Of a stretch of 37,849 bases of DNA, positions 1 through 37,849 are shown piece after piece. Numbering within the stretch: the first letter of the stretch is position 1; every line of letters starts with the position of its first letter. The position numbers and the translations under genes are program-made. The notes under the pieces were generated by a model. That model did no database searches and was not told where the DNA came from. It saw nothing but the letters and a program-made list of their open reading frames with translations. The stretch is from the NCBI GenBank assembly GCA_012270065.1, contig JAAXJB010000006.1, forward strand, positions 1 through 37,849. Reading direction: 5' to 3'. This stretch comes from Rubripirellula sp. (GTDB lineage Bacteria > Planctomycetota > Planctomycetia > Pirellulales > Pirellulaceae).

Positions 1-705
1 CTGGTCTACAGCCGGAGTATCAACCCGCTAATCTGTGTATACCTGGCCGAGCATCTGGCAATCTCTGATCAGCAAGAGCGGATTGCGGCTCTGGAAAGCG
101 TCCTGGAAGTTCCTGGCACGGTCGCCAGGTATACCCGCATGCCATCCATTGATGATATGCCACCTGGAACTTTGGCTACCAGTCGCCTCGATCCCCAATT
201 ACTCCAGCTCGGTCTGGCCACAGCAGAAGAATTGGGAGCGAAATCCGATGAGGAAGAAGAAGAGCAAGTTGTAGATCGCGGCTATGGGCGAGTGATGTTT
301 CAGGAACCACGTGTATGGCCGCTCACGATTGGCGAAAAAATACTGCGCATGTTCAGGCATGAATTTCCACGTGTGCATAACGTGGATGTGCGTCCCGTAT
401 GGATCGTCGGTGAGTTGCTTGAATTTGGTGGAGACTTCAACAAATACGTCACGTCCCGGAAACTGCAAAAGGAAGAGGGTATTCTGTTCAGGCACTGCCT
501 GCGGATGATTCTTTTACTCGATGAAATGGCAAACATTCCCCCCATCGAATCCACCGTCGAGACGTGGGAAAATCCACTGGACGAGCTCGCAGAGCGTCTC
601 ACCGAAACATGCCGATCCGTTGATCCGCAGAGCACGGACGAGATTCTGGTTCAACCAGGCAGTGATGCCAACTCCCTGATTGCTCCAGGCCGCCGCAACT
701 CCTAG
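1..705 (+). CDS. Probable DEAD/DEAH-box helicase, C-terminal part (partial)
   Basis: The reading frame is open from the first base, so the start and motor domains lie outside the window. The visible 234 residues begin LVYSRSINPLICVYLAEHL and continue into a region reading PPGTLATSRLDPQLLQLGLA, an acidic DEEEEEQ stretch, and a block around GGDFNKYVTSRKLQKEEGI followed by FRHCLRMILLLDEM. I recall this layout from the C-terminal accessory region of planctomycete superfamily II RNA/DNA helicases (DUF3516-like), but no ATPase motif is visible here to prove it. The gene ends 13 nt before the chosen lpxK start, so the two may be co-transcribed. The family call is from memory of the pattern; the partial nature is seen directly. 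Confidence 0.55.
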   Translation: MVYSRSINPLICVYLAEHLAISDQQERIAALESVLEVPGTVARYTRMPSIDDMPPGTLATSRLDPQLLQLGLATAEELGAKSDEEEEEQVVDRGYGRVMFQEPRVWPLTIGEKILRMFRHEFPRVHNVDVRPVWIVGELLEFGGDFNKYVTSRKLQKEEGILFRHCLRMILLLDEMANIPPIESTVETWENPLDELAERLTETCRSVDPQSTDEILVQPGSDANSLIAPGRRNS

Positions 706-718
706 GAAACATTTGCTG

Positions 719-1831
719 ATGGATCATCGTTCAATCATGAGCGGTAAACGCCGGGGCCCACTCGCCATGATCTGCAGGGCCGGTCTGTGGCTGGCAAGCA
801 TTCCTTACGAGGTTGCAGTCCGCCAACGCAACCGAAATTACGATCGGCAGACTGCTGAAATACAACAGTGCGGTGTCCCTGTCATCAGCGTTGGCAACCT
901 GACGACCGGGGGCACAGGCAAGACACCAATCGTATGCCTGCTTGCCAAGTGGTTTCGTCAGCGGGGAATTCGCGTTTCAATCGTCAGTCGCGGTTATGGT
1001 CGAGGAAACGCTGACGCGAATGATGAGGCAATGGAATTGCATGCTCGCTTGCCAGATGTCCCACATGTTCAGGATCCCGACCGTGTGGCTGCCGCGCGAC
1101 TCGCTGTCGAAGAACTCGAAGCTCAGGTCATACTGATGGATGATGGCTTCCAGCACCGACGACTCTTCCGGGATCTTGATATCCTTGTCATCGATGCAAC
1201 TTGTCCGTTCGGGTTTGGTTACCCTCTGCCGCGGGGCCTTCTGCGGGAACCAATGAATGGTCTGCAACGTGCCGATGCGATCGTCATCACACGCTGTCAG
1301 GCAGTTACATCACAAGAGATCAAATCCATCCAGCAAACCATCATGGGATACAACGCTGAAGCGCCAGTATTCACAAGCAATCACACTCCCATTGCTCTGC
1401 TGGAGTACCCGAATGCTGTCTTGCCCTTGAAGATCATCGAAAACCAGACGGTTGGGGTGGTTTCCGCCATTGGAAACCCGGAAGCATTTGAGATGACAGT
1501 CAGACAGTGTGGTGCAAAGATACAGAGTTCCCGACACCTTCCTGACCACGACCCTTACTCTCCAGAATCAGTTGCTGCACTCCAAAAATGGGCAAGGAGT
1601 CTTGGTGATGAAGTTGCGGGAATCGTTTGCACCCACAAGGATCTTGTCAAACTGCAAACTGATCGCCTGGGTGGAAAACGCCTGTTCGCCTTGCAAATTG
1701 ACTTGACCTTGGATGATCCCGAGAAGCTTCTCCACCAGATGATCGATTGCATTGCCGAAAAGGCTGAGGCGAACACATCAGCCAATGATACCGAAATGAA
1801 CGAAGCGGATATCGACCAGACGACGGGGTAA
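719..1831 (+). CDS. lpxK: Tetraacyldisaccharide 4'-kinase (lipid A 4'-kinase)
   Basis: LpxK phosphorylates the 4' position of the lipid A disaccharide precursor at the inner face of the cytoplasmic membrane, a late step of lipid A synthesis. The 370-residue product shows the family P-loop ISVGNLTTGGTGKTP (GTGKT near residues 65-69), SRGYGR, DPDRVA, and the hallmark MDDGFQHRRL, followed by PLPRGLLREP. An N-terminal hydrophobic segment (LAMICRAGLWLASIPYEVAV) fits the membrane-anchoring helix. The ATG at 719 is preferred because AGGAAA lies about 10 nt upstream; a TTG at 680 in the same frame would overlap the preceding gene, and an ATG at 737 is also possible. The C-terminal roughly 20 residues are acidic and look nonconserved. 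The gene implies that this organism makes lipid A. Confidence 0.95.
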   Translation: MDHRSIMSGKRRGPLAMICRAGLWLASIPYEVAVRQRNRNYDRQTAEIQQCGVPVISVGNLTTGGTGKTPIVCLLAKWFRQRGIRVSIVSRGYGRGNADANDEAMELHARLPDVPHVQDPDRVAAARLAVEELEAQVILMDDGFQHRRLFRDLDILVIDATCPFGFGYPLPRGLLREPMNGLQRADAIVITRCQAVTSQEIKSIQQTIMGYNAEAPVFTSNHTPIALLEYPNAVLPLKIIENQTVGVVSAIGNPEAFEMTVRQCGAKIQSSRHLPDHDPYSPESVAALQKWARSLGDEVAGIVCTHKDLVKLQTDRLGGKRLFALQIDLTLDDPEKLLHQMIDCIAEKAEANTSANDTEMNEADIDQTTG

Positions 1832-1863
1832 GCAACGCATTCCAGACAGAGTCATCACTGCAA

Positions 1864-3888
1864 TCAAGAACGTGAATTCATGATGTCCCAGACACGTGCT
1901 GCGGCAGTGATGTCACTCCTGGTTGCGTTCCCTTTGCCGAAAACGATGCGATTGTAGGATTCGACAACCTGTGAAGCGTACTTCGGTAGCTGATCAGAAA
2001 AAGAATCTGGCAGCGACCTGGAAACGCGACGAGTGAATTCCGCAGGCGTTTCTTCCTTGCCTCTGATGACACCACATTCAAAAGACCATGACTCGAACGC
2101 CTGAAAGGTGACAATCACAACTCGCCGCAAATCCGTTTCATTTCCAATGGGGTTACGAAAACTGGAAAATGAGCGGCGAGGTTTTCCTGGGCCCGACTGA
2201 CTTTCTGCCTGTTCGATGTCTTCGGGAGGCTTTCGTTGGACCGCAAAAAGATCCGAAAACCACTGGCAAATCAGCGACCAGTTCCGATAGAGAAAGATTC
2301 CAACGATCGCAAACAAGATGAGGATGATCAGGTATTTCAACATCGAACCAATCGCGGAGATTGCTTTTGATGCAGTCTGAGTGATACCGGATTGCGATTC
2401 CGAAGAAGATGGTTGCCGTTGGCTTGAATTTTTGCCGGATTCTTTGCTCGCCGAAGTCTGATCCTGGGATTGCCCTGAATCATCGGCCTCGGTGGAATCT
2501 GTCTCCTGTGTTTCCCTGTCCGACGAAGCCCCTGCACCCGACTCCGGTTCTTCAGATTCTGCCTGACCGGATTCAGAACTCCCGGAATCCGATTGACTCG
2601 ACTCTGACTTCCCAGATTCTGACTTCCCAGATTCTGACTTCCCAGATTCTGACTTTCCAGATTCTGATTTTCCAGACTCTGATTTTCCGGACTCTGATTG
2701 ATCGGTTCCAGATTTTGCTCCGTTACCTTGCGACTTCTGTTTTGCCTGTGACTGGCCTTTGGATCCGCGTTCACCCTTGTCTTGTTGATTCGATTTCTGA
2801 TCATTGCCAGCCTTGGCTTGCGGATTCTGTTTACCTTCTGACTTATCACCGCCCTTTCGACTTCCTGCTGGGCCGTCTTTTCGTTCACCATCGCCGCTTC
2901 CGCCAGGTTGGCCCCCTTTTCTGTCCACGTAGCCCTGCTGTTCCTTGCCCTGACCTTGCGGATCTTCGGCGGTGCCAGATGATTCAGAATTGGCACGGTC
3001 TGCCCCTTCTTCTCCCCAACCGTACCGGCTTGAAGATGTGTTTCCGGGAGAATCAAATAGTTTTGGAAACTCAAAAGAGGCCAGAGCGCGACCTGGCATC
3101 GGGGCAAAGTAAGCCAGCAACAGAACCACGGCGATCAATGCCACCCCGGCGCTCAACCAGGCGACGCTGACGTCAGTCGGCATGTCCACTTTGCGCTGCC
3201 TTAAATAACGTCGCAGTCCCACAAAACTGGTGGTGACCAGAAGAGACAGACTGGCAAACAGATAGAAGGCCAGTAAGTACTTTGCACTTGCCCATGACGC
3301 ACTGTCATTCCGCAGAAAGAACTGTCCAAGCCCAAAAAGTGGCAGAGCTGCCATCGCCAAATACATGACGGTTCGACCCGGCTGGGATACTTTGCCTCGT
3401 GGCTTTGACACCTTGCCTTCAGGCTCTCCAGTTTGCATCTCGGCCCGATGCCCTTCAGACGCGGAAATCTCAATCTGCTTTTTTAAAAAGAGATGTCCTG
3501 AGTCAATCAAGCCTTCACCGCTGGCATCGACGTCATCATCGATCAAGGTACAGTCACGCACAATCAGATCCGCGAGGTAACCGACCACGAACAGGATGAA
3601 GATGCAGAACAGAAGAGAGTCAACGAGTCGTGACATGACCAGCAATGTCGCCAGCCCCAAAGCAGCAGCATATCCGTAGGAATACACCCGATCTCGCTCA
3701 ATTGCGATTCTGGCGACCGCAACAATCCCCATGGTGAAACACATGACGGTCCAAGACAGCCGTGACTGAAAGCCACCACGATACAGGACAAGAATCAGGA
3801 AATTCGCCAAGCTACTGATCATCAGAAAGATCAGGATCGGAGCCACAGCAATCGCGGCATAATCAGCAGCAGTCTTTCTGGATTGCAA
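1864..3888 (-). CDS. DUF4129-type multi-pass membrane protein with Ser/Gly/Lys/Glu-rich repeat linker
   Basis: The 674-residue product has hydrophobic segments near residues 11-36, 44-63, 72-110 (two passes), 173-192, 202-225 and 243-265. A very polar linker (about 275-500) follows, including a run of ESGKS pentapeptides at about 398-430, then another membrane segment near 513-530. The C-terminal domain (about 585-674) contains VVIVTFQAFESWSFE and KEETPAEFTRRV, matching DUF4129. That domain is often found at the end of transglutaminase-like membrane proteins, but no transglutaminase core is present here. The start is a TTG with an in-frame stop only a few codons upstream. It lies 24 nt after the GYF_2 gene and is probably in the same operon. 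The cellular role is unknown. Confidence 0.7.
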   Translation of the reverse strand: MQSRKTAADYAAIAVAPILIFLMISSLANFLILVLYRGGFQSRLSWTVMCFTMGIVAVARIAIERDRVYSYGYAAALGLATLLVMSRLVDSLLFCIFILFVVGYLADLIVRDCTLIDDDVDASGEGLIDSGHLFLKKQIEISASEGHRAEMQTGEPEGKVSKPRGKVSQPGRTVMYLAMAALPLFGLGQFFLRNDSASWASAKYLLAFYLFASLSLLVTTSFVGLRRYLRQRKVDMPTDVSVAWLSAGVALIAVVLLLAYFAPMPGRALASFEFPKLFDSPGNTSSSRYGWGEEGADRANSESSGTAEDPQGQGKEQQGYVDRKGGQPGGSGDGERKDGPAGSRKGGDKSEGKQNPQAKAGNDQKSNQQDKGERGSKGQSQAKQKSQGNGAKSGTDQSESGKSESGKSESGKSESGKSESGKSESGKSESSQSDSGSSESGQAESEEPESGAGASSDRETQETDSTEADDSGQSQDQTSASKESGKNSSQRQPSSSESQSGITQTASKAISAIGSMLKYLIILILFAIVGIFLYRNWSLICQWFSDLFAVQRKPPEDIEQAESQSGPGKPRRSFSSFRNPIGNETDLRRVVIVTFQAFESWSFECGVIRGKEETPAEFTRRVSRSLPDSFSDQLPKYASQVVESYNRIVFGKGNATRSDITAAARVWDIMNSRS
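2601..2697 (-). repeat. 15-bp in-frame tandem repeat encoding ESGKS units
   Basis: Six adjacent copies of a 15-bp unit (plus-strand attctgacttcccag with few substitutions) and a partial seventh copy occur inside the membrane-protein gene. Because the unit is a multiple of three, copy-number change keeps the frame and alters the linker by five residues per unit. Copies 2 and 3 are identical; copies 4-6 carry transitions, which suggests recent expansion from one side. Confidence 0.9.
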
Positions 3889-3912
3889 TCGCGGGGCACC
3901 CTGTTACTAAAA

Positions 3913-4131
3913 TCAATCTTCCTCGGGATGAAGCTTCTTCCAGTGCTTCATGGCTGGTCCAATGGAATTCATCGGAACCCATTTATCTTTGGTTTTGCTG
4001 CTTTGAAGCAAGGTATCGGGCGAAATTTTTCCAGCCGAAATATGGCTGAGAAGATCCGCTTCACTGATTGGCCCAACTCGACGCCTTCGACGAATCCAGC
4101 CGTTCGTCATGTAGTACCATCCAACTCCCAT
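3913..4131 (-). CDS. Small GYF_2 (GYF domain 2) protein
   Basis: This 72-residue protein begins MGVGWYYMTNGW and contains GPISEADLLSHISAGKISP followed by DTLLQSSKTKDKWVPM. That is the usual order of a bacterial GYF_2 (DUF4339) module: aromatic W-Y-Y start, central GP-S--DL, then a T-V---G/D-W-P end. Such modules are thought to bind peptides or partner proteins and usually sit in larger membrane proteins; here the domain is essentially the whole protein. The ATG at 4131 is preferred over the GTG one codon earlier, since GGGAG lies 8 nt upstream. The DUF4129 gene follows 24 nt downstream on the same strand, which suggests that the two work together. Confidence 0.7.
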   Translation of the reverse strand: MGVGWYYMTNGWIRRRRRVGPISEADLLSHISAGKISPDTLLQSSKTKDKWVPMNSIGPAMKHWKKLHPEED

Positions 4132-4388
4132 CACTGATTCTCCCGTACGAGATCATTGACCAAAAGTGGCCTGCTAACTTCCATGCCTGATCCAGTTTGA
4201 TCTTCTGGACGGAATGCATGGTCAGCAGGAAACCTGATCGTCCGGCTTGTGAAATCACCAGCGGGCGACTTCGACAGGCAGTTCGGACTTCCATCATGGT
4301 AACTTGAATGCAATCACAGATGGTAGAACGAGTTCACCGGATCCGACAAAACGCGCAGCACACCCCTCTGCAGAGAGTAAGCATTTGT

Positions 4389-5162
4389 TTACCAACGACC
4401 ACTGTTTTTATCTGAATGGATGATCAGTTGCGCCTGCCGACTGATTCCGTAGGCCAGATTCGGTTGGTTCAACTCAAGAAAAACAGTGTACTTCTGGTGT
4501 ACAGCGTCTGAATACACGATGGGTGCATGGGTCATGCGCAGGAAATGAACTGGCTCACCATTCCACCGTTTCGTGAACACTCCGGCTTCCAGTGAGGGTT
4601 CACGGGTCATCTCGTAGTGTTTCTGCATGACGGAAACCAGGCGGTTCGGGTCACCGGTGAAACCATGCAGGGTGACTCTTTGCAGCTTCTGGTTGCCGTC
4701 AAAGTAATAGCTCAAAGTCCCCGCGATATCATCAGGACGCGTGCCAGTCACAATCGGAACTCGCATGCCTTCCAATCTTGTATCAGCCAGCACGGTGGTA
4801 ACTCGGGAAAACCGTTGGAGTACCCAATCTGGCGTGATGTCAAAACGCATGACATCACGCAAGTCATTCACCTTACCTCCAACGAGACTGGGCTTCATTC
4901 CCGAATCATCTGTCACTCCCTGCAATTTCGCAGCCATGACAGGATCGTAACGATATCGATTCGGATTCGAATTCCGCAGGGTTTCGATTTCGTACAGGGC
5001 ATGTCCTGCATAATCGCGATCTGCATGAACTGCAGTGTTGCTACCGGACACAGCCTGTGTCACGTCGTTGAGTGCATCATGCCCCCAATCTGTCTGCACG
5101 GCGTAATAGGAACCGCCAGTGGCGGCAGCAAGAACGGCAGCGTTTCTGATGTAGTTGTACAT
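4389..5162 (-). CDS. DUF6690-like planctomycete protein with N-terminal hydrophobic segment
   Basis: The 257-residue product starts MYNYIRNAAVLAAATGGSYY, an uncleaved anchor or signal-like segment. It then has a core with VMRFDITPDWVLQRFSRVTT, GMRVPIVTGTRPDDIAGTLS, YYFDGNQKLQRVTLHGFTGD and a C-terminal part rich in beta-like strands. The block around the WVLQRFSRVTT and VPIVTGT motifs matches what I remember of DUF6690, a family seen in planctomycetes with no assigned function. The start was placed at 5162 because the upstream 21 codons of the open frame look noncoding; no strong ribosome-binding site decides it. The gene is divergent from the methyltransferase gene, so 5163-5315 probably holds both promoters. 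Confidence 0.6.
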   Translation of the reverse strand: MYNYIRNAAVLAAATGGSYYAVQTDWGHDALNDVTQAVSGSNTAVHADRDYAGHALYEIETLRNSNPNRYRYDPVMAAKLQGVTDDSGMKPSLVGGKVNDLRDVMRFDITPDWVLQRFSRVTTVLADTRLEGMRVPIVTGTRPDDIAGTLSYYFDGNQKLQRVTLHGFTGDPNRLVSVMQKHYEMTREPSLEAGVFTKRWNGEPVHFLRMTHAPIVYSDAVHQKYTVFLELNQPNLAYGISRQAQLIIHSDKNSGRW

Positions 5163-5315
5163 GAGAGACCATTTGGTGAGACAGCAGGAGGAAATACCGG
5201 GTTCTGAAAACCGAAGTACCTGCATCCATCATCGTCGCTTCATGTTCTCCAGATGCGAATATTGCCCAACGGTGCTGTGCTTGGTACGACAGGAGAATCG
5301 CGTACAATCTGCGCC

Positions 5316-6644
5316 ATGGTGACAGAGCATTTAACCGGACCGGCTGGCGTTCTCCATCACAGGAGACTCTGCGAGCGGCTGATTCATGCGACACTCAATG
5401 ATCGTCATGATTTTCAGTCAGTGCAGAAAGAGATTCGCACCCAAGCCAGTCCAGAACTGGCGGCATTCGTCACTACGATCGCGAATCTGCAAACCAAAGC
5501 GGTTCGTAAACTACAAGGGCCGAAGACTGATTCACGCATTTGGTGGGTCACATCGAAGTCGCTTCAACAGGCAACCGCCTGGCAGGTCGCAAGATTAAAG
5601 TCACAATGGTTCGCCAATCATCCGGTATTTGATCTCTGCTGTGGTATCGGTGGTGATGCATTACAACTCATGGCACGTGGTCCTCTTGTGGTGGTGGACT
5701 CTGATCCCCTGATCGCCGAACTGGTGGCCGCAAATCTTGAGATACACCGGGTCCTGAAATCTGATGCCGCTGGAGCACCGGCCTCACCGGTTGAAATGGA
5801 CTCCCAAACCGTAACGCATGAGCCCACTCGGGTCATCTGCGGAGACGTGACGCGTTTGAGTCCAATGCGTGGCAACTGGATCCACATCGATCCTGATCGG
5901 CGACCACAATCCAATTTAAAAAGTGGCAGAGCATCCCGGGTGTCTGCCACCCGCAAAAGCAATCCCGAACATTATTTGCCGGAATGGAAATCTGTTGTTG
6001 ATCTCATCAGCAATTCAGATGGCTCCTGTGTCAAGCTCGCGCCTGCAGCCAACCCCGACATCCAATCACTATCGCCCACTCACCGGTGCTGGATTTCCTT
6101 GAGCGGATCGGTACGCGAACAGACGCTGCTCAGTGGAGGCGTACTTGCCAATAGCGGTCTGCCAGAGTCAGCTCGCTCTGCCGCAGTGGTGAAATCCGAT
6201 GGGACAACACATTGGTTCGCCCCAGAACTCGAATCCATTGTTCAACATGCGCCAAGTACCAGCCAGCCCTTGCATTGGCTTGTGGATCCAGACCCGGCAA
6301 TCCGTGCGGCTGGACTTACCGAAACGTACGCTGCCAAAAACCGTTTTGCTGTCTTGGGACACGCATCAGGATTCCTGACCAGTGCTGACACACCAACCCC
6401 GGATGGCGTGAGTATTTTCGCGGAAGTTCTCTGGTCAGGCAGTTGCGATGATCGAAAACTGCGACGGGAACTCAGGCAAAGAAATTTCTATCCGGCCGTG
6501 GTCAAAGTCAGAGGCACAGACCATCAGCCCGAAAATTTGATGCGAAAATACCGCAAATGCGGCGAGCAACCCATCTGTCTATGGATTGGAAGAGGCAAAG
6601 AACGCGTCTTTGCGGCGTTCACCCAAAAGCCGGATCACGGATAA
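5316..6644 (+). CDS. Class I SAM-dependent methyltransferase with THUMP-like C-terminal domain
   Basis: The SAM-binding motif VFDLCCGIGGDAL is at about residues 104-116, and VVVDSDP follows as the acidic end of the next strand. IHIDPDRRP near 189-197 corresponds to the catalytic DPxRR motif of this family. The last roughly 70 residues (LWSGSCDDRKLRRELRQRNF then YPAVVKVRG and MRKYRKCGEQPICLWIGRGK) match the THUMP-like domain found at the end of such proteins, which suggests an RNA substrate. The exact target base is not known. The ATG at 5316 was chosen over 5253 because the intervening codons look like promoter DNA; neither has a well-spaced ribosome-binding site (AGGAG lies 20 nt before 5316). 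Confidence 0.8.
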   Translation: MVTEHLTGPAGVLHHRRLCERLIHATLNDRHDFQSVQKEIRTQASPELAAFVTTIANLQTKAVRKLQGPKTDSRIWWVTSKSLQQATAWQVARLKSQWFANHPVFDLCCGIGGDALQLMARGPLVVVDSDPLIAELVAANLEIHRVLKSDAAGAPASPVEMDSQTVTHEPTRVICGDVTRLSPMRGNWIHIDPDRRPQSNLKSGRASRVSATRKSNPEHYLPEWKSVVDLISNSDGSCVKLAPAANPDIQSLSPTHRCWISLSGSVREQTLLSGGVLANSGLPESARSAAVVKSDGTTHWFAPELESIVQHAPSTSQPLHWLVDPDPAIRAAGLTETYAAKNRFAVLGHASGFLTSADTPTPDGVSIFAEVLWSGSCDDRKLRRELRQRNFYPAVVKVRGTDHQPENLMRKYRKCGEQPICLWIGRGKERVFAAFTQKPDHG

Positions 6645-6715
6645 CCATGGTTTCTCTGCACTGCCTGGCTTCATGGCAATGACGTCACCATTGCCGAAAC
6701 GCAAAACGCAAAACA

Positions 6716-7705
6716 TCAGAAAACCGTCCCGGTAACCTTATCTCCATCACCACCATCTCCATCACCACCATCTGCGCCGGATTCGATCACTGCCGTCGCC
6801 GTGGCTCCCGCTTCAAAATGGCTACGCCGTGCAAACCCGATGGCGGTCACACCATCCTGATCACTCGCGGCGATACTGGTCAAACGCCCTACTTTTTTTT
6901 CATCCGCTGACAAAACCGTGTCAGGTGCAGGAACCCCGCCAGTGATTTTCCAACGTACCAGTTTCTTCTGCACCTGCCCCATCGCATCCAGTCGGGCGAC
7001 TGTTTCCTGACCAAGATAACAGCCCTTGGTAAACGAAATGGTTTCAGCGTCACGATCCGCTTCCTGTGGCAAATTGGAATCATCCAAATCAATCCCAAAC
7101 CAGGGGTACCCGGCAATCACACGCATTTCATGAAAATCAGTTTCATTTCCCACCTCCATGCCAACCGGATTCGCGCTCTGGGAACCGTTGTTGTCAGCAA
7201 GCAGTTCCACCAGCGCGTCGGGGATTCTTTCGGAATCTTCCTGATGGATGCACAGAAGTGCACTGCCAGCCCCCAGCCATCGCACACCAAAAACATCCAC
7301 CGTGATCGCGTTTCTCTGAATCCGTTGCGATTTCAGAATCACTCCCTCAGTGCCGGCCAGACCACATTGCCTGGCTAACGAGGGCGAGATCACAAAGCCA
7401 ACATGATCGGAATCACGGGATTCTGCGACTGCGTCTTCACGAATCGTATATCGATCAACATGCGAACTAATCGCATCGGATTGCCCAGAAGGCCCCACCA
7501 ATCGAAACCCACCCTGATGCCTGAAAAGACAAACATGCCCGAGAGTCTTTCCGCGAACATCAGTGACAAAGGTCTCTCGCCCCTCGCCATCCTGCAGCGA
7601 AAGTACTTCATTGGTTGTCAAGTTGTGGAGGATTTTGCCTGCATCCGCTCCGGATACATCAACCACACTCAATTGATCGAGTCGAAAAATGGAAGGTGTT
7701 TTCAT
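6716..7705 (-). CDS. ygfZ: YgfZ/GcvT-like folate-binding protein
   Basis: YgfZ-type proteins bind folate and support Fe-S enzyme assembly or repair, including tRNA-modifying enzymes. The 329-residue product carries the family signature KGCYLGQET at about residues 227-235 with its conserved Cys229. The N-terminal part reads VVDVSGADAGKILHNLTTNEV as in aminomethyltransferase-fold proteins. The start MKTPSIFRLDQL at 7705 fits the family N-terminus; the frame remains open for another 33 codons upstream, so a longer form is possible. The extreme C-terminus has a Gly/Asp run (GGDGDGGDGD) produced by a 15-bp duplication, unlike the family. Confidence 0.85.
   Translation of the reverse strand: MKTPSIFRLDQLSVVDVSGADAGKILHNLTTNEVLSLQDGEGRETFVTDVRGKTLGHVCLFRHQGGFRLVGPSGQSDAISSHVDRYTIREDAVAESRDSDHVGFVISPSLARQCGLAGTEGVILKSQRIQRNAITVDVFGVRWLGAGSALLCIHQEDSERIPDALVELLADNNGSQSANPVGMEVGNETDFHEMRVIAGYPWFGIDLDDSNLPQEADRDAETISFTKGCYLGQETVARLDAMGQVQKKLVRWKITGGVPAPDTVLSADEKKVGRLTSIAASDQDGVTAIGFARRSHFEAGATATAVIESGADGGDGDGGDGDKVTGTVF
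6740..6769 (-). repeat. 15-bp in-frame duplication at the ygfZ 3' end
   Basis: Two perfect adjacent copies of plus-strand atctccatcaccacc lie near the stop codon of the ygfZ-like gene. They encode the GDGGD-type tail and keep the frame. Confidence 0.85.
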
Positions 7706-8029
7706 ACCATCGAGCATACCAAGAGAGCCGCGCACATTGCAGGTGACTGTCTGTAATTCGTGTATCCCACTGATGTCATTTCTGGTTTTGACGCCAGTCG
7801 GCACGAGGATTCATGTCGCCCAGATTCGGTCCCCTGGCCATCCCTGTGCCTGACGATCCTGCGCGTCTGTGCAAAATTCCGATTTGTTTCGTATTGGCGG
7901 GAACTCAAGCAGCAGTACCAGCTTCTCAACGTTGTCGCTTCTCACTGCTATTGACGGCATCCTGCGATCTTTGCGATGCAAGCCGACGCAGCGGGGTCTA
8001 CTCCGCAAAAAAAGAAGATGGAAGGGAGA
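7706..8029. other. Gene-poor stretch between ygfZ and a possible small gene
   Basis: About 320 bases with only short overlapping frames whose translations have no recognisable motif. It must hold the ygfZ promoter on the minus strand, but no clear -35/-10 pair stands out. No RNA gene was recognised. Confidence 0.4.
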
Positions 8030-8296
8030 ATGAACAAAGTGGAAACCGAAGAAAATCTGCATCACCAATCCACTTCATCCTCTGGGCAATCCGGACCACC
8101 GCTGCAGCTCAAATCAAAGGCAGCTGCTGGTCCCGGTAAAATGACGCGGAACATCGAACCAGCCGACAGTCCGCCTTTGCCATGGCTCGTCCAACGACTT
8201 CAGCAGATGAAGCGTACGAGTTCCCATGCATCTTCCGGCAACCGCAATCCTGGAATTCAGCCTTCCGACCCGCTCCCCGAAGCCAGCGACTCGTAG
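8030..8296 (+). CDS. Possible small Ser/Pro-rich protein of unknown function
   Basis: The 88-residue frame begins MNKVETEENLHHQ and is polar, rich in Ser, Pro, Gln and Lys, with no membrane segment and no known motif. Its support is the strong purine-rich ribosome-binding-like sequence GGAAGGGAG immediately before the ATG. Against it, the composition is low-complexity, and frames of similar length overlap it on both strands. It could simply be chance. No function can be proposed. Confidence 0.25.
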   Translation: MNKVETEENLHHQSTSSSGQSGPPLQLKSKAAAGPGKMTRNIEPADSPPLPWLVQRLQQMKRTSSHASSGNRNPGIQPSDPLPEASDS

Positions 8297-8674
8297 CAAC
8301 AGCGATCCATGGAAATGGAAGATCGCTATCCACGGCCTTGTTTTCGCAGCCGCGACAGATTCTCAAATCAAGAGTTTCTGACAAATCGAACCCTTGCATG
8401 AAAGCCCTGAATTCACGGCATTTGCCTGCGCGGAAATGAAAGGCAAGAGCAGTTCGTCGTCATTGACGGGTCCTGCATGGTCCCTGATTGGGTTACCCTT
8501 ACGGACAGTGGATTCGGCTGCCCCTGCCTGAATCGTGGGTCAGTTGCAATTTGGGCATCGCGTCAGTCACTGAAGTCAGTCGGGTTCCGATTCGTTGCCA
8601 CAGAAGAGTCAACTCGATGACTGGCGAATGATCCCCAGGATCATCGCCGGGTGTTCCCTTGTCATGGAGCCGAT
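8297..8674. other. Region upstream of rarA without a supported gene
   Basis: About 380 bases with no convincing frame, no tRNA-like cloverleaf and no repeat. It probably includes the rarA promoter and leader. The only element recognised is GGAG at 8666-8669, five nt before the rarA GTG. Confidence 0.4.
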
Positions 8675-10000
8675 GTGAATCAAACACAATCACTTTTTGC
8701 TGATGCCGAGGATGAAAATCTGGATCGCGCACAACCTCTTGCAGCGAGAATGCGACCGCAGAATTTGCAGGAATTCGTTGGCCAGAACCATGTCTTGGGA
8801 GAGGGGAAGCTTTTACGACGGATGATTGATGCCGGACGGCTGGGATCGATCATTCTTTCCGGACCGCCGGGCACTGGGAAAACGACACTGGCGCATCTTC
8901 TGGCAATCGAAACTGGTAGCGAACTGAGAACACTCAGTGCGGTGTCCAGTGGTGTAAAAGATGTCCGGGAAGTGCTGGCATGGGCGACAGACATCATCGC
9001 CAGCGGCGGCACACGCCCCCTCCTGTTCATCGACGAAATCCACCGTTTCAGCAAGAGTCAGCAGGATGCTCTCTTGCCGGATGTCGAGGCTGGCATCGTC
9101 TCCCTGATAGGTGCAACGACGAGCAATCCGTATTTTGCGGTCAACGGCGCCTTGCTGAGTCGCAGTCAGCTCTTCCAGCTTGAGTCATTGAAACCAGAAG
9201 ACATACGATGTTTGCTCCAACGCGCCCTGACAGACCACGAGCGTGGTTTGGGGCAATACAACCCCCGCGTGGATGAATCCGCCATTGAATATCTTTCCTC
9301 TGCAAGTGAAGGTGATGCCAGGAGAGCACTCTCTGCATTGGAAGTTGCTGTCCTGAGCTGCCAGAATGATTCCACGGGTGTAACACGGGAGATCGCCATT
9401 GAAACGCTTGGCAGCAGGATGGGCGGATACGATGCAAGTGGAGACGACCATTACGATCTTGCGAGCGCGTTGATCAAGAGCATGCGCGGTAGTGATGTGG
9501 ACGCCAGCCTCTACTGGCTTGCACGAATGCTCGAAGGTGGCGAGGACATTCGTTTTCTGTGCCGGCGTCTTGTCATTCTGGCCAGCGAAGACATTGGAAA
9601 TGCAGATCCAATGGCATTGGGGATCGCCGTTGCTGGGATGCAGGCATGTGAATTCGTGGGTCTCCCCGAATGCCAACTCACACTCAGCCAGACCGTTGCT
9701 TATCTCGCGCTGGCCCCAAAGAGCAATGCAGCGACCATGGCAATTGGACAGGCCCGCCGTGATGTCCGCGAAAACGAGATTGTGCCCGTGCCAAAACACC
9801 TTCGCGACTCTCACTACAGTGGGGCCTCCAATCTTGGACATGGTGAAGGATACCAGTATTCCCATAATGCGGATGATGGGATTGCTGCTCAAGATTACCT
9901 CGGCGTCGACCGCACCTACTATCAACCAGTCGACCGTGGTTTTGAATCTGAGTTACGGCAACGCATCGAACGCATAAGAAATCGCCTGAACGACCGATGA
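8675..10000 (+). CDS. rarA: Replication-associated recombination protein A (RarA/MgsA AAA+ ATPase)
   Basis: RarA is a clamp-loader-like AAA+ ATPase acting at stalled replication forks. The 441-residue product has MRPQNLQEFVGQNHVLGEG, Walker A GPPGTGKTT (about residues 63-71), Walker B LLFIDEIHRFSKSQQDALLP, sensor 1 LIGATTSNP, and the family C-terminal segment with ASEDIGNADPMAL and YQYSHNADDGIAAQDYL. The GTG start at 8675 is preferred because GGAG lies five nt upstream and the protein then begins MNQTQSLFADAEDE, as usual for the family; an upstream GTG at 8651 lacks support. Length is normal. No operon partner is evident. Confidence 0.95.
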   Translation: MNQTQSLFADAEDENLDRAQPLAARMRPQNLQEFVGQNHVLGEGKLLRRMIDAGRLGSIILSGPPGTGKTTLAHLLAIETGSELRTLSAVSSGVKDVREVLAWATDIIASGGTRPLLFIDEIHRFSKSQQDALLPDVEAGIVSLIGATTSNPYFAVNGALLSRSQLFQLESLKPEDIRCLLQRALTDHERGLGQYNPRVDESAIEYLSSASEGDARRALSALEVAVLSCQNDSTGVTREIAIETLGSRMGGYDASGDDHYDLASALIKSMRGSDVDASLYWLARMLEGGEDIRFLCRRLVILASEDIGNADPMALGIAVAGMQACEFVGLPECQLTLSQTVAYLALAPKSNAATMAIGQARRDVRENEIVPVPKHLRDSHYSGASNLGHGEGYQYSHNADDGIAAQDYLGVDRTYYQPVDRGFESELRQRIERIRNRLNDR

Positions 10001-10221
10001 TGTCACGTCGAAACGTCTCTTCTGGCCTCCGTGCTGACACATTGATTTCGGTGTGGCATCTGACGAAGCAGATCGTTTTTCAGGCTGAGTGGTGATGAAC
10101 TGGAATGATCCGCCTGAAGGCAGATTTGAAGCATCAGTCGCAGGATCAGGCTCTTCCCATTAAGATAGTCCACAGACAAACGGTGGCAGCCTTGCCCACG
10201 CGATTCCACAGGAACCATCAA

Positions 10222-11226
10222 ATGCAGACACGGCCTCTCGGAAATACTGACCTGAACCTGAGCGTCATCGGCTTGGGCACATGGGCGATTGGTGGTGGCG
10301 ACTGGGCTTTTGGATGGGGCGATCAGGATGACGATCAGGCAATCGCTGCAATCAGGAAAGCGGTAGACGTTGGAATCAATTGGATCGACACCGCCGCAGT
10401 CTATGGCATGGGAAAAAGTGAAACTCTCGTAGGAAAGGCACTTTCCGAAATCCCACAAAGTGATCGTCCGTTGATTGCGACCAAGTGCGGCCGCACCAAT
10501 GCAGGAAACGGTCAGATTGGAAAGTCACTGCAACGCGAAAGTGTCATCGCCGAGTGTGAAGCCAGCCTGCGCAGGCTGCAGGTGGATTGCATCGATTTGT
10601 ATCAGATGCACTGGCCACAACCTGATGAGGAAATCGAGGAGGGATGGTCGACTCTCGTCGAACTGAAGCAACAAGGCAAAGTCCGGCACATAGGTGTTTC
10701 AAATCATGATGTTTCGCAGATGCAACGTCTGCAGAAGATCCATCCAATCGCGTCCCAGCAACCTCCCTACAGCATGATTGCCAGTGAGGTCGAGGCGGAG
10801 ATCATTCCCTTTTGCGGCCAACACCAGATCGGTGTGGTCTGTTACAGCCCGATGGGCAAGGGACTTCTGACGGGCAGTTTCGATCTGAATCGTGCGCGTG
10901 GCCTTTGCGAGAAAGACCACCGCAGTCGTGACCCACGGTTTCAATCACCACAATTGGAAATCAATCTTGAATTTGTGGACGGTCTTCAAAGCGTAGCGCG
11001 AACACTCGACTGGACGGTGGCCGAACTTGCAATCGCATGGGTTTTGCGTCGGCCCGAAGTCACAAGTGCCATCGTCGGCGCTCGACGGCCAGAACAGATC
11101 GAACAAACGGCTGTCGCGGGAAAACGGAGCATGACGGAAGATGTGACAGATAAAGTCCGGCAATTGCTGGAACAGCGCAGCCAGGCTCTCGCCTCTCTCG
11201 ACGGAATTGAACAGGCACGCGTGTGA
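10222..11226 (+). CDS. Aldo/keto reductase
   Basis: This 334-residue NAD(P)H-dependent oxidoreductase of the AKR superfamily begins MQTRPLGNTDLNLSVIGLGT. It shows the catalytic Asp/Tyr region (GINWIDTAAVYGMGKSE), the Lys strand (LIATKCG), the His strand (DLYQMHWP), and the cofactor region VVCYSPMGKGLLTG with a C-terminal SAIVGARRPEQIEQ. AGGAA lies about seven nt before the ATG at 10222, which decides against the longer frame opening at 10105. Its stop overlaps the GTG start of the TctA gene, so translation is probably coupled. The substrate is unknown; an oxo-acid or sugar derivative imported by the neighbouring transporter is a reasonable guess. Confidence 0.88.
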   Translation: MQTRPLGNTDLNLSVIGLGTWAIGGGDWAFGWGDQDDDQAIAAIRKAVDVGINWIDTAAVYGMGKSETLVGKALSEIPQSDRPLIATKCGRTNAGNGQIGKSLQRESVIAECEASLRRLQVDCIDLYQMHWPQPDEEIEEGWSTLVELKQQGKVRHIGVSNHDVSQMQRLQKIHPIASQQPPYSMIASEVEAEIIPFCGQHQIGVVCYSPMGKGLLTGSFDLNRARGLCEKDHRSRDPRFQSPQLEINLEFVDGLQSVARTLDWTVAELAIAWVLRRPEVTSAIVGARRPEQIEQTAVAGKRSMTEDVTDKVRQLLEQRSQALASLDGIEQARV

Positions 11227-12743
11227 TCGAATCCATTACTTTGGCGGCAGTACCCCCGGGTCTGGATACCGCCATTCAGTCTCTTCTGACCCCCATGGGG
11301 CTCGCTTTGGTGGCGGCCGGCACGGCGTTGGGAATCTTTGTTGGAGCGATTCCCGGCTTGACGGGAACGATGCTGATTGCATTGGTGCTTCCGTTGACTT
11401 ACGGTGCCGACCCACTGTTGTCGATGGCGTTTCTGATCAGCATTTACGTGGGTGCCGTCAGCGGTGGAATGATCACAGCGACCCTGCTGAGAATGCCGGG
11501 AACGCCGGCTTCGATCATCACCACGCTCGACGGATATCCAATGGCTCGACAGGGAAAACCGGGACGGGCTCTTGGACTGGGGGTCATGGCCTCGCTGGCC
11601 GGAGGCATGATTTCCTGGGCATTTCTCGTCTTGCTGACCAGCCCGATTGCCAAGCTCTCCTCCAAGTTCGGTTTCTTCGAGTACTTCTCGCTCGTGATGA
11701 TGGCACTCGTTCTGATCGCAACCATTGGTGGCAAGTCGCTTTCCAAATCACTGTTCTCAGGATTTCTTGGCATTTTTCTGGCCATCCCCGGAATCAATGC
11801 CGCAACCGGTCAGGCGCAACTCACATTTGGGATCACCGAGTTGAATGATGGTTTCCAACTGCTACCAGTGCTGATCGGCTTGTTTGCCGTGAATCAGATT
11901 TTACGGGACATCACGAATATTGAACAAAAGGCCCAACCGATTGAACTCGGCAAAGAGAGTGTTTTTCTGAAAGCTTCGGATTTCATCAAACACGGAGTCA
12001 ATCTCGTTCGCTCCTCCATCATCGGAACATGGATCGGTATCCTGCCGGGCATCGGTGCCAACATCGGATCCGTAACGGCGTACAGTGTTTCCAAGAGTCT
12101 CTCCAAAACACCGGAAAAATTTGGCACGGGACATGAGGATGGCGTGGTTGCATCAGAAGCTGCCAACAATGCGACGATTGGTGGCGCTCTGATTCCTCTG
12201 ATTGCCATGGGCCTGCCGGGCAGTGTCGTCGAAGCGGTTCTTCTTGGGGCTCTGGTTATCCATGGACTTCAGCCGGGCCCACGGTTGTTCAGCGAGAGTC
12301 CGGACATGGTTTATACGATCATGGGTGCGATGCTGATTGCCAACGTGGTGATGGCCGCCACCATGCTTTTTTCGATGCGTTTGCTGGCGAAAGTCGTGCA
12401 TATCCCGCGACCGTATCTGTTACCCGTCATCCTCTGCTTTTGTGTCATTGGATCGTATGCGCTCTCGCATCGGCTCTTTGACGTCTGGGTGATGCTCGGT
12501 TTTGGTGTCCTGGGTTTCCTGCTGGAATCACTCAAAATTCCACTAGCACCTTTCATCATCGGTTTTGTCCTCGGGCCCATTGCAGAGGAAAACCTGACTC
12601 TTGGCCTGCAAGCTTCCAACGGCAGTTTTCTTCCCATCATCACCCAGCCTCTTTCGCTCCTGTTCATCGTGATCGCCGTTATCATGCTGTTCGTACCACT
12701 GGCGAAATCACGATTCAGTTCACAGCGGGAGGTGGTGCAATGA
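11223..12743 (+). CDS. Tripartite tricarboxylate transporter, large permease subunit (TctA family)
   Basis: The 506-residue protein is highly hydrophobic, with about 11-12 predicted membrane spans. It carries the TctA family motif GIFVGAIPGLTGTMLIALVL near residues 37-56, with its internal counterpart IGILPGIGANIGSV in the second half, and LRMPGTPASIITTLDGYPM in between. It forms the inner-membrane channel of a secondary transporter fed by a periplasmic binding protein. The GTG start overlaps the aldo/keto reductase stop, and its own stop overlaps the next ATG (ATGA), so the three genes form a tight operon. Confidence 0.93.
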   Translation: MIESITLAAVPPGLDTAIQSLLTPMGLALVAAGTALGIFVGAIPGLTGTMLIALVLPLTYGADPLLSMAFLISIYVGAVSGGMITATLLRMPGTPASIITTLDGYPMARQGKPGRALGLGVMASLAGGMISWAFLVLLTSPIAKLSSKFGFFEYFSLVMMALVLIATIGGKSLSKSLFSGFLGIFLAIPGINAATGQAQLTFGITELNDGFQLLPVLIGLFAVNQILRDITNIEQKAQPIELGKESVFLKASDFIKHGVNLVRSSIIGTWIGILPGIGANIGSVTAYSVSKSLSKTPEKFGTGHEDGVVASEAANNATIGGALIPLIAMGLPGSVVEAVLLGALVIHGLQPGPRLFSESPDMVYTIMGAMLIANVVMAATMLFSMRLLAKVVHIPRPYLLPVILCFCVIGSYALSHRLFDVWVMLGFGVLGFLLESLKIPLAPFIIGFVLGPIAEENLTLGLQASNGSFLPIITQPLSLLFIVIAVIMLFVPLAKSRFSSQREVVQ

Positions 12744-14107
12744 AAAAATCAACCGTCATTTGGCACCCGGGTGCTGCCATCGCGATCGTCTGTCTGATTG
12801 GCTGGCAGATCATGCGTCACAAATCGGAGACCACCGAAAGTGGTTATCCCGAACGTGCCATTCACATCGTTGTTCCGTATGATGCTGGTGGAGGCAGCGA
12901 CACCTTTGTACGGATCCTGGAAAAGGGAATCGCGGAAGATGCACTGGTCGATCAGCCGCTGGTCATCTTGAACCAACCTGGAGGCTCCGGCACCATCGGC
13001 AGCGGTGAAGTCAAGAACGCGGACCCCGATGGTTACAAGATCCTCTGTCACCACAACGCGATCATCACTGCAAAACTGGCTGAAACCGTGGACTATGGTC
13101 CCGAAGCCTTTGAACCGATTGCGATGACCGGCGAAATGTCGATGGTGATTCTTGTCAGAGACGACTCACCCATCCAGAACATTGTGGATCTGTTGGAGAC
13201 CGCCAAAGACAAACCAAACACAATTCGATTTGGAGCCAACAAAGGAGCCCCTGCTTACTTCACCACACTGCAATTGCAAAAATCACTTGAGGGAGCAGAA
13301 CTGACCATCGTGTCTGCCGGTGGGGGTGCCGATCGTTACAGCAAAATTCTGGGCGGCCATCTGGAAGCGGGGATTTTCTCGCTCTCGGAGTATCTTGACT
13401 TTCGCGGACCCGCGGGAACACCGCCTGACCAGAACATACGCGCCATTGCGCTGCTGAGTAACCAACGACATGAATCCATTCCGGATGTACCAACGGCAGT
13501 GGAAATGAATGTTCCTGTTGTTCTCACCAATGCGAATTACTGGTGGGCCCCAAAAGACACGCCGGCAGCAGTCATTGACTATTGGGCTGATGCACTCGAC
13601 AAAGCAATGCAGAACGAAAACGTTCTTGGAGAATTGGCGCGGTTGCGGATGGATCCCACTTATGACCGCGGTGCATCGCTGAAAGAGCGTCTGGACGACA
13701 CCATGTACCAATTCAGCCTCGTTGCCGAGCAGGAACAGACGTGGCTGCCCAACTTCACTGTTTACGTTGGCATCCTGCTGGTTGTGTTTTTAACATGGGC
13801 GGTGATTGAATCCATGTTCCAGAAAAAACAGTTGCCCGAAACGAGCTCCATGCTGCCGTCAGAACCATTTCGAAAGCGGCCAGACATCGCTATCGCCTGC
13901 TTTGCACTGCTATGCGGTTATGTCCTGCTACTTTCCATGGGATGGTTGCCATTCGCGATTGTTTCAGCCGGCATGGTCGCACTGATTGGTGGTCAGATGA
14001 TGCGTGGCACGTCAGCCAAGTGGATTGTCCTGCTGGAATTGGCCGTTCTGACGGGTCTGGGAACCCAGTTCATTTTCACCGAAGTGTTCGTCACACCACT
14101 TCCCTGA
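12740..14107 (+). CDS. Fused TctC-type substrate-binding protein and TctB-type membrane subunit
   Basis: The 455-residue product joins two parts that are normally separate. Residues 1-30 form an N-terminal membrane segment (AAIAIVCLIGWQIM) without a lipobox. Residues about 38-335 are a Bug/TctC binding protein (RAIHIVVPYDAGGGSDTFVR, NQPGGSGTIG, NADPDGYKI, SIPDVPTAVEM). Residues about 340-455 hold four hydrophobic segments, including FTVYVGILLVVFLTWAV, IAIACFALLCGYVLLLSMGW and a last segment ending EVFVTPLP, as in TctB. The protein therefore supplies both missing subunits of the transporter begun by TctA. The ATG overlaps the TctA stop. The binding-domain call is strong; the TctB call rests on topology, position and the typical ending. 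Confidence 0.85.
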   Translation: MKKSTVIWHPGAAIAIVCLIGWQIMRHKSETTESGYPERAIHIVVPYDAGGGSDTFVRILEKGIAEDALVDQPLVILNQPGGSGTIGSGEVKNADPDGYKILCHHNAIITAKLAETVDYGPEAFEPIAMTGEMSMVILVRDDSPIQNIVDLLETAKDKPNTIRFGANKGAPAYFTTLQLQKSLEGAELTIVSAGGGADRYSKILGGHLEAGIFSLSEYLDFRGPAGTPPDQNIRAIALLSNQRHESIPDVPTAVEMNVPVVLTNANYWWAPKDTPAAVIDYWADALDKAMQNENVLGELARLRMDPTYDRGASLKERLDDTMYQFSLVAEQEQTWLPNFTVYVGILLVVFLTWAVIESMFQKKQLPETSSMLPSEPFRKRPDIAIACFALLCGYVLLLSMGWLPFAIVSAGMVALIGGQMMRGTSAKWIVLLELAVLTGLGTQFIFTEVFVTPLP

Positions 14108-14258
14108 AGGGAATGGTCAAATATGACCTTTTGGCCCGCTCATTTATCTGTCTCGATGTCTGATCGAGCAGTGCCTGGCGTTGGTACACCGATCAGCAAA
14201 ACAGGTGTTTTGACACGCAACACACAAAGCCCAGGTGTCGATCCCCATCGCCCTGCAT

Positions 14259-15359
14259 TCAGTCGGTCAAGAGTGATTCAATTTCGCTTCGCGGCACAAC
14301 ATTCATCACCAGCGGTTGCGAACCGTCCTGCTGCGACTGTTGCCATGTTGCTATGTAGTTTTCCGACGTCTCAAGCACATCTACATACCGACTGCAACCT
14401 GTTCCATGCGGACTGACAAACATCGGTTGGATCACAGACAGGCGCTCAACTGTTGTGAGATCACCATTCTGGCAATACGCAACTCCACCCAATTCTTCAC
14501 ATGAATAACCGCGAGGACGTTTGACAGCAGTGGCATGCTCCTCAAGATCACGTACACATTCTCCACCGTCGTAGAAAAACAGCTGGATATTCCTGTCAGC
14601 CAGAACGCCAACACGAGGCAGATCAACCAACGCTGTGCCACGGGTCATCGCGACATCCCATGTAAATCCTCGCGGAAAAAACGTCAGATTCGCATCTGAC
14701 AAATCCAGCGGCTCTTTTTCCAGGCGAATGTAACCGGTATTGGAACTGGTCCAGGAAAACGGATGCGTGCAAAACAGCAGACAATCCACACCACGATGGG
14801 ACCCCAGAAACGGGTCCTTGATGTGAATGAAGCGTGGATCATCTGTTTGCAGTACGGTTTCGACGCTGGCGTTGGCGAGCCGGTCAATGGAACCGGCGGA
14901 GACCCGGTCGACTGTCCAAACGCCAGTCCCGGGTTTCAAATGCGAACGCAAGTCCTCGGGGTAGCCGATCCCCTGCTTCTCGGTAGAAACAAACAAGTCA
15001 ACACGGTCGTCGATGAAACGTAAAGCAGTACCCTCAATCGATAACACTTCGTGAGTTCCAACATTCAAATCAGCCTTGGAAAAAGCCAACACTTTCTCGA
15101 AGCTGTCGGCGTTATCGACTGAACGGTAAATTGCAAGTTCCAGTCCGCGTTCTCCTGCCCCCAAGCCCGTTCGAGAATCGCCCTGATTGCGGAATCGCCC
15201 CGTCAGCCAAAGGTTGCCTTGCGGATCCTGAGCCATGTTTCCACCACCGAACCAGTGTCCAGGGCCTGTTCTTTGGGGAGGAACGATCACCCGCGCCTGT
15301 TCCTGATCAATCAGTCGTGATGCAACTGCCGCGAGACGGGTTGAAATATCCAAATTCAA
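14259..15359 (-). CDS. Sialidase-like beta-propeller protein of uncertain function
   Basis: The 366-residue product has repeated strand-like segments with hydrolase-propeller features, including NMAQDPQGNLWLTGRFRNQG, LELAIYRSVDNADSFEKVLA (similar to an Asp-box strand) and HIKDPFLGSHRGVDCLLFC. This resembles exo-alpha-sialidase-like or glycosidase five-bladed propeller proteins common in planctomycetes, but the catalytic residues were not identified. No signal peptide is seen at the chosen TTG start, which directly follows an in-frame stop; the true start may be later. It lies downstream of the PQQ-like gene on the same strand, with a repeat cluster between them. Confidence 0.45.
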   Translation of the reverse strand: MNLDISTRLAAVASRLIDQEQARVIVPPQRTGPGHWFGGGNMAQDPQGNLWLTGRFRNQGDSRTGLGAGERGLELAIYRSVDNADSFEKVLAFSKADLNVGTHEVLSIEGTALRFIDDRVDLFVSTEKQGIGYPEDLRSHLKPGTGVWTVDRVSAGSIDRLANASVETVLQTDDPRFIHIKDPFLGSHRGVDCLLFCTHPFSWTSSNTGYIRLEKEPLDLSDANLTFFPRGFTWDVAMTRGTALVDLPRVGVLADRNIQLFFYDGGECVRDLEEHATAVKRPRGYSCEELGGVAYCQNGDLTTVERLSVIQPMFVSPHGTGCSRYVDVLETSENYIATWQQSQQDGSQPLVMNVVPRSEIESLLTD

Positions 15360-15570
15360 TTACCTGCAAAAACCGGATGAGAAACAAACATCAAAAAGCT
15401 GATCAAACACATGATGCGAATATCTGACATGCATGCGGCAAGTCAGCTTCGTGACCGTTGGGGGAAAGCATAGCAAATGGAATTCGCGATGCGACGAAAT
15501 GATTCACCACGTTTCAAAAATCCGCCAGAAGCGGATGAACAACCGCCTGAAATTCCTGTGCTGTATTCAT

Positions 15571-15637
15571 CAGCGTTCAGCATTTATCAGCGTTATTTAT
15601 CAGCGTTATTTATCAGCGTTCAACATCTATCAGCGTT
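15571..15637. repeat. Five copies of CAGCGTT with 17-13-13-17 spacing
   Basis: The heptamer CAGCGTT starts at 15571, 15588, 15601, 15614 and 15631; most copies are part of the longer unit ATTTATCAGCGTT. The last copy overlaps the stop codon of the PQQ-like gene. The cluster lies between two minus-strand genes. It is too short and lacks spacers to be CRISPR. It could be a slipped-strand tandem duplication or a set of protein-binding sites. Confidence 0.85.
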
Positions 15638-16952
15638 CAACGCGATCCCCCAGACAGTACAGGTACTCTTGACGTTCACCATCTTCCAGATGCGCTACCC
15701 GAGTGTAAATATGCCCTCCACAAATGGCTGGCGTAGCAAAGACGCTTTCACCGAGTTTGTTTTTGGCAATCTGCTGAAATGAATCAGGACTAGTCCTGAA
15801 GATAAATGTCTGCCCCTCTTCATTGGTTGCATGAATCATGTCTCCCACCATCACAGGTGAACTGCTGAAAGTTCCTCCGAGCCGCGACTTCCACATCTCC
15901 TTTCCGTCACTGCAACGAAAACAGACGGCAATGCCGGCATCAAGGGTGGCATACAGGTAACCGTCTTTCTGAAGCATGGAAGGCACGTAGACACGACTGC
16001 CGTTCTGCCATGCAACTTTTCCCGAACCATCAGCCTTCACTGCTGACACGTGATTGGTCGGATAGCCTCCGCTGGTAAAAACATGAACTCCGTCGGTGAC
16101 CGCGCTAGTCACGCATTCGGTGGTTGCTCCTTCAATCTCCCAAAGCAGTTTGCCAGTCAGAGGATCAAGACTTGTGACCAGATCACATCCACTGAGAATC
16201 AACTGATCGCGCCCGGCAGCCCTGACAATCACCGGTGAAGCATAGTTGGGCTTGGGTGGACGACTCCGCTGCCAGACTGTGTCGCCCGTTTCACGATTCA
16301 ATCCCGCCAGCAGACCACCACTCTTGTTATCAGCTGACACAATGACAAGATCACCAAAGATAGCGGGTGACGCTCCATACCCCTGATGCAGAACATAGTC
16401 GGAAATTCGCTTCTGCCAGATGATTTTGCCATTCAAATCCAGAGCCGTTGTCCACAGTGCATTCGAGTTCATGAAATTGACAAACAACCTCTTGCCATCG
16501 GTCGCCACCGAAGAGGATGCGAGGGACGCCTTGCTGTTGAGTTTGTTGCGACTCTTGTTTGCGAATCCACCCGAATGAATGACCGTTCGCCAATTCATCC
16601 GGCCGTCTGCCCGATTGACGCTCACGACAGCCTGTTCCTGTTTTTCCGGGTCCGCAGTCGCCAGCAGAACCTTTCCACCAAATACGGTTGGTGATCCGTG
16701 TCCACGCCCCTCAACGGGGACACGCCAACGGACATTTTCGGTCTCGCTCCAATGCAAGGGCGGCTGTTGATCGGATACAGCGATTCCATCCTGATGATGA
16801 CCACGCCACCACGGCCAATCCTCTTTTGGGATCGAAGGTCGCTCTGCCATCAGAGTGCCGGAAGCAACTGAGACAAGGAAAAAAACGACAGCTGGAAAAA
16901 CAACAGAGTGACAGGCACCGGCAAAGCCACTTCGATTGGTTTGAGTCCTCAA
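15630..16952 (-). CDS. Exported PQQ-like beta-propeller repeat protein
   Basis: The 440-residue product has a signal peptide (VVFPAVVFFLVSVASGTLMA, cleavage probably after residue 36) followed by WPWWRGHHQDGIA, the usual opening of planctomycete outer-membrane-assembly-like propellers. Repeats of the type A-D-G--W---- follow, for example VNRADGRMNWRTV, LNRETGDTVWQRS, LDPLTGKLLWEIE and CSDGKEMWKSRLGG. These are WD40/PQQ-like blades; no dehydrogenase catalytic residues were seen, so a structural or binding role in the periplasm is likely. The TTG start is supported by AAGGGGAA upstream. It is divergent from the VOC gene. Confidence 0.85.
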   Translation of the reverse strand: MRTQTNRSGFAGACHSVVFPAVVFFLVSVASGTLMAERPSIPKEDWPWWRGHHQDGIAVSDQQPPLHWSETENVRWRVPVEGRGHGSPTVFGGKVLLATADPEKQEQAVVSVNRADGRMNWRTVIHSGGFANKSRNKLNSKASLASSSVATDGKRLFVNFMNSNALWTTALDLNGKIIWQKRISDYVLHQGYGASPAIFGDLVIVSADNKSGGLLAGLNRETGDTVWQRSRPPKPNYASPVIVRAAGRDQLILSGCDLVTSLDPLTGKLLWEIEGATTECVTSAVTDGVHVFTSGGYPTNHVSAVKADGSGKVAWQNGSRVYVPSMLQKDGYLYATLDAGIAVCFRCSDGKEMWKSRLGGTFSSSPVMVGDMIHATNEEGQTFIFRTSPDSFQQIAKNKLGESVFATPAICGGHIYTRVAHLEDGERQEYLYCLGDRVER

Positions 16953-17109
16953 AATGATGTTTCCCCTTCAAATGTGATTGATGCATGATTTGGCAAAGTC
17001 TGGCATGCCGCAGGCAGAGCGTGGGATCCGAACCACCACCAAGGCAAAACATGGTAACCTCTGCAGCAGCAAAGAGTTGATCCACCATTACCTGCCTTGA
17101 TGATACCCG

Positions 17110-17529
17110 ATGTCCATTCCACCGTTTCACCTCGCCTTCCCAGTCCGCGACATCCCGGAAGCAAGAGCTTTTTATGGAGGTCTGATGGGATTACCGGAGG
17201 GTCGCAGCAGCGAACAATGGATCGACTTTAACATGTACGGTCATCAGGTGGTGACTCACCTCGATCCCAATCTCACAGTTTCCAAACACCACAACGAAGT
17301 TGATGGCCACGATGTACCAGTACCGCACTTTGGCGTAATTCTGGATATGGATGACTGGCGAGCACTTCGTGATCGTCTGATCGCCGCAAAAGTCGATTTC
17401 AAAATCGAACCCTACATCCGCTTTGAGGGAGAAGTCGGCGAACAGGCGACCATGTTTTTCCTCGATCCTTCCGGCAACGCTCTTGAATTCAAGGCTTTTG
17501 CCGACATGTCGCAGCTGTTTGCAAAATAA
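17110..17529 (+). CDS. VOC-family (glyoxalase/dioxygenase fold) protein
   Basis: The 139-residue single-module protein begins [20 protein letters not shown] and contains [23 protein letters not shown] and [14 protein letters not shown]. Candidate metal ligands of the vicinal oxygen chelate fold are His7, His73 and Glu126. These positions match the dioxygenase/glyoxalase superfamily, but the reaction cannot be deduced. It stands alone, divergent from the PQQ-like gene, with about 150 bp between the two starts. Confidence 0.85.
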
Positions 17530-17951
17530 CGATGACCTTAGCCATCACCTTGCAAAAATTCCCGCACGGAAATCCGGGAGCCTCCAGTATTCCCCCCCCA
17601 ACAGCAAGCGGACTGATTTCGAGAAAACAGCATGCATCCTGCGCAGCACAGTGTCCAACAGAGGCTCTGGCAGGCATTCAGAGACTGGAAACGGAAACTC
17701 GAACCTCGGGCATACACAAGACTCAGGATTGCTCACAGGATTGCTCAATGGCAGGGAACACCCGGATTCCGGCACATGGAATCGACCGGCATTGAAGCTT
17801 CGAAACCCTCAGAAACCCAATCCCAGTCCGTTTTCTGATATTCTCTGACCGCAGACACACAGCTGAAACTCGCGTCGTACAGAACTCCTGTTTCCGCTAG
17901 TCTGTCCCCCAGACCATCACTTCAGGCTCACTTCGCATATAGGATTCACAC
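17530..17951. other. Intergenic stretch before the acyltransferase fusion gene
   Basis: About 420 bases without a credible frame. A short inverted repeat (TCCCG...CGGGA) near 17559-17578 may help end VOC transcription but lacks a T-run. A short direct repeat GGATTGCTCA occurs twice around 17727-17746. AGGA at 17941-17944 serves the GTG start at 17952. Confidence 0.4.
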
Positions 17952-20231
17952 GTGGAAGGTTGGCAAATTCTTCTCGGTATCGTGATCGTCGGTATTGTTT
18001 TTTTGGGCTTGATGCTGGCAATCGCGCCCCGTTTCACGGTAAGACTGCCATTCACTTTGCTCCTGCCAATTCTTTATCGCAAACAGGTCGTTGGTCTTGA
18101 GAATGTCCCCAAAGATCAGGGATGCGTGATCGTCGCCAACCATGTTTCGTGGCTTGACGGTGTATTGCTGCTTTGGATGTTGCCACGCAACATTCGTTTT
18201 GTGGTGGATGGAGGCAATTTCAAAAACCCGATCTTCAAATTTCTGGCGTCCACCTTCGACACCATCTTGATGTCCGCGAGTCCCAAATCGATTGGCCGAG
18301 CTCTGAAAACCGGTCGTGAGGGCATCGAGGCCGGCGATATGATTGGTATTTTCCCTGAGGGCACGCTGACCCGTACTGGGCAGTTGCAGACGTTCAAGCC
18401 TGGCTATCAAAAAATGCTCAAGGGAACGGATGGTTGCATCCTGCCGATCTACCTCGAAGGAATGTGGGGCAGCATTTTCAGTCACTCGGGTGGAAAACTG
18501 TTTTTCAAATGGCCTGACAAGCTGCGTCGCAAGCTGACCCTGCACATCGGGAAACCCATCGAGGCGGACACACCAGTCTCGCATGTTCGTTCAAAAGTCC
18601 TGGCTTTGGGCGCCGACGCAACGATTCATAATCGGCGTGAATTTCCTATCCTCGCAAAACGCATCATCCGTGTTTGGCGCAAACGATGGAAGTCACTGCA
18701 AGCGGCAGATTCACTGGGTCAGCAGGCAAGTGGAAGATCCATGCTGATGAAGGTGTTTGCGCTTCGACGTGTTTTGCGTCGGGAAGTACTTGCACCCGAC
18801 GAGGAGTACGTAGGCGTGCTGCTGCCTCCCAGTGTGGGCGGGGTCGCAGTCAACGTTGCTCTGGCAATCGATCGTCGCGTCACCGCAAATCTGAATTACA
18901 CCGTCAGCAGTGATGTGGTCAATCACTGCATCAAAGAAGTGGGTGTCAGGCACGTCCTTTCCACGGAAAAATTCATCAGCAAGACCGGATTGGAAGTCGA
19001 CGCCGAGATGGTCATGCTGGACAGTCTGCGTGACAAGGTCAGCATCGTTGATAAAGCAGTCGCGTTCATTCAGGCTTACCTGATTCCTGCGTTTCTGTTG
19101 GATGCTGTGCTTGGCTTGAACAAAATTCAGGCGGATGATTTACTCACCGTGATTTTCACCAGCGGTTCCACTGGAATGCCAAAAGGCGTTCTTCTGAGTA
19201 ACGCGAACATCAGTCACAATGTGGATGCGATTGATCGGGCTGTCCGCTTGAACAATCGCGATACCGTTCTGGGTATTCTGCCATTCTTCCATTCCTTTGG
19301 TTACTCGGTGACCCTGTGGGCTGTCCAGACTCTGGGTCCATGCGGTGTGTATCACTTCAATCCGCTTGATGCCAAGCAGGTTGGCAAACTGAGCGAAAAA
19401 TATGGAGTCACCGTCTTGCTGGGTACGCCAACGTTTCTGCGGGGTTACCTGCGAAGGATCAAACCGGAGCAGTTTTCAAAACTGGACGTCGCGGTTGTCG
19501 GTGCTGAAAAGATGCCGGCAGATCTTTTCGAGGCATTTGAAGAAAAATTTGGGGTTCGCCCCGTCGAAGGATACGGGGCAACTGAACTGAGTCCACTGGT
19601 ATCGGTGAACATCCCTCCATCGCGTTCACCTGCGAAGTTCCAGCGAGACAGAGTGGAAGGCTCGGTGGGACGACCCTTGCCCGGTGTCTCAGCACGGGTG
19701 GTGACTCCTGATACCGACGATGAGCTGGATGCAAACGAAGACGGCATGCTGCTGATCTCGGGCCCAAATGTCATGAAAGGATACGCAAACCGTGATGACC
19801 TGACCCGTGATACGATCCACGACGGCTGGTACGTTACCGGTGACATTGCCCACATCGACCAGGAGGGTTTCATCCATATCACTGGACGCCTCAGCCGATT
19901 TTCGAAAATCGGAGGCGAGATGGTCCCACATGTGCGCATCGAGGAAGAACTCGGTCGGCTGTTCCGTGAAGGTGAAGATGATGAACAGATCCGCGTGTGC
20001 GTCACTGCCGTGCCCGATGCCAAAAAGGGTGAGCGGCTGATCGTTTTGCACCTCAACACCGAGAAAGACATCTCGGAGATTCGCAAGGCACTCAGTGATG
20101 CCGGCTTGCCGAATCTGTTCATCCCATCGCAAGACAGTTTCCTGGAAATTGATGAGATTCCAATGCTGGGAACAGGAAAACTTGACCTCAAAGGTGCCAA
20201 GCAGATGGCCGCTGACATGGTCGCTGCCTAG
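17952..20231 (+). CDS. Aas-like acyltransferase / acyl-ACP synthetase fusion
   Basis: The 759-residue protein has an N-terminal membrane segment, then a PlsC-type acyltransferase with NHVSWLD (H64/D69) and FPEGTLTR (about 134-141). An ANL adenylation domain follows, with FTSGSTGMPKG near residue 400, GYGATELSPLV, the YVTGDIAHID strand, and a C-terminal catalytic Lys region (PMLGTGKLDLKG). This order matches E. coli Aas, which re-acylates lysophosphatidylethanolamine using fatty acid activated on ACP. The MFS lysolipid flippase (LplT) that is sometimes fused or adjacent is absent here. The start is a GTG with AGGA seven nt upstream. The homocysteine methyltransferase gene begins five nt after its stop. 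Confidence 0.88.
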   Translation: MEGWQILLGIVIVGIVFLGLMLAIAPRFTVRLPFTLLLPILYRKQVVGLENVPKDQGCVIVANHVSWLDGVLLLWMLPRNIRFVVDGGNFKNPIFKFLASTFDTILMSASPKSIGRALKTGREGIEAGDMIGIFPEGTLTRTGQLQTFKPGYQKMLKGTDGCILPIYLEGMWGSIFSHSGGKLFFKWPDKLRRKLTLHIGKPIEADTPVSHVRSKVLALGADATIHNRREFPILAKRIIRVWRKRWKSLQAADSLGQQASGRSMLMKVFALRRVLRREVLAPDEEYVGVLLPPSVGGVAVNVALAIDRRVTANLNYTVSSDVVNHCIKEVGVRHVLSTEKFISKTGLEVDAEMVMLDSLRDKVSIVDKAVAFIQAYLIPAFLLDAVLGLNKIQADDLLTVIFTSGSTGMPKGVLLSNANISHNVDAIDRAVRLNNRDTVLGILPFFHSFGYSVTLWAVQTLGPCGVYHFNPLDAKQVGKLSEKYGVTVLLGTPTFLRGYLRRIKPEQFSKLDVAVVGAEKMPADLFEAFEEKFGVRPVEGYGATELSPLVSVNIPPSRSPAKFQRDRVEGSVGRPLPGVSARVVTPDTDDELDANEDGMLLISGPNVMKGYANRDDLTRDTIHDGWYVTGDIAHIDQEGFIHITGRLSRFSKIGGEMVPHVRIEEELGRLFREGEDDEQIRVCVTAVPDAKKGERLIVLHLNTEKDISEIRKALSDAGLPNLFIPSQDSFLEIDEIPMLGTGKLDLKGAKQMAADMVAA

Positions 20232-20236
20232 ACGCA

Positions 20237-21070
20237 ATGATCACGCTGCTCGACGGGCCAGTGGGCACCGAACTGGAAGCTCGAGGCATTCCGCCCTCTC
20301 ACGATTGCTGGAGTGCCAAGGCGATTGATTCTGCGCCTCAGATAATCGCCTCCATCCATCAGGACTATGCAAGCCATGGAGCGACCGTTCATACAGCCAG
20401 CACGTTTCGCACCAACCAGCGAGCAAGCGGGCATTGGTGGCGTCAGCGAACATTAGCCGCGGTCAATCTTGTCAGACAGGCCGTTCCTGCCAATCATCGG
20501 GTCGCTGGCAGCATTGCTCCGGTCGAAGACTGCTACCGGCCCGACCTGTCTCCGGGATTCCGAGCAGAAGCTGAACACCACCAAATGGCTGAACTGCTGG
20601 CCGAAGCCGGCTGTGACCTGATCCTTTGCGAAACGTTCTGTCACCGGGAAGAAGCCATCACGGTGACCAAAGCCGCGTCAGGCTGCAATCTCGAAACATG
20701 GGTGGCTTTGACTGCAGGACCACAGGCTGACCTGCTCACACCAGGTGCGATGGCAGAACTGGCAACTGAAGTGGTTGATCTTGGCGCCAGTGCGGTTCTG
20801 GTCAATTGCACACCAGCACGTGAAACATTGCGTTTTCTGGAAGCAATCATCGAAACTGGAATACCAGTCGCCATCGGTGCCTATGCGAATGCGGGTAACC
20901 CAGCCGACAATCTGGGCTGGAAAACAGACGGGGAATCCGGATTCAATCGTTACGCCAGGCTGGCACAAAAATGGATCGATCTGGGGGCCACCATCGTGGG
21001 TGGCTGCTGCGGCACGGGACCGGGACACATTGGGGCGATCAAACGACTGATCGAACCGAACACCCAATGA
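20237..21070 (+). CDS. Homocysteine S-methyltransferase family protein
   Basis: The 277-residue protein is a (beta/alpha)8 zinc enzyme that transfers a methyl group to homocysteine. It opens ITLLDGPVGTELEARGI, has TASTFRTN, DLILCETF, and the three zinc ligands Cys191 (VNCTPA) and Cys257-Cys258 (VGGCCGTGPGHI). It lacks the cobalamin and folate modules of MetH, so it may use S-methylmethionine, betaine or another donor. The ATG is five nt after the acyltransferase gene, so the two are probably co-transcribed although their roles are not obviously linked. Confidence 0.88.
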   Translation: MITLLDGPVGTELEARGIPPSHDCWSAKAIDSAPQIIASIHQDYASHGATVHTASTFRTNQRASGHWWRQRTLAAVNLVRQAVPANHRVAGSIAPVEDCYRPDLSPGFRAEAEHHQMAELLAEAGCDLILCETFCHREEAITVTKAASGCNLETWVALTAGPQADLLTPGAMAELATEVVDLGASAVLVNCTPARETLRFLEAIIETGIPVAIGAYANAGNPADNLGWKTDGESGFNRYARLAQKWIDLGATIVGGCCGTGPGHIGAIKRLIEPNTQ

Positions 21071-21108
21071 CAGGAACCATCAAGTCGATACTGGCACGAT
21101 CAAGCACG

Positions 21109-21164
21109 AATCCAGCGCATCAAATCCAGCGCATCAAATCCAGCGCATCAAATCCAGCGCATCA
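21109..21164. repeat. Four perfect 14-bp tandem repeats
   Basis: Four adjacent copies of AATCCAGCGCATCA lie between two convergent genes. They are identical, which suggests recent expansion or strong constraint. The 14-bp period is not a multiple of three, as expected for noncoding DNA. There are no spacers, so it is not CRISPR. Confidence 0.95.
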
Positions 21165-21211
21165 AATGCACCCGAACAAGGCTTGCATGCCGAATCAGGA
21201 ATGACAGAGGT

Positions 21212-22156
21212 TCACTGCCGTGTCAATCTGCCGGACTTGGGTGATTCAGCTTTGGAATTCCGGACGACTACCGGCAAGCCCTGAGCTTTGCGGTTGTTTT
21301 CCCAGGCACGATTTGACACAGCACGAATCACATTCGTGAATCGCTGTCGCGTCTCATCACTCACTTGGGGCAGGCGATACGCGACGTCCAACATGGCGGG
21401 CGTATTCATCTCGGATGCCTGAGAAACCTGTGCCATGAACTTGGCCGTCTCGGTGAAGTTGTTGTCAGCAGATCTTCCAATCAGACCGCTCAAAGTACGA
21501 GCAATCAGATCCGCACCCAGACCTTCGATTTTGACGAAACAATCGATGGTTCCTGTCACAGTTGTGCGGCCGCTGCTGGAAGCGGCATAGGAACTTCGCA
21601 GAACAAAGACACCACGGCCCCGGACAGGCTTGGTCACCATCTTTCCGTCGTAGCTGCCATCGGCAACAAAGATATGAATCTTGGGGTCTCCATACACCAG
21701 ATCGATGCTGCACCTGGTTCCTGTTCCGTCGATTGCCTCGAATCGATAGGGTCCGGTTCGCCTTGTCTGCACAGATGTGATTCCCATCAACTCCCAAAGC
21801 CCAACCATGACCTCCGCATTTCGGGCGAGGAAAGTGAACATTTCCGGGTCACAGTCGATCGCTTGGGTGGGTAATCGCCGATAGATTGTGGGTGATGCAG
21901 CGACCGACTGGATCCGCTGTCTGGCTTGAGGGGTCAGCCGTTCCATGGGCAGGCTGGCGAGAACGTCCTTTCGCTGGGAACCGGAAGAACGTTGGCTCTT
22001 TTCGCTGCGGAAAAGAAAACCACCACGCTCCGATGCCAGTCCAGAGGATATCTGCGTCAACATGCAGAGCATGAAGATGCACAATCCGCGAAAGAAAGTC
22101 TGGCCTGAATCCCCCGCCACCAAAGTCCCCTTCACGAAGAACGCAATCTCATCCAC
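21212..22156 (-). CDS. Exported protein of unknown function
   Basis: The 314-residue product has an N-terminal hydrophobic segment ([21 protein letters not shown]) that looks like a signal peptide preceded by about 20 residues, so the GTG at 22156 may be too early. The mature part contains [37 protein letters not shown], a beta-rich central part, and [20 protein letters not shown]. The pattern is reminiscent of an unnamed family conserved in planctomycetes, but I cannot name it. No catalytic motif is apparent. It is divergent from pgk and convergent with the homocysteine methyltransferase gene. Confidence 0.6.
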
Positions 22157-22444
22157 CTTTTCAGCAGGATTGTCGCCACCACCGACACATCCCGAGACGA
22201 GCAGAGTGCTGCGTACAAGGCCTTTGTTGATTTTTCGGTTACTGAGAGGTGCCGAGTTGAGGAATTCAGGACATTCAATCCATCAGCGGGGAGGCATACT
22301 CGACACCCGGCGTGGTTTACCGATAATCGCTGCTCACTCAATTTCGCTGAATCCGCGAAAAAACCGGGTCCAACGCAGGTCCAGCCCGCTTGGAACCCGA
22401 GTTTGACTCTCCTGAATGACGCAAAAACGACGAGACCAACAAAA

Positions 22445-23644
22445 ATGGCGAAGAAAACCATCGACCAGATTGAAGTTGCTGGCAAAACAATCCTGATGCG
22501 GGTCGATTTCAACGTCCCGTTGGACGAAACACAGAAAATCACTGATGACCGTCGCATCCGAATGGCACTCCCCAGCATCAAGAGCGTGATTGACCGCGGC
22601 GGACGTTTGATTTTGATGAGTCATCTAGGCCGCCCCGCGGGAACTGGTTTCGAGGAAAAATTCAGTTTGGCGCCGGCTGCGGCTTGCCTTGCCGAGTTGC
22701 TGGGAAAACCAGTGTCCATGGCAACCGACACGGTTGGTGAAGATGCCGCTTCCAAAGCAGGATCGTTGAGTGACGGAGACGTTCTGGTTCTTGAAAACCT
22801 GCGTTTCAACTCCGGAGAGAAAAAAGGATGCTCGGAGTTTGCAGAAAAACTCGCTGGCCTCGCTGATGGGTACTGCAACGATGCCTTTGGCACTTGCCAC
22901 CGAAGCGATGCATCAATGGTTGCCGTTCCGCAGGCCATGTCAGGCAAGCCCCGCGTGGTCGGCCATCTTGTGGCACGGGAAATTCAATATCTCAGCGATG
23001 CCATCGGTAATCCGGCAAGACCTTTTGTAGCGATTCTCGGCGGTGCAAAGGTAAGTGACAAAATCAATGTCATCAATAATCTTCTCGGGATCTGTGATGC
23101 GGTTCTGATTGGAGGTGCAATGGCTTACACGTTTTCGCTCGCCAATGGCGGCGAGGTGGGTGACAGTCTGGTAGAGAAGGACAAAGTTGATTTGGCAAAG
23201 GAACTGGTATCCAAAGGCGGTGACAAGCTTCACCTGCCCGTGGACACCCACTGTGGTGATGACTTCGCTGATATCGCCGGTTGCAACAAGCAGGTCGTCG
23301 CTGCAGGTCAGATCCCCGATGGCTGGGAAGGCTTCGACATTGGTCCTGAAACAGCAGCCAAGTACGCTGCTGTGATCAAGGACGCCAAGACGGTGGTCTG
23401 GAATGGACCGATGGGAGTTTTCGAAAAGCCCCCCATGGACGAAGGCACGAAAGCTGTGGCTCAAGCCGTTGCAGACAGCGACTCGATCAGCATCATCGGT
23501 GGTGGTGACAGCGCAGCGGCAGTCGACCAACTGGGTTTTGCCGAGCAAGTCAGCCATGTCAGCACAGGCGGGGGTGCAAGTCTGGCCATGCTCGAGGGTC
23601 AAGCGTTTGCCGCCGTCGACCTTCTTGATGATACGGAATCCTGA
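22445..23644 (+). CDS. pgk: Phosphoglycerate kinase
   Basis: PGK converts 1,3-bisphosphoglycerate and ADP to 3-phosphoglycerate and ATP in glycolysis. The 399-residue length is typical. Visible motifs include [69 protein letters not shown] and [11 protein letters not shown]. The ATG at 22445 gives the standard [10 protein letters not shown] opening; the 14 codons before it look noncoding. No other glycolytic gene is adjacent. A hairpin follows at 23668-23689. Confidence 0.97.
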
Positions 23645-23667
23645 GACTGAGGATTCAACAGGTTTCA

Positions 23668-23689
23668 GTTCGGCATTCCCTTGCCGAAC
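23668..23689 (+). terminator. Possible terminator hairpin after pgk
   Basis: GTTCGGCA and TGCCGAAC form a perfect 8-bp stem with a 6-nt loop, 23 nt after the pgk stop. No T-run follows, so it may be only a transcript-stabilising hairpin. Confidence 0.5.
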
Positions 23690-23796
23690 ACCCGTTACCG
23701 GACAAGACCAGAAGGTCGGTTCATCCGTCTCCTGCGAACATGACCTGCCTTCTTGTTTTCAACGGTAACCGAAATGTTTGACAATCGAGAATTCGC

Positions 23797-26511
23797 ATGA
23801 CGCCCGAAGACCTGCGCCTCATTCATACAGCCAAGCGGGAACAGAACTGGCAACGATGGGGTCCCTACCTGTCCGAACGCCAGTGGGGCACTGTCCGCGA
23901 AGACTACAGCGAGGGCGGTGACGCCACCTGGAGCTATTTTCCGCACGATCAAGCCCGCGGCCGCGCTTACCGATGGGGCGAAGATGGTTTGCTCGGAATC
24001 TGCGACCGTGAATGCCGTCTCTGCTTCTCGGTCGGCCTCTGGAATGGGCGTGACCCCATCATCAAGGAACGTCTGTTCGGTGTCACGGGTCCCGAAGGCA
24101 ACCACGGCGAAGACGTGAAAGAGTGCTATTACTATCTGGATAGCACACCAACACACAGCTACATGAAGGCTTTGTACAAGTACCCGCAAAGTCGGTACCC
24201 GTATGAAGAACTGGTTGAAGTCAGCCGCATGCGGGATCGCAATGAGCCTGAATATGAGATCACGGACACATCGGCATTCGATGATTCTCGCTACTTTGAT
24301 GTGATGGCTGAATACGCCAAGGCATCACCCAACGACATGCTGATTCGCCTGACCATCACCAACCGCGGGCCTCAATCGGCGGTGCTGCATGTGGTCCCTC
24401 AGCTCTTTTTTCGCAACACATGGACCTGGCGGTGCACGGATGAAGGTTGCACAACGCGTCCTTCCATGCGTCTGGACAACAATGTGGTCCAGACTTTCCA
24501 TGAATCGCTGGACGAATTCTGGTTCACTTGTGATGCAGCCGGATCCAATGGCTGGAGCTGGCTGTTTACGGACAATGAAACCAACACGAAAAAATATCCG
24601 GATCTCCCCAGTGAATCCGAGTACTTCAAGGACGCAATCAACGACTACGTGGTGCTCGGCAACACTCGTGCGGTGAACCCCGAGCAACGGGGTACCAAAT
24701 GTGGTGTCTATGGTTTGATCATGCTGCCTGCTGGTGAAACCCGGGAAGTCCGCTTGCGTCTCACCCACGCCAAGTCGGAACTGATTGCAGACCAGGCCGA
24801 GAATGATCCCGCCAAGTACACCCAATTGGCATTTGGCGAATCATTTCAGCAGACCTTTGACCAACGCATTGCTGAAGCGGACGAATTCTACGCCGATCGG
24901 ATTCCGGAGACTTTGCCATTCGAACGCCAGGCGACCATGCGTCAGGCATATGCAGGGCTGCTATGGACAAAACAGTTCTATCATTATTCCGTCAGTACGT
25001 GGCTCGATGGTGATCCCAATGGTGTACCCACCAGTGCTGCGCGAAAAGAAGGACGAAACAGCGACTGGCGCAATCTGTTCAATCGCGACATCATTTCGAT
25101 GCCGGACAAGTGGGAATACCCATGGTACGCTGCCTGGGATCTGGCCTTCCACATGGTTCCGATGGCAGGGCTCGACACCCACTTTGCCAAAGAGCAACTG
25201 CTGCTATTTTTGCGCGAATGGTACATGCATCCCAGTGGGCAGATTCCTGCTTACGAATGGCACCTTGGTGACGTCAATCCTCCAGTGCACGCATGGGGTG
25301 TCTGGCAGGTCTATAAAGCGACGGGTCCACCCCGTCAACGCGACAAGGTCTTTCTGGCACGGGCGTTCCAGAAACTGCTGATCAATTTCACGTGGTGGGT
25401 AAATCGAAAAGATCCACGAGGCAAGAATATCTTTGCGGGTGGTTTCCTTGGACTCGACAACATCGGCGTATTTGATCGCAGCAAACCACTCCCGGAAGGT
25501 CACCTTGAACAGGCCGATGGCACGTCATGGATGGCCTTTTACTGTGGCACCATGCTAAGAATTGCCATCGAACTGGCTGAAGACCATCAAGCTTACGGTG
25601 ACATGGCGAGCAAGTTCTTCGAACACTACGTGGCCATAGCTGAAGCAATGAATTCCATGGACGGCACAGGACTGTGGGACGAAAAGGACGGTTTTTATTA
25701 TGACCACCTGTTTGTCAAAGACCACTCGATCCCAATTCGTGTCCGGTCTCTGGTTGGACTGTTGCCATTGATGACTGGTGTGATTCTCGAAGAAGAGATG
25801 ATCGAAAAGCTGCCTGGCTTTCGCCGACGCATGAACTGGTTCCTCAACAATCGGGATGATCTAAGCCAACACATGACGTACATGGAACGCGAGGACCCGG
25901 AGTCCGGTGAAGCGTCCCGGCGTCTGCTCGCCATTCCGTCGGAAGATCGCTTTCGAAAGCTCATCGCTGTATTGCTGGATGAAGACGAATTCCTGTCGCC
26001 GTTTGGAATCCGCAGCATGTCAGCAGCACACCGTGATGACCCGCTGATTTTTGACTTTGGCGGACGGCGCCACGAAGTCGGCTATGTCCCCGGTGAGAGC
26101 GAAAGTGGCATGTTCGGCGGAAACAGCAACTGGCGTGGGCCAATCTGGTTCCCTGTCAACTATCTGCTGATCCAGTCCCTGAAACGTTATCATGACTTTT
26201 ACGGAAACGAATTCAAAGTGGAATGTCCGACCGGCAGTGGACAAAGAATGAATCTGCTGGAAGTCGCCCGGGAACTGGAACGACGGTTGATCTCTCTGTT
26301 TGAGCCGGATGCCGATGGCAATCGCCCAGCACATGGTGGCGACTTGCGTTACCGAGACGATCCCGCCTGGAAGGATCTGATCCTCTTCTACGAGTATTTC
26401 CACGCTGACAACGGCAAGGGACTGGGAGCGAATCACCAGACCGGCTGGACTGCCTTGGTAGCATCCATGCTGCGCAGCCAGGCGAATGTGAAAAAGCACC
26501 AAAGCGTCTGA
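23797..26511 (+). CDS. GH63/MGH1-like glycoside hydrolase (glucosidase-type)
   Basis: The 904-residue protein shows an N-terminal beta-rich domain with LWNGRDPIIKERLFGVTGPE and GNHGEDVKECYYYLDSTPTH, then an (alpha/alpha)6-type catalytic region with WYAAWDLAFHMVPMAGLD, PAYEWHLGDVNPPVHAW (Y486-D492 region) and GGNSNWRGPIWFPVNYLL. This matches the family related to mannosyl-oligosaccharide glucosidase (GH63) and the MGH1-like domain, which includes bacterial alpha-glucosidases. No signal peptide is present, so it is probably cytoplasmic. The substrate is unknown; glucosylated compatible solutes or oligosaccharides are possible. Confidence 0.85.
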   Translation: MTPEDLRLIHTAKREQNWQRWGPYLSERQWGTVREDYSEGGDATWSYFPHDQARGRAYRWGEDGLLGICDRECRLCFSVGLWNGRDPIIKERLFGVTGPEGNHGEDVKECYYYLDSTPTHSYMKALYKYPQSRYPYEELVEVSRMRDRNEPEYEITDTSAFDDSRYFDVMAEYAKASPNDMLIRLTITNRGPQSAVLHVVPQLFFRNTWTWRCTDEGCTTRPSMRLDNNVVQTFHESLDEFWFTCDAAGSNGWSWLFTDNETNTKKYPDLPSESEYFKDAINDYVVLGNTRAVNPEQRGTKCGVYGLIMLPAGETREVRLRLTHAKSELIADQAENDPAKYTQLAFGESFQQTFDQRIAEADEFYADRIPETLPFERQATMRQAYAGLLWTKQFYHYSVSTWLDGDPNGVPTSAARKEGRNSDWRNLFNRDIISMPDKWEYPWYAAWDLAFHMVPMAGLDTHFAKEQLLLFLREWYMHPSGQIPAYEWHLGDVNPPVHAWGVWQVYKATGPPRQRDKVFLARAFQKLLINFTWWVNRKDPRGKNIFAGGFLGLDNIGVFDRSKPLPEGHLEQADGTSWMAFYCGTMLRIAIELAEDHQAYGDMASKFFEHYVAIAEAMNSMDGTGLWDEKDGFYYDHLFVKDHSIPIRVRSLVGLLPLMTGVILEEEMIEKLPGFRRRMNWFLNNRDDLSQHMTYMEREDPESGEASRRLLAIPSEDRFRKLIAVLLDEDEFLSPFGIRSMSAAHRDDPLIFDFGGRRHEVGYVPGESESGMFGGNSNWRGPIWFPVNYLLIQSLKRYHDFYGNEFKVECPTGSGQRMNLLEVARELERRLISLFEPDADGNRPAHGGDLRYRDDPAWKDLILFYEYFHADNGKGLGANHQTGWTALVASMLRSQANVKKHQSV

Positions 26512-26725
26512 ATTCGCCGTTCATTGATGCGATGTCTTTTTTCCGCAGATGATGACGCACTCAACGAACACGTGAGGTTGGGGAGCAAGTACAATCCACG
26601 GTCCGGCGTTGCATCCTCAACATGGTCAACGCCGTCCCTAATTCCCGTCCCGGGCGCACAATCAAGCGAGGTCGCCACCTCCCGATGTGCTTCCTGTCTG
26701 CCTCCAACTCGTTGACAATCAAATC

Positions 26726-27715
26726 ATGCGACAAGTCACTTTTTCCATCAGCATGCTCCTTATCGCTGCTTCAGCTGCTCTCGCCAAGAACCCAACAACG
26801 CTTGGACGGGTTGAAAAACTGGACCCGGCTTTCGATGCCATTGTCGACTCCACCGCAAAAATCGAAGTCCTCGCAAGTGGCTTCACGTGGACCGAGGGTC
26901 CAGTCTGGGTCGAAGACGACAGAGGCGGGCACCTGCTTTTTTCAGACATTCCACGCAACAGCATTTTTCGCTGGTCGGAAAAAGGAGGCACTGAACTGTT
27001 CATGAGCCCCAGTGGATACACTGGCGCAACCTACTATGGCCTGGAACCCGGATCCAATGGGTTGACTCTCGACCCGCAAGGTCGGCTCACCGCATGCGAA
27101 CATGGGGATCGTCGCATCTCCGTGTTGACCAAGGGCGGTGGCAAGCGGACGTTGGTTGACAATTACAAAGGAAAACGACTCAACAGTCCCAATGACCTTG
27201 TATTCCATTCCTCAGGCTCGATTTTCTTCACCGATCCACCTTACGGTCTTCCTGATCGAGAATCAGACCCAAGACGCGAACTTGATTTCTGTGGCGTCTA
27301 CCGACTCGATACAGATGGAACACTGACACTGGTAAGCAAAGCACTGGAACGGCCCAACGGAATCGGACTCTCTCCGGATGAAAAAACCCTCTACGTCGCC
27401 CAAAGTGATCCAGCAAACCCGATCTGGATGGCATTCCCTGTCAACCAGGACAAGTCGCTCGGCAAGGGAAAAGTACTTTTTGACGGCAAGAAGTTCATGC
27501 AGGAATTCCCGGGATTACCCGATGGCCTGGCAGTTTCCCAGGACGGGACGATTTTTGGCAGCGGACCAGGAGGCATCTATGTCATCAGCCCAAATGGAAA
27601 ACTATTGGGTCGCCTGATCACTGGGGGGCGAACGAGCAACTGCACCTTCGGGCCAAAAGGAAAAACGCTCTACATCACGGCCGATAGTTTCCTCTGCCGA
27701 ATCAAACTGAAATGA
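26726..27715 (+). CDS. Exported SMP-30/gluconolactonase-like protein
   Basis: The 329-residue product begins MRQVTFSISMLLIAASAALA, a cleavable signal peptide, which supports the ATG at 26726 over an earlier in-frame start at 26687. The six-bladed propeller shows TEGPVW (Glu57), LNSPNDLVF (Asn156), LERPNGIGLSPDEKTLYVA and GLPDGLAV (Asp266), matching the metal-binding residues of SMP-30/gluconolactonases, which hydrolyse sugar lactones. It acts in the periplasm. It follows the glycosidase gene after about 210 bp and may belong to the same carbohydrate pathway. Confidence 0.9.
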   Translation: MRQVTFSISMLLIAASAALAKNPTTLGRVEKLDPAFDAIVDSTAKIEVLASGFTWTEGPVWVEDDRGGHLLFSDIPRNSIFRWSEKGGTELFMSPSGYTGATYYGLEPGSNGLTLDPQGRLTACEHGDRRISVLTKGGGKRTLVDNYKGKRLNSPNDLVFHSSGSIFFTDPPYGLPDRESDPRRELDFCGVYRLDTDGTLTLVSKALERPNGIGLSPDEKTLYVAQSDPANPIWMAFPVNQDKSLGKGKVLFDGKKFMQEFPGLPDGLAVSQDGTIFGSGPGGIYVISPNGKLLGRLITGGRTSNCTFGPKGKTLYITADSFLCRIKLK

Positions 27716-28025
27716 GCGTGACTGCCCCACTTCATCACCGGATCATCCGGTCCGGTGAATACGTTCTGGATGCTAGCAACATCCAGACTTGCCTTCTTGC
27801 TCTCACCTGAGGGCTTCGAACATGCCATCCTTCATGACATCACAAGAAGGCTGAAACAACGAAAAGCGAAACTGATCTGGCAGAAAATCAATAGTTTTGG
27901 CTAATCTCGGCAGGAAATGGGCTGGGCCTTCCACTGCTCCGGTGGAATCGGTGCCCGGACCAAGGATTACTCGCAAGCACATGAGATGGACCTGATCGCA
28001 TCGGGTCCCGTCATGGAGGACTGTC
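27716..28025 (+). terminator. Intergenic region with two consecutive hairpins after the SMP-30 gene
   Basis: Two perfect 7-bp stems lie close together: CACCGGA/TCCGGTG at 27736-27757 and CTGGATG/CATCCAG at 27766-27786. Neither is followed by a T-run. The remainder of this 310-bp gap has no supported gene; GGAGGA at 28016-28021 is the ribosome-binding site of the next gene. Confidence 0.45.
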
Positions 28026-29345
28026 GTGCAGACGCTGAAAACCGCCGCAATCGTTGTCTTGATGATGGCTGTGATTTATGGAGCCTATGTTTCCATGACC
28101 AAGCCGCCGGAAACCCTGCCGGAAGATGTGCAGGGACTGCTTGCCATCGACGAGGGCCTCGACATGTCCTTTGATACCGACCTTGGTTTGCCGGAGTCCC
28201 TTGGTAGCGTTTCCCCCGCAAGTGAGCCAACCGAACCTCTGGTGGATCAAAGTCGTGAACCGTCGGCTGGAATTTCCCAGCTTGGAAGCATTGATTCTGA
28301 CAATTCCAACGGCTCACCTCTCACCGTTTCACCACCAACGACTGACACGACGAATCCAACCGCCAGTCCGGTTCCACTGGCAGATATCGATAACACATTG
28401 CCTCCAGCGGCTTCCGCGGAAGTCCAAGCCGACATCGCCGCGGCCTACAACGAGGATCGTTACACCAAAACAGAGAGTGATTTTGACCTGCCGAATCCGG
28501 ATGAAATCAAACCCGGTTTTGAACCCAGTGGTGTCGCGTTACCCGAGGCCGGTTCATCGGCTGCGAGCGGAGTTGCCAGTACAGAAGCTGGTTCCCCACT
28601 AACGAACGGCTCTGAGGTAACACCTGCCACTGCTGTCATCGCTCCCAACATCGGGCTCGCCAATGCAATACGAACAGCCGACATGCAGTTCCGGCAAGAT
28701 AAACGGAAGGCCGCTTTGGCGACTCTCAGCATCTTCTACAACACACCCAATATCTCCGGGGAACAACGCAGTGAGATGCTGGCCCGGCTTGACCCGCTGG
28801 CGCGGGAAGTGATTTATTCAAAACGGCACCTACTGGAACAGCCCCACCGAATCACTCGCAGTGAAACTCTGCAGGATGTCGCGCGTATCTATGACGTACC
28901 GTGGCAATTACTGGCGAACATCAATGGCATTGAAGATCCCATGACCATTCTGCCTGGCACTGAACTGAAGGTGGTTCGAGGCCCATTCCGTGCGGAAATC
29001 AACCTGACTCTGAAAGAGCTGACGCTATTCATGGGTGATTACTATGCTGGTCGTTTCCCGATCGCAGTCGGGAACGATCCTGCCCCGGTGGAAGGCACAT
29101 ACACGATTCAGGACAAACAGACAGGGAAAACTTTTTACAATCGGACGGGCAGCCCGGTTGCGCCCGGCAGTCCGGCCAATCCGTATGGAAATTACTGGAT
29201 GGATCTTGGCAATCAGCTGTGCATTCACGGAAGCCCCAATCGCGCTCAACCCACCGAAAATGGCTGCATCAGCCTGGCGGAGGAGATTGCCGATGACTTG
29301 TACGGCATTCTGTCGCAGGGTTCATCTGTAACGATTCGTCGGTAA
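28026..29345 (+). CDS. Membrane-anchored LysM plus L,D-transpeptidase (YkuD)-like protein
   Basis: The 439-residue product starts with an N-terminal membrane anchor (AAIVVLMMAVIYGAYVS), then a long Pro/Ser/Thr/Glu-rich linker (about 28-215), a helical stretch (about 220-270), a LysM module (about 275-318, RITRSETLQDVARIYDVPWQ) and a YkuD domain (about 322-438). L,D-transpeptidases cross-link peptidoglycan or attach proteins to it. The catalytic region reads HGSPNRAQPTENGCISL, with His401 and the nucleophile Cys414. The usual SHGCxR/SxGCIR pattern is altered: Asn412 precedes Gly-Cys and Ser replaces the usual Arg. The GTG start is fixed by GGAGGA five nt upstream. Confidence 0.85.
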   Translation: MQTLKTAAIVVLMMAVIYGAYVSMTKPPETLPEDVQGLLAIDEGLDMSFDTDLGLPESLGSVSPASEPTEPLVDQSREPSAGISQLGSIDSDNSNGSPLTVSPPTTDTTNPTASPVPLADIDNTLPPAASAEVQADIAAAYNEDRYTKTESDFDLPNPDEIKPGFEPSGVALPEAGSSAASGVASTEAGSPLTNGSEVTPATAVIAPNIGLANAIRTADMQFRQDKRKAALATLSIFYNTPNISGEQRSEMLARLDPLAREVIYSKRHLLEQPHRITRSETLQDVARIYDVPWQLLANINGIEDPMTILPGTELKVVRGPFRAEINLTLKELTLFMGDYYAGRFPIAVGNDPAPVEGTYTIQDKQTGKTFYNRTGSPVAPGSPANPYGNYWMDLGNQLCIHGSPNRAQPTENGCISLAEEIADDLYGILSQGSSVTIRR

Positions 29346-29402
29346 CACTGTGGGGAGTAATTACAGATCTCCCTCCCCTCTATCTGACGAAGAGCCACCA
29401 AG

Positions 29403-29960
29403 ATGTCCTACGATCGAGAAGCGTTGCTGGAATTGATCCGAACCGAGTCGCTGCAACGGGGTGAATTCACTCTGGCCAGTGGAAAAAAGGCGACTTATTA
29501 CCTCGATTGCCGGAATATCACACTCCACCCCAAAGGAGCCAATGTGATCGCCGAAGGCATGTTGGATGTCATGCGTGCGACGGGCTCGCTGCCCGAAGCC
29601 GTGGGTGGCATGGCGATTGGAGCTGACCCCATCACCGCATCCATCATCACATTGGCAGGTCAACAGGATCTTCCTCTCAAAGGGTTCATGGTACGCAAGG
29701 AACCAAAAGACCACGGCACGGGAAAACAGGTGGAAGGACCAGTCAAAGCGGGTCAGCGCGTCGTGATCGTAGAAGATGTAATCACGAGCGGCGGAAGTGC
29801 CCTGAAAGCAGTTGATGCGGCAAGGGAATACGGACTTGTCGTTGAAAAAGTCATCGCGATCATTGATCGGCTGGCTGGTGGCGAAGAGGCATTCAAGGCC
29901 AAAGGTCTTGAGCTTCACACTTTGACAACCATACGTGATTTTGGAATTGAACCCGAATAG
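29403..29960 (+). CDS. pyrE: Orotate phosphoribosyltransferase
   Basis: PyrE joins orotate and PRPP to make OMP in pyrimidine synthesis. The 185-residue product shows LASGKKATYYLDCRNITLHP, the PRPP-binding loop VVIVEDVITSGGSALKAV (about 120-137), and GMAIGADPITASII. Length is normal for the bacterial enzyme. It lies 57 nt after the L,D-transpeptidase-like gene and 47 nt before the next gene on the same strand. No attenuator was recognised. Confidence 0.95.
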   Translation: MSYDREALLELIRTESLQRGEFTLASGKKATYYLDCRNITLHPKGANVIAEGMLDVMRATGSLPEAVGGMAIGADPITASIITLAGQQDLPLKGFMVRKEPKDHGTGKQVEGPVKAGQRVVIVEDVITSGGSALKAVDAAREYGLVVEKVIAIIDRLAGGEEAFKAKGLELHTLTTIRDFGIEPE

Positions 29961-30007
29961 GGTATTCACCCTTCGGCACGGGGAAGGAACTCCGCTGCGA
30001 CACTGTC

Positions 30008-30673
30008 ATGGAAACAACTCTTCATCAGCAGTTGAAACGCTGTTACGCCCAAGACGAAAACAGCACAGAAGTTGTGCTTGGGAAATACCGTATTGATGCA
30101 ATCCGGGATGAAGAACTGATTGAGGTGCAGTGTGCCTCACTGTCAGCCATTCGTGACAAATGCCGCAGCCTGCTCAAACAACATCAACTGCGTGTGGTCA
30201 AACCGGTTGTCATGCGGACAAGAATCGCCAAGGCCAAAAAAGCGGGAGGCCCGATCACTTCACGCAGGCTCAGCCCCAAACGCGGTAACCTGCTGGAACT
30301 GTTTGACGAGCTGATTTACTTCACCCGGGTATTTCCACATCCCAACCTGGTGATTGAAGTCCCATTGATTGAAGTCGAACAGTTACGTCTTCCGAACAAG
30401 CAACGCAGGCGTCGTTGGCACAAGGATTTCAAAGTCGCTGATGTACGCCTGGAAACGATCCAGCGTTCGTTGGAACTGCGTACCCCGTCAGATCTGCTGT
30501 CGCTTCTGGAGATACCGGAAACCATGGGCAACTTCAACACAGCCCAGCTCGCAACACTGATTGATCGTCCTCGGTGGCATGCCCAACAGATTGCCTACGT
30601 CCTTCGAAAAACCGGAGCAATTGATCCCAAAGGGCGCGATCGCAGCGGCATCATTTATCAACGTGCAGCTTGA
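30008..30673 (+). CDS. Putative PD-(D/E)XK-like protein with C-terminal helix-turn-helix-like region
   Basis: I do not recognise a named family. The N-terminal 55 residues read like a restriction-endonuclease-fold core: helix LHQQLKRCY, Glu21, strand LGKYRIDAI (Asp30), strand ELIEVQ (Glu39-Val-Gln41), then helix SLSAIRDKCRSLLKQH with Lys51. In PD-(D/E)XK enzymes the third motif is usually E-x-K; here Gln replaces Lys. The middle is basic (KAKKAGG, SRRLSPKRG, KQRRRRWHKDFK). The last roughly 50 residues (NTAQLATLIDRPRWHAQQIA then YVLRKTGAI) resemble a winged-helix DNA-binding unit. Together this suggests a DNA-processing protein. The product is 221 residues and follows pyrE by 47 nt. Confidence 0.55.
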   Translation: METTLHQQLKRCYAQDENSTEVVLGKYRIDAIRDEELIEVQCASLSAIRDKCRSLLKQHQLRVVKPVVMRTRIAKAKKAGGPITSRRLSPKRGNLLELFDELIYFTRVFPHPNLVIEVPLIEVEQLRLPNKQRRRRWHKDFKVADVRLETIQRSLELRTPSDLLSLLEIPETMGNFNTAQLATLIDRPRWHAQQIAYVLRKTGAIDPKGRDRSGIIYQRAA

Positions 30674-30728
30674 CGTGGCATGATGGCCAATGGAGGCCTG
30701 TAACCTCCGCGTGAACACTTCAAAAGTA

Positions 30729-30770
30729 ATGGCGAGCGCAGAATTCATGAATCTGTTCTGCGCTCGCCAT
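30729..30770. terminator. Perfect 15-bp inverted repeat, probable bidirectional terminator
   Basis: ATGGCGAGCGCAGAA and its exact reverse complement flank a 12-nt loop. The element sits between two convergent genes and is GC-rich in the stem, as expected for a shared terminator. No T-run flanks it on either side. A smaller GGAGG/CCTCC hairpin lies just before it at 30692-30708. Confidence 0.7.
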
Positions 30771-30839
30771 ACCGCTCGGACATCCCGAATCATGTCACAG
30801 GGATCAGGCAAGCTTCAACCTCACTTGCCACCAACCGGA

Positions 30840-33800
30840 TCAACTCGTTTTGAGTTGGAAATTGGTAGGTTCCAACGGACCACTCGTATTGACCTGATAA
30901 CCAATACTCACGCTCCCACTCGGTGCGACTGACCCATTCCATGACAAAGCTCGAAGACGATATCGAGTGCCCTCATGACTCACAATCTCCGCTCCCCAGA
31001 TACTGTCAATCTGATGGGGAGAGTCAAATTCGAGTTCCCAGTCATTCCAGGACTGTACTCCGTTGTTGGTAATCACGATCGATGCCACGTAGCCCGTCCC
31101 CCATTGACTTGAGACGCTCCACTCGACCTGACCGCTCGATTCCTCCGAATCATTATTCTGGATCGTTCCAACCGCAGCACTGTCAACCAGCTTTGCGTTG
31201 ACCACCTGGCTCAATGCGATCTCGAAAGTTTCGTCCGGTTCAACCGCGGTATCACCTCTGACAAGAACCTCGATCGTCTTTTCCATCTCACCAGCAAGGA
31301 AATTCAGCGTTCCTTGTGTTGGCACAAAATCTTCATCCGCAACGGCCGAGATGCCTGCAGTCGAATAGTCGACCGAAGCGAAACCACCTTCCGGGACAGC
31401 CTTTGACAATTTGACGGTAAACGTCATTTTCTCGGATCCCGAATCAGGCTCCATCATCGATACATCACTGACAGTCATTTCGATGGTGTCATCATCAGAC
31501 CCACCATTCCCTCCACTTCCTCCAGTGCCTTGTCCATTGATCAGAATGTTTCTTGGACTCGTCACCACGTTGCCGGGATTTCCGCTGAACCCGAGGGTCA
31601 CGCTCGCACCTGGCTCAACTCTTCCGTTCCAGCTCTCATTTTTTACAACGTAGTGCTGGCCTGAATGGCTAACCAGTTTTGAACTCCAGAACTGGGTCAG
31701 ATTGTGTTCCCAGTCGAATTCGACTTCCCAACCATCCCAGGCCTGATCCGTACGATTGGTCAGTTTCAATTCCCCAGTGAATCCCGATCCCCAGTCACTG
31801 ACAGTCCGATATTCAGCGGAGTTATTCGATGATCCCAAATCGTCGTTCTTGATCGTCACCGTGGCAATGCCGCTGGCAATCACAGCACCCTGTGGCTCAG
31901 AAAGCTCGACCGTCAAAATCTCATCGCCCTCCACATCCGTATCGCCTATGACCTGAATGGGAATCATCGCGGATAGACTTCCGGCTGGGATGGTCACCAT
32001 TCCCGTTTTGCCTTGGTAGTCAGCACCAGCAACGGCGGATCCATCCTTGGTGGTGTAATTCACCGTCACATCTTCACTGGCCACCTTGGACAGGGAGACA
32101 ACGACATTGGCAACGGATGTGTCAGAGTCGCCTTCATCCAGATTGACATCAGCAACGGAAAGCATGGGAGCCGATTGCCCCACATCTGCAGGCACACCGT
32201 TGACGTAGACATTGGATGGGATGGTGGTGACATTACCGGGGCTACCGCCCATTCCAATGACAACACTCTGTCCGGGACCAATGTCGCCATTCCAGAACTC
32301 GTTGTCGATGACAAAACTGCCCTCCGAGTTTTCGATCAACAACGCATTCCAGACCTGGCTGATTCCATGGGTCCAGTCAAACTCAAGCCGCCATCCTGAC
32401 CAGGCTTCATCACCACGGTTGGTCAAAGTGATCTCACCATTGAAACCACTTCCCCAATCATCGGTCGTACGGTAGGAGAAACCAGCGGGAACGACTGTCC
32501 GATCGTTATCAATGATGATTCCTTCTGCTTTTGCATCGGCCAAGTCTGCATTGACCGGATTACTCAGATTCAGCTGGAATGACTCGCGACCTTCCTCCAG
32601 CAAATCACCAATGACCGGCACATCGACCGTCTGCTCCGTCTGTCCGGCTGGGAATACCAGAGTTCCTGTGACGCTGGTGTAATCATCAGGAGCAACGGCA
32701 GAATCTGACACGGTTGTATAATCCACCGACACGTCGGCCGAAGCGGCCTCGGATAGAGTCACGGTGAAGGTCATGCTGGTTGTCCCCTCATCCCCCTCAT
32801 TGGCACTGGCATCACTGACACTCAGTGTCGGCTGCGAAGGTTCGGAATTATCATCATCCATGATCGTGAGCGTAGCCGAAGCATCACCGAGGGTCGCGTG
32901 ATTTGCATTGGCAAGGTTGACCGTGAGTAGCTCATCCGGCTCGACCAATGCATCAGGATTGATGTTGATCTGGATCGTCTTGCTGACTTCTCCCGGCATG
33001 AATTCAAGGATACCACTGGAAGCGGTGTAATCACTGTCTGCCATGGCCGTTCCATCAGCAGTCGAGTATTCCACCGTGATGGGGTGCATGGATGCAGCCG
33101 ACAGACTCACCGTAACAAGTGCAACGGTCGGTCCATCACCAGCGGCGTCTGCAAAATCGGACTGCAGGGTTTCCAATCCGTCGACCTTGTTCTGATGAAC
33201 AGTTTGCCAATCATCGGTGAGAATGCCTCCTGTATCACCCGAGTTCGGATTCCATGACCAGTAGGTCCAACTGATGCCCTGCTGGCCGGATTCAAGATCG
33301 TTCTGACCATCTCCATCGAGGTCTCCCTTGAGATATTCAATCATCGAATCAAACCACTGCTGATCACTCTGGGTTTCAAGCTTACTGCCGAATTCCCCCA
33401 AGAGAACGGGTGCGATTCCATCCCGGAACAGATAACCCCAGTTGTCATTCCAGATCTCAGGAAGATTTTCCGGGTAAGCGGGATCATTGAAGTAGGACTG
33501 TTGATAGACACTCGCAGGGTAATCATGCGCTGAGTAGACGAGACGGTTTTCGACATCCAGACGCACGGGAGCATCGCCGGCGTTGGACAGATTGCCACCC
33601 CACCAATAGGAACCTGAAGAAGCTGATTCAACGCCTTCCACAATGATCAGCAGATCCGGATTCGTTGCCAATACGGCATTTCCAGCTCGTTCGGCAGCCA
33701 GACGCCAATCATTGACCGAACCATCCCCCCATGTCGCCGGACCATGTGGTTCATTGTGCAGGTCGATTCCGACGACAGAACGACTATCGGCATACCGGTC

Positions 33801-36227
33801 TGCCAACATGGTCAGGTTTTCAATCCAGACAGATTCCGGGTACTCCGGTGAATACCACAGACCCGATTCATTCGCACTGTTGCCTGCTTCTGAGCGGTGG
33901 TGATCCAGAATCACCCGCATTCCAAGCTCGTCTGCCTGGGCAACGATTCGATCCATGATTTCCAGTCCGCTCAATCCCGCCAGATCAGGATTCTGGCTGA
34001 AATCAATTCCGTTCGGAGTACTTCCGGCTTCGAAGAGTTCGTCACTGTACGGCAACCGGATTGTGTTGAACCCCTCGGCCTTCATCTGTTGCATCATTTC
34101 GATGTAACCCCGACTCCAAAGGCCATGAGGCACAAAATTGGTTGTCTCAAAGCCGAACCAGTTCACACCTGCAAGCCGGACACTTTGTCCGTTTTCATCG
34201 ACGATCTGATTTCCCTGAGTTGCAAGATGTCCACTTGTAACGTTCCCAATTGTTCCCTCGACCACCTCAACATCCGCAATCGTGATGGAAGGCATCATTC
34301 CATGGTTCCCATGGTCATGATTTCCATGATCATGCGAGTTGCCACTGCCGGGGCGTGTCTGGTGTCCATCCGTGATCTCACCGTCCGGTGCTGCAGGTGT
34401 CAGCAACTCTGCTCGACTTACCAGCGTCAATTCGTCGACAGTAAATCCAAAGGGCACTTCCAATTGGTCTTCAACAATCTGATCGTGGTGAAACTCGATG
34501 TTGGCGGGCACAAGATCACTCAACGAAATCCCAGCCAACAAAAGACTCTGATTTGTTGGTTGAACTGAAATCAACAAACCGTCCGGTGTATCCTCCACAC
34601 TGAGGCGTTCACGAGTACCAAAGTAGAGGAAACTCAACTTGTTTGTTTCCGGATCAAAATCCGCAATTGTTTCCTGCACACCATACTCATGGGAACGAAC
34701 ATAAACAGTGTCAGACTCTCGCGGTCCGACGCCCTGTTCCCACGACACAACACCACCGATGTCCTGCCGCAAGTGTTCATTGGCGACCACACCGTAATTG
34801 TGAATGCTCAAGTCGGTAAAACTCCGATCCTTCACGACCTGATACTCAGGGTTCCAGGCCCACGGATTTACGATCGCAATTTCACCGGTTTCCAGTTTCC
34901 CGAGAATCAGGTTGTGTACAGAGATGTCACCGAAATCGAGTCGATCTGCATCCGGATTGAAATTGACGATATCGGCAGCAGCAGGATTGACTGGGAAAAC
35001 ATTGCCGTTGAGATCACCAAGTCCTGAATCCGAGTCACCCGTGGGCGGATTATCGTCGTTCGCTCCACCATCATCGCCACCACCAATCGTGAACTGCCCC
35101 AGTATCTGTGAAAACTCGAAAGGTTCCTGAGGCACACCACTGCAGGTCAGTGCAAGTGTTCCGAATGTTTCACAGGGAGCATCACGATTGGCCGACCACG
35201 CTGACAGAAAACCCATTCCAACTTCATCCGCAAAATCAAGAAGTCGTTCAGCGTCTTCGACATAGAAACGTTCTGACCGAACGTCATTCTGGCCGATCAT
35301 CGGAGTCACCCCCACTAAACTCCACAACTCGGCATCGGTCACTGGCACACCTGCGGTGTCGTAGGCGTCTCTCATTTGAGCGAACAGACTCTCTGCGGCC
35401 TCAATGGCATAATCACCCATCTGGCCTTCCGGATTGGGAGCGGCTGAATCACCATAATTCATCGCCATGATATTGACTCCACCAATATCAACACCATGAC
35501 TCAACGCAGACTCCACGACATACAAACCATCACTGGTCAATCCACTGGGCAATACTGGCAGAGTGAACCAGACTTCCAGAGGTCTGCCATCAATGGCTGC
35601 CTGATCCTGAAGATTCCTGATGGCCTGTGAACGCCGGTCGATGGATGCTTCATCGGTCACCCAATATCCCTCAACGTCAAAATCAATCCAGGTCAGTTCG
35701 TACTGATCAATGACATCCTGATAAGCATCAGTCAAACCAGCAACATCAGGGATAGCTGCTGCCAGTGGTGTTCCCGCTGCACCGCCAAACGACAGCAGCA
35801 CTTCTCCACCCAATTCACGCAAGGCGTCAATCTCGTCGCCACGGTAATCAGAATCAACACTGTAGTAACCACCCCAACTCGGCTCACTCGTCGCAGGATC
35901 AGCAACAACGAATGCAAGCGAGACATATTTGACACCTTCTTCCCGGGCCAACTCAACAAAGTCAAACGGTGGCCAAAGAGTTGAATCAACGTAGGGCGCA
36001 TAAACCTGATCCGGTATATCAGCCCGCATGTCTGAACCATGGTGAGAACTGCTAGCCGCAGCGTTGAATCCAGAAATCAAGTCGGACGAAGCCTCCATAC
36101 CACTGGAGGCAGACATTGTGATTCGTTGTTCGAGTGATTCGAGTTGAACGCGGCGGCGCGCACGACGCAAGCGGCGCGTATGAGTCTTACGACGGGAGCC
36201 TAATAGCTCACGAAAGCAGATTTGCAT
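30840..36227 (-). CDS. Giant secreted multidomain glycoside hydrolase: GH18-like + GH5 + Calx-beta + CBM2
   Basis: The 1795-residue protein has the following order. Basic N-terminus with RRRVQLESLEQRIT, like planctomycete extracellular proteins. GH18 chitinase-like domain (about 72-378) with WIDFDVE (Asp182, Asp184, Glu186). An unnamed two-part beta domain (about 415-600). A His-rich linker HDHGNHDHGNHG (about 632-643). A Calx-beta beginning (646-664), then a GH5 cellulase-like domain (about 667-1022; DLHNEPHG with Glu826 and LLGEFG with Glu945 as probable acid/base and nucleophile), then the rest of that Calx-beta (about 1034-1126). Calx-beta (1133-1243), CBM2 (1248-1350), Calx-beta (1356-1465), CBM2 (1468-1568), Calx-beta (1578-1695) and CBM2 (1698-1795) follow. 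It probably degrades cellulose or chitin outside the cell. The ATG at 36227 has AGGTCA upstream. Confidence 0.92.
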   Translation of the reverse strand: MQICFRELLGSRRKTHTRRLRRARRRVQLESLEQRITMSASSGMEASSDLISGFNAAASSSHHGSDMRADIPDQVYAPYVDSTLWPPFDFVELAREEGVKYVSLAFVVADPATSEPSWGGYYSVDSDYRGDEIDALRELGGEVLLSFGGAAGTPLAAAIPDVAGLTDAYQDVIDQYELTWIDFDVEGYWVTDEASIDRRSQAIRNLQDQAAIDGRPLEVWFTLPVLPSGLTSDGLYVVESALSHGVDIGGVNIMAMNYGDSAAPNPEGQMGDYAIEAAESLFAQMRDAYDTAGVPVTDAELWSLVGVTPMIGQNDVRSERFYVEDAERLLDFADEVGMGFLSAWSANRDAPCETFGTLALTCSGVPQEPFEFSQILGQFTIGGGDDGGANDDNPPTGDSDSGLGDLNGNVFPVNPAAADIVNFNPDADRLDFGDISVHNLILGKLETGEIAIVNPWAWNPEYQVVKDRSFTDLSIHNYGVVANEHLRQDIGGVVSWEQGVGPRESDTVYVRSHEYGVQETIADFDPETNKLSFLYFGTRERLSVEDTPDGLLISVQPTNQSLLLAGISLSDLVPANIEFHHDQIVEDQLEVPFGFTVDELTLVSRAELLTPAAPDGEITDGHQTRPGSGNSHDHGNHDHGNHGMMPSITIADVEVVEGTIGNVTSGHLATQGNQIVDENGQSVRLAGVNWFGFETTNFVPHGLWSRGYIEMMQQMKAEGFNTIRLPYSDELFEAGSTPNGIDFSQNPDLAGLSGLEIMDRIVAQADELGMRVILDHHRSEAGNSANESGLWYSPEYPESVWIENLTMLADRYADSRSVVGIDLHNEPHGPATWGDGSVNDWRLAAERAGNAVLATNPDLLIIVEGVESASSGSYWWGGNLSNAGDAPVRLDVENRLVYSAHDYPASVYQQSYFNDPAYPENLPEIWNDNWGYLFRDGIAPVLLGEFGSKLETQSDQQWFDSMIEYLKGDLDGDGQNDLESGQQGISWTYWSWNPNSGDTGGILTDDWQTVHQNKVDGLETLQSDFADAAGDGPTVALVTVSLSAASMHPITVEYSTADGTAMADSDYTASSGILEFMPGEVSKTIQININPDALVEPDELLTVNLANANHATLGDASATLTIMDDDNSEPSQPTLSVSDASANEGDEGTTSMTFTVTLSEAASADVSVDYTTVSDSAVAPDDYTSVTGTLVFPAGQTEQTVDVPVIGDLLEEGRESFQLNLSNPVNADLADAKAEGIIIDNDRTVVPAGFSYRTTDDWGSGFNGEITLTNRGDEAWSGWRLEFDWTHGISQVWNALLIENSEGSFVIDNEFWNGDIGPGQSVVIGMGGSPGNVTTIPSNVYVNGVPADVGQSAPMLSVADVNLDEGDSDTSVANVVVSLSKVASEDVTVNYTTKDGSAVAGADYQGKTGMVTIPAGSLSAMIPIQVIGDTDVEGDEILTVELSEPQGAVIASGIATVTIKNDDLGSSNNSAEYRTVSDWGSGFTGELKLTNRTDQAWDGWEVEFDWEHNLTQFWSSKLVSHSGQHYVVKNESWNGRVEPGASVTLGFSGNPGNVVTSPRNILINGQGTGGSGGNGGSDDDTIEMTVSDVSMMEPDSGSEKMTFTVKLSKAVPEGGFASVDYSTAGISAVADEDFVPTQGTLNFLAGEMEKTIEVLVRGDTAVEPDETFEIALSQVVNAKLVDSAAVGTIQNNDSEESSGQVEWSVSSQWGTGYVASIVITNNGVQSWNDWELEFDSPHQIDSIWGAEIVSHEGTRYRLRALSWNGSVAPSGSVSIGYQVNTSGPLEPTNFQLKTS

Positions 36228-36805
36228 TGTCTTGACCTGTATAGAAAAGATGGTTTGGTCATGGGCAGCGACCCAAGTGAATAGGCCCTGAGTCTATGAC
36301 TGCTTTCCAAAAACGACAAACTTTTTTTCAGCGGAAGTGACTCAAGACGGATCACAATCACCCTTGGTTCGCCATTTGAACCACATTCAGCAGAGGGGGT
36401 TTCAGAGCAAACTGTTTTTGATCAACGAAACCGGAAGGAGAACCCGGCGAAATCACAAAACGCTGTAAACCACGGCAAAAAACAGACTTCAACCTGTGAA
36501 ACAGGAACAACAGGATCCACAGTAGCATTCGTGAGCTGCAACTCCCGCTGGCAACCGGCCCCGTAAAAAAAAATGTTTTGCGTAAATCCGAAAATGGCTC
36601 TACAGCTACACAGATGAAAGCACTGGATCACTCTTGAAGAGTTTCCAATGCCCGTCGGGTCATGGGTCTACCAAGGCACCCCAAACCAAATTAACCACGC
36701 AGACCAGCCAACCTCACATGATTTAAAAGCAGGCAGAAAAAATTGCGCTGCGTGAAGAAATACACTTGAGATCATGTGACGCGCTGCTGGCCAAGTCGAC
36801 AACCA
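36228..36805. other. Long intergenic region upstream of the giant enzyme gene
   Basis: About 580 bases with no convincing coding frame on either strand. It should hold the promoter of the giant enzyme and the 3' end of the pabB transcript. A9 and other A-rich tracts occur (for example near 36565), and the GC content is lower than in the flanking genes. No repeat, RNA gene or clear operator was recognised. Confidence 0.45.
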
Positions 36806-37849
36806 TTAGTCTTCGCGAGATTCTTTTTCATCCGGGTGCACGGCGCGTAACATCCCCTTGGCTTTTGCCCATGTCTCCGCTTCCTCGGCCGCTGGCAAGC
36901 TGCGCGCGGTAATTCCACCTCCGACTGGAATCTGCAATTGCCCATGAGCAGCGGTGATCGTCCGAATCAGGATATTGAAGTCAGCATCCCCACCACAGCT
37001 GATGTAACCAATGGATCCGCAGTAGGGTCCGCGATGGGTTGGTTCCATGCGTGAAATTGTCCGCATCGCCTCAATCTTGGGTGCCCCTGTGACGCTGCCG
37101 CCTGGAAAACAGACTTTCAATAGATCCACAATGGTCATGTCATCCAGCAATTGGCCCCTGACAACCGACACAAGATGTTGAACGAATTCATATCTTTCCA
37201 GTTCACAAAGCTGTTGAACATGCACGCTCTCGTCATCGCATACTCTGGAAAGATCATTTCTCATCAGATCGACAATCATGACGTTCTCGGCCTTGTCTTT
37301 TGCGCTCTCGGAGAGTTCTTCTGCCAACGCATGATCCGTCGATTCATGCCCGGTTCGGGGCACGGTACCTTTGATCGGTCTCGTTTCCACAACCGAGTCA
37401 CGCAACTGGAGAAAACCTTCGGGAGAGCTACTCAAGACCTGGAAATCCTCACCACCGTAATAGGCACAGAATGGCGCCGGGTTGATTTCCCGCAGACCTA
37501 AATAAAGATCCTGTGACGACAACTGCTGCCGCACCAGAAGACGTTGCGCCAGATTCACCTGAAAGGAATCGCCTGCGCGAATGGACTCAACAACCTCGGC
37601 AACAGCCGTCTGAAAATGCTCACTGGAGAAATTGCTCGTCACTGTGGGACAATCCGTCGGGAATTGCGGATGCAGCCCCGACAGCTCGGAATCCCCGGAG
37701 GGCGGCGATTGCTGCGAGTTGTGATCATCCTCCGTTGAAGCATTCAAAATTGACTGCCGGCTCACTTCCCCATCGGAGACTGGCCCATCAGAAACTGGCC
37801 CATCAGAATCTGGGCCGTTTTCCGGGCTGCCGAACAACATCTCCTGAAA
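36806..37849 (-). CDS. pabB: Aminodeoxychorismate synthase component I / anthranilate synthase-like (partial)
   Basis: The frame runs to the window edge, so the N-terminal domain is missing from view. The visible part is the chorismate-binding domain, with FQVNLAQRLLVRQ, ETRPIKGTVPRTG, VDLMRNDLSRVCDD, CFPGGSVTGAPKIEAM and YCGSIGYISCGGDADFNILI. PabB makes 4-amino-4-deoxychorismate from chorismate for folate; TrpE uses the same fold, and the choice of PabB rests on the PIKGT motif with its Lys, which is typical of PabB. A low-complexity linker of SDGPV repeats precedes the domain. No glutamine amidotransferase partner is visible. Confidence 0.85.
   Translation of the reverse strand, partial: FQEMLFGSPENGPDSDGPVSDGPVSDGEVSRQSILNASTEDDHNSQQSPPSGDSELSGLHPQFPTDCPTVTSNFSSEHFQTAVAEVVESIRAGDSFQVNLAQRLLVRQQLSSQDLYLGLREINPAPFCAYYGGEDFQVLSSSPEGFLQLRDSVVETRPIKGTVPRTGHESTDHALAEELSESAKDKAENVMIVDLMRNDLSRVCDDESVHVQQLCELERYEFVQHLVSVVRGQLLDDMTIVDLLKVCFPGGSVTGAPKIEAMRTISRMEPTHRGPYCGSIGYISCGGDADFNILIRTITAAHGQLQIPVGGGITARSLPAAEEAETWAKAKGMLRAVHPDEKESRED
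37771..37815 (-). repeat. 15-bp in-frame tandem repeat in the pabB linker
   Basis: Three adjacent 15-bp units (plus-strand catcagaaactggcc with one to three changes) encode the SDGPV-type repeats between the N-terminal part and the catalytic domain. Confidence 0.8.

Follow-up and report, generated by a model that had tools for sequence, protein, structure and literature searches.

A conserved insertion of a GH5 domain into a Calx-beta domain, with a putative composite calcium site

Results

A multidomain protein with a divided Calx-beta domain

The window analysed here (the whole stretch of DNA, 37,849 nucleotides) contains an open reading frame at 30840..36227 on the minus strand, which encodes a 1795-aa multidomain protein. 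From its N-terminus this protein comprises a chitinase-like part, a GH5 domain lying within a Calx-beta domain, and then further Calx-beta and CBM2 domains; Pfam returned four Calx-beta matches, three CBM_2 matches and one Cellulase match. The chitinase-like part (residues 60-400; 35028-36050, minus strand) was recognised by its PDB sequence matches to solved chitinases (best 9buf, E=7.4e-66; 2dsk, E=3.6e-41), while over the same residues Pfam gave two weak unrelated matches only. We take this domain to be probably a member of GH18. As a chitinase-like domain and a GH5 domain share the same chain, the protein may carry two glycosidases. For residues 401-640 (window 34308-35027, minus strand) no convincing Pfam match was obtained (best E 0.083).

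The GH5 catalytic domain spans residues 668-1020 (33168..34226, minus strand). Residues 676-996 match PF00150 over the entire profile (1-272 of 272) with 171.7 bits, against a curated cut-off of 23.5, and the closest PDB chains by sequence are Acidothermus E1 (1ece, E=1.4e-131, query residues 27-386) and the metagenomic endoglucanase CelE2 (8fc0, E=1.9e-129). Two glutamates, at query positions 187 and 306 (E826 and E945), are invariant across 63 aligned rows; we take E826 to be the probable acid/base and E945 the probable nucleophile of the domain. Judged by its sequence, the inserted enzyme is a GH5 endoglucanase, kin of E1 and CelE2, with cellulose hydrolysis as its predicted activity.

The two parts of the host domain lie on either side of this enzyme. 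Directly ahead of GH5 is a short N-terminal piece, residues 646-664, with the sequence PSITIADVEVVEGTIGNVT (34236..34292, minus strand), which comprises strand A/A' and the start of the A-B loop and was assigned from AlphaFold2 strands and a profile join. Behind GH5 lies the C-terminal piece, residues 1034-1126 (32850..33128, minus strand), corresponding to strands B-G and assigned from PF03160, predicted strands and ligand columns. On its own this C half matches PF03160 with 69.4 bits (curated cut-off 27), over profile positions 22-119. The host Calx-beta domain is therefore interrupted in sequence by 369 residues, and a neighbouring intact Calx-beta domain (32505..32825, minus strand) has both halves contiguous. 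A first-pass annotation of this DNA had proposed exactly such a domain within a domain: both segments were recovered at the residues it gave, with a complete GH5 domain between them according to the reading frame and Pfam, and its comparison with the intact neighbour holds. Its interval for the arrangement, 33100-34300, takes in the N piece and GH5 but misses nearly the whole C half (32850-33128).

Structure prediction orders the N piece only alongside the C half

Residues 640-1130 were modelled with AlphaFold2 from 63 sequences (62 of the 74 listed loci rows, plus the window), giving a mean pLDDT of 90.4. With the C half present, strands were predicted at 647-650 and 653-656, and the ten-residue blocks covering them had pLDDT values of 79 and 86. 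When the C half was cut off and the same sequences were used, the N piece fell to 32 and 31 and formed no strand, and the GH5 elements were nearly unchanged, which indicates that in the prediction the N piece is ordered by the C half and not by GH5. The C half itself was modelled as six strands, the last of them broken in two, with block pLDDT values of 74-98. Structure prediction had been put forward in the first-pass annotation as the way to check its proposal; residues 646-664 form strands only alongside the C half, and the outcome it had named as refuting, with 646-664 packed elsewhere and 1034-1126 making up a whole fold by itself, was not seen. From this model we infer that strand A, within 646-657, pairs inside the sandwich formed by 1034-1126.

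We found no experimental structure of an intact GH5-Calx-beta unit. The CelE2 construct in 8fc0 carries the strand-A segment without a C half. Its chain C contains 364 of 381 residues and aligns from residue 18 onwards, so that residues 1-17 appear to be unmodelled. This points the same way as the prediction, in agreement with ordering of the strand by the C half. A fold comparison listed GH5-type chains only, and the absence of Calx-beta chains from it is uninformative.

Joining the two pieces raises the score of a Calx-beta profile

The same annotation had also called for profile searches with the GH5 segment deleted, and here the outcome depended on the profile. With Pfam PF03160 the join made no difference (69.4 v 69.4 bits). 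However, even the intact neighbour is matched by PF03160 only from profile position 16 onwards, making the Pfam join test uninformative, and a purpose-built profile was therefore used, with which the join gave a gain. This profile was made from 159 intact Calx-beta domains of the fetched loci, with no split row among them; L009, which is the C half of a split domain plus linker, was removed from the training domains before the build. The rows tested were the 76 that remain of 82 distinct aligned rows once L075, L081 and L112 (contig ends) and L084, L085 and L086 (without Calx-beta) are left aside.

With the N piece joined to the C half, the score rose in 76/76 distinct homologues, by a mean of 9.7 bits (range 1.4-19.7), compared with mean changes of -0.6 bits for GH5 pieces and 0.0 bits for shuffles. 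The true N piece outscored all 40 controls in 70/76 rows. The joined alignment began at profile position 1 in 65/76 rows, at position 2 or 3 in nine, and at position 10 or 11 in two, where strand A was left unaligned and added nothing. For the window row the score rose from 113.7 bits (C half alone) to 125.0 with the strand, a gain of 11.3 against 9.7 bits for the best control, which is a narrow margin for a single row. In intact domains the first 17 residues contribute more to the score (mean 23.2 bits, n=159), a value obtained with a different cut and on the training set itself; the gain in split rows is less than half of this.

The two pieces are present and absent together

A scan of one genome per species found relatives in Planctomycetota, Pseudomonadota (Alphaproteobacteria) and Actinomycetota, and most of the best 80 of 138 relatives match through both Calx-beta pieces. 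Loci from the genome searches (the best 30 at most per search) and two further stretches gave 139 distinct GH5 rows. With L075 (contig end), L081, L112, L121 and L122 set aside, 134 remained, 97 with a C half and 37 without. Strand A was scored strictly and without gaps in the 45 residues ahead of GH5, with a threshold of 8 bits. Among these fetched loci, strand A reached at least 8 bits in 83/97 C-half-positive rows versus 0/37 C-half-negative rows; the 37 negatives include one front too short to score and the partly masked L085, and 26 of these rows cluster together in the tree. Twelve of the 14/97 positive rows below threshold come from one locus sample, and in the 14 the strand and mostly the glutamate are visible by eye, with the E seemingly absent, again by eye, from L164 and L170. 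A complete Calx-beta domain directly after GH5 was seen in 0/97 C-half-positive rows among the fetched loci.

A GH5-only tree of 135 rows, made with a quick method, requires five changes of the trait. Three rows, L084-L086, have GH5 domains 71-72% identical to that of the window and sit on starred branches inside the Calx-bearing relatives, yet lack both pieces; their flanks consist of other linkers on both sides, partly proline-rich, and L085 is partly masked. These rows represent either an apparent joint loss of both pieces or a transplanted bare GH5. Likewise L174 and L175, paralogues in an Azospirillum genome, are without both pieces and stand beside L102 and L115 on the tree. Across 200 random tree pairings the traits agreed, on average, in 4.1 of 5 independent pairs and were opposite in none; with five pairs, however, a level of 0.05 is out of reach for a sign test.

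The genome of L115 (G678, Azospirillum soli) holds four GH5 copies of this family, of which two match both pieces and two (L174, L175) lack them.

We also surveyed the Calx-beta matches themselves. In the first two reading-frame sets, redundant loci included, there were 370: 235 with a contiguous strand A, 132 without, and 3 outside the length filter. Of the 132, 113 lie behind a GH5 with an upstream strand and 15 behind a GH5 whose upstream strand is below threshold; the 4 others are one further GH5 row and 3 domains that are divergent but contiguous by eye. Thirty further loci contributed 85 matches (65 contiguous, 16 not, 4 outside the filter), the 16 being made up of 6 behind GH5, 2 at a locus edge and 8 divergent but contiguous by eye. 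No other enzyme was found in the A-B loop among these 370 + 85 matches, a sample of Planctomycetota and some relatives taken from the best match downwards.

Covariation was calculated from 92 rows (effective 52) with background correction, leaving out five ligand-loss rows. The top pairs involving strand A had their partner in the C half in 7/10, 13/20 and 18/40 cases, where 2.4, 4.9 and 9.7 were expected. Covariation between strand A and the C half thus appears enriched in the alignment, an enrichment that is open to shared ancestry.

A putative calcium site on both sides of the insertion

In the Calx-beta domain CBD1 of the exchanger NCX1, strands A and B are joined by a short loop. In the split domain the enzyme is inserted after a conserved glutamate of strand A, E657, and ahead of strand B. 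This Glu657, at the end of strand A (34257..34259, minus strand), is a probable Ca2+ ligand: the residue is E in 71/76 split rows and in 159/159 intact training domains, these having been chosen for a full-length match. It appears to stand at the place of NCX1 E385, in a strand that no alignment reached. In NCX1 CBD1, according to the part of PMC3386913 available, Ca3 is coordinated by E385, D447, I449, E451, D498 and D500, and E385 also touches further Ca2+ sites.

In the C half, D1066, D1092, E1096, E1099 and D1124-D1126 align with NCX1 D421, D447, E451, E454 and D498-D500 (residues counted along the alignment), and the residue letters at the aligned NCX1 positions agree with the ligands named in the available part of PMC3386913. 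All of these ligand-type residues, from E657 to D1124-D1126, occur in the window and are for the most part conserved, but the position of NCX1 D446 is P1091 in the alignment, so that the NCX1 ligand set is incomplete here. With ligand-type residues on both sides of the insertion, the enzyme would be inserted at the presumed calcium pole of its host. By analogy with NCX1, a composite Ca2+ site is probable, with E657 contributed from before the enzyme and the remaining putative ligands from after it.

Loss of these residues is correlated. In the 71 rows with E657, 3 or 4 of positions 1066, 1096, 1099 and 1124 are acidic, whereas the five rows that have lost E657 (L073, L076, L080, L083 and L094) have no acidic residue at any of the four, though all five retain D1092. 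These five rows form one supported planctomycete clade, in which the nested arrangement is retained. As the correlated loss lies mainly in this one clade, it may be a single event. Since E657 and all four acidic positions are replaced, the host domain of this clade, to judge from its residues, probably binds no calcium.

The linkers suggest a tether and not a rigid joint

The linkers between the enzyme and its host are about half Gly/Ser/Thr, and their length varies across the 76 homologues, from 7 to 16 residues for the N-side linker and from 11 to 27 for the C-side one. Conservation is low in the C-side linker, in contrast to the N piece with its maintained strand pattern and E657; at model residues 387-391 this linker has pLDDT values under 50. 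The pTM was 0.78 for the two-domain piece versus 0.88 for the GH5 piece. The first-pass annotation had the enzyme rigidly fixed to the scaffold, and this part of it is not borne out: Gly/Ser/Thr-rich linkers of variable length and the low C-side pLDDT favour a short tether at two points over a rigid joint.

Discussion

Structure prediction, the profile join, the co-presence of both pieces and the kept strand-A glutamate together identify the split Calx-beta domain as a conserved domain insertion, present in Planctomycetota, Alphaproteobacteria and Actinomycetota. The nesting put forward from the sequence is thus backed by a structure prediction with its control, the profile join, joint presence and absence, and covariation. 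Our overall reading, to which we assign a probability of roughly nine in ten, is that GH5 sits in the A-B loop of the Calx-beta beta-sandwich, on flexible tethers and with a putative Ca2+ clasp.

A simpler layout would have the domains in a row, with the N piece as an unrelated linker or relic and a Calx-beta domain after GH5 that either goes without strand A or uses the linker in its place. The C-half match alone does start at profile position 9-20, with a weak alignment of the linker over part of the A-B region, and one split C half together with its linker had at first passed as a complete domain during training selection; Pfam and, in the part available, the Azospirillum paper (PMC3245306) also list GH5 and Calx-beta one after the other. 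Against such a row, the N piece becomes ordered in AlphaFold2 only when the C half is present and its joining raises the purpose-built profile score. Moreover, the C linker, at 11-27 residues, is poorly conserved compared with an N piece that retains its strand pattern and E657, and this N piece occurs in 0/37 GH5 rows without the C half. We regard the row arrangement as very unlikely.

Less probable again, and in our view barely credible, is an exchange of strands, in which the N piece would complete another Calx-beta domain of the same chain or of another molecule and the C half would take its strand from elsewhere. Swapping is possible in principle, as three more Calx-beta domains lie in the chain, but strand A is already ordered in the model of residues 640-1130 by themselves, and no other domain with a matching missing strand was found among the 370 Calx-beta matches.

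With GH5 nested in the A-B loop, the host sandwich would be completed in space, taking strand A from before GH5 and strands B-G from after it. By analogy with NCX1 CBD1, E657 would bind Ca2+ together with D1066, D1092, E1096, E1099 and D1124-D1126, and the bound ion could act as a clasp across strand A and the C half, pinning the two ends of the enzyme together. GH5, which shares its chain with the CBM2 and further Calx-beta domains, would then hang from the scaffold as a loop, held by two tethers that are short and flexible. The likely effect would be to protect the ends of the enzyme and to tether it at two points close to carbohydrate-binding modules, with no rigid joint. A more tentative suggestion, which we think somewhat more apt to be wrong than right, is that the clasp is operated by calcium: external calcium would close the host domain and so control the stability of the enzyme or its placing relative to CBM2, and one planctomycete clade would have lost the site.

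If the nested arrangement is true, truncation at the usual domain boundary yields constructs with an orphan strand or with a host domain that lacks its strand, and the behaviour of truncated enzymes, for example the catalytic piece of CelE2, may be affected. The Calx-beta A-B loop would be a naturally occurring site at which an enzyme can be mounted by two points, perhaps in a calcium-dependent manner, and the clade with lost ligand residues would provide a natural control. In this arrangement a whole TIM-barrel cellulase would lie inside a Calx-beta sandwich in three phyla, where the searchable open texts give only GH5 and Calx-beta in a row. We found no description of a split Calx-beta domain in GH5-Calx-beta enzymes in the open texts, including the available parts of PMC12120621, PMC6626019, PMC3245306 and PMC3386913; the main CelE2 paper lies outside these texts and may say so.

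The closest known system is CelE2 (8fc0), whose paper, going by its title as given in the reference list of PMC12120621, names GH5 and Calx-beta (Pimentel et al. 2023, Enzyme Microb Technol 165:110206). This metagenomic endoglucanase belongs to the same GH5 family at about 50% identity and its crystallised chain starts with a strand-A-type segment, but the solved chain is without the C half. Acidothermus E1 (1ece) has the same GH5 catalytic fold; unlike the present protein, its solved catalytic chain begins at the end of the strand-A segment and lacks any Calx-beta part. The Azospirillum cellulases, for which GH_5-CalX-beta was called a 'unique domain architecture' (PMC3245306), have the same two domains, and both pieces are found in rows L102 and L115 of our alignment, although the available part of that paper writes the order as GH_5 - CalX-beta without mention of an insertion. 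NCX1 CBD1 (2dpk, 8sgi and others) is of the same host family, and its strand B 'TVAL' and ligand loops align with the split domain, but it is the regulatory domain of a transporter and has no enzyme inserted. Domain insertion as such is of a known kind; what is probably new is an insertion with GH5 and Calx-beta as the two partners and, with it, the probable composite calcium site.
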